DNA from: Burkholderiales bacterium | GTDB taxonomy: Bacteria > Pseudomonadota > Gammaproteobacteria > Burkholderiales > Burkholderiaceae_C | NCBI GenBank assembly: GCA_003963005.1 | Contig: RXJW01000009.1 | Coordinates: 40,165-104,164, forward strand | DNA: 64,000 nucleotides | Direction of reading: 5' to 3' | Shown here: one piece after another, positions 1-64,000 of the stretch | Numbering within the stretch: position 1 is the first letter of the stretch | How the letters are laid out: each line of letters begins with the position of its first letter | Notes under the pieces: generated by a model | What the model was told of the DNA's origin: nothing | The model's input: the letters and a program-made list of their open reading frames with translations, nothing else | Database searches by the model: none | Made by a program: the position numbers and the translations under genes

Positions 1-1856
1 GTGCGGGTGTTCACCGAGTTGACGAAGAAGGCGGTCTGCTCGACGCCCAGGCTGTCCAGCAGCGGGGCGAGTACCGGGAAGTTGTTGGCATCGAAGCGTC
101 CCGACAGCACGATGCGGTCGCGGATCTTGATCTGGTAGAGGTCAACCGTCAGATCGAAGTCGCGACCGGGCTTGAAGGTCGTGCCCAGCGACAGGTTCCG
201 CGACTTCTCCTGCTTGAGCGGCGGCACCCCGGCCGCGTTGGTGATGGCGCTGCCGTTGGGGGCCAGTTGCACCGGCACCGGCCGGTCGCCGATGAAGTCG
301 GTGAAGGTCGACGAGAAGTAGAGCTGTTGCAGGCTCGGCGCACGGAAGCCGGTGCTGGCCGCGCCTCGCAGCAGCCATTGCGGCGTCAGGCGGTAGCTGC
401 CCGAGAGCTTGCCGATGGTGCTGGAGCCGAAGTCGCTGTAGTGCTCGGTGCGCAGCGCGGCATCCAGCGTGAGCGCCTCGGTCAGTGTGACTTCCCAGTC
501 GGCATAGCCCGCATAGCTTGAACGGCGGCGATTGGTGACGTCGGCCGGCTGGAAGCCGGGGAAGCCTTGGCTGCCGGCGTTGCCGCCGAAGTTCAGGCCG
601 TCGGCGTCGATGTAGGAACCCGGCTCGCCGGCGAAGATGTTGTACCGCTCGCTGCGGTACTCCGCACCAAAGGCCACGTTGCTGCCGCCCAGCAGGTCGG
701 GGAAGAAGCGCGACACGTCGAGATTGGTGGTCGCCTGCTTGAACTCGAAACCACCGGCGTCGAAGCGGGTGGCGCTCACGCCCTTGCCGCCGGACAACAA
801 GTCCTTGTTGGCGATCGAGGCGTTGAGCGTGTTGGAGACGTTGTAATGCAGCCGGTTGGAGCCGTAGGTCTGCGACAGGTCGGTGTCCCAGCCGGAGATC
901 TGGGAACGCCAGCCGGCGATGAGGGCGCGGTCCTCGATCTTGCCGTTGATGAACGGGACGAAGCCGTCGGGGTACATGGCCGCCGAATTGCGCTTCGGGA
1001 TGTCCGCGGAACCGACGCCGCCTCGGCCGTAGGCTGCCGACGAGGCATCGCGGTTCTGGGCCCCCGCCGTGACGTACAACTTGTCGGCGCCGGACAGCGG
1101 GAATTCACCGTTGAGGTAGATCGTCGAGTTCTCCACCTTGGTGTCACCGATGATCCGCGGGAAATCCTCGGGCCGCGCACGGTTGGAGCGCCCGCGGTCC
1201 TGGTATTCGCCGGTGATGCCGAGCACGCCACCGCCCAGCTTCACGCCGCAGTAGGCCGAGGCCAGGTAGTTCTTGCCGTCACCGGCAGAGTACTGCCCGT
1301 AGCCGGCCACCGCCTCGCAACCCGCCTTCTTCTTGAGCTGGATGTTGATGACGCCGGCGATGGCGTCCGAGCCGTACTGCGCCGCTGCGCCGTCGCGCAG
1401 CACCTGCACGTTGTCGATGGCCAGCAGCGGCAGGGCATTCATGTCGGTGCCGGTCGCGCCGCGGTTGCGGGCGCCGAACAGGTTCACCAGCGCCACCGTG
1501 TGGCGGCGCTTGCCGTTGACGAGCACCAGGGTCTGGTCGGAGCCCAGGCCGCGCAGCGCCGCGGAGTCGATCAGGTCGGCGCCGTCGGCGCCCGTCTGCC
1601 GGGTGGAATTGAAGGACGGCGACAGGTACTGCAGCGACTGCGCGAGGTCGAACTGGCCACCGCCCTCGGCGACCTTGCCCATCGAGTAGATATCCACCGG
1701 CACCAGGGTCTCGGTGGACGACGCAGCCGGCAGCGACTTGCGCGAACCGACGACCGTCACCCGCTCCAGGCTGCTGGCCTCCTGGGCCAGCGCGGCGGTG
1801 GTGGAGATCAGCGTCAGGGCGGCAAGGGCCGTGGGCAGCAGGCGGATGGCGTGCAT
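1..1856 (-). CDS. TonB-dependent receptor (C-terminus beyond window edge)
   Basis: Hand translation of - strand from ATG at 1856: MHAIRLLPTALAALTLISTTAALAQEASSLERVTVVGSRK...LRGLGSDQTLVLVNGKRRHTVALVNLFG...VLRDGAAAQYGSDAIAGVINIQLKKKAG; signal peptide, plug domain and beta-barrel-like sequence. Open to position 1, so absent from the ORF track. Confidence 0.9.
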   Translation of the reverse strand, partial: MHAIRLLPTALAALTLISTTAALAQEASSLERVTVVGSRKSLPAASSTETLVPVDIYSMGKVAEGGGQFDLAQSLQYLSPSFNSTRQTGADGADLIDSAALRGLGSDQTLVLVNGKRRHTVALVNLFGARNRGATGTDMNALPLLAIDNVQVLRDGAAAQYGSDAIAGVINIQLKKKAGCEAVAGYGQYSAGDGKNYLASAYCGVKLGGGVLGITGEYQDRGRSNRARPEDFPRIIGDTKVENSTIYLNGEFPLSGADKLYVTAGAQNRDASSAAYGRGGVGSADIPKRNSAAMYPDGFVPFINGKIEDRALIAGWRSQISGWDTDLSQTYGSNRLHYNVSNTLNASIANKDLLSGGKGVSATRFDAGGFEFKQATTNLDVSRFFPDLLGGSNVAFGAEYRSERYNIFAGEPGSYIDADGLNFGGNAGSQGFPGFQPADVTNRRRSSYAGYADWEVTLTEALTLDAALRTEHYSDFGSSTIGKLSGSYRLTPQWLLRGAASTGFRAPSLQQLYFSSTFTDFIGDRPVPVQLAPNGSAITNAAGVPPLKQEKSRNLSLGTTFKPGRDFDLTVDLYQIKIRDRIVLSGRFDANNFPVLAPLLDSLGVEQTAFFVNSVNTR

Positions 1857-1991
1857 GAGAGGGCTCCGGAAACGTTGTGTGATGGCCGCGGAGTTTGCCC
1901 CTGGCAGAAGGGATCCCGAGGCGCGGTGTTGTGGCCCGCCGACATCTGACCGGGTCATCCCGCACCCCGGGAAAACACCGGCCCGGCAGCC

Positions 1992-2864
1992 TCAGCCCCG
2001 CGGATGGTGCGCCGCGTGCAGGGCCTTGAGGCGTTCGCGCGCCACATGGGTGTAGATCTGCGTCGTGGAGAGGTCGGCATGCCCCAGAAGGAGTTGCACG
2101 GCGCGCAGGTCCGCACCATGGTTGAGCAGGTGCGTGGCGAAAGCATGGCGGAGTGTGTGCGGCGACAGCGGCGCTGTGATACCCGCCGCGAGCGCATGTC
2201 GCTTGATCAGGGTCCAGAACATCTGGCGCGTCATGCCGGCGCCGCGGGCGGTGACGAAGAGGTCGTCGCTGCTCTGGCCGGCCAGGATCTCGGCACGGGC
2301 CTCGCGCAGGTAGCGCATCATCCAGTCGCGGGCATGCTCGCCAAACGGCACGAGGCGCGCCTTGCTGCCCTTGCCGGTGATGTGCAGCACGGCGTCCTTG
2401 AAGGCCACGTGGGCGCTCTTCAGCGTGACCAGCTCGCTCACCCGCAGGCCGCTGGCATACATCAGCTCCAGCATCGCCCGGTCGCGCAGGCCGAGCGCCG
2501 TGTTCACGTCGGGCGCGGCCAGCAGCGCGCTCACCTGGGCCTCGCTGAGCAGCTTGGGCACCCGCAGCGGCTGCCTGGCCGCGGTGAGCTTGAGCGTGGG
2601 GTCGGCCTGGATGCGGCCTTCACGCAGCGCCCAGCGGAAGTAGCGCTTGAAGACCGACAGGCGCCGGTTCGCCGTGGTGGCCTTGCCCGCCGGCCGGGCC
2701 GCTGCGTACTCGAACAGCTTCAGCTCGGTGCAGGCCTCAAGCGGCGTGGGCGCAAGCCAGGCTGCCAGTGCCGCCAGATCGCGGCGGTACGCAGCCTGGG
2801 TGTTGGCACTCAGGCCGTCTTCCAGCCAGAGCGCCTCGATGAAGGCTTCGATGGAGGCATCCAT
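1992..2864 (-). CDS. xerD: Tyrosine recombinase XerD
   Basis: 290 aa; N-terminal SAM-like core-binding domain; catalytic motifs ASGLRVSELVTL, SPHTLRHAFATHLLNHGADLRAVQLLLGHADLSTTQIYTHV. Confidence 0.93.
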   Translation of the reverse strand: MDASIEAFIEALWLEDGLSANTQAAYRRDLAALAAWLAPTPLEACTELKLFEYAAARPAGKATTANRRLSVFKRYFRWALREGRIQADPTLKLTAARQPLRVPKLLSEAQVSALLAAPDVNTALGLRDRAMLELMYASGLRVSELVTLKSAHVAFKDAVLHITGKGSKARLVPFGEHARDWMMRYLREARAEILAGQSSDDLFVTARGAGMTRQMFWTLIKRHALAAGITAPLSPHTLRHAFATHLLNHGADLRAVQLLLGHADLSTTQIYTHVARERLKALHAAHHPRG

Positions 2865-2962
2865 GGCACGTCGGCGTATTCAACCGTGCCGAGCGCCGGG
2901 CCGCTCCCAAGCCGGCACGGCCTGGCGATGTGCTTGCCGGTCAATCCGGCAAGCATCGCCGT

Positions 2963-3236
2963 CCCCAAGGAGTCTGCGCGGCAGAGCGTGGCACCCGCGC
3001 CGGGGCGAGTTGCGGGGCCAGGCCAGGCGCCGGCGAGGCGTGGGTCGGGACCCACAACGAGCCGGCAACGCCGCATGGCCCCGCAAATCGCCCCGGCCCG
3101 CAGGGTTGGGCCTGGCCGGGGCGCAGGCGGCGTTGCTCGTCGTGGCGGGCGCGAGCCCACGGCCTCCTCGCGCCTTGCCTGCGCCCCGGCCAGGCCCAAC
3201 GCGGGCGCCACGCTCTGCCGCGCAGACTCCTAGGGG
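2963..3236. repeat. Compound inverted-repeat element (terminal IR plus two internal hairpin arms)
   Basis: Perfect 25 nt terminal inverted repeat AGGAGTCTGCGCGGCAGAGCGTGGC (2968-2992) / GCCACGCTCTGCCGCGCAGACTCCT (3207-3231); internal perfect IRs 3010-3020/3076-3086 and 3105-3128/3177-3200. Confidence 0.85.
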
Positions 3237-3273
3237 GACCGACCAAGGCTCGCCTTGGGCGAGGGGCGTCACG

Positions 3274-4239
3274 TCAATCAAGCTTGAGTTTTTGCTGGGC
3301 CACAACTTTTTTGTAGACGTCGAACTCGGCCGCGATCTGCTGGGCGAACTGCTCGGGCGTGTTGGCGACGATCAGCGAGCCGGTGTCCTCGATGCGCTTC
3401 TTCACGTCCGGCAGCTCCAGCGCCTTGCGCACGGCGGCGTTGATCTTGTCGACGATGTCCCGCGGCAGGCCCTTCGGGCCGTGGATGCCGTAGTAGGCCA
3501 TGCGGTTCACAGGGTCGAGGCCGACTTCCTTGAAGGTCGGCACGTTCGGCAATGCCGCCACGCGCTGCGGTGCGGCCACGACGATCGGGATCAACCGGCC
3601 GTCCTTGATGAACGGCAGCGCGGACGGCAGGTTGTCGAAGATCATCGGCACCTGGCCGGCCACCGTGTCGTTGAGTGCCGGGCCGGCGCCGCGGTACGGG
3701 ATGTGCAGCACGAAGACGCCGGCCAGGGTCTTGTACAGCTCCATCTGCAGGTGGCCGATGCCGCCGGTGCCCGAGGTGGCGTAGCTGTGCTTGGCCGGGT
3801 TCTTCTTGAGCTCGGCGACGAAGCCCTTGTAATCGCGCGCCGGGAAGCTCGGGTGCACGGCGATCACGTTCGGCGTGGCCGCCATGTTGATGATCGGCGT
3901 GAAGTCGGTCAGCGGGTTGTAGGCGATCTTGGGGTTGATGGCCGGGTTGGCGGCCGTCGTCGAGACGGTGGCCACGCCCAGGTTGTAGCCATCGGGGGCC
4001 TGCCGCATGATTTCGGTCGCGCCCACGGTACCGCCGCCGCCGGCCTTGTTGTCGACGACCATGGTCTGTCCCAGGATGCCGTTCATGCGCTCCGACACGA
4101 TGCGGGCAATGATGTCGGTCGTGCCGCCCGGTGCGAAAGGCACGATCAGGCGGACCGGCTTGCTCGGGTAAGTGTCGGCCCAGACCCGCGGGCTCAAGGA
4201 TGCGAGGACGGCGGCCTGCAGGACGGAACGGCGTTGCAT
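3274..4239 (-). CDS. Bug-family tripartite tricarboxylate transporter substrate-binding protein
   Basis: MQRRSVLQAAVLASLSPRVWADTYPSKPVRLIVPFAPGGTTDIIARIVSERM...; typical Bug/TctC signature. Start at 4239 preferred over the longer ORF. Confidence 0.9.
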   Translation of the reverse strand: MQRRSVLQAAVLASLSPRVWADTYPSKPVRLIVPFAPGGTTDIIARIVSERMNGILGQTMVVDNKAGGGGTVGATEIMRQAPDGYNLGVATVSTTAANPAINPKIAYNPLTDFTPIINMAATPNVIAVHPSFPARDYKGFVAELKKNPAKHSYATSGTGGIGHLQMELYKTLAGVFVLHIPYRGAGPALNDTVAGQVPMIFDNLPSALPFIKDGRLIPIVVAAPQRVAALPNVPTFKEVGLDPVNRMAYYGIHGPKGLPRDIVDKINAAVRKALELPDVKKRIEDTGSLIVANTPEQFAQQIAAEFDVYKKVVAQQKLKLD

Positions 4240-4274
4240 GAGGGCGGTCTCCGTGGTGTGGTGATGGCGCGATG

Positions 4275-4877
4275 CTAGCCCGGCCGCTGACCCAGCAGGC
4301 CGGTGCGCAGGCGTTCGTCGCTGTTGTGGTCGCCGAGGAACACCTTCAGGAAGGCGGTGTAGAAGTCCTGCCCCTCGATCGGCTTGCCCCAGACCTTGCC
4401 GTTGACCGTGAGGATGGTGCCGCCCTGAGCCGGCAGGTAGTCGATGTGCAGCAGGTCGCCCTTCTTGACCCGCCCCACTTCGGCAATCGCCGCATTGAAC
4501 TGCTTGAGGCGCTCCTCCACCGCCGCCTTCTCGGCGTCCGTGGAATTGCGGTTCACGCCCTTGTTGATGGCCTTGACGAACTCCTGCGTGGAAACGTCCT
4601 TCACGAGGGGAATGACGATGCGCATCTCCAGTCGCTTCGGCCCCGGCTGGGCATAGATCGCGTCGGCCGCCGAGGCCTTCTGCGGGACGTACAGCGCCGC
4701 GAGGTAGAGCGGGTAGATGGCCACCTGGCGCTTGCCCGTGCCGTTCAGCGTGAGGGTGCTGCCGCCCAACGACAGCGTGTCCGGGAAATCCTGGCCCTCG
4801 TAGCGCACGGCCTGGGCGGGCAAGGCGGCGACAGCCAGGGCGAGCACGGCAGCGCGGCGGCGGATGGAAGGCGACAT
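4275..4877 (-). CDS. Chalcone isomerase-like family periplasmic protein
   Basis: 200 aa, signal peptide, VRYEGQDFPDTLSLGGSTLTLNGTGKRQVAIYPLYLAALYVPQ... Confidence 0.75.
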   Translation of the reverse strand: MSPSIRRRAAVLALAVAALPAQAVRYEGQDFPDTLSLGGSTLTLNGTGKRQVAIYPLYLAALYVPQKASAADAIYAQPGPKRLEMRIVIPLVKDVSTQEFVKAINKGVNRNSTDAEKAAVEERLKQFNAAIAEVGRVKKGDLLHIDYLPAQGGTILTVNGKVWGKPIEGQDFYTAFLKVFLGDHNSDERLRTGLLGQRPG

Positions 4878-6011
4878 TCAGACAACTCCAACATGAGGCG
4901 GGCCGGACGATAACGCGCCGCCGGTGTCCGGCGCGGACAGGGCCCACGCCACGTGTTCAGCCACGACGTCGTCCGCGGCCTCGACGACCCGATGCAGTGC
5001 AGCCCTCAACGCGGGATCGTCACGCTGGCGGAGTGCATTGCCCGCCGCAACGGCCAGGTTCCGTTGCCACCGGGTGAATCCGATGCGCCGGATCGCCGAG
5101 CCCTCGGTGCGGCGCAGGAACTCGGCTTCATCCCAGCCCAGCAGCGCGGCAATCGAGTTGCCGGCCAGGCCCGGACGCACGTCGAAATCCGCCAGCACCG
5201 CCGGCTGCGCAAACTTGTTCCAGGGGCAGGCCAGCTGGCAGTCGTCGCAGCCATAGACGCGGTTGCCCATCAGCGGGCGCAGGTCCTGCGGGATCGGGCC
5301 ATCGTGCTCGATGGTCAGGTAGGAGATGCAGCGGCGCGCGTCCACCCGGTAGGGTGCCGTGATCGCGCCGGTCGGGCAGGCATCCAGGCAGGCCGTGCAT
5401 TCGCCGCAGTGCGCCGACACCGGCTCGGTGAGCGGCAGGGCCAGGTCCACGAAGATCTCGCCCAGGAAGAACATCGAGCCGCCGTCACGATGCAGCGCCA
5501 GCGTGTGCTTGCCGCGCCAGCCCAGGCCCGAGCGCGTGGCCAGCTCCACCTCCAGCACGGGCGCCGAGTCGGTGAACACCCGGTAGCCCAGCGGGCCGAC
5601 CGCCGCGGCCAGTTCGTCGGCCAGCTTCTGCAGGCGCTGGCGCAGCACCTTGTGATAGTCCCGCCCCCGGGCATAGAGCGAGATCTGCGCCTGACCGGGC
5701 TGCGCCAGACCCGCCCATTCCACCGCCTGCCAGCCCGACTCCGTGCCCCGCGGCAGGTAGTCCATTCGCGCCGTGATGACCCGCAGCGTGCCCGGCACCA
5801 GCTCCGCCGGCCTCGCCCGCTTCAGGCCATGCGCGGCCATGTACTGCATGCGGCCGTGGCAACCGGCCTCCAGCCAGGCCAGCAAGCCGGGCTCGGCACT
5901 GCGCAAGTCCACATCCGCCACCGCGATCTGTGAGAATCCGAGGCCATGCGCCCAGCCGCGCAAACGACCCAACAGCGCGGCGGCATCGACAGTGGACGGG
6001 ACTTCCTGCAT
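4878..6011 (-). CDS. queG: Epoxyqueuosine reductase QueG
   Basis: 377 aa; two 4Fe-4S motifs CGECTACLDACPTGAI and GCDDCQLACPWNKF. Confidence 0.93.
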   Translation of the reverse strand: MQEVPSTVDAAALLGRLRGWAHGLGFSQIAVADVDLRSAEPGLLAWLEAGCHGRMQYMAAHGLKRARPAELVPGTLRVITARMDYLPRGTESGWQAVEWAGLAQPGQAQISLYARGRDYHKVLRQRLQKLADELAAAVGPLGYRVFTDSAPVLEVELATRSGLGWRGKHTLALHRDGGSMFFLGEIFVDLALPLTEPVSAHCGECTACLDACPTGAITAPYRVDARRCISYLTIEHDGPIPQDLRPLMGNRVYGCDDCQLACPWNKFAQPAVLADFDVRPGLAGNSIAALLGWDEAEFLRRTEGSAIRRIGFTRWQRNLAVAAGNALRQRDDPALRAALHRVVEAADDVVAEHVAWALSAPDTGGALSSGPPHVGVV

Positions 6012-6479
6012 TTGGCCGCGATTCTAGAAACCCAGCTCCTGTGGCCCGACGAGGCCGCAGCCCAGGCCAGCGCCGAGCGACTGGCGAGCGCTCTCCTCCC
6101 CGCCCCTGACGCCGTGATCGAGCTGCACGGGCCGCTGGGTGCCGGCAAGACGACCTTCGTGCGTCTGCTGCTGCGCGTACTTGGCGTGGCAGGCCGCATC
6201 AAGAGCCCGAGTTACGCCGTCATGGAACCCTACGATCTGCCCGCTGGCGGCACGGCGAGCCACTTCGACTTCTACCGTTTCGGTGACCCGCGCGAGTGGG
6301 AGGACGCCGGCTTTCGCGACGTGTTCGCCGCACCGGGCCTGAAGCTCTGCGAATGGCCCGAGAAGGCAGCCGGCCAACTGCCGCCGGCCGACCTGCAACT
6401 CTTCATCGACCTGCTGCCCGACGACACCCGCCGCGTGCGTGCGGTCGGCAGCGCCCGACTGGTGGAGGCACTGGCATGA
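6012..6479 (+). CDS. tsaE: tRNA threonylcarbamoyladenosine biosynthesis protein TsaE
   Basis: HGPLGAGKTTFVRLLLRVLG Walker A, followed by KSPSYAVMEPY and HFDFYRF; TTG at 6012 is a plausible start inside the longer ORF 5946-6479. Confidence 0.88.
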   Translation: MAAILETQLLWPDEAAAQASAERLASALLPAPDAVIELHGPLGAGKTTFVRLLLRVLGVAGRIKSPSYAVMEPYDLPAGGTASHFDFYRFGDPREWEDAGFRDVFAAPGLKLCEWPEKAAGQLPPADLQLFIDLLPDDTRRVRAVGSARLVEALA

Positions 6480-7873
6480 AGCGCCGCCACGCCCTGGGCT
6501 GGACGGCCCTGCTGCTGAAGGCACCCGACACCCTCGCCGCGCCCGGTGCGCCCGGGCAGGCCAGCATCATCGCGGTGCGTGTGTGGCCAGCGCAGGAGTA
6601 CACGCGCGTCACGATCGAGTCCGACCAGCCGCTGTCCACCCGGCACTTCCTCATCGAGGCCCCGCACCGGCTCGTCATCGACGTGGACGGCCTGGAACTC
6701 AGCCCCGGCCTGCGCGAGCTGATCGGCAAGGTGAAGGCCGACGACCCCTACATCAGCGGCGTGCGCGTCGGCCAGAACACGCCCACGGTCGTGCGCATCG
6801 TGCTAGACCTGCGCCAGCCCGTGGCACCGCAGATCTTCACGCTCGGGCCGGTCGCTGCGTACAAGCACCGGCTGGTGTTCGACCTGCGTCCGAAGGTGGA
6901 GACCGACCCGCTGCTGGCCCTCGTGCAGGACGGCGAGCGCAAGCCTGCACCGGCCGCCGCGCCCTCCTCCACCCAGCGCGCCGAGGCGGCGGCCAGTGCG
7001 GTCAACGACGCCCTGGGCGACCTGATCCAAAAGATCGAGCGGCCGCCTGCCCCATCGCCCGCACCGGCCCTGCCGCCGCCGGCGCCACCGGCCGCTGCCT
7101 CCCGGCCGCCCGCGCCTGCGGCACCAGCGCCCTCGACCGAGCCCAAGATCGACCGCCTGATCATCATCGCGCTCGACCCCGGCCACGGCGGCGAAGACCC
7201 CGGTGCCATCGGCCCCTCGGGCCTGCGCGAGAAGGACGTCGTGCTGGCCGTGGCCCACAAGCTGCGCGAACGCCTGACCGCCAATCCCAACATCCGCGTG
7301 CTGATGACGCGCGACGCCGACTTCTTCGTGCCGCTGCACGAACGCGTCCGCAAGGCCCGGCGTGTGCAGGCCGACCTGTTCGTGTCCATCCACGCCGACG
7401 CCTTCATCACGCCGCAGGCGCGCGGCGCCTCGGTCTTCGTGCTGAGCGACGGCGCCGCCACGAGCGCAGCCGCCCGCTGGATGGCCGACCGCGAGAACGC
7501 GGCGGACATGGTCGGTGGCGTCAACGTCGGTGCCGCGACGAAGGATGCCAACGTGCTGCGCGCGCTGCTCGACATGAGCACCACCGCCCAGATCAAGGAC
7601 AGCCTCAAGCTCGGTGGCGAGGTGCTGGGCCAGATCGGCAAGGTCGGCAAGCTGCACAAGCCCCGCGTGGAACAGGCGGGCTTCGCGGTCCTCAAGGCGC
7701 CGGACATCCCGAGCATCCTGGTCGAGACCGCCTTCATCTCCAACCCCGAGGAGGAGAAGAAGCTGCGCGACCCCGAGTACCAGGACGAACTCGTCGACGC
7801 GCTGGCCACCGGCATCGCGCGCTACTTCGCGAAGAACCCGCCGATGGCGAGGAAGCGCAGCACGACGCTGTGA
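6476..7873 (+). CDS. amiC: N-acetylmuramoyl-L-alanine amidase (AMIN + Amidase_3)
   Basis: MKRRHALGWTALLLK..., AMIN-like N-terminus, ALDPGHGGEDPGAIGPSGLREKDVVL...SIHADAF...ILVETAFISNPEEE; ATGA overlap with tsaE. Confidence 0.92.
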   Translation: MKRRHALGWTALLLKAPDTLAAPGAPGQASIIAVRVWPAQEYTRVTIESDQPLSTRHFLIEAPHRLVIDVDGLELSPGLRELIGKVKADDPYISGVRVGQNTPTVVRIVLDLRQPVAPQIFTLGPVAAYKHRLVFDLRPKVETDPLLALVQDGERKPAPAAAPSSTQRAEAAASAVNDALGDLIQKIERPPAPSPAPALPPPAPPAAASRPPAPAAPAPSTEPKIDRLIIIALDPGHGGEDPGAIGPSGLREKDVVLAVAHKLRERLTANPNIRVLMTRDADFFVPLHERVRKARRVQADLFVSIHADAFITPQARGASVFVLSDGAATSAAARWMADRENAADMVGGVNVGAATKDANVLRALLDMSTTAQIKDSLKLGGEVLGQIGKVGKLHKPRVEQAGFAVLKAPDIPSILVETAFISNPEEEKKLRDPEYQDELVDALATGIARYFAKNPPMARKRSTTL

Positions 7874-7901
7874 GGCGGCAAACTTGCCGCCTCACAGCGT
7901 C
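7864..7901. terminator. Perfect 18 bp-stem hairpin across convergent stop codons (candidate bidirectional terminator)
   Basis: GACGCTGTGAGGCGGCAA (7864-7881) ac TTGCCGCCTCACAGCGTC (7884-7901). Confidence 0.7.
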
Positions 7902-9840
7902 AGTTCGCGACGACCAGCGGCAGCTCGATCACACTGCGCCGGTACACCCGCTGCGTGGCGGCCTTGTAGTCCGCCGGCCGGGCTTCGAAGATGCTCGGCA
8001 CGAAGGTCTGCGGATTGCGGTCGTAGAGCGGGAACCAGCTGGACTGGATCTGCACCATGATGCGGTGGCCCGGCAGGAAGACGTGGTTGGCGTTCGGCAG
8101 CGAGAAGGTGTAGCTCAAGGGCTCGCCGGGCTTCAGGGCCTTGGGCTGCGACCACGACTCGCGGTAGCGGCCGCGGAAGATGTCGCCCGACACCATCAGC
8201 TGGTAGCCGCCCAGCGCGGGCTGGGCAGGCACCTCGTCGGGGTAGACGTCGATGACCTTGACGACCCAGTCGCTGTCGGTGCCGCTGGTCGACGCGATCA
8301 GCCGGGCGATCGGCTCGCCGGCGATCTTGACCGGGGCCTTCAGCACGTCGCTGGTGTAGGTCAGCACGTCGGTACGTCCGGAGGCCTCGCGCTGGTCGTC
8401 CACCAGCCAGCGCGGCCAGGTCATGCCCTTGTTCTCGTCGTAGCCGGCGGGCCGGATCGGGCGCTGCCGGTAGGGCACAGGCTTGGCGGGGTCGGACACG
8501 TACTCGTCGAAGCCTGCATCGGCGGCGGCCGGCGCAGTGTCGAGCTGGAGCTTGAAGCCCGGCTGCAACGCCAGCGGCGTCGGCTGGATGCGGCAGCCGC
8601 TGACGCATCCCCGCGGCCAGCCGTCCAGCGCCAGCCAGCGGCCGCTGCCGGTCTCGTAGGCCGCGACCCGGGCCGGCGGCGTGGCCAGCGCGATGCCCTT
8701 CAGGTGCTCGTCCAGGAAGGGCTTGAGCACCTGCTGACGGAACTCCCAGGCGGTGTCGCTGCGGAACTTGATCGCGCCGATGAAGCTGCCATCGCCGATC
8801 GCGCCGCCGTGCACCCACGGGCCCAGGGCCATGCGCACGAGCGGCGCGGAGTCGGGGCGCGCCGTCAGCGCCTTGTAGACGGCCGGGGCGCCGTAGATGT
8901 CTTCGGCATCCCAGAGGCTGTGCACGAGCAGCGTCGGCACGGTCAGCGGCTTCTGGGCCAGCAGCTTGTCCATGGCCTGCTGCTGCCAGAAGCTGTCGTA
9001 GCTCGGATGCGCCAGCACCTTGCGCCAGAAGCCGCTCTGCTCCAGCCCATGCCTGCGGCCGAGTTCCCCGGCCGAGCCGGCCTGCAGGTAGGCGTCGTAG
9101 TCGTCGTAGTGGGTCGTGAACCACTTCGCCTCGTTCTTGCGGGTGACGACCTGCTCATACATGTAGCCCAGGTTCTGCTGCCGGAAAGCGCCATGGTGGA
9201 ACCAGTCGTCGCCGCGCCAGCCGTCCACCATCGGATTCATCGGCACCGCCGCCTTCAAGGCCGGGTGCGGGTCGACCAGCGGCGCGAGCGACAGGAAGCC
9301 GTCGTACGAAATGCCGATGATGCCGACGCGCCCATTGCTCTCGGGCAGGTTCTTGACGAGCCAGTCGATGGTGTCCCAGGTGTCGGTCGCGTGGTCGACC
9401 GGTGTCGGGTTGAGCGGCCCGCGGAAGGGCCGGTTCATGACGTAGTCACCCTCGGACTCGTACTTGCCGCGCACGTCCTGCACGACGCGGATGTAGCCGC
9501 CTTCGATGATCACGTCCGACGCGTGGTCGTAGCCCTGGATGAGTGCGGCCATGTGCGCGCTCTCGTTGTGGCTGGTCAGTTCGCCGGCGTTGTAGGGCGT
9601 TCGCGTGAGCAGGATGGGCGCGTTCTTCGCGCCCTTGGGGATGAGGATGACGGTGTTGAGCTTGGTGCCGTCGCGCATCGAAATGGGCACGATGCGCTTT
9701 TCGTAGTCAAAGCCCTCTGTCGACGGCTTGAGCTCAGCTGGCGTTTCGCTCGGCAGCCCGGGGTAGCTGGGCGGCTCGGCGGCTCGGGCGGCGCCAGCGG
9801 CCAGGCCGAGGGCCAGGAGCAGGCAGGGCAAGGTCTTCAT
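7900..9840 (-). CDS. CocE/NonD family hydrolase (S15-type acylase)
   Basis: MKTLPCLLLALGLAAGAARAAEPPSYPG...; VVQDVRGKYESEGDY...GIIGISYDGFLSL...; C-terminal X-Pro dipeptidyl-peptidase-like jelly roll region. Confidence 0.88.
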   Translation of the reverse strand: MKTLPCLLLALGLAAGAARAAEPPSYPGLPSETPAELKPSTEGFDYEKRIVPISMRDGTKLNTVILIPKGAKNAPILLTRTPYNAGELTSHNESAHMAALIQGYDHASDVIIEGGYIRVVQDVRGKYESEGDYVMNRPFRGPLNPTPVDHATDTWDTIDWLVKNLPESNGRVGIIGISYDGFLSLAPLVDPHPALKAAVPMNPMVDGWRGDDWFHHGAFRQQNLGYMYEQVVTRKNEAKWFTTHYDDYDAYLQAGSAGELGRRHGLEQSGFWRKVLAHPSYDSFWQQQAMDKLLAQKPLTVPTLLVHSLWDAEDIYGAPAVYKALTARPDSAPLVRMALGPWVHGGAIGDGSFIGAIKFRSDTAWEFRQQVLKPFLDEHLKGIALATPPARVAAYETGSGRWLALDGWPRGCVSGCRIQPTPLALQPGFKLQLDTAPAAADAGFDEYVSDPAKPVPYRQRPIRPAGYDENKGMTWPRWLVDDQREASGRTDVLTYTSDVLKAPVKIAGEPIARLIASTSGTDSDWVVKVIDVYPDEVPAQPALGGYQLMVSGDIFRGRYRESWSQPKALKPGEPLSYTFSLPNANHVFLPGHRIMVQIQSSWFPLYDRNPQTFVPSIFEARPADYKAATQRVYRRSVIELPLVVAN

Positions 9841-9915
9841 CGTCATCCAAACTCTCCAAGGCAGTGCCATGGATGCTAGGGCGACGCTGCCCCGCCCCAC
9901 CACGGGGTTCACCCT

Positions 9916-10119
9916 TCAACAGCAACGCCCCTGCCGGCTCGCATAGCGCGCGGCCTGACGCTCCCGGAAAAAGTCCTCGTAGCTCATCGGCGGGCGCTCC
10001 GGATGCGTGGCCTGGTGGTGGGCCAGGTAGCTACCGTAGTCCGGCACGCCCACCATCAGGCGCAGGCTCTGCGTGAGATAGCGCCCGGCCTGCGCCAGGT
10101 CGCGCCGCAACTCACGCAT
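9916..10119 (-). CDS. YbdD/YjiX family protein
   Basis: MRELRRDLAQAGRYLTQSLRLMVGVPDYGSYLAHHQATHPERPPMSYEDFFRERQAARY; directly downstream of cstA with 8 bp overlap. Confidence 0.88.
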   Translation of the reverse strand: MRELRRDLAQAGRYLTQSLRLMVGVPDYGSYLAHHQATHPERPPMSYEDFFRERQAARYASRQGRCC

Positions 10120-12175
10120 GCTGACCCTCGGGCAGCGCCACGAAGCTGGCCTCCTGCGCCGTGGGCTGGCCACTGCGCCGCGCGGCGAGGATGGTCTTCA
10201 CGCTGTAGACCAGCACGCTCAGCACCACGCCCATGAAGAGCATGCACAGCGCCGCATCGAGCCGGTCGTTGAACACCACGCGCTCCATCGCAGCCAGCGT
10301 CTTGGCGGGTGCCAGCACCTTGCCCTCGGCAATCGCGGCGGCGTACTTGTCGGCATGCGCCAGGAAGCCGAGCCTGGGGTCGCTGGAGAAGATCTTCAGC
10401 CAGCCCGCGGTCATCGTGCAGCACAGCAGCCAGGCTGCCGGCACGGCCGTCACCCAGGCGAAGCGGTCCTTCTTCATCTTGAAGATCACGACCGTGCCGA
10501 GCAGCAGCGCCACGGCGGCAAGCATCTGGTTGGCGATACCGAACAGCGGCCACAGCGTGTTGATGCCTCCCAGCGGATCGACCACGCCCTGGTAGAGGAA
10601 GTAGCCCCAGGCCGCCACGCACAGGCCGGTGGCGAGCAGGTTGGCCACCCAGCTCTCGGTGCGCTGGAGCGACGGCACGAAACTGCCCAGCAGGTCCTGC
10701 AACATGAAGCGGCCCGCGCGGGTGCCGGCGTCCACCGCGGTCAGGATGAACAGTGCCTCGAACAGGATGGCGAAGTGGTACCAGAAGGCCATCATGGCCT
10801 TGCCGCCCACGACCTGGTGCAGGATCTCGGCCATGCCCACGGCCAGCGTCGGCGCACCGCCGGCGCGGGCCAGGATGGTCTTCTCGCCGACGTCGGCGGC
10901 CGCCTGCGTCAGCATCTCGGGCGTGACGACGAAGCCCCAGGTGGACAGCGTCTGGGCGACCGTCGCGGCGTCCTTGCCGACGACGGCGGCCGGGCTGTTC
11001 ATCGCGAAGTACACGCCCGGCTCGATGCAGGAGGCCGCCACCAGCGCCATCACCGCCACGAAGCTCTCGGCCAACATGCCGCCGTAACCGATGTAGCGCG
11101 CATGGGTCTCGTTCTCCAGCAGCTTGGGTGTCGTGCCCGACGAGATCAGCGCATGGAAGCCCGACACGGCGCCGCAGGCGATCGTGATGAACAGAAACGG
11201 GAACAGACCACCAGCCCAGACCGGGCCGTTGCCGGCAGCGAACTGCGTGAAGGCCGGCATCTTCAGGGGCGGCGCGACGATGACGATGCCGATGGCCAGC
11301 GCGACGATGGTGCCGATCTTCAGGAAGGTGCTGAGATAGTCGCGCGGCGCCAGCAGCAGCCACACGGGAATGCAGGCCGCCACGAAGCCGTACCCGATCA
11401 GCGCCCACACCAACTGCACCGGCGTGAACGTGAAAGCTGCTGCCAGACCCGGATGCTCGCTGACCCACTGGCCACCGAAGATCGCCGCCATCAGCAGCGC
11501 GAAGCCGATGACCGACACCTCGCCGATGCGGCCCGGGCGAATGAAGCGCAGGTAGACGCCCATGAAGAGCGCGACCGGGATGGTGGCTGCCACGGTGAAG
11601 GTGCCCCACGGCGAATCGGCCAGGGCCTTCACGACGATCAGTGCCAGCACGGCCAGGATGATGATCATGATCATGAAGGCGCCGAACAGCGCGATCAGAC
11701 CCGGCACCGTGCCCATCTCCTGCTTGACGAGGTCGCCCAGCGAGCGGCCGTCACGGCGCGTCGAGATGAACAGCACGATGAAGTCCTGCACCGCACCCGC
11801 GAAGACGACGCCCGCCAGGATCCACAGCAGGCCGGGCAGATAGCCCATCTGCGCGGCGAGCACGGGGCCGACGAGCGGGCCGGCACCGGCAATGGCGGCG
11901 AAATGGTGGCCGTACAGCACGTGCTTGTTGGTGGGCACGTAGTCCAGCCCGTCGTTGTACTTCCAAGCGGGCGTCTGGCGGTTGGCATCGAGCCCGAGCA
12001 CCCGGTGGGCGATGAACAGGCTGTAGTACCGGTAGGCGATCAGGTAGGTGCATAGGGCGGCGGCCACGACCCACAGCGCGCTGATCGTCTCGCCGCGGCT
12101 CAGGGCCACGGTGGCGAGGGATGCAGCACCCAGGACGGCAACGCCCGCCCACGCAAGGTGGCGGCGCAGATTCAT
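10112..12175 (-). CDS. cstA: Carbon starvation protein CstA (pyruvate/peptide transporter family)
   Basis: MNLRRHLAWAGVAVLGAASLATVALSRGETISALW...; multi-TM; KYNDGLDYVPTNKHVLYGHHFAAIAGAGPLVGPVLAAQMGYLPGLLWI. Confidence 0.94.
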   Translation of the reverse strand: MNLRRHLAWAGVAVLGAASLATVALSRGETISALWVVAAALCTYLIAYRYYSLFIAHRVLGLDANRQTPAWKYNDGLDYVPTNKHVLYGHHFAAIAGAGPLVGPVLAAQMGYLPGLLWILAGVVFAGAVQDFIVLFISTRRDGRSLGDLVKQEMGTVPGLIALFGAFMIMIIILAVLALIVVKALADSPWGTFTVAATIPVALFMGVYLRFIRPGRIGEVSVIGFALLMAAIFGGQWVSEHPGLAAAFTFTPVQLVWALIGYGFVAACIPVWLLLAPRDYLSTFLKIGTIVALAIGIVIVAPPLKMPAFTQFAAGNGPVWAGGLFPFLFITIACGAVSGFHALISSGTTPKLLENETHARYIGYGGMLAESFVAVMALVAASCIEPGVYFAMNSPAAVVGKDAATVAQTLSTWGFVVTPEMLTQAAADVGEKTILARAGGAPTLAVGMAEILHQVVGGKAMMAFWYHFAILFEALFILTAVDAGTRAGRFMLQDLLGSFVPSLQRTESWVANLLATGLCVAAWGYFLYQGVVDPLGGINTLWPLFGIANQMLAAVALLLGTVVIFKMKKDRFAWVTAVPAAWLLCCTMTAGWLKIFSSDPRLGFLAHADKYAAAIAEGKVLAPAKTLAAMERVVFNDRLDAALCMLFMGVVLSVLVYSVKTILAARRSGQPTAQEASFVALPEGQHA

Positions 12176-12408
12176 GAGGTTTGTCTCCGTGTCGGTACAC
12201 ACCTCGACATGGGGCGCGACCGTGCCGGAAGTCTCGGCAAACCGGCGCCCCGGGGCATCGGTCAAGCCACGCGGGCCCGGCACGCGGGATCACCTAAGGG
12301 TCAACCCCGACTACAAGCACTTACGAATCCGGCCATCCCGGCGTCAACGCGTCAGCGCGTATGCCGTTGATGACACATCGCCAAATCCCGTATTGCTGGA
12401 GGCCTTCC

Positions 12409-12792
12409 ATGATCCGCTCCCTCGCCGCCGCCACCCTGGCCGCCGCCGCCCTGCTGGGCGCCGGTGCCGCTCACGCCGGCACGCACTGGTCCATCGGCAT
12501 CAGCCTCCCGCCGGTCGGTGTGGTGGTGGCAGAGCCCGCCCCGGTCTACTACGCCCCGCCGCCGCCCGTCTACTACGCCCCGCCACCGCCCGTCTACTAC
12601 GCCCCGGCCCCGCGCTATGTGGAGCGCGAGGTGGTGTACGCCCCGGCGCCGCGCGTCGTCTTCGAAACCAGCTACCGCGAGCGCCGCTGGGAGCGCTGCG
12701 ACGACCGCTGGGATCGCCGCGGCGAGCGCTGGCACGAACGCCACGAGCGCTGGGACGGCGGCCGGGACTACGGCCCCTACCGCGGTCGCTGA
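12409..12792 (+). CDS. Secreted YAPPPP-repeat, Arg-rich hypothetical protein
   Basis: MIRSLAAATLAAAALLGAGAAHAGTHWSIGISLPPVGVVVAEPAPVYYAPPPPVYYAPPPPVYYAPAP...RRWERCDDRWDRRGERWHERHERWDGGRDYGPYRGR; GGAGG RBS at about 12398-12402. Confidence 0.75.
   Translation: MIRSLAAATLAAAALLGAGAAHAGTHWSIGISLPPVGVVVAEPAPVYYAPPPPVYYAPPPPVYYAPAPRYVEREVVYAPAPRVVFETSYRERRWERCDDRWDRRGERWHERHERWDGGRDYGPYRGR
12541..12612 (+). repeat. Three tandem 24 bp coding repeats
   Basis: CCNGTCTACTACGCCCCGCCRCCG-like unit at 12541-12564, 12565-12588, 12589-12612. Confidence 0.85.
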
Positions 12793-12800
12793 TCGCACCG

Positions 12801-12824
12801 CCGGCGGCGCTCAGACGCCGCCGG
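12801..12824. terminator. GC-rich hairpin between convergent genes
   Basis: CCGGCGGCG (12801-12809) / CGCCGCCGG (12816-12824), includes the stop codon of the - strand response regulator. Confidence 0.5.
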
Positions 12825-13443
12825 GGTCACGCGCATGCTCCACGGCATAGCGGATCAGCTCCGCCTGACCGTCGAGTTCGAGTTTGCGCTTGATGCTCTG
12901 GCGGTGGGCCTCGACCGTGCGCACCGACAGGTCCAGCTCGCGGGCAATCTGCTTGCTCGACGCGCCGCGGCCGAGCGCCGACAGGATCTCGCTCTCGCGC
13001 GGCGTCAGCACGGGCTTGGGCGCCTGGCCGCGGAATAGCCGCCCCGACACCGCGGCACTCAGGAAGGTGCCCCCGGCGGCGACCGCATCGATGGCCGACA
13101 CGATCTCCTGCGCCGGTGCGTCCTTCAACACGTAGCCCCGCGCACCGGCCGTCAAGGCGCGCTGCACGTACTCGGGGTTGTCGTACATGCTGAACATCAG
13201 CAGCTTGATGGCCGGGCGCGCCGCCAGCATCTCGGCGCCCAGCGCAATGCCGTTGACGTCCTTGAGGCCGACGTCCATCAGCACCACATCCGGCTGGGCC
13301 TGATCCAACTTCGCGAGCGCCTCGGCCCGGTGGCCCGCTTCGCCCACCACCTCGAAGCGCGACACCGCCTGCAGCCGCGCGACCAGCCCTTCACGCACCA
13401 TCGGATGGTCGTCGACGATCAGGATGCGGATGGGCGGTGTCAT
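12811..13443 (-). CDS. NarL/LuxR-type response regulator
   Basis: MTPPIRILIVDDHPMVREGLVARLQ...PDVVLMDVGLKDVNG...LTPRESEILSALGRGASSKQIARELDLSVRTVEAHRQSIKRKL. Confidence 0.93.
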   Translation of the reverse strand: MTPPIRILIVDDHPMVREGLVARLQAVSRFEVVGEAGHRAEALAKLDQAQPDVVLMDVGLKDVNGIALGAEMLAARPAIKLLMFSMYDNPEYVQRALTAGARGYVLKDAPAQEIVSAIDAVAAGGTFLSAAVSGRLFRGQAPKPVLTPRESEILSALGRGASSKQIARELDLSVRTVEAHRQSIKRKLELDGQAELIRYAVEHARDPGGV

Positions 13444-14810
13444 GCGAGGGCGCGTGCGAGCGTGGCTGGCGAGAGTGTCACGGCAAGCCGGCAACCCTGG
13501 CCGGGCGACGTGATCAGGCTCAGGCGCGCGCCCAGCGCGTCGGCACGCTCGCGCATGCTCCGCAGCCCGAGGCCCCGGTCGGCCACGGCTTGAGCCGCGA
13601 CCGCGTCGAAACCCCGGCCGTCGTCCTGCACCTGCAGCGCGAGGCCCCCGTCCCGCTCAAAGCGCAATACAAGCGACACCTCCCGTGCATGGGCATGGCG
13701 GGCCACGTTGTTCAGGGCCTCCTGCGCGATGCGGAACAGCGCCGTCTTGACAGCGTCCGGCAGGTCGATTTCCTCGCCTTCGATCGAAGCCTTGAAAGCC
13801 GTGCCACCGGCCGCGTCGAACTCGCCGGCCAGGTGCTGCAACGCCGCGGGCAGGCCCAGCGTGTCGAGCAAGGCAGGTCGCAGCGCATGGGACAGGTGAC
13901 GCACCTCGGACAGCGTGCTGTTGAGCCGCTTCAGCGCCAGCTCCTGCAGCCGCGCCGCCGAGGCCGGCTCGGTCTGGGCCGACTCGATCAGCAGCTTGGT
14001 CGCCACGAGCGCCTGGCTGACGCCGTCGTGCAGGTCACGCGCCAGGCGCGCCCGCTCGTCTTCCTGGCTCTGCACCACTTCGCGGGCCAGCGCCCGCAGC
14101 TTGGCTTCGGCGCTGCGATGCTCGCTCAGGTTCAGCACCAGGGCGCCCGCGCTGATGAGGCCGATACCCAGCACCGCCACGGCACCGACCCAGAGCATCG
14201 TGTCGGTGATGTTCTGCCGCGCGCCGCGTTCCAGTTCGGCCATCGTCGCCTCGATGCCGTCGAGATAGAGCCCCGTGCCGAGCATCCAGCCCCACTCGGG
14301 CACGGCCACCACGTAGCCGAGCTTGGGCGCGAGCTGGCTGCTCGACGGTTGGCGCCACAGGTACTCCACATAGCCACCCCCCGCCTTCGCCTGGGCGATG
14401 AGCTGCTGGATCGTGGGCCGCCCCTTCGGATCGCGCAGCCCCCAGAGGTCCTGCCCGATCAACTCAGGCTGGCGCGAGTGCATCAACACCCGACCCCGCA
14501 GGTCGTACACGAAAAAGTAGCCGTCCTGGCCGTAGTCCAGCGACTGCAGGATGGCCAGCGCCCGGTCCTGCCCGCCGGGCTGGCCGAGCAGCGGCTGAAT
14601 GGTGCTGGCGGCCAGGTCCACATAGTGCTTGAGCTCGGTCCGCCGCGCATCCATGTAGCTGGCGCGCACGAGGGCATGCTCGCGCGACGCCAGCTCGCTT
14701 TCCTGCTGCCGAACCGCCAGCGCGATGAGCGCGAGCGACAGCAGCAGGGGCAGCAGCGCCAGCAGCAAGAGCTTGCTGCGCAGCGACAGCGGCCTCATGC
14801 GTCGTCGCAT
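13440..14810 (-). CDS. NarX/LytS-like (HisKA_3) sensor histidine kinase with sCache_2-type sensor
   Basis: TM, GYFFVYDLRGRVLMHSRQPELIGQDLWGLRDPKGRPTIQQLI...GGGYVEYLWRQPS...PEWGWMLGTGLYLD; ARLARDLHDGVSQ H-box; 4 bp overlap with the response regulator. Confidence 0.9.
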   Translation of the reverse strand: MRRRMRPLSLRSKLLLLALLPLLLSLALIALAVRQQESELASREHALVRASYMDARRTELKHYVDLAASTIQPLLGQPGGQDRALAILQSLDYGQDGYFFVYDLRGRVLMHSRQPELIGQDLWGLRDPKGRPTIQQLIAQAKAGGGYVEYLWRQPSSSQLAPKLGYVVAVPEWGWMLGTGLYLDGIEATMAELERGARQNITDTMLWVGAVAVLGIGLISAGALVLNLSEHRSAEAKLRALAREVVQSQEDERARLARDLHDGVSQALVATKLLIESAQTEPASAARLQELALKRLNSTLSEVRHLSHALRPALLDTLGLPAALQHLAGEFDAAGGTAFKASIEGEEIDLPDAVKTALFRIAQEALNNVARHAHAREVSLVLRFERDGGLALQVQDDGRGFDAVAAQAVADRGLGLRSMRERADALGARLSLITSPGQGCRLAVTLSPATLARALA

Positions 14811-14830
14811 GCGCTCACCGGCTCAGCCCC

Positions 14831-18157
<3,327 letters not shown>

Positions 18158-18221
18158 CGGGATCTCCGATCGAGTCGCAAAACCCGCAACTCTAGGCGCC
18201 CTGTGCCGCCCATTCGGAAAG

Positions 18222-18872
18222 TCAGGCCGAGGGTTGTCCCTTGAATCGCGCCTTCAAGGCACCGCCGATCACCACCAGCCCGGGGATCAGGATCATGGCC
18301 CAGATGATCTTGTCCAGATGGGTCTTGACCCAGGGCACGTTGCCGAACAGGTAGCCGATGAGCGTGATGCCGCACACCCACAGCACGCCGCCGGTCACGT
18401 CGTAGAAGGTGAACTTGCGCCGCGTCATCTGCGCCACGCCCGCCACGAAGGGCGCGAAGGTGCGCAGGAAGGGCATGAAGCGCGCGGCGATCAAAGTGAA
18501 GCCACCGTACTTTTCATAGAAGGCATGGGCCTTGTCGAAGGCCGCCTTGTTGAAGAAGCGCGAGTTTTCCCACTGGAACACCCGCGGCCCGAAGTAGCGG
18601 CCGATCGTGTAGTTGCACTGGTTGCCCAGGATCGCGGCTGCGGTCAGCAGGGCCATCGCGGTGCCCAGGTCCATCAGCCCCACGCCACACATCGCCCCCA
18701 CGACGAACAGCAGCGAATCGCCCGGCAGGAAGGGCATCACCACGACACCCGTCTCGACGAAGATGATCAGGAAGAGCAGCGCATAGACCCAGGCGCCGTA
18801 CGCCTGGACGAACTCGGCCAGATGGCGGTCGACGTGCAGGATGAAGTCGATGAGGAAGGGCAGCAGATCCAT
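18222..18872 (-). CDS. DedA family membrane protein
   Basis: MDLLPFLIDFILHVDRHLAEFVQAYGAWVYALLFLIIFVETGVVVMPFLPGDSLLFVVGA...; RFMPFLRTFAPFVAGVAQM. Confidence 0.92.
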   Translation of the reverse strand: MDLLPFLIDFILHVDRHLAEFVQAYGAWVYALLFLIIFVETGVVVMPFLPGDSLLFVVGAMCGVGLMDLGTAMALLTAAAILGNQCNYTIGRYFGPRVFQWENSRFFNKAAFDKAHAFYEKYGGFTLIAARFMPFLRTFAPFVAGVAQMTRRKFTFYDVTGGVLWVCGITLIGYLFGNVPWVKTHLDKIIWAMILIPGLVVIGGALKARFKGQPSA

Positions 18873-18923
18873 GGCGCGGCATTATCCCGGGCGCTGCATG
18901 ACAGCCCGCCGATAATCCGGCCG

Positions 18924-20759
18924 ATGGAGTCCCCGCTGCCCGACACCCCTGCCCCGCGCCCGATCCGCGAACTGCCCGACGAGCTGATCAGCCAGATCGC
19001 CGCCGGCGAGGTGGTCGAGCGGCCGGCCTCCGTCGTGCGGGAGTTGGTGGACAACGCGCTCGATGCCGGCGCCCGGCAGATCCAGGTCAAGCTGATGGCC
19101 GGCGGCGTCCGCGCGATCGTTGTCGAGGATGACGGCTGCGGCATCCCGGTCAAGCAGCTGCCGATGGCTCTCAAGCGCCACGCCACCAGCAAGATCGCCA
19201 GCCTCCACGACCTCGAATCGGTCGCGACCATGGGCTTCCGGGGCGAGGCCCTGGCGGCCATCGCCTCGGTGTCGGACATGACCATCGCCTCGCGCACCGC
19301 GGCCGACGCCCATGCCCACCGGCTCGACGCCCGCAGCGGCGAACTGCAGCCGGCCGCGCGCTCGCGCGGCACCAGCGTGGAGGTGCGCGAGCTTTTCTTC
19401 GCCACGCCGGCACGCCGCAAGTTCCTGAAGACCGACGCCACCGAACTCGCCCATTGCGTGGAAGCCGTACGCCGCCATGCGCTGGCCCGACCCGATGTGG
19501 GCTTTGCGATCTGGCACGAAGGCAAGCTGGTGGACCAGTGGCGCCCCGCGTCGACCGAGCAGCGCATCGCCGACGTGCTGGGCGAGGACTTCATCGCCGA
19601 GAGCCGCGCGTTCGAGCACAGCGCCGGTCCGCTCGCGCTGACGGGACGTGCCGGCCTGCCCGAAGCAGCGCGCTCGCGGGCGGACCAGCAGTACGTCTGG
19701 GTCAACGGCCGCTACGTGCGCGACAAGCTCATCAGCCACGCGATCCGCTCCGCCTACGAGGACGTGCTGCACGGCCAGCGCCAGCCCAGCTACGTGCTCT
19801 TCATCGAGATCGCGCCCGAACTGGTCGACGTGAACGTGCACCCGACCAAGATCGAAGTGCGCTTCCGCGATGGCCGGGCCATCCACCAGAGCGTGCGTCG
19901 GGCCTTCATCGACGCGCTGGCCCAGTCGCGCAGCGCGGACACCTCCGGCATCGAATCGGTCATGGCGCCGCTCGGTTTTGCCCCGACGATGCCGGCGACG
20001 CTCTACGTGGCCGAGCCGCGCCCCGCCTACGTCGCCCCGGTGCCGCCCACGGCGGAACAGGTGCGCCTGTCGCTCGTGCAGCACGAGGCGCTGTGGGAGC
20101 CCGCCCAGCTGCCCGCCGCGCCGGCGCCCTCCGCGAGCGCACCGGCCCTGCCGATCCAGCGACTGCCCGACGAAGACTGGCCCCTGGGCCGGGCCGTGGC
20201 GCAGATCCAGGGCGTGTACATCCTGGCGGAGAACCAGCAGGGCCTGGTCATCGTGGACATGCATGCGGCGCACGAACGGGTCGTGTACGAGCGGCTGAAG
20301 GCGCGTCTGGGCGCAGCACAGATCGAGAGCCAGCCGCTGCTGATCCCGGTGAGCTTTGCCGCCACGGCCGAGGAAGTCGCCGCCGCCGAGCAGCATGCCG
20401 ACACGCTCGCCCGCCTCGGCCTGGACGTGGCCCCGCTGTCCACCCGCACGCTGGCCGTGCGTTCGCGCCCGGCGCTGCTGGCGGCGAGCGATCTGGTCGC
20501 ACTGACCCGCGAATTGCTCGCCGAGATGGCGCAGTTCGACGCCAGCTCGGTCCTGGAGCGTGCCCAGCACGAAATCCTCGCCACGATGGCCTGCCACGGC
20601 GCCGTGCGCGCCAACCGCCAGCTCACGCTCGACGAGATGAACGCCCTGTTGCGCGACATGGAGGCGACCGAGCGCGCCGACCAGTGCAACCACGGCCGCC
20701 CCACGTGGCGCCAGCTCGACATGCGCGACCTGGACGCCCTCTTCCTCCGCGGACGCTGA
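18924..20759 (+). CDS. mutL: DNA mismatch repair protein MutL
   Basis: [37 protein letters not shown]...[14 protein letters not shown]...C-terminal [19 protein letters not shown]...CNHGRPTW. Confidence 0.95.
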
Positions 20760-20763
20760 ACCC

Positions 20764-21942
20764 ATGGCCACCCTGACCCTCAAGAACAAGAAACCCGCGG
20801 CCAAGACGCGGTCCGCTGACGGCGAGAAGCGCAGCCCCTTGCGCGGCAAGGGCGTCTCCAAGCCCCGGCCGACGCTGGCCAAGGCCCAGGCCGAACGTGC
20901 CGAACGCCAAGCCGCTTACGAGCAGAAGGCCGAACGCAGCGCGCCCAAGCCGGCGCGACCGGCGCGCACCGAGCGGTCCGCCTTCGACGACCGCCGCCCG
21001 GGCCCGAAGCCGGCGGCGTTCACGCCCGAGCGACCGGCCGCACCGCGGGGGGACGACCTGCCCCGCCCCGAGCGCGGCCCGCGCGTGGACCAGCGCCGCT
21101 CGTCCAACCGCCCGCCCGAGTTCGAGGCCCGTCCGCAGCCCGCGCGCCGCGCGCCGGTGCGCCAGGCCGAGTCGGAGGACGGCGAGCGCCTGTCCAAGCG
21201 CATGAGCGAGCTCAAGCTCGCGTCGCGGCGCGAAGCCGATGAATGGATCGCCGCCGGCTGGGTGCGCGTGGATGGCCAGGTCGCCGTGCTCGGCCAGCGC
21301 GTCGGGCCGGACGCCCGCATCGAGATCGACCCCGCGGCCCGGCAGGCACAGTCGCAGCTCGTCACGGTGCTGTTGCACAAGCCCATCGGCTACGTCTCCG
21401 GCCAGGCCGAAGACGGCTACGAGCCCGCCGTCGTGCTCTTCCAGCCCGAGAACCGCTGGAAGGACGACCCGTCCGGCATCAAGCCGCATCCGAACCACCA
21501 CCGCCACCTGGCGCCTGCCGGCCGGCTGGACATCGACTCGACCGGCCTGCTCGTGCTGACGCAGGACGGGCGCATCGCCAAGGCCCTGATCGGGGACGAC
21601 TCCGACATCGAGAAGGAATACCTGGTGCGCGTGGAGTTCGTCGGGCACCCGGTGCCCGAGGGCACGCTGCCCAATGCGGCGCTGGCACCCGAGCAGCTCG
21701 CGCTGCTGAACCACGGGCTGGCACTCGACGGCGAGCTGCTCAAGCCCGCCAAGGTCAGCTGGCAGAACGAGCAGCAACTGCGCTTCGTGCTGCGCGAGGG
21801 CAAGAAGCGCCAGATCCGCCGCATGTGCGAATTGGTCGGCCTGAAGGTCGTGGGCCTCAAGCGCGTGCGCATCGGGCGAATTCCGCTGGGCCACCTGCCG
21901 GTCGGCCAGTGGCGATACCTCGCGCCGTGGGAGCGGTTCTGA
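20764..21942 (+). CDS. RluB/RluF/RsuA-family pseudouridine synthase with long disordered N-terminus
   Basis: S4 domain [28 protein letters not shown]...; catalytic [43 protein letters not shown]. Confidence 0.9.
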
Positions 21943-22856
21943 GCGCACCGATCTGCCTCGCCGGCCCGACCGGCTGCGGCAAGACGGCGGCGGCACTGGC
22001 CATCGCCGAGGTGCTGCCGGTGGAGATCATCAGTGTCGACTCCGCGCTGGTCTACCGCGGTATGGACATCGGCACGGCCAAACCGACCGCGGCAGAACAG
22101 GCCGCGGTGCCGCATCACCTGATCGACATCCTCGAACCCACCAACAGCTACTCGGCGGCCGAATTCGTGCGCGATGCGAAGCGGCTGGCCGCCGAGATCA
22201 CCGCCCGCGGCCGCCTGCCGCTGCTCGTGGGCGGCACGATGCTGTACTTCAAGGCGCTGTTCGACGGCCTCTCTGCGCTGCCCCAGGCTGACGCGGACCT
22301 GCGCGCCGCGATCGATGCCGAGGCCGCCGAACGCGGCTGGCCGGCGATGCACGACGAGCTGGCGCGCCTGGACCCGCCCACCGCCGCACGCCTCGCCCCC
22401 AACGACAGCCAGCGGATCCAGCGCGCGCTGGAGGTGATCCGCCTGACCGGCCAGCCGCTCAGCGCCTTGCATGCCGCCTCGCGCGACGAGGGCGTCGACT
22501 GGCCGCTGTTCTCGCTCGAACCGAGCGACCGGTCCTGGCTGCACGAGCGGCTCGCCCAACGCTTCGACGCGATGCTGACGCAAGGCCTGGTCGACGAGGT
22601 GAAGGCGCTGCGCAAGCGCGGCGACCTGAGCCTGGCGCTGCCCTCGATGCGCTGCGTCGGCTATCGCCAGGTCTGGGAAGCGCTGGACGCCGGCGATTTC
22701 TCCGACCTGCGCGAGCGCGGCATCGCGGCCACCCGCCAGCTTGCCAAGCGGCAGGTGACGTGGCTGCGCAGCATGCCCCGCCGCCAGGTGGTCGCCTGCG
22801 ATGGCCCGCAGCCGCTGCCCGAACTCCTCGCCGGCCTCCAACGCCTGATGGGGTGA
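21927..22856 (+). CDS. miaA: tRNA dimethylallyltransferase MiaA
   Basis: [51 protein letters not shown]...; GTG start at 21927 overlapping the upstream gene. Confidence 0.94.
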
Positions 22857-22890
22857 AAAAAACCGCTTGCGGCTGCGGTCAAGTCCGCCT

Positions 22891-22916
22891 AAAGTGATAT
22901 CACTTTGATTCACTTT
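22891..22916. promoter_or_regulatory. Perfect 16 bp palindrome AAAGTGATATCACTTT plus extra TCACTTT half-site (candidate RHH operator)
   Basis: 22891-22906 is self-reverse-complementary; TCACTTT recurs at 22900 and 22910 (10 bp spacing), immediately upstream of the SPFH operon. Confidence 0.6.
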
Positions 22917-22932
22917 TGAGACAGGTTCATCC

Positions 22933-23820
22933 ATGTCCACCTCTTCTGACAAGCGCCCGGTCATCAGCGAGCAGGCCGCTCGCGCCGGGAACGGCTACCT
23001 GATGGCCGCCGTCGGCCTGGCCCTGGGCGGCCTCGGCCTGGCGCTGCTGACCCGCGGCGTCCCCCTGATCGGCATCCCGCTGGCCGTGCTGGGCGGCCTG
23101 ACGCTGGCGGGCCTGTACATGCTCAACCCGAACCAGGCGGCCGCGCTGACGCTGTTCGGGGCCTACATCGGCAGCGACCGCGGCGCCGGCCTGCGCTGGG
23201 CCAACCCCTTCGCGCTCAAGAAGCGTGTCTCCCTGCGCGACCGCAACCTGAATGCGCCGGTGCTGAAGGTCAATGACCAGCGCGGCAACCCGATCGAGAT
23301 CGCCGCCGTGGTGGTCTGGCGAGTGCGCGACACCGCGCAGGCCCTCTTCCAGGTCGACGACTACGAGGCTTACGTGCGGGTGCAGGCAGAGGCCGCCATC
23401 CGCCATCTGGCCGCCTGCTATGCCTACGACCACGCCAACGACGACGGCGAGCCCGACGCCGTGACGCTGCGAGGCGGCCAGGACGCCGTCGCCCAAGCCC
23501 TGCGTGCCGAGCTGCAGGCCCGCTTCGCCGATGCCGGCGTGGACGTGCTGGACGCCAAGATCAGCCACCTCGCCTACGCGCCGGAGATCGCCCAGGTCAT
23601 GCTGCGCCGCCAGCAGGCCGAGGCCATCATCGGCGCCCGCGCCAAGATCGTGCAGGGTGCGGTCACGATGGTCGAGACCGCGCTGCAGGGCCTGAGCGAA
23701 CGCGAGATCGTCGTGCTCGATGACGAGCGCAAGGCGGCGATGGTGAGCAACCTGCTCGTCGTGCTGTGCTCCGACCGCGAGACGCAGCCGGTGGTCAACA
23801 CGGGCACGCTCTACACCTGA
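22933..23820 (+). CDS. SPFH/Band 7 domain membrane protein
   Basis: N-terminal TM hairpin, [34 protein letters not shown]...[38 protein letters not shown]. Confidence 0.88.
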
Positions 23821-23829
23821 GGCCCGGCC

Positions 23830-24351
23830 ATGCGCATGAGCCGCCTTTTCCTGGCCGTGTGGCTGCTGACCGCCGCCCTGATCGTGGGCAGCGCCCCGTG
23901 GCTGCCGGCGCAGGTCGGTGACCCCGGCAAGGCGATGTCCCGGACGGCGTTCATCGTCACGATGCTGCTGCCGCTGGCCACGGCCCTGCTGTGCAGCAAG
24001 GCCTTCGTGACCTGGCTGGGGCGCGTCGCCCCGGGGCAGGTGAAGCTGCCGCACCGCGATTACTGGATGGCTGAGCCCCGGCGCGAGGCCACGCTGGCGC
24101 GCGTGGGCGAGCATGTCGCCGGCCTCGGCGTGATGGTGCTGCTGATGTCGGCCGGCTCGCACGTGGTCGTGCTTCTGGACGCCCACCCCGACTGGCCGCA
24201 GCCGCCGCAGGCGGTGGGCTGGTGCCTCGGCGCGCTCTGGCTGGCCGGGCTCGCGAGCGCGGTGTGGCGCCTGCATCAGGCGTTCCCGGCGCCGCCCACG
24301 GATGAAGCGACACCGCGGCGCCGGCCGCGGCGCCCAGGAGCGCACGACTGA
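23830..24351 (+). CDS. Small membrane protein of the SPFH-RHH operon
   Basis: MRMSRLFLAVWLLTAALIVGSAPWLPAQVGDPGKAMSRTAFIVTMLLPLATALL...; several predicted TMs. Confidence 0.65.
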   Translation: MRMSRLFLAVWLLTAALIVGSAPWLPAQVGDPGKAMSRTAFIVTMLLPLATALLCSKAFVTWLGRVAPGQVKLPHRDYWMAEPRREATLARVGEHVAGLGVMVLLMSAGSHVVVLLDAHPDWPQPPQAVGWCLGALWLAGLASAVWRLHQAFPAPPTDEATPRRRPRRPGAHD

Positions 24352-24560
24352 TGGCCAGCCCCGACAAGAAGGCCTTCCCGCTGCGCGTGGACCCGGCCCT
24401 GTGGGCCGAGGTCGAGCGGCTGGCAGCGAGCGAGCTGCGCAGCGCCAATGCGCAGGCGGAGTTGCTGCTGCGCGAGGCCCTGACCCGCCGCGGCGTCAAG
24501 CTCGATCCGCCCAAGGGCCGGGCGGGGGCATTGCGCAAGGGGCCAGAATCCGGGGCATGA
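24351..24560 (+). CDS. Arc-type ribbon-helix-helix DNA-binding protein
   Basis: MASPDKKAFPLRVDPALWAEVERLAASELRSANAQAELLLREALTRRG; short N-terminal beta strand followed by two helices; TGATG overlap with upstream gene. Confidence 0.8.
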   Translation: MASPDKKAFPLRVDPALWAEVERLAASELRSANAQAELLLREALTRRGVKLDPPKGRAGALRKGPESGA

Positions 24561-25210
24561 GTCTTCTGAGTGCGCGCGGCCTGGCCAAGTCCTACGGAGA
24601 GGTCGCGGTGTTTGCCGGGGTCGACCTCGACCTGCAACCCGGCGAGATCGTGGCCCTGCTCGGCGAGTCGGGCAGCGGCAAATCCACCCTCCTGAACTGC
24701 CTGGCCGGCCTGGACGAGGCCGACGCCGGGCAGATCGTGCTCGACGGCGCCGACCTGCGCGCGCTCGACGACGAAGGCCGCTCGGCGCTGCGGCGTCGGG
24801 CACTGGGCTTCGTGTTCCAGGCGTTTCACCTGCTGCCCCACCTGAGCGTGGCGGACAACGTCGCCCTGCCCCTGCGGCTGCTGGGTGAGGCGGACGACGG
24901 CCGCGTGGCGGCGATGCTGTCGGCCGTCGATCTCGCCGGTCTGGCCGGGCGCATGCCGCGGCAGCTCTCGGGCGGCCAGCTGCAGCGCGTGGCGATTGCC
25001 CGCGCCCTCGTCCACCGACCGCGGCTGGTGCTGGCGGATGAACCCACCGGCAACCTGGACCCGCGGCATGCCGGGGAGGTGCTGACGCTGCTGCGGCAGT
25101 GCACGCGCGATGTCGGTGCGGCGTGCTTGCTGGTGACGCATTCGGAGGTGGCGGCGCAGGCGGCGGATCGGCGGCTGCGGCTTGATGAAGCGGGGTTGCA
25201 TGAGGCTTGA
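24557..25210 (+). CDS. ABC transporter ATP-binding protein (LolD/AttE-like)
   Basis: MSLLSARGLAKSYGEVAVFAGVDLDL...GESGSGKSTLLNCLAGL...LSGGQLQRVAIARALVHRPRLVLADEPTGNLD; ATGA overlap with RHH gene. Confidence 0.92.
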   Translation: MSLLSARGLAKSYGEVAVFAGVDLDLQPGEIVALLGESGSGKSTLLNCLAGLDEADAGQIVLDGADLRALDDEGRSALRRRALGFVFQAFHLLPHLSVADNVALPLRLLGEADDGRVAAMLSAVDLAGLAGRMPRQLSGGQLQRVAIARALVHRPRLVLADEPTGNLDPRHAGEVLTLLRQCTRDVGAACLLVTHSEVAAQAADRRLRLDEAGLHEA

Positions 25211-25269
25211 GGTGAGCCGTCAAGCGGCATCTTGCGGGCTGCTTTTGCGGTCGGTCTTTGGACTCGATG

Positions 25270-25833
25270 CACCGTGCCGGGACGTCGCCCCGGCGGGCGA
25301 CCTTCTTTTTGAGCGACCAAAAAGAAGGCAAAAAGTCGCCCCTGCAAAACCGCCCCTGCGCTGCGCTTCGGGGTCCCCTGCGATGCTCGCAACCCAGGGC
25401 TCGCCCGGAACTCGCTTCGCTACGCTGCGCTCAAACAACCGGGCGAAGTCAGATGTTGAAGCGTGCTGCGCACGCGCCCTGGGTTGCTGCGCTTCTCGGC
25501 GGTTTAGAAGGGGAGAGCCCAAACAGCCGAACAGCCGCACTGCCAACCGCAGAGGCCGGGCGCTTGAGGTATTTCGTCTTCCCCCCTTGAGCACCGCCGA
25601 GCAGCGGAAGGCCTTGCGGGCGTGCGCGCAGCGCACTTCAACCTCTGACTCCGCGCAACTGTCTGACCGGAGCGTAGCGGAGGGAGTTTTGCGCGGGCCC
25701 TCAAGGCCTGAGCAGCGCAGGGCACCCGCAGCGAAGCGAAGGGCGGTGCGGTCGGGGGTCGTTTTTTGCCTACTTTTTGTCGACACAAAAAGTAGGTCGC
25801 CCGCCGGGGCGACGTCCCGGCATGGGCCGTGCC
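25270..25833. repeat. ~550 bp mirror-symmetric structured element (two diverged inverted arms)
   Basis: 29 nt perfect terminal IR (25275-25303 / 25794-25822), terminal hairpins at 25302-25327 and 25770-25795, homologous stem sets in both arms, central CTCGGCGGT/ACCGCCGAG pairing (25495-25503 / 25593-25601). Confidence 0.9.
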
Positions 25834-25876
25834 TTGCAACCGACTGCCCGCGAAGCGAAAGAAGGCTGCCCCGCTG

Positions 25877-28420
25877 ATGCTCTGGCGCCACTTCTCCTGG
25901 CCCGCCTGGCGCGCCCACCCCACCCGCATCGCCCTGGCGCTGCTCGCCGTGATGCTCGGCGTCGCCCTGGCCTTCGGCGTGCACCTGCTCAACGGTGCGG
26001 CGCTGGCCGAGTTCGCCCGTGCCGCCCGCGGCGTCAATGGTCAGGCGGACCTGCTGCTGCAAGCCCGCAACGGCAGCCTCACCGATGCCGACCTGACCGA
26101 CGTCCTCAACCGCCCCGGCGTCGCCAACGTCAACCCCGTCATCGAAGCCGAAGCCCTCTGGCCCGGGCAGCCCGGCCCCGCTGGTCGGGGCATCTCCGTG
26201 CACCTGATCGGCCTGGACCCGCTGGCCCTCTATGCCTCGGCCGCCGAAGGGCGGCCGCTGGCGCCGGAGCTGACGCCGCAACTGGACGGTGGACCGATGG
26301 ACGCCGTCGCGGCGGTGACGCTGCACCTGAACGCCGCCGCGCGCAGCCGCCTGCCGGCCGGCACCACGCACATCACACTGCGCCTGCCGCAGCCGGGCGG
26401 TGCGCCGCCGCGTGATGTCGAGTTCGCAATCGGCGGCCGCATTGCCGCCGGCAACTCGCCGCTGGGCGTGCTCGACATCGCCGACGCCCAGGCCGTGTTC
26501 GGCCGGCTGGGCAGCCTGGACCGCATCGACCTGCAGCTGCAGGCGGGGACCGATGCCACCGCCTGGGCCGCCCGGCTGCCCGAACGCTGGCAGGCCCGCC
26601 CGCCGCAGGACGAAGGTGCCCGGCTCTCCGACCTCACCCGCGCCTACCGCGTCAACCTCGGCTTGCTCGCTCTGATGGCCCTGTTCACCGGCAGCTTCCT
26701 CGTCTACGCGGTGCTGTCGCTCAGCACCGCGCAGCGCCTGCCGCAGTGGGCACTGGTCGGCGTGCTGGGCGTGTCGGCCCGCATGCGCTGGAGGCTGATC
26801 CTCGTGGAAGGCGCCGTCATCGGCACCGTAGGCACGGGGCTGGGCCTGGCCCTGGGGGTGGGGCTGGCCGCGGGCGCGCTCAAGCTCCTGGGCAGCGACC
26901 TGGGCCTGCACGGCGGGGCGAGTTCGTCGACGGACCTGCTCTTCAACCAGCCGCTGCTGTTGCCGGCCGGCGTCTACGGCGGCCTGGGCCTGGCGGCGGC
27001 GCTGGTGGCGGCACTGGCGCCCGCACTGACCGTGCGCCGGATCGCACCGGCCCTCGTGCTGAAGGGGCTGGGCCTGCCTTCGGGGCGCACGCTGCCGGCG
27101 GCGGCGGGCGGGGCACTGATGGCGCTGGGCGCAGGCCTGGCCTGGCTGCCGCCGGTGTGGGGCGACACGCCGGTCGCGGCTTACCTGTCGATGCTCTTCC
27201 TGCTGCTCGGCGGCATCGCGCTGGTGCCGGCGCTGGTCAGGGGCCTGACGGCGCTGCTCGCGCACCTGCCCACCGGCCCGCTGCTGCTGCTGGCCCGCGA
27301 GCGCAGCCGCGACCAGGCGACCGAGGCCCGCCGCTCGCTGGCCGGCGTGCTGGTAGCGCTGGCGCTGGCCGTGGCGATGACGGTGATGATCGGCAGCTTC
27401 CGGCAGTCGCTGATGCACTGGCTGGACGATGCCCTGCCGGCCGACCTCTACGTGCGCAGCACCCTGCGCCTGGCCAATGGCGCGCAGACCGTGCTGCCCT
27501 CGGACGTGGTGGCCGGCCTCGACCGACTCCCCGGCGCGGCCCGCGCGACGCCGCAGCGCACGACCGGCCTGCGCCTGGCACCCGGCGCCGAGCCGGTGGC
27601 GCTCACGGCCCGGCCGATCGAGGCCGGGGGACTGCCGCTGGTCGAGCGCTGGACAGGTGCGACGGCACCGAATGCGGTGGCGGTGTGGGTCAACGAAGCC
27701 GCCCGCGATCGCGACGGCCTGGTGGTGGGCCGCGTGTTCACCGCCGAGCTGCGCGACACCGGACGGCTCGTGACGCTGCAGGTCCGAGGCATCTGGCGCG
27801 ACTACTCCCGCCAGGCCACCGCGTTGTGGATGGACCTGGCGGACTACCGCCGCCTCTCGGGCGATGACACCGTCACCGAAGTCGCGCTGTGGCTCGCGCC
27901 GAACGCGTCGCTGGACGCCGTGCGCGCTGCCGTGCGCGGGCTGGCGGGCGACAACCTGGAGATGGCAGCCGCCGGCGAACTGCGCGAGCTGTCGCTGAGC
28001 ATCTTCGACCGCAGCTTCGCCATCACGGTCTGGCTGCAGGCGGTGGCACTCGCGGTGGGCCTGTTCGGGGTCATCGCGAGCCAGTCGGCCCAGGCGCTCG
28101 CCCGCAAGCGCGAGTTCGGGCTGCTGCGGCACCTGGGCCTGTCACGCCGCCAGTTGATGCGCCTGCTGCTGCTCGAAGCCAGCCTGACCGGCGGTGCGGG
28201 CGCCCTGGCCGGACTGGGCCTGGGCCTGGCCTTGAGCGCCGTGCTGGTGTTTGTCGTCAACCCGCAAAGTTTTCACTGGAGCATGGACCTGCACCTGCCG
28301 CTGGGCCGGCTCGCGGCGCTGGTGGGCCTGGCCTTCGTCGCGGCCGTCGGCGCGTCGGCCTTCGCCGGGCGACAGGCGCTGGGCGCCGATGCGGTTCGCG
28401 CCGTGAGGGAAGACACCTGA
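25877..28420 (+). CDS. FtsX-like ABC transporter permease (AttF/AttG fused type)
   Basis: MLWRHFSWPAWRAHPTRIALALLAVMLGVALAFGVHLLNGAALAEF...; repeated FtsX/MacB TM blocks; ends DAVRAVREDT. Confidence 0.9.
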   Translation: MLWRHFSWPAWRAHPTRIALALLAVMLGVALAFGVHLLNGAALAEFARAARGVNGQADLLLQARNGSLTDADLTDVLNRPGVANVNPVIEAEALWPGQPGPAGRGISVHLIGLDPLALYASAAEGRPLAPELTPQLDGGPMDAVAAVTLHLNAAARSRLPAGTTHITLRLPQPGGAPPRDVEFAIGGRIAAGNSPLGVLDIADAQAVFGRLGSLDRIDLQLQAGTDATAWAARLPERWQARPPQDEGARLSDLTRAYRVNLGLLALMALFTGSFLVYAVLSLSTAQRLPQWALVGVLGVSARMRWRLILVEGAVIGTVGTGLGLALGVGLAAGALKLLGSDLGLHGGASSSTDLLFNQPLLLPAGVYGGLGLAAALVAALAPALTVRRIAPALVLKGLGLPSGRTLPAAAGGALMALGAGLAWLPPVWGDTPVAAYLSMLFLLLGGIALVPALVRGLTALLAHLPTGPLLLLARERSRDQATEARRSLAGVLVALALAVAMTVMIGSFRQSLMHWLDDALPADLYVRSTLRLANGAQTVLPSDVVAGLDRLPGAARATPQRTTGLRLAPGAEPVALTARPIEAGGLPLVERWTGATAPNAVAVWVNEAARDRDGLVVGRVFTAELRDTGRLVTLQVRGIWRDYSRQATALWMDLADYRRLSGDDTVTEVALWLAPNASLDAVRAAVRGLAGDNLEMAAAGELRELSLSIFDRSFAITVWLQAVALAVGLFGVIASQSAQALARKREFGLLRHLGLSRRQLMRLLLLEASLTGGAGALAGLGLGLALSAVLVFVVNPQSFHWSMDLHLPLGRLAALVGLAFVAAVGASAFAGRQALGADAVRAVREDT

Positions 28421-29469
28421 TGATCCACCGCCGCACCCTGCTGCTGACGGCCCTGCCGCTGGCCTGGCCCGGCCTCGCGCAAGCCGCCATGAGCTTCCCG
28501 GCCGACTTCGGTGCCCACCCGGCACAGGCCATCGAATGGTGGTACCTCACCGGGCTGCTGGGCGACCGCGACGGTGCGCCGCCGCGCTACGGCTACCAGC
28601 TCACCTTCTTCCGCGTGCCCGGCCCCGCAGCCGCCGATCACCCAAGCGCCCTGGCGGCGCGCCAACTGCTGCTGGGCCACGTGGCGCTGTCCGACCTGAC
28701 GGCCCGCCGGCAGCGCCACACCCAGCGCCTGAGCCGCACCCTGCCCGGCGCCGTGAGCGCGCGCGAGGGCGACTGCGACGTGCGGATGCGCGACTGGTCG
28801 CTCAAGCGCGAAGGCGATGGCTACCGGGCGATGTTCAACGGCCCGGGCTTTGCGCTGGAGCTGGAGCTGGCCTCGCCCGACACGCCGCTGCTGCAAGGCG
28901 AGGGGGGCATCTCCCGCAAGGGGCCCACGCCCCAGCAGTTCTCGAACTACTACTCCCGCCCGCAGTTGCTGACCCAGGCTGCGCTGACGCTGGACGGCGG
29001 CCGCCACAGCCTGACCGGGCGGGCCTGGCTGGACCATGAATGGAGCGACCGCTACCTCGGCGACGCCCAGGGCTGGGACTGGCTCGGCATCAACCTGCAC
29101 GACGGCCGGGCGCTGACGCTGTTCCAGCTTCGCCGCAAGGACGGCAGCCGCGACTGGGCGGGCGGCAGCCTGCGCACGCCGGGGCAGCCCGACCGGAGCT
29201 TTGCGCCCGGGGAGGTCGACATGACCCCGACCCGCCACTGGACGAGCCCCGCCACCGGCGCCCGCTGGCCGGTGGCCTGGCGGCTGAAGAGCCCGGCGGG
29301 CGAGATGCTGCTCAGCGCCGCCTTCGATGCGCAGGAGATCGACGCGCGCCGCAGCAGCGGTCTCGTCTACTGGGAAGGTGCTGCCACACTGTTCGACCCG
29401 CAAAACCGACCACTCGGCGCAGGCTACCTGGAACTCACCGGCTACATCGGCAAGCCGCCCATGGCCTGA
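28420..29469 (+). CDS. AttH/CrtC-like (lipocalin-type hydratase fold) secreted protein
   Basis: MMIHRRTLLLTALPLAWPGLAQAAMSFPADFGAHPAQAIEWWYLTGLLGD...YGYQLTFFRV...DHEWSDRYLGDAQGWDWLGINLHDGRALTLFQLR. Confidence 0.87.
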   Translation: MIHRRTLLLTALPLAWPGLAQAAMSFPADFGAHPAQAIEWWYLTGLLGDRDGAPPRYGYQLTFFRVPGPAAADHPSALAARQLLLGHVALSDLTARRQRHTQRLSRTLPGAVSAREGDCDVRMRDWSLKREGDGYRAMFNGPGFALELELASPDTPLLQGEGGISRKGPTPQQFSNYYSRPQLLTQAALTLDGGRHSLTGRAWLDHEWSDRYLGDAQGWDWLGINLHDGRALTLFQLRRKDGSRDWAGGSLRTPGQPDRSFAPGEVDMTPTRHWTSPATGARWPVAWRLKSPAGEMLLSAAFDAQEIDARRSSGLVYWEGAATLFDPQNRPLGAGYLELTGYIGKPPMA

Positions 29470-29486
29470 CCCACAATCCGGCGCCA

Positions 29487-30626
29487 ATGCCCCAACGACA
29501 ACCCACCCGGCCGACCTTCGGCTGGGACAACCTCAGCGGCGCGACCGCCGCGGGCCTGCCCGCCGTCGACGACCTGCCCCACACCCGGCTGCTCACCAGC
29601 GGCCGGGCGGCGCTGTTCGCCGCGATGAAGGCCCTGGGCGTGGGCACGGGCGACACGGTGCTGGCACCGAGCTACCACTGCCCGACGCTCGTGGCCCCGC
29701 TGCGGGCGGCGGGTGCCACGGTGCAGTTCTATCCGCTGGGCGCCGACGGCCTGCCGCAGCTGGACGACATCACGCCCGCGGCCGGCACGCGGGCCCTCGT
29801 CGTGGCGCAGTTGTTCGGCCTGCCGCGCTCCCTCGCGGCCGTGCGCGGCTGGTGTGATGCGCACGGCATCGCGCTCGTGGAGGACTGCGCCCACAGCTTC
29901 TTCGGGCAGGCCGGTGAACGCGCGGTCGGCCACTGGGGCGATCTGGCCACGGCGAGCCTGTCCAAGTTCTTTCCGGTCCCCGAAGGCGGCCTGCTCGCCA
30001 GCGCCCTGCCGCTCCCGCCCCAGGCGCTGGGGCCGGCAGGCGCCAAGGCCCAGGTGAAGGCCTGGGTCGACCTGCTGGAGCGAGGCAGCGAGCAAGAGCG
30101 CCTCACCGGGCTGAACGCCGGCCTGCGTGCGCTGTTCCGCCTGAAGAACGGGCCGCCCCGCCCCGGCACCGCCGGCGCCACGCCACGCCCGATGACCGAA
30201 GCCGAGATGATGGCCGACTGCGACCTCGCCCGCAGCGAGCAGGCGCCTGCGGCCCTCACGCGCTGGCTCACCGGCCTGCCGCGCGAACGCATCGTGGCGC
30301 GCCGCCGCCGCCATTTCGGCCGGCTGCAGGCGCGCTGCAGCCACCTGCACAACGCCCATCCCTTGATGGGGCCGCTGCCGGCCGACGCGGCGCCTTATGT
30401 CCTGCCGCTGTGGGTCAATGCGCCTGAACCCGTCTACACCGCGCTGCGTGAGGCCGGCTGTGCCGTGTTCCGCTGGGACCGCATCTGGCCCGGCGTGCCC
30501 GACTTCCCCGGCGACCATGGGGCGCTCTGGCGCACCCACGTGCTGCAACTGCTCTGCCACCAGGACCTGACCGACGCCCAGATCGACCACACGGCCGACC
30601 TGCTGGCCCACCACCTGCATCCATGA
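29487..30626 (+). CDS. DegT/DnrJ/EryC1/StrS-family PLP-dependent aminotransferase-like protein
   Basis: LLTSGRAALFAAMKALGVGTGDTVLAPSYHCPTLVAPLRAAGATVQFYPL...IALVEDCAHSFFG...ATASLSKFFPVPEGGLL. Confidence 0.8.
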   Translation: MPQRQPTRPTFGWDNLSGATAAGLPAVDDLPHTRLLTSGRAALFAAMKALGVGTGDTVLAPSYHCPTLVAPLRAAGATVQFYPLGADGLPQLDDITPAAGTRALVVAQLFGLPRSLAAVRGWCDAHGIALVEDCAHSFFGQAGERAVGHWGDLATASLSKFFPVPEGGLLASALPLPPQALGPAGAKAQVKAWVDLLERGSEQERLTGLNAGLRALFRLKNGPPRPGTAGATPRPMTEAEMMADCDLARSEQAPAALTRWLTGLPRERIVARRRRHFGRLQARCSHLHNAHPLMGPLPADAAPYVLPLWVNAPEPVYTALREAGCAVFRWDRIWPGVPDFPGDHGALWRTHVLQLLCHQDLTDAQIDHTADLLAHHLHP

Positions 30627-32440
30627 GTTCCAACACCGACCGTCCCGCTGCCAAACACGCCCGCTCGCTCAGCGGCCTGGCGCCCTTCCTGCGCCCCTAC
30701 CGCCTGCGCATCGCGCTCGCCATCCTCACCCTGCTGCTGGCCGCGCTCGCCACGCTGGCCTTTCCGCTGGCGCTGCGCGGCCTGATCGATGCCGGCTTCG
30801 AGGCCGGCAACCCCGGCGAGCGGCTGATGGCCTTGCGCGAGCACTTCCTCGCGATGTTCGCTGTCGGCGCGGCGCTGGGCATCTTCTCGGCCTCGCGCTT
30901 CTACATGGTCACCTGGCTGGGCGAACGGGTCACGGCGGACCTGCGCAACGCGATCTACACCCACGTGCTGAAGCAGAGCCCCGAGTTCTTCGAGACGACG
31001 CAGACCGGCGAGGTGCTGTCGCGCATCACGACCGACACGACCGTCGTGCAGACCGTGGTCGGCTCCAGCCTGTCGATGGGCCTGCGCAACGTGGTGATGG
31101 GGGCCGGCGCACTGATCATGCTGGTCGTCACCAACCCCTACGTGATGGGCCAGGTGCTCGGCATCCTCGTGCTCATCGTGGCACCGGCGCTGTACTTCGG
31201 CCGTCGTGTGCGCAAGCTCTCCCGCGCCAGCCAGGACCGCGTGGCCGACACCTCGGCCATTGCCGCCGAAGTGCTGAACGCCGTCAGCGTGGTGCAGAGC
31301 TACACGCAGGAGGCAGCCGAGGCCCGTCGCTTCTCGTCGGCGAGCGAAGCCGCCTTCGACACCGCCCGCAAGCGCACCAAGGTGCGCAGTCTGCTGGTCG
31401 CCTTCATCATCACCGGCGTGTTCGGCGCCATGCTGTGGGGCCTGTACCAGGGCACGCAGGCTGTCATCGCCGGCAAGATCTCGGCGGGCCACCTCGGGCA
31501 GACCGTGGTCTACGTGACGCTGCTGGTCAGCAGCGTGGCCGTGCTGGCCGAGGTGTGGGGCGACGTGCTGCGTGCGGCGGGGGCGACCGAGCGGCTGATC
31601 GAGCTGATGCACGCGCGCTCGCCGGTCGCCGACCCGCCGCAGCCCCGACCGCTGCCGGCCACGCGGGGCGGCAGCCGCGTCGAGTTCGACCGCATCGGCT
31701 TCCACTACCCCTCACGCCCCGGCACACCGGCGCTGGATGGCCTGAGCCTGACGATCGAGCCCGGCGAGACCGTGGCCCTCGTCGGCCCGAGTGGCGCCGG
31801 CAAGACGACCGTCTTCCAGCTGCTGCTGCGCTTCTACGACCGGCAATCCGGCGAGATCCGCGTCAACGGCGTGCCCACGCAGCAACTGAAGCTCGCCGAC
31901 CTGCGCGCCAGCGTCGGCCTCGTGCCGCAGGACAGCGTCATCTTCTCGACGACCGCGATGGAGAACATCCGCTACGGCCGGCCGACCGCGACGGACGACG
32001 AGGTCATGGCCGCCGCCCGCGCCGCCTTCGCCGACGACTTCATCCGCGCGCTGCCCGACGGCTACCACAGCTTCCTGGGCGAACGCGGCGTGCGGCTGTC
32101 CGGCGGCCAGCGCCAGCGCATCAGCATCGCCCGCGCGATGCTCAAGAACCCGCCGCTGCTGCTGCTGGACGAAGCCACCAGCGCACTGGACGCCGAGAGC
32201 GAACGCGTCGTGCAGGCCGCGCTCGAAGCCGCCATGCTGGACCGCACCACGCTCGTCATCGCCCACCGCCTGGCCACGATCCAGAAGGCCGACCGCATCG
32301 TCGTGCTGGAGGCCGGTCGCATCGTCGACATCGGCCGGCATGACGAACTCGTCGCGCGTGGCGGGCTGTACGCCAAGCTGGCGGCCATGCAGTTCGGACT
32401 CGAAACCGAGGGTGCCGCTGCCGCGGCCGTGGCGGCATGA
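30623..32440 (+). CDS. MsbA-like ABC exporter (TMD-NBD fusion)
   Basis: 605 aa; six-TM region; [20 protein letters not shown]...[39 protein letters not shown] overlap. Confidence 0.92.
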
Positions 32441-32658
32441 ACCCGCCCGTGCCACCCGCCGCCCAGCCGCTGACGGCCCGGGACAAGGCCCGCCTGAGCC
32501 AAGACCGCAAGACCTACTACGTCGCCGCCGTGCTCGACAAGGCCAGCAGCGCCCGCCTGCTGGCCCCCCTGCCCGGCCAGGTGACGCTGCCGGGCCCGGA
32601 TGGCGCGTCGCTGGTGCTGACGCTGCCCGTGCCGAACCGCGGACAATGCCCCCCATGA
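32437..32658 (+). CDS. Small hypothetical protein (73 aa)
   Basis: [48 protein letters not shown]...; ATGA overlaps with both neighbours. Confidence 0.5.
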
Positions 32659-33461
32659 GCACGACGCCCCGCCAATACGAAGACTTCATGCGCCATGTGT
32701 TCGAGCATGGCGTGCAAAAGAGCGACCGCACCGGCACCGGCACGCGCAGCGTGTTCGGGCATCAGATGCGCTTCGACCTCGCCGCCGGTTTCCCGCTGGT
32801 CACGACCAAGAAGGTCCACCTCAAGTCGATCATCCTGGAACTGCTGTGGTTCCTGCGCGGCGACAGCAACGTCAAGTGGCTGCAGGAGCGCGGCGTGACG
32901 ATCTGGGACGAGTGGGCGCGCCCCGACGGTGACCTCGGCCCGGTCTACGGCGTCCAGTGGCGCTCCTGGCCCACGCCCGACGGCGGGCACATCGACCAGA
33001 TCGCCGATGTCGTCAAGACCCTCAAGACCAACCCCGACAGCCGCCGCATCATCGTCAGTGCCTGGAACGTGGCGGACCTGCCCAAGATGGCGCTGATGCC
33101 GTGCCATGCGTTCTTCCAGTTCTACGTGGCCGACGGCAAGCTCAGCTGCCAGCTCTACCAGCGCAGCGCCGACATCTTCCTCGGCGTGCCCTTCAACATC
33201 GCCTCCTACGCGCTGCTGACGATGATGCTGGCCCAGCAGTGCGACCTGCAGCTCGGCGACTTCGTCTGGACGGGTGGCGACTGCCACATCTACGACAACC
33301 ACGTCGAGCAGGTGCAGACGCAGCTCGCGCGAGACCCGCGGCCCTACCCGACGATGACGATCAAGCGCCGCCCGGCGTCGATCTTCGACTACGCCTTCGA
33401 GGACTTCGAGCTGAGCGGCTACGACCCCCATCCCGCCATCAAGGCGCCGGTGGCCGTATGA
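32655..33461 (+). CDS. thyA: Thymidylate synthase
   Basis: [46 protein letters not shown]...[12 protein letters not shown]...[18 protein letters not shown]. Confidence 0.97.
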
Positions 33462-33949
33462 GCCGCATCACGCTGGTGGCGGCCGTGGCGCGCGACGGCG
33501 CCATCGGCCGGGACAACGCGCTGCTGTGGCACTTGCCCGACGACCTCGCGCGGTTCAAGGCCCTCACGCTCGGCAAGCCCGTGATCATGGGCCGCAAGAC
33601 CTGGGATTCGTTGCCGCCGCGCTTTCGGCCGCTGCCCGGGCGGCGCAACCTGGTGGTGAGCCGCCGCCTGGCGGACCTGCCGGGTGCCGAGGTCGTGCCG
33701 AGCGTGGAGGCGGCCCTGGCCGCCTGTCCGGAACCCGAGGTGTGCGTCATCGGTGGCGGCGAGATCTACGCCTTGGCCCTGCCCCTGGCCGACCGACTTG
33801 CGTTGACCGAGGTGGACGCCACCTACCCTGATGCCGACCGCCACTTCCCGGCCTGGCCGCGCGACCGCTTCACCGAGGCCTCGCGGGAAGCCCGCACCAG
33901 CGCTGACGGCCTCCGCTACGCTTTTGTCGACTACCTTCGCAAGGAGTAA
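33458..33949 (+). CDS. folA: Dihydrofolate reductase
   Basis: [66 protein letters not shown]. Confidence 0.97.
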
Positions 33950-33952
33950 CTC

Positions 33953-34534
33953 ATGTCCGGAAACGGCTTTCACGTCCACGGTCCGCATGACCACGAACTC
34001 GAACACGCCGCCCAGCACGAGCCCAAGGGCTTCGCGGGCCAACTCGCGGTCATCACCGCCATCCTCGCCACGGTGGGCGCCTTCTTCTCATACATGGGCG
34101 GTGCCACGCAGGCCAATGCAGCCCTCTACAAGAACGACGCGGCCATCAAGAAGACCGAGGCCAGCAACCAGTGGAACTACTACCAGGCCAAGAGCAGCAA
34201 GCAGAACCTGGCAGAGCTGGCCCTGGACCTGAGCGGCAACGACGACCAGAAGGCCAAGTATCGCGACAAGGTCGCGCGCTACGAGAAAGAAAAGGCCGAG
34301 ATCAAGGAAAAGGCCGAGGCGCTGGAAGCCGAGTCCAAGCACTTCGACGAACTCAGCGAAGCCCAGATGCACCAGCACCATCGCTGGGCCCAGGCCACCA
34401 CGGCGCTGCAGGTGTCCATTGCCGTCGCGGCGATTGCGCTGCTGACCAAGCGCCGCTGGATGGAGTGGGCAACGATCCTGGTCGGCGGCGCCGGCTGTGT
34501 GTGGGGCGGCCTGGCCGCGGCACACATCATCTGA
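33953..34534 (+). CDS. DUF4337 family membrane protein
   Basis: 193 aa; two C-terminal TMs, coiled-coil, HHRWAQATTALQVSIAVAAIALLTKRRW. Confidence 0.75.
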   Translation: MSGNGFHVHGPHDHELEHAAQHEPKGFAGQLAVITAILATVGAFFSYMGGATQANAALYKNDAAIKKTEASNQWNYYQAKSSKQNLAELALDLSGNDDQKAKYRDKVARYEKEKAEIKEKAEALEAESKHFDELSEAQMHQHHRWAQATTALQVSIAVAAIALLTKRRWMEWATILVGGAGCVWGGLAAAHII

Positions 34535-34552
34535 GCCGGCTGCGGCCGCGCC

Positions 34553-35665
34553 CTAGCGGGTGACCTCGCGCCACCAGCGCGAGAACGAGCTGCAAACCCT
34601 CGGCACCGCAGGGAAGTACAGCGGCTCATCAGCCACGGTGGCCTGCCGCGGCAGCCAGCGGTTGATGTGCGGATTGCCGACGGTCTGCACGCGAGCGACG
34701 TGGGCCAAGGCGGCCGCCACCTGGCCGGCCTGACCGACCCAGCAGGTGTCGGTCATGGCCGCCAGCCGGGTCATCACCCAGTGCCAGCGCGCCTCGCTCC
34801 AGGGCTGGTGCGCATGGGCTTCGCTGATCACGACGGCAATCACGCGCACGCCGGGCGGCGGGTCGCCCAGTGCCCACGGGTGAGCCAGCCAGACGGCGTC
34901 GGCCTGCACCGCGCTGGGCAATTCGCCGTGGGCAGGTCGCGCCCTCAGCGGCGGTTCGGCCACGGCGGGCGCATCGGCGGGCCCGCCGGGCAACCGCTGC
35001 CGGCTGCGCGCGAAGTCGTCCCAGGCCTCGTAGCTGAGGTCGACCGCACTGCCGCCGCTGTGCCAGGCCCGCGGGGCGAAGCGCGCCACGTTGGCGGCGT
35101 CGAACAGGTAGGGTTTGTGGCTGCCGGTGCCGGCGACCCATTGCCAGCTCAGGTGGTTGCTGGCGAGGTCGCCGTCGAGCAGGTGCGCGTAGAGCCAGTC
35201 GGCCCCGGCGCGCCAGTGGACCTTGCGGCCGTGAACGACATAACTCGCCAGCCACATGCGGGCATGGTTGTGCAGCGTGCCGGTGGCGTAGAGCGTGCGC
35301 ACGGCCTGGTCGACGACCGGCACGCCCGTGGCGCCCTGCCGGATGTCGTCGGGCAACTCGCGGGCGTAGGCGCTGTCGGGCAAGGGCCCCTCGTGCAGGC
35401 TGCGCAGGATGCCGTCGCCCCGGTGTGCCCACACATGCCGGAAGAACTCGCGCCAGCCGAACTCGTAGACAAGCTTGTGTTCCGTCGGCAGGCGCAGCGC
35501 GGCCAGGCATTCCGGCACGCTGAGCAGGCCGTGGGTCAGGTAGGGCGAGAGCCCGGTCACGGCACCTTCGAGGTGGTTGCGGGTCCGGGCATAGGCCGAG
35601 GCGTCCACGGCTGCGAGCCGGGCGAGTGCAGCCTCGCGGGTGGGTGGCAAAGGGTGCGGGTTCAA
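34553..35665 (-). CDS. Photolyase/cryptochrome FAD-binding domain protein lacking N-terminal antenna domain, with C-terminal extension
   Basis: VVDQAVRTLYATGTLHNHARMWLASYVVHGRKVHWRAGADWLYAHLLDGDLASNHLSWQWVAGTGSHKPYLFDAANVARFAP; TTG start gives a TTGA overlap with the upstream photolyase stop. Confidence 0.82.
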   Translation of the reverse strand: MNPHPLPPTREAALARLAAVDASAYARTRNHLEGAVTGLSPYLTHGLLSVPECLAALRLPTEHKLVYEFGWREFFRHVWAHRGDGILRSLHEGPLPDSAYARELPDDIRQGATGVPVVDQAVRTLYATGTLHNHARMWLASYVVHGRKVHWRAGADWLYAHLLDGDLASNHLSWQWVAGTGSHKPYLFDAANVARFAPRAWHSGGSAVDLSYEAWDDFARSRQRLPGGPADAPAVAEPPLRARPAHGELPSAVQADAVWLAHPWALGDPPPGVRVIAVVISEAHAHQPWSEARWHWVMTRLAAMTDTCWVGQAGQVAAALAHVARVQTVGNPHINRWLPRQATVADEPLYFPAVPRVCSSFSRWWREVTR

Positions 35666-37203
35666 CGTGCGCTCCGGATCGCCTGCGCCTGCGCACGGAT
35701 GCGCTCGCGCTCGGCCTCGGCGATGCGGCCCACGCCGCGCACCTGAAGCGCCAGGCGCGGATGGTCGGCGAAGCGCTGCTCGTGGCGCAGCAGGAAGTCC
35801 CAGTACAGCGTCGTGAACGGGCAGGCGCGCTCGCCCACGCGCTCGTCCGGACGGTAGCGGCAGCTGCCGCACAGCGGGCTCTGGCGCGAGATGTACTTGC
35901 CGCTCGCGATGTAGGGCTTGCTCGCCATCAGGCCGCCGTCGGCGTACTGGCTCATGCCGATCGTGTTGGGCAGTTCCACCCACTCCACGGCGTCCACGTA
36001 CACGCTCAGGTACCAGGCATGCACCTGCGCCGGTTCCACGCCGTACAGCAGCGCGAACAGGCCGGTCACCATCAGGCGCTGGATGTGGTGGGCGTAGCCG
36101 TGCTCCAGCGTCTGCGCGATGGCGTCACGCAGGCAGGCCATGTCCGTGTCACCGGTCCAGTAGAACGCGGGCAGGTCGTGGTGGGCCTCCAGCGCATTGC
36201 CTTCGGCATAGGCGGGCATGCGTGTCCAGTAGATGCCGCGCACGTACTCGCGCCAGCCCAGGATCTGCCGGATGAAGCCCTCGCCGCTGGCAATCGGCAC
36301 GCGGCCCGCGCGCACCTCGGCCTCGGCGGCGGCAACGACCTCCTGCGGCGTCAGCAGCTTGAGGTTCAGGGCCGCCGACAGCTGGGCGTGATAGAGCCAC
36401 GGCTCGCCGGGCCAGATCGCATCCTGGTACGGCCCGAAGAGCGGCAGTCGCTCGCGGATGAAGGCATCCAACGCCTGCAACGCCTGCGCCCGCGTGAGCG
36501 GCCACGCAAAGCTGTCGAGCCGGCCGGGATGCGCGCCGAAGCGCTCGCGCACCAGGGCGATGACCTCGCGCGTGACCGCGTCGGGCTCGAAGCGCGGCGG
36601 CTGCGGCAGGTCGAAGCCCGGGCCCTCGGGGCCGAAGGCTTCGCGGTTCTCGACGTCGTAGTTCCACTCGCCCCCCAGCGGCTTGCCGCCGTCCATCAGC
36701 ACGCCGAAGCGCTTGCGCAGCTCGCGGTAGAAGTACTCCATCCGCAGCCCCTTGCGGCCTTGGGCGTGGGCGGCGAAATCGGCGGGCGTGGTGTAGAAGT
36801 GGCGGTCCTCGCGGAGCTGCAGCGGCACGCCCGCTGAGGCGGCCACCGCCTGCAAGGCCTGCAGCACGCGCCAGTCGCCAGGGCGCGTCAGCACGAGGCC
36901 CTGCGGTTTCAGCCTGGCCAGGTCGGCGGCCAGTTGCTCGGCAAGGCCGGCACGCGTGGCCGGGTCGTCCAGGCGCTGGTAGTGCACCGGGCGGCCCGCC
37001 TCGCGCAGGGCCCCCGCGAAATGGCGCATCGCCGCGAGGAAGATCGCGATGCGGGGCTGGCTGCTCCAGACGTGGGTCGACTCCTGCGCCACCTCGGCCA
37101 TCCAGACGGCGTCCTGGGCCGCGTCGAAGCCGTCGAAGGCGGTGGCGTCCAGATCCAGCTGGTCGCCCAGCACGAGCACGAGGTGGCGCACGGGCTCAGG
37201 CAT
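35662..37203 (-). CDS. FeS-BCP/(6-4)-type photolyase (cryptochrome/photolyase-related, PhrB-like)
   Basis: 513 aa; [32 protein letters not shown]...; Cys motif [33 protein letters not shown]. Confidence 0.92.
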
Positions 37204-37375
37204 CCGGTGCGCTCGGACCGGGCTTGTCCCGGCGGCAGCGGTCGCTGCAGTACTTGACCTCCTCCCAGTTGCGCGCCCAGGCCTTGCGCCAGGTCATGGG
37301 TCGGCCGCAGGCCACGCAGGGCTTGCTGGGGAGGTGGGACTTGTTGCCCTTGAAGGCGCTGGTGGAGGCTGGCAT
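37196..37375 (-). CDS. DUF2256 zinc-ribbon-like microprotein (59 aa)
   Basis: Hand translation: [59 protein letters not shown]; CxxC...CxxxC; overlaps photolyase start by 8 bp; absent from the ORF track (probably below its length cutoff). Confidence 0.85.
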
Positions 37376-37442
37376 GCGGTGGGGGCTGTCACGCGACGGC
37401 CGCGATCATCCCGGCCTTGCCCACCCGCTGCAGGCGCGCAGC

Positions 37443-37477
37443 AAAAAGCCCCTGCGGGTCGCTGACCTGCAGGGGCT
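37443..37477 (-). terminator. Rho-independent terminator downstream of tRNA-Val genes
   Basis: On - strand: AGCCCCTGC...GCAGGGGCT followed by a T-run. Confidence 0.8.
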
Positions 37478-37483
37478 CTTGAC

Positions 37484-37558
37484 TGGTGGGCGGTGCAGGG
37501 TTCGAACCTGCGACCCCTGCCGTGTGAAGGCAGTGCTCTACCGCTGAGCTAACCGCCC
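37484..37558 (-). tRNA. tRNA-Val(CAC)
   Basis: RC: GGGCGGTTAGCTCAGCGGTAGAGCACTGCCTTCACACGGCAGGGGTCGCAGGTTCGAACCCTGCACCGCCCACCA; anticodon loop TTCACAC; encoded CCA. Confidence 0.95.
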
Positions 37559-37598
37559 GAATTCATGGGCGCTGGTCTTCAGGTCACCAACCGGGAGT

Positions 37599-37673
37599 TG
37601 GTGGGCGGTGCAGGGTTCGAACCTGCGACCCCTGCCGTGTGAAGGCAGTGCTCTACCGCTGAGCTAACCGCCC
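37599..37673 (-). tRNA. tRNA-Val(CAC), identical second copy
   Basis: Identical 75 nt sequence to 37484-37558. Confidence 0.95.
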
Positions 37674-37728
37674 TGAAAACCACCAGGTTCGCACCTGGCT
37701 TGCGGCCCCGTGTGTCGGGAGCCCGCGA

Positions 37729-38460
37729 TTATGCCACGGGTTCGGCCGGTTCCAGAGAACGCCATTTGCTGGCGCCCCCGGCAGCCTTGTCGAGGTCGGC
37801 GAGCATCTTCGCGTGGGCGGCCGCTTCGGCCTCACTCGCGCGCAGCACCGGCAGCTCGAAACGGCTCAGGTCCACGGCCTCGACCGTGGTCTGCCCGTCG
37901 GCGCCGCCGCCGTGGTCGCCGTGCTCGTCCATGAGCAGCGCGTCCTGGCCGCGCGTGAGGCGGATGTAGACGTCGGCCAGCAGCTCCGCGTCCAGCAGTG
38001 CGCCGTGCAGCACGCGCTTGGTGTTGTCCACCTCCAGCCGGCGGCAGAGCGCGTCCAGCGAGTTGGCCTTGCCGGGGTAAAGGTCGCGCGCCATCAGCAG
38101 CGTGTCGCGCACGCCGGCCACGTGATCGGTCAGCACGCCGCGCTTGAGGCGCTTGAGCTCGGCGTTCACGAAGCCGATGTCGAACGGCGCGTTGTGGATG
38201 ACGAGTTCCGCCCCGGCGAGAAAGGCCAGCAGCTGGTCGACGATCTCGGCGAATTTCGGCTTGTCCGACAGGAAGGCCTCGGTCAGGCCGTGCACCTTGA
38301 GCGCATCCTCGTGGCTGGCGCGCTCGGGGTTGATGTAGAGATGCAGGTTGTTGCCGGTGAGCTGGCGGTTGATCATCTCCACGCAGCCGATTTCGATGAT
38401 GCGGTCGCCCTTGTCAGCCTCCAGGCCGGTGGTTTCCGTGTCGAAGAAGATCTGTCGCAT
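37729..38460 (-). CDS. dnaQ: DNA polymerase III epsilon subunit
   Basis: MRQIFFDTETTGLEADKGDRIIEIGCVEMINRQLTGNNLHLYINPER...HNAPFDIGFVNAEL; exonuclease motifs. Confidence 0.95.
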   Translation of the reverse strand: MRQIFFDTETTGLEADKGDRIIEIGCVEMINRQLTGNNLHLYINPERASHEDALKVHGLTEAFLSDKPKFAEIVDQLLAFLAGAELVIHNAPFDIGFVNAELKRLKRGVLTDHVAGVRDTLLMARDLYPGKANSLDALCRRLEVDNTKRVLHGALLDAELLADVYIRLTRGQDALLMDEHGDHGGGADGQTTVEAVDLSRFELPVLRASEAEAAAHAKMLADLDKAAGGASKWRSLEPAEPVA

Positions 38461-38468
38461 GGCGGTGC

Positions 38469-39284
38469 TCAGGCAGGGCGTTGGTTGCGGCGCGTGGCCC
38501 AGACGAAGATGGCGACGCCGGCCAGGATCATCGGCAGGCTCAGCCACTGGCCCATGCTCAGGCCCGTGCGGGCGGCGAAATCCATCAGGAAGGCATCGGG
38601 CTCGCGGAAGAACTCGGTCACGAAGCGCTGCGAGCCATAGCCGATCAGGAAGAGCCCGGAGATCTGCCCGGTGGCGCGTGGTTTGCGCGCGTACAGCCAC
38701 AGCAGCAGGAACAGGAAGACGCCCTCGCCGAAGAACTGGTAGAGCTGCGACGGATGGCGCGCCAAACCCCCATCCTGCGCCTGCGGGAACACCATGGCCC
38801 ACGGCAGATCAGGAGGCGCTGCGCGGCCCCACAGTTCGCCGTTGATGAAATTGCCGATGCGGCCCGAGGCCAGGCCCGTCGGCACGCAGGGGGCGATCAG
38901 GTCCGCCACTTCGAAAAAGCCGCGCCTGCGCATGCGGCCGAAGACTGCCATGGCCGCGATGACGCCCAGCAGACCGCCATGGAAGGACATGCCCCCCTTC
39001 CAGACGGCAAACACCTCACCGAGATGGTCTGCGTAGTAGTCGGCCTTGTAGAAGATCACGTACCCCAGCCGCCCGCCCAGCACCACGCCCAGCACGCCAT
39101 AGAACAGCATGTCGTCGACGTCCTGCCGCGTCCAGCCCACGGCAGCGTGCTGCGGCATGCGCGAGCGCCGGCCGGCCAACCCGATGAACAGCCCGAAGGC
39201 GATCAGGTAGGTGATGCCGTACCAATGAATGGCCAGCGGGCCGACCTCGAGAGCGACGGGATTGAACTGCGGGTGGACGAGCAT
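38469..39284 (-). CDS. lgt: Prolipoprotein diacylglyceryl transferase
   Basis: [27 protein letters not shown]...[15 protein letters not shown]...[10 protein letters not shown]...[13 protein letters not shown]. Confidence 0.96.
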
Positions 39285-39351
39285 GGCTGGGTGTCAGAGG
39301 AGCGGCGCGCATCATAGCCAGCGCCCTCCCCCGCCCGGCCGGCGGCCGCGC

Positions 39352-40347
39352 TCAGGCCAGGCCGGCGAGCAGCTTCTTCGCTTCTTCGATGTTCCGTGGA
39401 TTGGCGCGCTTGTTCTGCACGAAGCGCTCCAGAGCCGCCTTGGCAGCGACCTTGTCGCCCTTGGCCAGCAGGGCCTGGCCCAGGCGGTGGTCGATGGGCA
39501 TGCGTTCCGCGCCTTCCAGGGTGCGGGCCCGCTCCAGGGACTTGACGGCCTCGTCGGCCTGGCCCATCTCGGTGAGCACGCGACCCAGGCCGTAGGGTCC
39601 GACGGCATGGCCAGGGTAGTCCTTCTGCAAGGTCTCGAAGATGCCACGCGCCTTGGGCAGGTTCTTCTGCTCCATGAACTCGAAGCCCAGGCGCGACCAG
39701 CTGCCGCGCAACTCCCGCAGCACGGTGCGATCGTCACCCGGCTTCACGCTGGCCAGTTCACGCTCGGCTGCGCCCCAGTCCTTGTCGTTCATGGCCAGCA
39801 AGGCCCGCAGCAGCTTGGCGTGCTCCGGCTGCCGCGCCTGGGCCTCCACCGCCAATTCCTTGGCCTTGGGCACGCTACCACCCGCGAATCCGGGGGCCAT
39901 CAGGTAGAACTGGGTCAGTCCGACGCGCGCCTCGTAGAGCGTCGGATCCAGTTCCACCGCCTTGACGAACTGCTCCTTGGTCTTGCTCGCCAGGCCCGGC
40001 ATCTTGAAGACGCTGGCGGTCATGGCCTGCTGGCCGTAGACCCGCCCGAGCGCGTAGCTGCACGCGGCCTGCGGGCGCTTGTCGACGCAGGCCTGCAGTG
40101 CCGGCACGGCCGCTTCCAGGCGTGCTGCATCGTTGTCGTCGACCGCTGCCATCGCCAGCGCCACGGCGGCTTGGTCGTCGTCGGGCTGGACCTTCGCGCG
40201 GGCCTGCGCCGCGCGGACGAGGTCGACCGACCTGCCGCCATCCAGCCAGGCCTGCCACTGCGGGTCTTTCAGAAGGTCCGCCCGGGCAGCGCCGCCAAGG
40301 ATCAGCAGGTGGGCGGCGAGGGCCAGGAACAAAGGGCGACGCGTCAT
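39352..40347 (-). CDS. Tetratricopeptide-repeat periplasmic protein
   Basis: MTRRPLFLALAAHLLILGGAARADLLKDPQWQAWLD...; TPR-like helices. Confidence 0.75.
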   Translation of the reverse strand: MTRRPLFLALAAHLLILGGAARADLLKDPQWQAWLDGGRSVDLVRAAQARAKVQPDDDQAAVALAMAAVDDNDAARLEAAVPALQACVDKRPQAACSYALGRVYGQQAMTASVFKMPGLASKTKEQFVKAVELDPTLYEARVGLTQFYLMAPGFAGGSVPKAKELAVEAQARQPEHAKLLRALLAMNDKDWGAAERELASVKPGDDRTVLRELRGSWSRLGFEFMEQKNLPKARGIFETLQKDYPGHAVGPYGLGRVLTEMGQADEAVKSLERARTLEGAERMPIDHRLGQALLAKGDKVAAKAALERFVQNKRANPRNIEEAKKLLAGLA

Positions 40348-40452
40348 GCAGAGGTCTCCAGGTGGGGGCACGTTGAACGCCCCGCCCGGCTCGGTCGACG
40401 CCCGGGTTTGCCCGGTGTGGCTTTCGTCACGCCCGGCGCGCTGAGTGGTGAA

Positions 40453-40713
40453 TCAGCGGCGATGCTTGCCACTGCCCTTGGACTGGCCGAGATTCACCAT
40501 GTGCTGCTCACGGCGGGCTGCCTTGCGCTCATCCATGGCCTGCATGGCTTTGCGTTGGGTGTACCCGGTGCTGTCCGCCCACATCCACCACAGCACCGCC
40601 CCGAGGAAGGGCGACAACACGATCATCCAGGCCCACAGGTCGTCCTTGTGGAACTGCACCCAGCCGCCCAGGCGAAGCACGACGAACAGCACGCCCAGCA
40701 ACACGAATCCCAT
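40453..40713 (-). CDS. TIGR04438-type small Trp-rich membrane protein
   Basis: MGFVLLGVLFVVLRLGGWVQFHKDDLWAWMIVLSPFLGAVLWWMWADSTGYTQRKAMQAMDERKAARREQ. Confidence 0.75.
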   Translation of the reverse strand: MGFVLLGVLFVVLRLGGWVQFHKDDLWAWMIVLSPFLGAVLWWMWADSTGYTQRKAMQAMDERKAARREQHMVNLGQSKGSGKHRR

Positions 40714-40772
40714 GCAGCCTCTCCTTCAGGTATCTTCATGAGCACTGTAGTTCAACGCCTCGAAAGGTACGC

Positions 40773-41075
40773 ATGAAGTCGTTCGTGATGCTCAGTCTTG
40801 CCCTGGTGGCCTCGCCGGCCGCTTTCGCCAGCCTGGATCTGGCCCAGAAAAAGAATTGCATGGCCTGCCATGCGGTCGACAGGAAGCTGGTCGGCCCGGC
40901 CTACAAGGATGTGGCCGCCAAATACGCCAACGACAAGGAAGCGTACAAGAAGCTCGCCGAGAAGATCATCAAGGGCGGCAAGGACGTCTGGGGCCCGGTG
41001 CCGATGCCGGCGAACTCGCAGGTCACGCCGGCCGAGGCCGAGACGCTGGCCAAGTGGGTCTTGACGCTCAAGTGA
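40773..41075 (+). CDS. c-type cytochrome (c551-like)
   Basis: Signal peptide; haem motif CMACH; C-terminal MPANSQVTPAEAETLAKWVLTLK. Confidence 0.92.
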   Translation: MKSFVMLSLALVASPAAFASLDLAQKKNCMACHAVDRKLVGPAYKDVAAKYANDKEAYKKLAEKIIKGGKDVWGPVPMPANSQVTPAEAETLAKWVLTLK

Positions 41076-41083
41076 CGGCTCAG

Positions 41084-41105
41084 GCGGCCGGCTCAATCCG
41101 GCCGC
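41084..41105. terminator. Hairpin between convergent cytochrome c and acs
   Basis: GCGGCCGG (41084-41091) / CCGGCCGC (41098-41105). Confidence 0.45.
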
Positions 41106-41112
41106 TGCCGCA

Positions 41113-43074
41113 TCAGTAAGCCTGCCCGAGCTGTTCCAGGATGGCCGGGTTCTCCAGCGTGCTGGTGTCCTGCGTGACGGACTCGCCCTTGGCCACCGAG
41201 CGCAGCAGCCGGCGCATGATCTTGCCGGAGCGCGTCTTGGGCAGGTTGTCGCCGAAGCGGATGTCCTTGGGCTTGGCGATCGGGCCGATCTCCTTGGCCA
41301 CGTGGTCGCGCAGCTGCTTGGCGATCGCCTTGGCCTCGTCGCCGCTCGGGCGCGGGCGCTTGAGTACGACGAAGGCGCAGATGGCTTCGCCGGTGGTGTC
41401 GTCGGGGCGGCCCACGACGGCGGCCTCGGCGACAAGTTCGGTGCAGCTGACCAGCGCCGACTCGATCTCCATCGTGCCCATGCGGTGGCCGGACACGTTC
41501 AGCACGTCGTCGATGCGGCCGGTGATGGTGAAGTAGCCCGTCTCGGCGTCCCGGATGGCACCGTCGCCGGCCAGGTAATAGCCCTTGAGCTCGGACGGGT
41601 AGTAGCTCTTCTTGAAACGCTCCGGGTCGCCCCAGATCGTGCGGATCATGCTCGGCCACGGCTTCTTGACGACGAGGATGCCGCCCTGGCCGTTGGGCAC
41701 GTCATTCCCGGTTTCGTCGACGATGGCCGCCTGGATGCCCGGGAAGGGCAGCGTGCAGGAGCCGGGCACGAGCGTCGTCACGCCGGGCAGCGGCGTGATC
41801 ATGTGGCCGCCCGTCTCCGTCTGCCAGAAGGTATCGACGATCGGGCAGCGGCCGCCGCCCACGTGCTGGTGGTACCACTCCCAGGCGGCCGGGTTGATCG
41901 GCTCGCCCACCGAGCCGAGCAGGCGCAGCGACGACAGGTCGTAGTTCTTGGGGTGCACGGACTCGTTCGTCTCGGCCGCCTTGATCAGCGAGCGGATGGC
42001 CGTGGGCGCCGTGTAGAAGATGCTGACCTTGTGCTTCTGGATCATCTGCCAGAAGCGGCCCGCGTCCGGATAGGTGGGCACGCCCTCGAAGACGATCTCG
42101 GTGCCGCCCAGGGCCAGCGGGCCGTAGGTGATGTAGCTGTGGCCGGTGACCCAGCCGATGTCGGCGGTGCACCAGAAGATGTCGTCGTCCTTCAGGTCGA
42201 AGGTCCACTGGGTGGTGAGCGCCGCATGCAGCAGATAGCCGCCGCTGCTGTGCTGCACGCCCTTGGGCTTGCCGGTGGAGCCGGAGGTGTAGAGCAGGAA
42301 CAGCGGGTGCTCCGCCTCGACCCATTCCGGCGCGCAGGTGGTGGAGGCCGCCGCCATCAGGTCGTGCAGCCACAGGTCGCGGCCGTCCACCCAGGCGATG
42401 CTGCCGCCGGTGCGCCGGTAGACGATGACGTCCTTCAGCGTCGGGCAGGCGTTGTCGGCGAGGGCTTCGTCGACGATGGCCTTCAGCGGCAGCGACTTGC
42501 CACCGCGCTGCTGCTCGTCCGCGCAGATGAGGGCCACGGCGCCGGCGTCCTGGATGCGGTCACGCAGGCTTTGCGCCGAGAAGCCGCCGAACACGACCGA
42601 ATGCGTCGCACCGATGCGGGCGCAGGCCTGCATGGCCACCACGCCCTCCACCGACATCGGCATGTAGATGACGACGCGGTCGCCCTTCTGGATGCCGCGG
42701 GCCTTGAGCGCATTGGCCAACTGGCTGACCTTGGCCAGCAGTTCGGCATAGGTGACACGCGTGACGGTGCCGTCATCCGCTTCAAAGATGAGTGCCGTCT
42801 TGTCGCCCTTGCCGGCCTCGACATGGCGGTCCAGGCAGTTGTAGGAGACGTTCAGCCTGCCGTCCTCGAACCACTTGAAGAACGGTGCCTCGCTGTCGTT
42901 GAGCGTCTTGGTGAACGGCGTCTGCCACGTCACCAGTTCACGCGCCAGGCGGGCCCAGTAGCCGGCGTAGTCGCGCTCGGCCTCGGCCACCAGGGCGGCA
43001 TAACCGGCTTCACCCTTGACGTGGGCGTTGGCAACCCATTCGGGGCTGGGGGCATAGGTGTTCAGCGTGCTCAC
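41113..43074 (-). CDS. acs: Acetate--CoA ligase
   Basis: 653 aa; [81 protein letters not shown]. Confidence 0.97.
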
Positions 43075-43190
43075 GGGTGTCTCCTGAAGTGGCTTGGGTG
43101 CACTGTGCGGCGGGCGACTGACGATGCCCTGACGGCGTGAGATCGGTCACAATCCGCCGCCTTTCGCGACCTTCAGTCTGCCCTGCCGCC

Positions 43191-43775
43191 ATGAGCACCC
43201 CGCCCAAGATGCGCCCCCTGCCCCGCATGATCTTCGCGAGCCGCTGGTTGCAGTTGCCCTTGTACCTGGGCTTGATCCTGGCGCAAGCGGTGTACGTCTA
43301 CCAGTTCTGGACGGAGCTGGTCCACCTGATCGAGGCAGCGTTCGGCAACCAGCATGCGCTGGAACTGCTGGTCAAGAGCATCGGCTACAAGTACGACTCG
43401 CTGCCGGACAAGCTCAACGAGACCGTGCTGATGCTCGTTGTTCTCGGGCTGATCGACGTCGTCATGATCTCCAACCTGCTGATCATGGTCATTGTGGGCG
43501 GCTACGAGACCTTCGTGTCGCGCATGGACCTGGACGGCCACCCCGATTCACCGGAATGGCTGAGCCACGTGAATGCCTCGGTGCTCAAGGTCAAGCTGGC
43601 CACCGCCATCATCGGCATCAGCTCGATCCATCTGCTGAAGACCTTCATCAACGCCGGAGCCTACGAGGACAAGGTGCTGCTCTACCAGACGGTCATTCAC
43701 CTGGTTTTCCTGCTGTCCGCGATCGCCATCGCCTACACCGACCGGCTGCTCGCACCGCCCGCTGATCACCACTGA
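43191..43775 (+). CDS. YqhA/UPF0114 (TIGR00645) family membrane protein
   Basis: [36 protein letters not shown]...[30 protein letters not shown]. Confidence 0.9.
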
Positions 43776-43790
43776 CGGGCTGGCGGCCGC

Positions 43791-45176
43791 TCACCGCCCG
43801 ACCATCGCCGCCGGCACCACCCAGGCATCGAACTGCTCGGCCGTCACATGGCCCAGCGCCAGCGCGGCATCGCGCAGGCTGGTGCCTTCCTGGTGGGCCT
43901 TCTTGGCGATCTGCGCGGCACGGTCGTAGCCGATGTGCGTGTTCAGCGCCGTCACGAGCATCAGTGACCGCTCGACCAGCTCCGCAATGCGCGCCTCGTT
44001 GGGCTCGATGCCCGCGGCGCAGTGGCGGTTGAAGCTCGCCATGCCGTCGGCCAGCAGCCGCACGCTTTGCAGGAAGTTGTGGATGACCATCGGCCGGAAC
44101 ACGTTCAGCTCGAAGTTGCCTGACGCCCCGCCGATGTTGATGGCCACGTCGTTACCCATCACCTGAGCGGCGAGCATCGTCACCGCCTCGCTCTGCGTCG
44201 GGTTGACCTTGCCGGGCATGATCGACGAACCGGGCTCATTCTCCGGGATCGTGATTTCGCCGATGCCGCTGCGCGGGCCGCTGGCCAGCCAGCGCACATC
44301 GTTGGCGATCTTGTTCATGCTGGCGGCCAGCGTCTTCAACGCCCCATGGGCATGGACGAGCGCATCGCAGGACGCCATGGCCTCGAACTTGTTCGGCGCC
44401 GTCACGAACGGATGGCCAGTCAGACGGGCCAGTTCCGCCGCCACCTGCTCGGCATAGCCTGCGGGCGCGTTCAGTCCGGTACCCACGGCCGTGCCGCCCA
44501 GGGCCAGCTCATGCAGATGCGGCAGGGCTGCCTGCACATGCCGCTCGCCTTGGGCCAGCTGGGCCACCCAGCCCGAGATTTCCTGCCCGAGCGTCAGCGG
44601 TGTGGCGTCCTGCAGGTGCGTGCGGCCAATCTTGACGATGCCCGCAAATGCCTCGGACTTTTGCTGGAGCGTCGCCCGCAGCGCCCGCAGCGCCGGCAGC
44701 AGGCGCTCCTGCAAGGCCTGAACAGCCGCCACGTGCATGGCCGTGGGGAAGACGTCATTGCTGCTCTGGCTGCGGTTGACGTCGTCGTTCGGATGCACCA
44801 GGCGCCCCTCGCCCCGAGGCCCACCCATCAGTTCGCTGGCCCGGTTGGCGAGCACCTCGTTGACGTTCATGTTGGTCTGCGTGCCCGAACCCGTCTGCCA
44901 GACGACAAGCGGAAACTCCTGCGCGTGCAGGCCGGCGATCACCTCGTCCGCGGCCACCACGATCGCCTGCGTCTTGTCCGCGGCCTGCAGACCTAGGCTG
45001 TGGTTCACGACTGCCGATGCCCTTTTCACACGTGCCAGCGCCTGGATGAGTTCAGGTGCCTGTCGCTCGCCGGAGATGTCGAAGTTCTGCAGGGATCGCT
45101 GGGTCTGCGCCCCCCACAGGCGGTGGGCTGGCACGTCGATGGGTCCAAAGGTGTCGTGTTCGATGCGGAAGGTCAC
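43791..45176 (-). CDS. fumC: Class II fumarate hydratase
   Basis: [30 protein letters not shown]...[18 protein letters not shown]...[20 protein letters not shown] start at 45176. Confidence 0.96.
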
Positions 45177-45375
45177 GAAACCGCTCCTGCAGCTGTGCAA
45201 CCGCCAGCATAGCCCTTGCGGGCCACGCGCCGCGGCCACGCTGGAACACCCGGCTTACTCCAAAACGGACATGCCAAAGAACCTCAATCATGGGATGTCG
45301 AATCCACTTACACCTCCTGAACCAAAGATGCCAAGTTCACACACAAGTGATTGATTTAATTGACTTATTCAACGC

Positions 45376-45391
45376 TGGCACGGTGTCTGCT
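45376..45391 (+). promoter_or_regulatory. Candidate sigma-54 (-24/-12) promoter TGGCACGgtgtCTGCT
   Basis: GG-N10-GC spacing exact; one mismatch to TGGCACG-N4-TTGCW; 51 nt upstream of PEP-CTERM ATG. Confidence 0.55.
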
Positions 45392-45441
45392 TGAGCGGCT
45401 GCGGCTCTTAACCTGCCTTTCACCTCAGTGGAGATCTAACC

Positions 45442-46263
45442 ATGCGTATCCAAAAGTTCGCGACCGCCGTGTCCCTGGCCTTCGCGGCCGCCACGTCGGC
45501 CATGGCCGCCCCCGTGGTCTACAACCTGGCCCTGCCCAGCATCTCGACGTTCGACAACGTCATCACCGGCACCGGCGCCTCCGTCACGACCGCGAAGGTC
45601 ACCACCGGCGCCAGCGTGTTCAACTACGTCGACCTGAACGGCAACGCCGCCACGGTCACCGTGACGCGCACGCTCGACGGCTCGGCGGCTGCCGCTGGCG
45701 GCGGCTACAGCAGCAACGGCCAGTCGCTGTCTGGTTCGGTGTGGGACATCAGCCCGAGCACGGCAGGCGGCGCTGGCGGCGGCGCAAACGGCAAGCCGGA
45801 CATCGACGGCTACCACAGCGGCCTGACCTTCACCTTCTCGTCGCCGGTCAACGCCTTCGGCTTCGAAATCGGTGACTGGGCCACCTGCTGCACGGGCGGC
45901 AACCGCTCCGCGGCCGTCCAGAACGCCTACGGTGTGGGCGCCCAAGGCTCGGGCCTGTGGATCGCCTTCGACGGCGGCGCAGCCACCCTGCCGGCCAACG
46001 CCCTGAGCGCCAACGACAACCCCGGCTATGCCCAGTTCGGCAGCTTCACCAACTTCATCGGCGCCATCGACTCGTCGAGCACGTTCAGCAAGATCACCTT
46101 CTTCGGTGACGGCTTCGGCGAGTTCCTGGTCGCCGGCGGCACGCTGCGCTTCGCCTCCGTCAAGGTGGGTTCGGTCGGCAACCTGCCGGAGCCGGGCTCC
46201 ATCGCCCTGGTCGGGCTGGCCATCGCCGGCCTGGCCGCAGCTCGCCGCCGCAAGGCCGCCTGA
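45442..46263 (+). CDS. PEP-CTERM sorting domain-containing protein
   Basis: Signal peptide; C-terminus NLPEPGSIALVGLAIAGLAAARRRKAA. Confidence 0.92.
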   Translation: MRIQKFATAVSLAFAAATSAMAAPVVYNLALPSISTFDNVITGTGASVTTAKVTTGASVFNYVDLNGNAATVTVTRTLDGSAAAAGGGYSSNGQSLSGSVWDISPSTAGGAGGGANGKPDIDGYHSGLTFTFSSPVNAFGFEIGDWATCCTGGNRSAAVQNAYGVGAQGSGLWIAFDGGAATLPANALSANDNPGYAQFGSFTNFIGAIDSSSTFSKITFFGDGFGEFLVAGGTLRFASVKVGSVGNLPEPGSIALVGLAIAGLAAARRRKAA

Positions 46264-46317
46264 GCCGCCGGCTCGTCTCACCGCCCTGCGTGGCGGTGAA
46301 CGGCTGACCCGCTGAAC

Positions 46318-46358
46318 ACGCCCCCCGGCAGCGCCAGTTGCCGGGGGGCGTTCTCTTT
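46318..46358 (+). terminator. Rho-independent terminator of PEP-CTERM gene
   Basis: ACGCCCCCCGGCA (46318-46330) / TGCCGGGGGGCGT (46339-46351) followed by TCTCTTT. Confidence 0.8.
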
Positions 46359-46441
46359 GACGGTCCGGTCCCGGCCAAGCTTGGCGTCAGGCACCCTCCC
46401 CGATAATCCGGTCCGATTCCACATCGAGCCCTCGGGACACC

Positions 46442-47983
46442 ATGAGCACCACGATCAAGTACGCCGACCTGGTCGACAGCGTCGCCGCCGCGCTGCAGTA
46501 CATCAGCTACTACCACCCCGCCGACTACATCGCCCACCTCGCGCGCGCCTACGAGTCCGAGGCCTCGCCCGCTGCCAAGGATGCCATCGCGCAGATCCTG
46601 ACCAACAGTCGCATGTGCGCCGAGGGCAAGCGCCCCATCTGCCAGGACACCGGCATCGTCAACGTCTTCCTGAAGATCGGCATGGACGTGCGCTGGGAAG
46701 GCTTCACCGGCAGCATCGAGGACGCCGTCAACGAGGGCGTGCGCCGCGGCTACCTGAACCCGGACAACAAGCTGCGCGCCAGCGTCCTGGACGACCCCAT
46801 CTTTGCCCGCAAGAACACCAAGGACAACACACCGGCCGTCGTGCAGATGGAGGTCGTGCCCGGCAACACCGTGGACGTGATCGTCGCGGCCAAGGGCGGC
46901 GGCTCCGAGAACAAGAGCAAGGTCTACATGCTCAACCCGAGTGACGACATCGTCGACTGGGTGCTCAAGACCGTGCCCACCATGGGCGCCGGCTGGTGCC
47001 CGCCGGGCATGCTCGGCATCGGCGTGGGCGGCACGGCCGAGAAGGCCGCGCTGCTGGCCAAGCAGGCGCTGATGGAAGACATCGACATGTACGAGCTGCT
47101 GCAGCGCGGGCCTCAGAACAAACTGGAAGAGCTGCGCATCGAGCTCTACCAGAAGGTCAACGCGCTGGGCATCGGCGCGCAGGGCCTGGGCGGCCTCACC
47201 ACCGTGCTGGACGTCAAGATCAAGACCTTCCCGACGCACGCCGCGAGCAAGCCCATCGCGATGATCCCGAACTGCGCGGCCACGCGGCATGCGCACTTCG
47301 TGCTGGACGGCAGCGGCCCGAGCTACATCGAGCCCCCGAGCCTGGACCTGTGGCCGGACGTGAACTGGGCGCCTGACTACAACAAGAGCCGCCGCGTCGA
47401 CCTCAACACGCTCACGCCGGCCGAGGTGGCCAGCTGGAAGCCCGGCGACACGCTGCTGCTCAACGGCAAGATGCTCACCGGCCGCGACGCGGCGCACAAG
47501 CGCATCCAGGACATGCTCGCCAAGGGCGAACCGCTGCCGGTGGACTTCACCAACCGTGTCATCTACTACGTCGGCCCGGTGGACCCGGTGCGCGACGAGG
47601 TCGTCGGCCCGGCCGGCCCGACCACGGCCACCCGCATGGACAAGTTCACCGACATGATGCTGGCCAAGACCGGCCTGATCGCGATGGTGGGCAAGGCCGA
47701 ACGCGGCCCGGTGGCCATCGAGTCCATCAAGAACCACAAGAGCGCCTACCTGATGGCCGTGGGCGGCGCCGCCTACCTCGTCAGCAAGGCGATCAAGGGC
47801 GCCAAGGTCGTGGGCTTTGCCGACCTCGGCATGGAGGCCATCTACGAGTTCGACGTGGTCGACATGCCCGTGACCGTGGCCGTCGACGCCAGCGGCACCA
47901 GCGCCCACATCACGGGCCCGGCCGACTGGCAGGCGCGCATCGCCTCCGGCAAGGCCGTCGGCATCCCGGTCACCACGGCCTGA
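46442..47983 (+). CDS. Class I (Fe-S) fumarate hydratase
   Basis: 513 aa; RMCAEGKRPICQDTGIVNVFLKIGMDVRW...MGAGWCPPGMLGIGVGGTAEKA...VGPVDPVRDEVVGPAGPTTATRMDKFTD. Confidence 0.94.
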   Translation: MSTTIKYADLVDSVAAALQYISYYHPADYIAHLARAYESEASPAAKDAIAQILTNSRMCAEGKRPICQDTGIVNVFLKIGMDVRWEGFTGSIEDAVNEGVRRGYLNPDNKLRASVLDDPIFARKNTKDNTPAVVQMEVVPGNTVDVIVAAKGGGSENKSKVYMLNPSDDIVDWVLKTVPTMGAGWCPPGMLGIGVGGTAEKAALLAKQALMEDIDMYELLQRGPQNKLEELRIELYQKVNALGIGAQGLGGLTTVLDVKIKTFPTHAASKPIAMIPNCAATRHAHFVLDGSGPSYIEPPSLDLWPDVNWAPDYNKSRRVDLNTLTPAEVASWKPGDTLLLNGKMLTGRDAAHKRIQDMLAKGEPLPVDFTNRVIYYVGPVDPVRDEVVGPAGPTTATRMDKFTDMMLAKTGLIAMVGKAERGPVAIESIKNHKSAYLMAVGGAAYLVSKAIKGAKVVGFADLGMEAIYEFDVVDMPVTVAVDASGTSAHITGPADWQARIASGKAVGIPVTTA

Positions 47984-47994
47984 ACCTCAGCCGC

Positions 47995-48279
47995 TCAGCG
48001 CTTCGGGGGCGGTGCCGACGCACTGCCGGCCGGCGGCGGCGGCATGTCCTTCGGTCGGCAGGCCAGCGGCTTGCCTTCCGGCGCCCAGCAACTGCCCTTC
48101 ATCGTGCGGTCGCCGACGCTGAAGCTGCACTCGGCACCGGCCTTGGCGGTCTTGCAGGCCGTCAGCGCCTCGGGCGGCGGGCCGCGGTGTTCACCGTCAG
48201 GCGGCGGGCCGCCCTGAGGCTGGGCAAACGCAGCGGCGGAAGCCAGCAGCACCGTGGCGTAGAAGGCGTTTTTCATCAT
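47995..48279 (-). CDS. Small secreted Pro-rich hypothetical protein with Cys residues
   Basis: MMKNAFYATVLLASAAAFAQPQGGPPPDGEHRGPPPEALTACKTAKAGAECSFSVGDRTMKGSCWAPEGKPLACRPKDMPPPP. Confidence 0.65.
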   Translation of the reverse strand: MMKNAFYATVLLASAAAFAQPQGGPPPDGEHRGPPPEALTACKTAKAGAECSFSVGDRTMKGSCWAPEGKPLACRPKDMPPPPAGSASAPPPKR

Positions 48280-48363
48280 GCATCCTGGGTGAGTGATCGA
48301 CCCCCAGGATGCTGTGCGCCAAACGTGTAGCCAATGTAGGCATCGGCTCCACAATGCTTCACG

Positions 48364-48825
48364 ATGAACACCGTCACGATCCGCCCCCTCCTGCGCACCG
48401 ACCGCGCCGACTGGCAGCCGCTCTGGGACGGCTACAACGCCTTTTACGGCCGATCCGGCGAGACGGCCCTGCCCGCTGCCATCACGGAAACCACGTGGGG
48501 CCGCTTCTTCGACCCCTACGAACCGATCCACGCGCTCGTCGCCGCCGGCCCTGACGGACGCCTGCTCGGCCTCGTTCACTACCTCTTTCACCGCAGCACC
48601 ACGCGCATCGAACCGACCTGCTACCTGCAGGACCTGTTCACCGCCCCCGAAGCCCGCGGACAGGGCATCGGCCGGGCGCTGATCCAGGGCGTGTACGCCG
48701 CGGTGCAGGCCGCCGGCGGCCGGCGCGTCTACTGGCAGACCCACACCACCAACGCGGCGGGCCGCGCGCTGTACGAGCAGGTCGCGCGCCACGACGGCTT
48801 CATCGTGTACGGCACCGAGGTCTGA
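48364..48825 (+). CDS. GNAT family N-acetyltransferase
   Basis: YLQDLFTAPEARGQGIGRALIQGVYAAVQAAGGRRVYWQTHTTNAAGRALYEQ. Confidence 0.9.
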   Translation: MNTVTIRPLLRTDRADWQPLWDGYNAFYGRSGETALPAAITETTWGRFFDPYEPIHALVAAGPDGRLLGLVHYLFHRSTTRIEPTCYLQDLFTAPEARGQGIGRALIQGVYAAVQAAGGRRVYWQTHTTNAAGRALYEQVARHDGFIVYGTEV

Positions 48826-48846
48826 CCCGTCAGCAGCGGCCCCCGA

Positions 48847-50145
48847 TCACCGCGCCGGCACGGCCCCCGCCTCGGATCTGGGCTGCCGTTGCACCTGCTG
48901 CGGGTACGGAATCTCCACGTCCAGCCGGTGCAGCGTGCGCAGGATCGCCAGATTCACGTCGGAACGCACACCGCCGCTGCCGTTCTCCGGGTCTCCGATC
49001 CAGAAAAACACACTCAGCTCCAGGCCGCTGTCGGCGAAACGGGTGAGTTGCACGGCCGGTGGCGGGTCGCTCAGCACCCGCGGCACCTGCACGACCTCCG
49101 CCGCGAGCGCGGCCATCACGGCATCCACGTCGCAGCCATAGTCCACCTGCACGACCGTGGATAACAGCACCCGTGGATCGGCGAGCGACGAGTTCTCGAC
49201 ACGCTGCGTGATCAGCAGCTCGTTGGGCACGATGGCTTCCTTGCCACCCAGCGAGCGGATCACGGTGTAGCGGGTCTTGATGTCGGTCACCCGGCCCTCG
49301 AAGCCGTCGACCTTGACCATGTCGCCGATGCGCAGGGACCGCTCGGCCAGGATCACGAAGCCGCTCACGTAGTTGGCCGCGAGCTTCTGCAGACCGAAGC
49401 CCAGGCCCACGCCAAGCGCCCCGCCCAGCACACCGAGCGCCGTCAGGTCGATGCCCGCCGCCGACAGCGCGAACAGCAGGCCGACGAAGAGCAGCAAGGC
49501 GCGGATCGCGTTGGCGGCGATCTTGCGCATCGACAGGTCCATCGTCTCGCGGCGCATCAGCCGGGACTCGATGCCGGCGGAAATCCACAAGGCCACGACC
49601 AGCACCAGGGCGGCCGTGAGCCCGCCTTCGATCAGGTTGCGCAGCGTGAGCTTGACGGTGCCGAATTTCCAGCCGATGTCGTCCAGCTCGTCCATGATGA
49701 CGGGCAGCAGGCCCGTCACCCACAGCACCGCGCAGATCCACACCGCCCAGGAACCCAGGCGCTCGACCAGCCGGATCGGCGCCGAGTTGGGCCAGGCGGC
49801 CGCCAGCACGCGGGCAATCACCCGGATGACGGCGAGCGACACCAGCACCGGCAGCGCCAGCTTGAACAGCGCCGGCGCCAGGCCCCACAGCGGCAGCAGC
49901 CGCCGCGCGCCGAAGGCCAGCGCCAGCGCCAGCAGCGGGAAGAGCGCGCCATCGATGACCCGCTCACCGAAGAAGACGCTGTTGACCCGCTGCGTCACCG
50001 CGCGCGCCAGCGCCCAGCTGACCGCGCCGGCGATCGCCAGGCAGGCCAGCAGCAGGGCCCATTCACCCAGGGCGTCGGGGCTGAAGACACGGGAGAGCAG
50101 CGCCTGCAGTTCGTTCAGGCTCAGGGGTTGATGCATGGGATTCAT
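48847..50145 (-). CDS. MscS-family mechanosensitive ion channel
   Basis: GVLGGALGVGLGFGLQKLAANYVSGFVILAERSLRIGDMVKVDGFEGRVTDIKTRYTVIRSLGGKEAIVPNELLI. Confidence 0.92.
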   Translation of the reverse strand: MNPMHQPLSLNELQALLSRVFSPDALGEWALLLACLAIAGAVSWALARAVTQRVNSVFFGERVIDGALFPLLALALAFGARRLLPLWGLAPALFKLALPVLVSLAVIRVIARVLAAAWPNSAPIRLVERLGSWAVWICAVLWVTGLLPVIMDELDDIGWKFGTVKLTLRNLIEGGLTAALVLVVALWISAGIESRLMRRETMDLSMRKIAANAIRALLLFVGLLFALSAAGIDLTALGVLGGALGVGLGFGLQKLAANYVSGFVILAERSLRIGDMVKVDGFEGRVTDIKTRYTVIRSLGGKEAIVPNELLITQRVENSSLADPRVLLSTVVQVDYGCDVDAVMAALAAEVVQVPRVLSDPPPAVQLTRFADSGLELSVFFWIGDPENGSGGVRSDVNLAILRTLHRLDVEIPYPQQVQRQPRSEAGAVPAR

Positions 50146-50193
50146 GGAAGCGCCGCACCCGCTCGTCCGGGGCGCGGAAATCAGGACACCGGA

Positions 50194-51129
50194 TTAGACG
50201 TCAGCCAGCGCGCGCAGATGCACACCCACACTGCGGGCCAGCGCGTGCAGGTTGTAGCCCCCCTCCAGCACCGAGACGATGCGGCCCTTGGCGTGGCGGG
50301 CGGCCACGTCCTTGAGCTTGAGGGTGATCCACTCGTAGTCGGCCTCGACCAGCCCGAGCTGGCCCAGGTCGTCGTCGCGGTGGGCATCGAAGCCGGCCGA
50401 GATGAAGATCATCTGCGGCTTGAAGCGCTCCAGCGCCGGCAGCCACATGGCCTCGACGATCTCGCGCACCTCGCCGCCGCGCGTGTAGGCCGGCAGGGGC
50501 ACGTTGACCATGTTCGTGCCCTTGGGCACCGCGCCGCTGTACGGGTAGAGCGGGTGCTGGAAGAGGCTCACCATCAGCACGCGGTCATCACCGGCAATGA
50601 TGTCCTCGGTGCCGTTGCCGTGGTGGACGTCGAAGTCGACGATCGCCACGCGCTTGAGTCCGCGCCGGTCGAGCGCATGGCGGGCGGCGATGGCCACGTT
50701 GTTGAAGAAGCAGAAGCCCATGCTCTGGTCGCGCGTGGCATGGTGCCCCGGCGGGCGCACCGAGCAGAAGGCGTTGTCGGCGGCGCCGTCGATGACGAGA
50801 TCGGTCGCCTGCACGGCGGCCCCTGCTGCATGCAGCGCAGCCGACCAGGTGTGCGCATTGGCCGAGGTGTCCGGGTCGACGGCGAAGTGCCCGCCGCGCT
50901 CGGCACAGTCCCTCAGCCGCGCCCCGATCTCGGCCACGTAGCCATGGGTGTGGGCCAGTTCCACATCCTGCAGGTCCGCCGGGCGGGCCTGCACGTACTG
51001 CAGCGCCTGGTTCAGGCCGGAGCCGATCAGCCAGTCGTCGATGGCGGCCAGCCGCTGCGGGCATTCGGGGTGGCCCTCGCCCATGTCGTGGCGGCGGCAC
51101 TCGGGGGGATTGAAAAACGCGGTGGGCAC
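50194..51129 (-). CDS. Histone deacetylase/acetoin-utilization family deacetylase
   Basis: GEGHPECPQRLAAIDDWL...RPPGHHATRDQSMGFCFFNNVAIAARHAL...VDFDVHHGNGTEDI...SAGFDAHRDDDLG. Confidence 0.93.
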   Translation of the reverse strand: MPTAFFNPPECRRHDMGEGHPECPQRLAAIDDWLIGSGLNQALQYVQARPADLQDVELAHTHGYVAEIGARLRDCAERGGHFAVDPDTSANAHTWSAALHAAGAAVQATDLVIDGAADNAFCSVRPPGHHATRDQSMGFCFFNNVAIAARHALDRRGLKRVAIVDFDVHHGNGTEDIIAGDDRVLMVSLFQHPLYPYSGAVPKGTNMVNVPLPAYTRGGEVREIVEAMWLPALERFKPQMIFISAGFDAHRDDDLGQLGLVEADYEWITLKLKDVAARHAKGRIVSVLEGGYNLHALARSVGVHLRALADV

Positions 51130-51159
51130 GGACCGTTGTCTCTTGCTATGGTCAGGGCC

Positions 51160-52095
51160 ATGACGACGCAATCACGCAGCCTGTCGGCGCAACTGCAAAC
51201 CCTGCAAACCCAGATTAGCACGGTCATCAAGGGCAAACCCACCCAGATCGCCGATGCCCTCGCCTGCCTGATCGCCGGCGGCCACCTGCTGATCGAGGAC
51301 CTGCCCGGCGTGGGCAAGACGACGCTCGCCCACGCGCTGGCCATTTCTCTCGGCCTGAAGTTCTCCCGCCTGCAGTTCACGGCCGACCTGCTTCCCAGCG
51401 ACCTGCTCGGCGTGTCGGTCTACGAGCGGGAGAAAGGCGGCTTCGTGTTCCACCCCGGGCCCGTCTTCGCCCAGGTGCTGCTGGCCGACGAAATCAACCG
51501 CGCCGGCCCCAAGACGCAGAGCGCGCTCCTGGAGGCGATGGAAGAGCACCAGGTCAGCATCGAAGGCGTGAGCCACCCGCTGCCGCAGCCCTTCTTCGTC
51601 ATCGCGACGCAGAACCCGAGCGAGCAGCTCGGCACCTTCCCGCTGCCCGAATCGCAGCTGGACCGCTTCCTGATGTGCATCTCGCTGGGCTACCCCGATG
51701 CCGCCGCCGAGCGCGAGCTGTTGATGGGCGGCGACAGCCGCGAGCAGCTCAAGGGCCTGCAGGCCGTGATGACACCGCCCGAGCTGCTGGCGGTGCAGGC
51801 CGCCGTGAAGGCCATCCACGCCGCGCCGCCGCTGCTGGACTACCTCCAGGCCCTGATCGCCGCGACTCGTTCGGGCCAGTGGTTCACCGAGGGCCTGTCG
51901 CCCCGCGCGGGCCTGGCCGTGCTGCGCGCCGCCCGCGCCCGCGCCTTGCTGCAGGGTCGTGACTTCGTGTCGCCCGACGACATCCAGGCCATCCTGCCCC
52001 AGACCATCGCCCACCGCCTGCAGCCGCGCGCCGGCGCCGGGCGTGGTGCGCGCGAGCAGGTGCGCGCGATGATCGAGGCCATTCCCTTGCCATGA
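51160..52095 (+). CDS. MoxR-family AAA ATPase
   Basis: GGHLLIEDLPGVGKTTLAHALA...LLADEINRAGPKTQSALLEAMEEHQVSIEG...FFVIATQNPSEQLGTFPLPESQLDRF. Confidence 0.94.
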   Translation: MTTQSRSLSAQLQTLQTQISTVIKGKPTQIADALACLIAGGHLLIEDLPGVGKTTLAHALAISLGLKFSRLQFTADLLPSDLLGVSVYEREKGGFVFHPGPVFAQVLLADEINRAGPKTQSALLEAMEEHQVSIEGVSHPLPQPFFVIATQNPSEQLGTFPLPESQLDRFLMCISLGYPDAAAERELLMGGDSREQLKGLQAVMTPPELLAVQAAVKAIHAAPPLLDYLQALIAATRSGQWFTEGLSPRAGLAVLRAARARALLQGRDFVSPDDIQAILPQTIAHRLQPRAGAGRGAREQVRAMIEAIPLP

Positions 52096-53069
52096 TCCCG
52101 GCGGTTCGCCAGCGCTGGCAGGCGTGGTGGCAATCTCGCCAGCCCCCGGCCGACACCCACGAGACGACACAGCGCAACGTCTACATCGTGCCCACCTGGG
52201 CCGGCATCGCCTTCTGCTGCACGCTGGGGGTGCTGCTGCTGGCCAGCATCAACGAGCAGATCAGCCTGGGCTATGCGCTGACCTTCGCGCTCACCGGTGC
52301 CGGGCTGGCCTCGATGCACACGACCCATGGCAACCTGCGTGGCCTGCAGATGGACCTCAAGTCGCCCGAGGGCGTGCATGCCGGCGACGAGTACGTGCTG
52401 GAGTTGCGCCTGCACAACCGCGGCCGCGCGCGCTTCGGCATCGCCGTCAGTGCGCAGCTGGACACCGGCGCCACCGAGCCTGCCTGGGTGGACGTACCGG
52501 CCCTGGGCCATGCCACGCTCAAGCTGCGGCTGCCCGCCACGCGGCGCGGTCTGCAGGCGCTGCCGCGCCTGATCGTCACGACACGCTTCCCGCTCGGCTT
52601 CTTCCGCGCATGGAGCTACTGGCGGCCGGCGAGTGCGGTGTGGGTCTACCCGCAGCCGGAAGTCGCGCCGCCCCCCTTCCCGGCGCAGGCCGAGGCCGGT
52701 GCGGGCGAGGCGGCCTCCAACCGGCAGAGTGCGCGGGGCACCGACTTCTCCGGCGTGCGCAGCTACCGGCGGGGCGACTCGCTCAAGCAGATCCTGTGGC
52801 GCAAGTCGGCGCTGGCGCTGGACCAGGGCCTGACCCCGTGGGTGCGCGAGACCGAGGCGCCGCTGGCCCGTGACCTGTGGCTGGACTGGCGGGACACCCA
52901 GGGCCGCGATGTCGAAGCCCGGCTGTCGCGGCTGACCGCCTGGGTGCTGGCAGCCGAGCGCCTGGGGCAACCCTATGGCCTGCGACTGGCCGGGCAGGAG
53001 ATCGCGCCCTCGCTCGGCCTGACGCATCGCCAGGCCTGCCTCGAAACCCTGGCGGGGTTCGGCGCATGA
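52092..53069 (+). CDS. DUF58 domain-containing protein
   Basis: TTRFPLGFFRAWSYWRPASAVWVYPQPE...RGTDFSGVRSYRRGDSLKQILWRKSAL; ATGA overlap. Confidence 0.9.
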   Translation: MIPAVRQRWQAWWQSRQPPADTHETTQRNVYIVPTWAGIAFCCTLGVLLLASINEQISLGYALTFALTGAGLASMHTTHGNLRGLQMDLKSPEGVHAGDEYVLELRLHNRGRARFGIAVSAQLDTGATEPAWVDVPALGHATLKLRLPATRRGLQALPRLIVTTRFPLGFFRAWSYWRPASAVWVYPQPEVAPPPFPAQAEAGAGEAASNRQSARGTDFSGVRSYRRGDSLKQILWRKSALALDQGLTPWVRETEAPLARDLWLDWRDTQGRDVEARLSRLTAWVLAAERLGQPYGLRLAGQEIAPSLGLTHRQACLETLAGFGA

Positions 53070-55099
53070 CGGCGCTGGCCCGCTGGTGGAACCGGCTGCC
53101 TCGCGACACGCGGGACAGCTATTTCCTGCTGGCCGTCATCACCGCCGTCATCGCACCCCACGCCGACCACCTGCCGCTGTGGAGTTCAGCCCTGACGGCC
53201 CTGATGCTGGGGTGGCGGGCCGTCATCGCCGCACAACAGCGCACGCTGCCCAGCCGGTGGTGGCTGGCACTCATCATCGTGCTGTACACCGGCCTCACCG
53301 GGCTGACCTTTCGCACCCTGATCGGCCGCGAGGCCGGCATCACGCTGCTGGTCATGCTGATGGCGCTGAAGACGCTGGAGCTGCGCGCCCGGCGGGACGC
53401 CTTTGTCGTGTTCTTCCTGGGCTTCTTCCTGATCCTCACGCAGTTCCTGTACTCGCAGGCCCTGCTGATGGCGGTGTGGTCGCTGCTGACGCTGTGGGGC
53501 CTGCTTGCGGCCGTGGTGCTCGCCCAGATGCCCTCGACCGATGCCAACGGCCTGCCCAGCATCGGCATCGCCGCACGTCGCGCCGCCAGCACGACGGCAC
53601 TCGGCCTGCCGGTGATGGTGCTGCTGTTCGTGCTCTTCCCGCGGATCGCGCCGCTGTGGGGCGTGCCGACGGAGGCCATCGGCAAGACCGGGCTGTCCAA
53701 CCAGCTGGAGTTCGGGGCGATGAACGAGATCGCGAACGACGACAGCATCGCCATGCGCGTCCGCTTCGACGGCCCCCTGCCGCCGCCGGACCAGCGCTAC
53801 TTCCGCGGGCCGGTGTTGACGCGCTTCGACGGCAAGACCTGGCGCGCCCCGGACCCGCGCGTCAGCGAAGGCTGGCTGCGCGGCCGCGACGACATCGCCA
53901 CCCGCGGGCCGGCGCTGAGCTACGAGATGACGCTGGAGCCTCTGCGCATCCCGGTGCTGCCGCTGCTGGAGATGAGCCCGGGCCGGGTCGGCGCCGAACT
54001 CGCCCTGCCCGACCTGACGCTCGTGCGGGGCCCGGAGATGCAGTGGCTGGCCCCGCGCCCGATCACGGAGCGCGTGCGCCTGCAGGCCACCGCTCATCTG
54101 GGCTGGCTGGTCGGCGAGCGGCGCAACCGGATCCAGCGCGCCGTCGATGTCGATCTGCCTCCCAGCCGCAACCCCCGCACGCTGGCGTGGGCGGCCGCCC
54201 TGGCGGCCGAACCCCGTTTCGCCAACCTGCCCCCCGGGCCGCGGGCCGAGGCCCTGGCCGCAGCGCTGCTTGCGCACATCCGCAGCGCCGACTTCGTCTA
54301 CACCCTGACCCCCGGCCGCTACGGCGAGACCACCCCGCACGTGATCGATGAGTTCTGGCTCGACCGTCGGCTGGGCTTCTGCGAGCACTTCGCCTCGGCG
54401 TTCGTCGTGCTGATGCGGGCGATGGACGTGCCCGCCCGGATCGTCACCGGCTTCCAGGGCTGGGACCCGGAACCCCAGGATGGTTACCTCGTCGTGCGCA
54501 ACGCCAATGCCCATGCCTGGGCCGAGTACTGGGTCGAGGGCAAAGGCTGGCTGCGCAGCGATCCCACGGCGGCCGTCGCCCCCAACCGCGTCAGCCAGGG
54601 CGTCGCCTTGCGCCCGCAGCCCGGTGTGCTGGGCCAGCTCAACCCGACCCTGTGGCGTGCGCTGCGCACCGGCTGGGAGACGCTGAACAACCGCTGGCAG
54701 CAGCTCGTGCTGAACTACTCGCGGCAGAACCAGTTCGATCTGCTCAAGCGCCTGGGTTTCAGCCAGCCCGACTGGACGGCGCTGGGCCAGGCGCTGGCCG
54801 GCGTCATCCTCGTGCTGGCGCTGGCCGGTGCGGCCTGGATCCGCTGGAGCAGCCGCCCACACGATGCCTGGAGCCGGCAGCGCGCACGCATCACCGCCCT
54901 GCTGCGGCGGGCGGGCGTCGTGCTGCCGGCCCATGAAAGCCCGGCCGCGTGGGCGCGCAACCTGCGCCGCCAGCACGGGCAGAAGGCAGAGCCCGCCGCG
55001 CAGTGGCTGGAGCGGCTGGAGCGGGCCCGCTATGCGCCCGATGCCGAGCCACCGCCCTGGGGCGAGCTGCGGGCCGCCGCCCGTATGCTGCGCGCCTGA
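53066..55099 (+). CDS. TgpA-like (DUF3488) membrane transglutaminase
   Basis: N-terminal TM domain; DEFWLDRRLGFCEHFASAFVVLMRAMDVPARIVTGFQG...ANAHAWAEYWVEGKGWLRSDPTAAVAPNRV. Confidence 0.93.
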   Translation: MTALARWWNRLPRDTRDSYFLLAVITAVIAPHADHLPLWSSALTALMLGWRAVIAAQQRTLPSRWWLALIIVLYTGLTGLTFRTLIGREAGITLLVMLMALKTLELRARRDAFVVFFLGFFLILTQFLYSQALLMAVWSLLTLWGLLAAVVLAQMPSTDANGLPSIGIAARRAASTTALGLPVMVLLFVLFPRIAPLWGVPTEAIGKTGLSNQLEFGAMNEIANDDSIAMRVRFDGPLPPPDQRYFRGPVLTRFDGKTWRAPDPRVSEGWLRGRDDIATRGPALSYEMTLEPLRIPVLPLLEMSPGRVGAELALPDLTLVRGPEMQWLAPRPITERVRLQATAHLGWLVGERRNRIQRAVDVDLPPSRNPRTLAWAAALAAEPRFANLPPGPRAEALAAALLAHIRSADFVYTLTPGRYGETTPHVIDEFWLDRRLGFCEHFASAFVVLMRAMDVPARIVTGFQGWDPEPQDGYLVVRNANAHAWAEYWVEGKGWLRSDPTAAVAPNRVSQGVALRPQPGVLGQLNPTLWRALRTGWETLNNRWQQLVLNYSRQNQFDLLKRLGFSQPDWTALGQALAGVILVLALAGAAWIRWSSRPHDAWSRQRARITALLRRAGVVLPAHESPAAWARNLRRQHGQKAEPAAQWLERLERARYAPDAEPPPWGELRAAARMLRA

Positions 55100-55137
55100 G
55101 ACGGCCTGGCCCGTCACCTGACTCGCGCTTTCTCCCG

Positions 55138-56241
55138 ATGACCTCGTTGACCTCGCGCCTCGGCGCCGCCCTGATCCTCACCGCCTGCCTGGCATCTGCC
55201 CACGCCAAGCCGGTGCACGTCAAGCCCCTGCCCCCAGCGCAGCCGCTCGGCCCGCGCCCGGCGCTCGTGGCCTTCGCCGACGAGTTGGCCGCCAGCCAGC
55301 AATGGGATGCCGCCGCGCTGCGCGAGCAGCTCAGCCAGGCGCTGGACCTGCCGCGCGTGAAGCAGCTCATCCTGCCGGCTGCGGTCGGCACGGCCAAAAA
55401 CTGGACGGCCTACCGCGACCGCTTCATCGAGCCCCGGCGGCTGGAGGCCGGTGTGGCCTTCTGGGCCGAACATGCCGACGCGCTCGCCCGCGCCGAGAGC
55501 CGGTACGGCGTTCCGGCCGAGATCATCGTGGGCATCATCGGCGTGGAGACCTTCTACGGCCGCATGACCGGCGGGTTCAAGGCGCTGGATGCGCTGGCCA
55601 CTCTGGCCTTCGACTTCCCCACCGAACATCCGCGGGCCGCGGAGCGTCAGGCGTTCTTCCGCCACGAGCTGGCCGAGTTCCTGAAACTCTGCCGCGAGAA
55701 CGGCCTGGACCCGGCCGAGGTGCGCGGCAGCTATGCCGGCGCGCTCGGCTGGCCGCAGTTCATGCCCGGCAGTTGGCGCCAGCATGCGGTCGATTTCGAC
55801 GGCGACGGCCGCATCGATCTGATGGCCAGCCCGGTGGATGCCATCGGCAGCGTGGCCCACTATCTGTCCGAGTACGGCTGGAAGCCGGGGCAGACCACGC
55901 ACTACCACATCCAGTTGCCGACCGACGTCCGGGCGCGCGCGCGGCTGCTCGCCCCGGACATCAAGCCCACGTTCACCGCGGCGGACCTGATCGCCGCAGG
56001 CGCCCAGCCGTCGGAAGCCGCCCGCGACCACGACGGGCCGATGGCCGTCATCGAACTGCAGAACGGCCCCAAGAAGCCGCCGACCGTGCTGCTGGGCACG
56101 CAGAACTTCTGGGTGGTGACGCGCTACAACTGGTCGGCCTACTACGCGCTGGCCGTCATCGAGCTCGGCCGCGCCGTCAAGGCCAGGCGTCCTCCGCCTC
56201 CTCCGGCGCCGGCAGCGCCGGCCCCATCGGCAGCACGCTGA
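55138..56241 (+). CDS. mltB: Lytic murein transglycosylase B
   Basis: YGVPAEIIVGIIGVETFYGRMTGGFKALDALATLAFDFP...GSYAGALGWPQFMPGSWRQHAVDFDGDGRIDL...TRYNWSAYYALAVIELG. Confidence 0.93.
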   Translation: MTSLTSRLGAALILTACLASAHAKPVHVKPLPPAQPLGPRPALVAFADELAASQQWDAAALREQLSQALDLPRVKQLILPAAVGTAKNWTAYRDRFIEPRRLEAGVAFWAEHADALARAESRYGVPAEIIVGIIGVETFYGRMTGGFKALDALATLAFDFPTEHPRAAERQAFFRHELAEFLKLCRENGLDPAEVRGSYAGALGWPQFMPGSWRQHAVDFDGDGRIDLMASPVDAIGSVAHYLSEYGWKPGQTTHYHIQLPTDVRARARLLAPDIKPTFTAADLIAAGAQPSEAARDHDGPMAVIELQNGPKKPPTVLLGTQNFWVVTRYNWSAYYALAVIELGRAVKARRPPPPPAPAAPAPSAAR

Positions 56242-58624
56242 CCGCGCTCGGGGCGCTGTCCTGCCAGTAACGGCGCACGCGCTCGCGTTCGCAGGTGGCC
56301 GCGCGCGTGGCACTGTCCCATCGCCAGGCGCCGCAGGCCGGCGTGACGACCACCGGGATGCCGAGCGCCTGGTAGCGCGCCAGCACGGCCGGCGCCGGAT
56401 GCCCGAAGCGGCTGCGGTAGCCCGCCTGGACCAGCGCCGTGCGCGGCTGAACTGCCGTCAGCAGTGCCAAGCTGGACGAGGTCTTGCTGCCGTGGTGCGG
56501 CACCAGCAGCACGTCGGCGCGCAGGTCAGGCTCGCGCTGCACGAGACCCCGTTCCTGTTCGGCCTCCAGGTCACCTGCCAGCAGCACGCGGCGGCCGCTG
56601 GCGGACGTGATGCGCAGCACGCAGGACAGGTCATTCGGTCTGAGGCTAGCCGCGTAATGCGCGGGCATGGGGTGCAGCAGCTCGAATCGCACCCCGTCCC
56701 ACTGCCACTGCTGGCCGGCCTCGCAGCGCCGCCCGGGCGGCCCGGCCTGCTGCAGCGGATGCGTCGCCTCCAGCGAGCTGCGCAGTTCGGCCACGGCCAG
56801 CCCGCGCATCAGCACCGCGGCACCCCCGACATGGTCCGTGTCCCGATGGCTCAGCATCAGCATGTCCAGCCGCCTGACGCCCAGGGCGCGCAGCAGGGGC
56901 AGCAGCACGCGCTCACCGGCATCCGCCCCGGGCGCGTAGACCGGGCCGGCGTCGAACAGCAAGACATGCCGCGCGGTCTGGATGAGCACGGCATTGCCCT
57001 GGCCGATGTCGGGCGCCAGCAGCATGAACTCGCCCGCAGGCGGCACGGCGACGGCGGGCCACAGCAGCGGCAGCATCAACAGCAGTCCGGCACCCCGCAG
57101 CCGCCACGGCAGCCGCAGCACCATCAGCACGGCACCCGCGAGGCCGAAGGCTTGCGCCCAGACCGGCGCAGCCGGCAGCCACCAGACGGCCGCCGGCCAG
57201 GACGCCAGCCAGCCCAGCCAGGCCATCAGGCCGTGCGTCACCAGCACGGCCAGCGCCCAGAGCGGCGCCACGAGGCCGCCAAGCAGCGCCAGGGGCATCA
57301 ACACGAAGCTCACGACCGGGATGGCGACGAGATTGGCCAGCAGCCCGACGAGCGACCACTGCGAGAAGCAGATCAGGCTCAGCGGCGCGAGGCCCACGGT
57401 GGCGACGAGCTGGGTGCGCAGCGCGGCGCGCAGCCGGGCACGCCAGCCCCGACCGTCGTCGCCGCCGGCCGCCATCAGCAGCCCCACGGCACCGAAGGAG
57501 AGCCAGAAGCCCGGCTGCATCAAGGCCCACGGGTCGAGCGCCGTGACGGCCACCGCCGCACCCAGCAGTACCAGCGGCCACGGCCAGGGCAGTTGCGGGC
57601 CACGAAGCACAGCCACGGCGGCGAGCATCAGCACGGTGCGCTGGGCCGGCACCCCCCAGCCGGAGAAGAAGGCATAGCCCAGCGCGGCCCCGACGCCCAC
57701 CCAGCGCGCCGCGATCGGCGCCGGCACCCGCAGGCAGAGCCAGGGGCTGCGCCGCCACAGGGGTGCGACGACGGCCGCGGCGAGCCAGGCGAACAACGTC
57801 ACGTGCAGCCCTGACACGCTCAGCAGATGCGCCACGCCCGTGTCGCGGAACAGGCCCCAGTCGGCGCTGCCGATCGCGTTCTGGTCGCCCAGGCTGAGCG
57901 CCGCCAGGACGCCGGCCACCGACGGGTCGGCCACCCGGGCGCGGATGGCGTTGCGCAAGGCCTGCCGCGCCGCGTCCAGCGCCCACCACGGCGCCGGCGC
58001 CAGACGCTCGGCCGCCCGCACGACGCCCGTGGCGCGCAGGCCCTGCTCGAACAGCCACAGCTCGGCGTCGAAGCCGCCCGGGTTCACGAGGCCGTGCGCG
58101 CGCTTGAGCCGTGCGGTGAAGCGCCAGCGCTCACCGGCCGTGATGGGCGGCGCGTCGTAGGCCAGCAGCATCAGCCGCGGCGGCACCTGCGGCGGCAAGG
58201 CAGTGCCCGTGGGGCCGATCGCCTCGACCGCGAACTCGAACCGCCACCCCGGCACGCCGCCCTGCCCCGTCACGGCCACCGGCAGGCTGTCGACCAGGCC
58301 GGTGAGCTGAAGGTCGCGGCCTTCCCAGGCCGGGTGCAGCGCTGAAGCCAGCCGCTGCTCGGCTCGCCAAGCGGCCTGCGAGAACGCCAGGCCCGCGGCG
58401 AACAGCCCCATCCAGGCCCAGTGCCGATGGCGCCAGCCCCAGGTGACGGCGAGCACGGCCACGAGCACGCCGAACTCGGCGTGCGTCGGCAGCCGTTCGC
58501 TCCGGTGCAGGAGCGCCAGCCCAGCCAGCCAGCCACCGCCCGCGGCGCCCAGCGCTCGCGGCCCCCAGCGCCCTTGCGCCACCCTGTCTCCCTGGCCTGC
58601 GCCTGTTGGGTCGGGGTGTAGCAT
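56177..58624 (-). CDS. comEC: DNA internalization-related competence protein ComEC/Rec2
   Basis: 815 aa; LLSVSGLHVTLFAWLAAAV; C-terminal beta-lactamase-like LLAPDIGQGNAVLIQTARHVLLFDAGP...LMLSHRDTDHVGGAAVLM...LLVPHHGSKTSSS. Confidence 0.93.
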   Translation of the reverse strand: MLHPDPTGAGQGDRVAQGRWGPRALGAAGGGWLAGLALLHRSERLPTHAEFGVLVAVLAVTWGWRHRHWAWMGLFAAGLAFSQAAWRAEQRLASALHPAWEGRDLQLTGLVDSLPVAVTGQGGVPGWRFEFAVEAIGPTGTALPPQVPPRLMLLAYDAPPITAGERWRFTARLKRAHGLVNPGGFDAELWLFEQGLRATGVVRAAERLAPAPWWALDAARQALRNAIRARVADPSVAGVLAALSLGDQNAIGSADWGLFRDTGVAHLLSVSGLHVTLFAWLAAAVVAPLWRRSPWLCLRVPAPIAARWVGVGAALGYAFFSGWGVPAQRTVLMLAAVAVLRGPQLPWPWPLVLLGAAVAVTALDPWALMQPGFWLSFGAVGLLMAAGGDDGRGWRARLRAALRTQLVATVGLAPLSLICFSQWSLVGLLANLVAIPVVSFVLMPLALLGGLVAPLWALAVLVTHGLMAWLGWLASWPAAVWWLPAAPVWAQAFGLAGAVLMVLRLPWRLRGAGLLLMLPLLWPAVAVPPAGEFMLLAPDIGQGNAVLIQTARHVLLFDAGPVYAPGADAGERVLLPLLRALGVRRLDMLMLSHRDTDHVGGAAVLMRGLAVAELRSSLEATHPLQQAGPPGRRCEAGQQWQWDGVRFELLHPMPAHYAASLRPNDLSCVLRITSASGRRVLLAGDLEAEQERGLVQREPDLRADVLLVPHHGSKTSSSLALLTAVQPRTALVQAGYRSRFGHPAPAVLARYQALGIPVVVTPACGAWRWDSATRAATCERERVRRYWQDSAPSAVSVLPMGPALPAPEEAEDAWP

Positions 58625-58662
58625 GCCGGCGTTTTTCGAACGCGCACCAGCGCTCCCCCCGC

Positions 58663-59127
58663 ATGACCTCCTCCACCATCCAGGCCAAGCTCACCGAGCT
58701 CGGCATCACGCTGCCGCCGCTGGCCGTGCCGGCCGCGGCCTACCTGCCCTTCACCCGCACCGGACAGCTGCTGTTCGTGTCGGGCCACATCGCCAAGAAA
58801 GACGGCAAGCCCTGGGTCGGCCAGCTCGGCAAGGACGTCGACACCGCCACCGGCCAGGCTGCCGCGCGCGCCGTCGCGATCGACCTGCTCGGCACGCTGC
58901 AAGCCGCCACCGGCGACCTGGCCAAGGTGCGCATCGTCAAGGTGATGAGCCTGGTCAACAGCACGCCCGACTTCACCGAGCAGCACCTCGTGACCAACGG
59001 CTGCTCCGAACTGCTCGCCACCGTGCTGGGCGACGCCGGCAAGCACGCCCGCAGCGCGTTTGGCGTGGCGCAGATCCCGATGGGGGCGTGCGTCGAGATC
59101 GAGCTGATCGCGGAAATCACCGACTGA
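58663..59127 (+). CDS. RidA family protein (YjgF-like)
   Basis: TRTGQLLFVSGHIAKKDGKPWVGQLGKDVDTATGQAAARAVAIDLLGTLQAATGDLAKV...ARSAFGVAQIPMGACVEIELIAEI. Confidence 0.9.
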   Translation: MTSSTIQAKLTELGITLPPLAVPAAAYLPFTRTGQLLFVSGHIAKKDGKPWVGQLGKDVDTATGQAAARAVAIDLLGTLQAATGDLAKVRIVKVMSLVNSTPDFTEQHLVTNGCSELLATVLGDAGKHARSAFGVAQIPMGACVEIELIAEITD

Positions 59128-59621
59128 TGTTCATCCAGCCTTCCAAGCTGCCGGCCCGCGTGCTCGCCGGCATGGCGTTCATCAGCTTCGCCGCGGTGGG
59201 GGTGGCCCTGGTGGCACAGCACCAGTTCGGGGTCAAGCCCTGCCCCTGGTGCGTGCTGCAGCGGGGCATCTTCCTGCTGATCGGCAGCTTTGCGCTGCTG
59301 GGCTGGCTGTTCAGCGGCCGGCGCCCGTTGCGCCAGGCGGCGATCGTGGCCAGCGTGCTGCTGTGCGCGGCGGGTGTTACGGCAGCCGTGTTCCAGCACG
59401 AGGTGGCCTCGCAGAGCGCGAGCTGCGCCATGGGGCTGGCGGACCGCATCATCACGGCCCTCGGCCTGGAAGAGCTGTGGCCGTCGGTCTTCATGGTGAC
59501 GGCCAACTGTGCCGATGCCGCCGCGTACCGGCTTGTCGGCCTGCCCTACGAGGTCTGGAGCGGCCTGCTGTTCGCCGGGCTCGCGGCCGTCGGCCTCGCG
59601 TTGCTGGGCCAGCGGCGCTGA
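59127..59621 (+). CDS. dsbB: Disulfide bond formation protein B
   Basis: VALVAQHQFGVKPCPWCVLQRGIFLL...four TMs, second Cys pair SASCAMG...TANCADA; TGATG overlap. Confidence 0.93.
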   Translation: MFIQPSKLPARVLAGMAFISFAAVGVALVAQHQFGVKPCPWCVLQRGIFLLIGSFALLGWLFSGRRPLRQAAIVASVLLCAAGVTAAVFQHEVASQSASCAMGLADRIITALGLEELWPSVFMVTANCADAAAYRLVGLPYEVWSGLLFAGLAAVGLALLGQRR

Positions 59622-59630
59622 CGCCTGGCC

Positions 59631-61391
59631 TCACTGCCCGCGCACGACGCCCTCGCGGCGCGGGTCGGCCCCGCCCACCCAGCCGCCTGGCACGCGCAGC
59701 AGCACCTGCAGGCCGCTGGTGAGGTCGGTCTCCACGACCTGGTGACCGCGGCCGCGCAAGTCGGCCAGTTGCTCGGCCGACAGTGCGCCGTTCTCGACGA
59801 TCAGCGAGCCGCTGTTGAAATGGCCGAAATTCGGCAGGTCCACAGCTTGCTGAACCGGCAGCCCCCAAGCCAGCGTGCCGGTGATGACCTTGGCAACGTA
59901 GTGGATGATGACCGGCCCACCGGGCGATCCGGCGGCCATCAGCAGCTGGCCCTTGCGGTCGAACACCAGCGTGGGCGCCATGCTGGAGCGCGGGCGCTTG
60001 CCGGCTTCCACGCGGTTGGCCACCGGCTTGCCGTCGGCACCCACGGGGTTGAGCGCAAAGTCCGTCAGCTGGTTGTTCAGCACGAAACCGCCTGCCAGGC
60101 CCGTGCCGCCGTCGCTCATCATGCGGTTGCCAAAGGCCGATTCGACACTCGTCGTCATCGCGACCGCATGCCCCTGGGCATCGACGATGCTGATGTGGCT
60201 GGTGCCCGATTCGAGCTGATCTGCCTGCGGTGCCAGCGCCTGCTGCACCGGTGCCGGGTTCCCGGCCGTGGCGATGCCGCTGGCGCGAGGGCCGATCAGC
60301 GCGCCGCGCTGGCGCAGGTAGGCCAGTGACAGCAGGTTCTGCCAGTCGCCGCCCGGGGCGGTCACGAAGGCGGGATCGCCGATGAACTGCGCGCGGTCGG
60401 CAAATGCCAGCTTGGCGGACTCGGCGTAGGCGTGCATCCAGTCTGCGGTGATGGCGCTGGCTGCCCGTGCAGCCGGCTGGGTGTCCAGCAATCCGAGGAT
60501 CTGCATCAGCGTCAGGTGCCCGGAGGTCGGCGGCCCGAAGCCGCAGATGCGCCAGGCGCGCCAGTCGTTGCACAGGGGCGCGCGCACCACCGGCCGGTAA
60601 GCCGCCAGATCCTCCGTCGTCAGCAGACCGGGGCGGGCGTGCGCCTTCACGCGGCGCACGATGTCGACGGCCACCGGACCCTCGTAGAAGGCCTTGACGC
60701 CATTCGCGGCGATGCCCCGGAGCACGGCGGCGTAGGCCGGGTTCTTCAGCACGGTGCCGACCGCCAGCGGAGCACCGGCAGCGTCGAAGAAGTAGGCCGC
60801 GGCGATTGGATCGTTGCGCAGCGCCGTCTCCCCGGAGAGCAGTTCGTTCAAGCGAGGACTGACCGCAAAGCCCTGCTCCGCCAGTCGGATGGCAGGCTCG
60901 AACAAACGCGCCCAGGGCAGCTTGCCGTGTCGAAGATGCGCTTCGGCCAGCATCGCAAGCACACCGGGCGTGCCGGTGGACAGGCCGCTTGAAATGGCCT
61001 CCCGGATGGGCATCGGCTTGCCATCGGGCTTCAGGAACAGGCCGGGGGTGGCGGCCGCGGGCGCGGTTTCGCGGCCGTCCAGGGCCTGCACCTCACGGCC
61101 GTCCCAGTGCAGCAGGAAGGCGCCGCCGGCGATGCCGCTGGACTGCGGTTCGACCAGTCCGAGCACGGCCTGCACCGCCACGGCGGCATCGACGGCAGAT
61201 CCGCCGGCCTTCAGGATGTCCACGCCAGCGTCCACCGCCAGGGGATTGGCCGCCGTCACCGCGAAGCGCTTGACAGGCGCGGCCAGTTGACCCTGCTTTT
61301 CCGTGCGGGTCGTCGCGGCTTCAGGTTGGTCCAGGGCATGGACGGGGGCCAGCAGCCCGGCCAGCGCGAGAGCGGTCAGAGAACGATGCAT
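59631..61391 (-). CDS. ggt: Gamma-glutamyltransferase
   Basis: 586 aa; VTAANPLAVDAGVDILKAGGSAVDAAVAVQAVLGLVEPQSSGIAGGAFLLHWDG...ESGTSHISIVDAQGHAVAMTTSVESAFGNRMM. Confidence 0.94.
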   Translation of the reverse strand: MHRSLTALALAGLLAPVHALDQPEAATTRTEKQGQLAAPVKRFAVTAANPLAVDAGVDILKAGGSAVDAAVAVQAVLGLVEPQSSGIAGGAFLLHWDGREVQALDGRETAPAAATPGLFLKPDGKPMPIREAISSGLSTGTPGVLAMLAEAHLRHGKLPWARLFEPAIRLAEQGFAVSPRLNELLSGETALRNDPIAAAYFFDAAGAPLAVGTVLKNPAYAAVLRGIAANGVKAFYEGPVAVDIVRRVKAHARPGLLTTEDLAAYRPVVRAPLCNDWRAWRICGFGPPTSGHLTLMQILGLLDTQPAARAASAITADWMHAYAESAKLAFADRAQFIGDPAFVTAPGGDWQNLLSLAYLRQRGALIGPRASGIATAGNPAPVQQALAPQADQLESGTSHISIVDAQGHAVAMTTSVESAFGNRMMSDGGTGLAGGFVLNNQLTDFALNPVGADGKPVANRVEAGKRPRSSMAPTLVFDRKGQLLMAAGSPGGPVIIHYVAKVITGTLAWGLPVQQAVDLPNFGHFNSGSLIVENGALSAEQLADLRGRGHQVVETDLTSGLQVLLRVPGGWVGGADPRREGVVRGQ

Positions 61392-61508
61392 GGCTGCATC
61401 TTAGGCACGCCGCAGCCCGGGACAACCTGACGCTTATTCGGGCGACGGCCCCCCGGGTTGGCGACGGCCATACTGAACGCGTCTTTCGCAAGCGTACGAG
61501 GGAAATCG

Positions 61509-62249
61509 ATGAGCATCCTGCGCACGAGCCTCCAAGCCACGTTGGTTGGCGCAGCCCTGCTGGCTTTCCTGCCTGTGCATGCCGCGGGCAAGACCGAAGA
61601 CCGGGCGCGGGTGATCCGAAGCGGCAGCCACACGGCCGGCCCGACCGCCACACTGGGCCCCGGCAGCTACCTGATCGACTTCGAGAACCTCTCGGTGGGT
61701 GACACGCTGGACAGCCAGTACGCAGCCTGGGGGGTTACCTTCTCCCCGTCGCCCTACTCGGGGACGAACAGCCCCAGCGGTGGCTGGGCCACGAACACGG
61801 ACCTGACCATCGTCGCCGCGGACGGGGGCGACACCGGCGGCCTGGGCACACCGAACCTGGTCAGCGGCAACATCCTGCGCTCACGCAAAGGCTGGCTGGC
61901 GGAAGACGGCGATGCCAGCATCCTGTTGACCTTCAGCACGCCGATCTCTGCCTTCAGCGTCGACTTCGCCGGCATCGGCAACGTCGCCAGCACCGGGATC
62001 GACATCTACTCGATCACCGGCACTTACATCACGACCGTCTCGGCCACCGTGGCCGGCCAGCAAACACTGTCCTACACGGGCAGCGGCATCGGCTTCGTCG
62101 TGCTGACCCCGGGCGACTACAACGACTGGGTCGGCATTGACAACATCAGCTTCACGGTGGCTGCCGCCGTACCGGAACCTGGCACCTACGGCATGCTGGC
62201 CCTGGGCCTGGGTGTGATCGCCATCGCGGTGCGCCGGCGCCTGCGCTGA
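61509..62249 (+). CDS. PEP-CTERM sorting domain-containing protein
   Basis: Signal peptide; YLIDFENLSVGDTLDSQYAAWGVTFSP...; C-terminus VPEPGTYGMLALGLGVIAIAVRRRLR. Confidence 0.92.
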   Translation: MSILRTSLQATLVGAALLAFLPVHAAGKTEDRARVIRSGSHTAGPTATLGPGSYLIDFENLSVGDTLDSQYAAWGVTFSPSPYSGTNSPSGGWATNTDLTIVAADGGDTGGLGTPNLVSGNILRSRKGWLAEDGDASILLTFSTPISAFSVDFAGIGNVASTGIDIYSITGTYITTVSATVAGQQTLSYTGSGIGFVVLTPGDYNDWVGIDNISFTVAAAVPEPGTYGMLALGLGVIAIAVRRRLR

Positions 62250-62334
62250 TCACGGCCGGCCTCGGGTTCAGCCCGGCGCCACCGGGCTGAATCGCTCGTG
62301 GCTGCCGGCAGCAGGCCCCACAGCCCGTGCGGGC

Positions 62335-62973
62335 TCAGAGCAGCGGCACGCCGGTCTTGCTCTGCGCGAACTCGCGTGTCACGCCTTCGGCCAGTTCCAC
62401 GACGCGGATGCCCTCAGGCACCACGTCGAACACGCCGAGGTCCGTGATGATGCGATCCACCACGCGCACGCCGGTGAGTGGCAGGGTGCACTGCGGGATG
62501 ATCTTCAGGTCCTCGCTGCCGTCTTTCTTGCGGGCCACGTGCTCCATCAGCACGATGACCCGCTTCACGCCGGCGACCAAGTCCATGGCGCCGCCCATGC
62601 CCTTGACCATCTTGCCCGGGATCATCCAGTTCGCCAGGTCGCCCTGGCCGCTGACCTGCATCGCACCCAGGATGCTCAGGTTGATCTTGCCGGCACGGAT
62701 CATCGCGAAGCTGTCGTGGCTGCCGAAGATGCTGCTGCCGGGCAGCGTGGTGACGGTTTGCTTGCCGGCATTGATGAGATCGGCGTCGACCTCATCTTCC
62801 GTCGGGAAGGGGCCGATGCCCAGCATGCCGTTCTCGCTCTGCAGCCAGACTTCCTTATCTGCCGGGACATGGTTGGCCACCAGCGTCGGGATGCCGATGC
62901 CGAGGTTCACGTAGAAGCCGTCTTCCAGCTCCTGGGCCGCACGCGCGGCCATCTGGTCTTGGGTCCACGGCAT
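62335..62973 (-). CDS. scoB: 3-oxoacid CoA-transferase subunit B
   Basis: [43 protein letters not shown]...[18 protein letters not shown]. Confidence 0.92.
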
Positions 62974-62975
62974 GA

Positions 62976-63683
62976 TCAAGCCTCCTTCTTCTCGGACAAG
63001 GTGCGCTTCTCGATGCGCTTCTCGGGGTTGGCGTTGAGCACGATGCGGTGCACGTAGATGCCCGGCAGGTGCACGGCGTCCGGGTCGATCTCGCCGGTCT
63101 CGACGATCTGCTCGACCTCGACGATGGTCAGCTTGCCCGCCATCGCGGCGGCCGGGTTGAAGTTGCGCGCCGTGCGGCGGAACACCAGGTTCCCGCTCTT
63201 GTCGGCCTTGTAGGCCTTCACGAGGGCGACGTCCGGCACGAGGGCCTTTTCGAGGATGTAGGTCTCGCCGTCGAACTCGCGCACTTCCTTGCCCTCGGCG
63301 ATCAGCGTGCCCACACCGGTACGCACGAAGAAAGCCGGGATGCCGGCGCCACCGGCGCGCAGCTTCTCGGCGAGCGTGCCCTGGGGCGTGAATTCCAGCT
63401 CCAGCTCGCCGGCCAGGTACTGGCGCTCGAACTCCTTGTTCTCGCCGACGTAGCTGGAGATCATCTTCTTGATCTGGCGCGTCTCCAGCAACTGGCCGAG
63501 GCCGAAGCCGTCGACGCCCGCGTTGTTGGAAATGACGGTCAGGCCCTTGACCCCGCTGTCGCGCAGCGCCGCGATCAGCGCCTCGGGAATGCCGCACAGG
63601 CCGAAGCCCCCGACGGCGAGCAACTGCCCATCCGCCACCACGCCACGCAGCGCCTCGGCGGCGCTCGGGTACACCTTGTTCAT
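62976..63683 (-). CDS. scoA: 3-oxoacid CoA-transferase subunit A
   Basis: [66 protein letters not shown]...[16 protein letters not shown]. Confidence 0.93.
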
Positions 63684-63774
63684 GCGTTTGTCTCCATCGC
63701 CGGCTGGCGCTTGCAAAACGACCGCAAGGGTACTATCCCGCGCCTCTCGCCGTCGATTACGCAAGATCGCCTAA

Positions 63775-64000
63775 GTGGAACCCGCCGCCCCCGACTACCG
63801 CAGCGCCTTCCAGCACGCCCCGATCGGGCTGGTGCTGTCGGCGCAGCGTCAGATCGTCGACTGCAATGACCGTGTCCTGCAGATGTTCGGGGCCACGCGC
63901 GAACAACTGGTCGGCCAGAGCTTCGTGGTGATGTACCCGAGCACGGCGGAATTCGAGCGCACCGGGGCGCGCATCGTGGCAAGCCTGGATGCGCAAGGCC
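63775..64000 (+). CDS. PAS-domain protein, 5' part only (cut by window edge)
   Basis: Hand translation from GTG 63775: VEPAAPDYRSAFQHAPIGLVLSAQRQIVDCNDRVLQMFGATREQLVGQSFVVMYPSTAEFERTGARIVASLDAQG; PAS fold signature, open at the edge so absent from ORF track. Confidence 0.75.
   Translation, partial: MEPAAPDYRSAFQHAPIGLVLSAQRQIVDCNDRVLQMFGATREQLVGQSFVVMYPSTAEFERTGARIVASLDAQG

Follow-up and report, generated by a model that had tools for sequence, protein, structure and literature searches.

REPINs and BIMEs are dispersed, non-coding, extragenic inverted doublets. Their units are hairpins with compensatory changes, and the singlets that occur alongside them look like remnants (PMC3116915, PMC2817692). 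Among MITEs, Chunjie was inserted into an operon without disturbing it, as it is cited in PMC10969869. The intergenic repeats R0-R200 of P. fluorescens are 50-350 bp long, several contain inverted repeats, and their copy number varies between strains (PMC2718517). BRE, a repeat of ~90 bp, is found in Bordetella, Polaromonas, Delftia, and others; in the available text of PMC3110155, it is mostly intergenic, has 69% GC, and is often tandem.

The element described here is located in a window of 64,000 nucleotides, the whole stretch of DNA that was analysed, from a Burkholderiales genome (G000). Two genes of one ABC transporter flank it: the ATPase gene, with its stop codon at 25208-25210, and the permease gene, which starts at 25877. 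Most of the 666 nt that separate them is element sequence. The element is ~615 nt long; the family size is ~600 bases, and this form contains no genes. Its two arms, alpha and beta, are inverted and ~73% alike or complementary. The terminal inverted repeats are perfect over 29 nt (25275-25303 / 25794-25822) and match at 87% over 63 nt. Outer conservation reaches about -34 from the terminal hairpin and fades beyond that point in the 118 ends compared. Features of this copy are listed in the table.

Features of the element and its flanking genes in the window
Feature	Position	Strand	Remarks
Upstream gene, ABC transporter ATPase	24602-25210	+	PF00005, 1.9e-37
Whole element, approximate borders	25241-25856	+	core 25276-25821 plus ~34 nt of conserved terminal sequence per side
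Alpha arm	25276-25515	+	aligned in 64 full-length copies; R1 match 25375-25502, 145.5 bits
Terminal hairpin, alpha end (GCCGGG / CCCGGC)	25276-25294		covarying 25278/25292, 98% Watson-Crick
H1 hairpin, alpha arm	25302-25327		covarying 25302/25327, 25304/25325, 25309/25320, 25311/25318
Closing stem, alpha arm	25344-25350 with 25503-25511		each arm has one
Stem 2, alpha arm	25389-25400 / 25476-25487		five covarying pairs; aligned helix 3: 10/10 pairs changed on both sides
Stem 3, alpha arm	25401-25446		covarying 25407/25440, 25408/25439; inner pair 25414/25430
Hairpin 4, alpha arm (GCGTGC-TGC-GCACGC)	25461-25475		covarying 25462/25474
Beta arm, inverted relative to alpha arm	25585-25821	-	R1 match 25723-25594, minus strand, 139.5 bits
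Stem 2, beta arm	25610-25621 / 25697-25708		covarying 25610/25708, 25611/25707, 25613/25705, 25617/25701, 25618/25700, 25619/25699, 25620/25698
Hairpin 4, beta arm	25622-25636		covarying 25623/25635, 25625/25633
Stem 3, beta arm	25651-25696		covarying 25651/25696, 25657/25690, 25658/25689; inner pair 25667/25683
H1 hairpin, beta arm	25770-25795		covarying 25772/25793, 25777/25788
Terminal hairpin, beta end	25803-25821		covarying 25805/25819, 100% Watson-Crick
Downstream gene, FtsX/MacB-type permease of the same transporter	25877-28420	+	PF02687 and PF12704

A preliminary description of this locus had reported the 29 nt repeat; H1, stem 2, and stem 3 in both arms, with one mismatch in stem 2 of the beta arm; a stem 3 loop of 30 nt and a stem 3-to-stem 2 spacer of 29 nt, the same in both arms; and double compensatory changes from one arm to the other (six in stem 2, four in stem 3, and one in H1). 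On re-reading, all of these were confirmed. The terminal hairpins, hairpin 4, the closing stems, and the outer conservation are additions to that description. The pairing of CTCGGCGGT with ACCGCCGAG (25495 and 25593) that was thought to join the arms is unsupported, as inter-arm covariation is absent; the two are copies of a conserved CTTCTCGGCGG / CTGCTCGGCGG motif. Folding of the spacer (647 nt) gives z = -14, as RNA or DNA, and the terminal motif is found at two places only in the window, both of them element ends (0.01 expected). The arm structure is thus far beyond chance. Elsewhere in the window, the minus strand carries a tandem pair of tRNA-Val (CAC) genes with equal Rfam scores (37484-37673).

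The element is a member of a multi-copy family. This genome contains ~20 copies or fragments, many of them truncated at contig ends, as the assembly is broken by the repeat. In Roseateles/Pelomonas, a DNA search finds matches in 18 of 19 congeners, and a covariance model finds 0 to 34 arms per congener genome. Across the order, relatives are found in 75 of 398 genomes (39 of 159 sampled genera) with a core model built from 82 arms, and 9 of 299 genomes in a phylum sample have matches, two of these in other families of the class; copy counts in these large samples are lower bounds, with few candidates per genome scored. Two partial matches are on plasmids (Comamonas and Variovorax), and the phage sequences searched contain no element match. 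Rfam 15 has no match over the element at the gathering threshold, and a lax threshold returns chance-level matches only. A literature search, including by sequence words, found no described family matching the element, with BRE set apart by description only.

Each arm is composed of a terminal hairpin, H1, a closing stem, stem 2, stem 3, and hairpin 4 (64 full copies). Paired cells make up 95.7% of the 82-arm alignment, compared to 79.2% when shuffled and 25-55% when slid. In the same alignment, 22 of 33 pairs are changed on both sides, and the covariation score of 0.485 was reached by 0 of 500 shuffles. Over the whole element, a G-test with average-product correction finds 25 Watson-Crick covarying pairs in alpha, 31 in beta, and none between the arms (64 full copies). 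Structural covariation across genomic homologues, anticipated from the single copy, is therefore real on a multi-copy alignment. The most stable predicted fold of the whole strand is one long arm-arm hairpin; as a selected fold, it was rejected for its zero inter-arm covariation. Because all covariation is within arms even though the whole strand prefers the arm-arm hairpin, the single arm is the functional unit. Full copies examined possess one alpha and one beta arm, inverted, and the same is observed in G304 and others. The unpaired motifs CCTGCGaTGCTCG, AACTC, GAGTCAG, and CTGCGCTTCTCGGC are invariant across genera while the stems change.

The most telling feature of the element, which the preliminary description had not noted, is its place between stop and start codons inside operons. 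Among 72 copies with both neighbours callable, 67 are between co-directional genes, 4 are between divergent genes, and 1 is between convergent genes; the window background is 34 co-directional gene pairs of 52 (65%). The binomial p-value of this bias is 7e-8, uncorrected for shared loci. Loci from named genomes, which are partly the same genomes as in the 72-copy set, are co-directional in 40 of 43 cases. The neighbours are partners of one operon, e.g., OppC/OppD-type, GspF/GspE, DctQ, HlyD/MacB, and Alpha-E/DUF2126, and they start or end a few tens of bases from the element. The upstream stop is TGA in 46/47, and the downstream start is ATGA or GTGA in 38/47, compared to 26/53 in the window (p = 0.0016). 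Context p-values are only indicative because many copies are at orthologous junctions, and gene calls rest on a simple codon score, for which window genes were the training set, rather than on full annotation. The operon preference is lineage-specific, since copies outside the genus are also found between convergent genes. Arms between convergent genes are seen at three loci (L202, L211, and L220) of G154, a genome from another family of the class.

Two junctions were compared across 19-20 congeners, and both show presence/absence polymorphism at orthologous sites. At the ATPase/permease junction (19 congeners), the stop and start overlap as ATGA in four (G017, G001, G015, and G013) and as TGATG in one (G002). 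The element is between stop and start in G000, G010, G006, and G012. Three congeners have element-free short spacers of 13-52 nt, which are not overlaps. In the remaining congeners, the element is complete or partial, or is represented by one arm or by an ends-only remnant. In G004 (L174), the 48 nt spacer is a GC-rich hairpin (GCGCAGCGGCCC...GGGCCGCTGCGC), unlike the element.

At the OppC/OppD-type junction (20 genomes), a TGATG overlap is found in two genomes (G015 and G001) and a full element in nine. In four further genomes, the start codon, at a contig end, follows element sequence or a long spacer. A single arm is found in one of the others and ends-only remnants in two; in the last two, the site is taken by a palindromic repeat unrelated to the element. 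A different repeat at the same stop/start site suggests that the junction itself is a hotspot. This other repeat (CCACAGAG... / ...CTCTGTGG) is found at L267 and L275 (G007 and G002), where the spacer is 110-124 nt. At both junctions (19-20 species), the shortest element-free states are stop/start overlaps, ATGA or TGATG. The ends-only remnants L170, L283, and L284 are 76-93 nt, as if the interior had been lost between the terminal repeats.

Signs of mobility include the terminal repeats, the single-arm and ends-only remnants, and the presence of both element orientations at one junction. Orthologous copies are 82% alike, compared to 81% for random pairs and 85% for copies within a genome, and the nearest neighbour is the same-locus copy in 1/31 cases only. 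Together with the two orientations, these values agree either with repeated insertion into preferred junctions or with gene conversion and inversion events between copies. In flank comparisons that sought a target-site duplication (longest common substring; fixed register), only ATG(A) is repeated beyond mismatched flank pairs, and flank identity is otherwise no higher than in those pairs. This repeat is also forced on both sides by the stop and start codons, and duplication-like cases are few, e.g., L139 (CATGAC) and L163 (GATGAGC). In G000, G010, and G017, an autonomous copy was sought by terminal-motif spacing, and no motif pair enclosing a transposase and no insertion sequence with the element's ends were found. 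The paired terminal motifs in G010 and G017 are 400-660 bp apart.

A non-coding, trans-mobilised insertion element of the MITE/REPIN type, unusual in size, target, and architecture, with structured DNA ends and entry into stop/start overlaps, is the explanation considered fairly probable. The preliminary description's reading of the locus as a BIME-like, mobile doublet, in which a structured unit of ~270 nt is present twice in inverted orientation, is supported. The element would be a giant REPIN/MITE-like unit with long terminal inverted repeats, each end an independently folding arm. The strict Watson-Crick pairing and lack of wobble argue that the arms probably serve, at the DNA level, as folded ends to be recognised. 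The unit would be inserted by a recombinase provided in trans, with a preference for sites inside operons where stop and start codons overlap (ATGA and TGATG). The stop and start would stay intact, leaving both genes readable, and a structured spacer of ~600 nt would now be present between them in the mRNA. We infer that the element moves, that an enzyme reads its arms as DNA, that its location reflects target choice rather than selective retention, and that polar effects are avoided.

In longer forms of the element, the arms are separated by cargo genes, 0.9-2.7 kb in all. Those from other families, with inverted arms at distances of 1.1-1.3 kb, carry genes of lower GC content; the products are a zinc-ribbon and a protein of 175 aa, small membrane proteins (including one 8xMP), or a RelE-like toxin with an HTH antitoxin. 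The loci L296, L297, L298, and L299 (G476, G595, and G397) and L301 (G584) have 0.9-1.2 kb of cargo between inverted arms, with a cargo GC of 44-63% compared to ~70% in the arms. The RelE-like toxin and HTH antitoxin make up the cargo of L301, and the cargo of L297 includes the 8xMP protein. In the congener G018 (L307:1332-4233), the arms are 2.7 kb apart with four foreign-looking genes between them. One of these matches the PADLOC candidate defence family PDC-S57 (T5orf172 domain), and the cargo has 55% GC within surroundings of 75% GC. No transposase was seen between the arms of the longer inverted-arm loci, where cargo alone is found, and an integron attC search in the cargo loci found no canonical site. 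The window copy, which lacks cargo, may be the minimal form, and the longer forms would be the same unit holding cargo genes between its arms. Rather doubtful at present is the broader proposal of a class of DNA-structured mobile units, with two independently folding arms as folded-DNA ends, homing to stop/start overlaps that leaves operons unbroken, cassette-like cargo (toxin-antitoxin and candidate defence), and an unrecognised recombinase.

In the helices, G-T and A-C are each ~1%, and wobble is as rare as the A-C mismatch on either strand (invariant T-G column set aside). An apparent sense-strand GT excess (101 GT vs 28 AC) came from that one invariant column pair, 5/143 (81/101), and is gone without it. 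Structural RNA helices normally contain several per cent G-U. With G-U below this level, the constraint looks DNA-level, both-strand, or like palindrome correction. The rarity of wobble speaks for DNA-level pairing or palindrome correction rather than for a one-sense RNA.

Template-switch correction is an established mechanism for quasi-palindromes in E. coli. Replication template-switching would repeatedly copy one side of each hairpin onto the other, and the paired changes would be by-products of mutation rather than of selection on the stems. This alternative is possible but on the whole not expected to be correct. It fits the strict complementarity without wobble bias, the symmetry of GT and AC, and the replacement of adjacent pairs together, e.g., in stem 2 of L112. 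Alone, it leaves the invariant unpaired motifs across genera and the fixed alpha/beta difference unexplained, and there is no arm-arm correction although the arms are ~73% complementary. The compensatory changes had been described as a signature of selection; the changes are real, but the selection is unproven, since template-switching can also make quasi-palindromes complementary. Palindrome correction could act together with trans-mobilised insertion and with the other readings.

An intercistronic structured RNA is an unlikely explanation. The spacer would be kept for expression tuning, Rho or exonuclease blocking, or RNase III sites, like intercistronic REPs, and movement would be ancient and secondary. 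Copies inside operons of functional partners, the RNA fold at z = -14, the filling of orthologous junctions in many species, and the alpha arm on the upstream side in 53/67 copies are all consistent with such a role. However, G-U as rare as A-C on either strand is unusual for RNA helices, orientation varies even at one junction, and the element is absent from the same junction in some species. Moreover, the arm-arm hairpin, predicted as the most stable structure of the full transcript, lacks covariation. The structured RNA suggested earlier is thus weakened in its one-sense form, by the rarity of wobble and by arms in both orientations.

A REPIN/BIME mobilised by a RAYT (Y1 TnpA-REP) transposase is very unlikely. 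Hairpin units in an inverted doublet, with changes that compensate each other, are also a trait of REPINs (PMC3116915), and Y1_Tnp genes exist in the genome. However, no copies adjoin either of the two Y1_Tnp genes in G000, and such genes are also found in the element-poor congeners G001 and G015, so the Y1/RAYT link of the preliminary description is not borne out. In addition, at ~270 nt the unit is longer than the 20-40 nt of a REP, and some forms carry cargo. A decayed inverted duplication without function, to which the inverted, ~73% alike arms would conform, is refuted by the multi-copy covariation and has almost no probability, as full-length copies with intact helices are present in many species, and every copy examined has a single alpha and a single beta arm.

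If trans-mobilised insertion is correct, an insertion can enter the tightest sites of an operon without breaking either gene. Sister species that differ in having the ~600 nt structured spacer at the OppC/OppD-type or the ABC transporter junction would then be a natural experiment in translation uncoupling. The covarying arms are a test set for palindromic repeats, where folded-DNA selection, RNA function, and template-switch correction are the options of a long-standing REP question. The cargo forms suggest that, in Burkholderiales, accessory genes may use the arms as a vehicle.

The element works like a REPIN or a MITE but fails on REP unit size, RAYT neighbours, and a parent transposon (three genomes). 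The R0-R200 repeats have a tail-to-tail bias (convergent genes), whereas the element in Roseateles is almost only co-directional, a comparison made by description. No inverted two-arm architecture is reported for BRE in the available text of PMC3110155, unlike the element, and this distinction is by description and not by sequence. The element differs from MITEs in that no parent insertion sequence with its ends was found in G000, G010, and G017; it also has complex covarying arms, repeatedly fills the same operon junctions, and has flanks that repeat only ATG(A). Like the MITEs Chunjie, CIR, Correia, and ERIC, it has terminal inverted repeats, a length of a few hundred bp, no transposase gene, and an intergenic location. 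In comparison to REPINs and BIMEs, its unit is a ~270 nt multibranch structure rather than a REP palindrome of 20-40 nt, and it has two fixed arm types, a stop/start junction site, cargo forms, and no RAYT association found. As in these systems, the element is dispersed and non-coding, forms an inverted doublet of covarying hairpin units, and has singlets that look like remnants.
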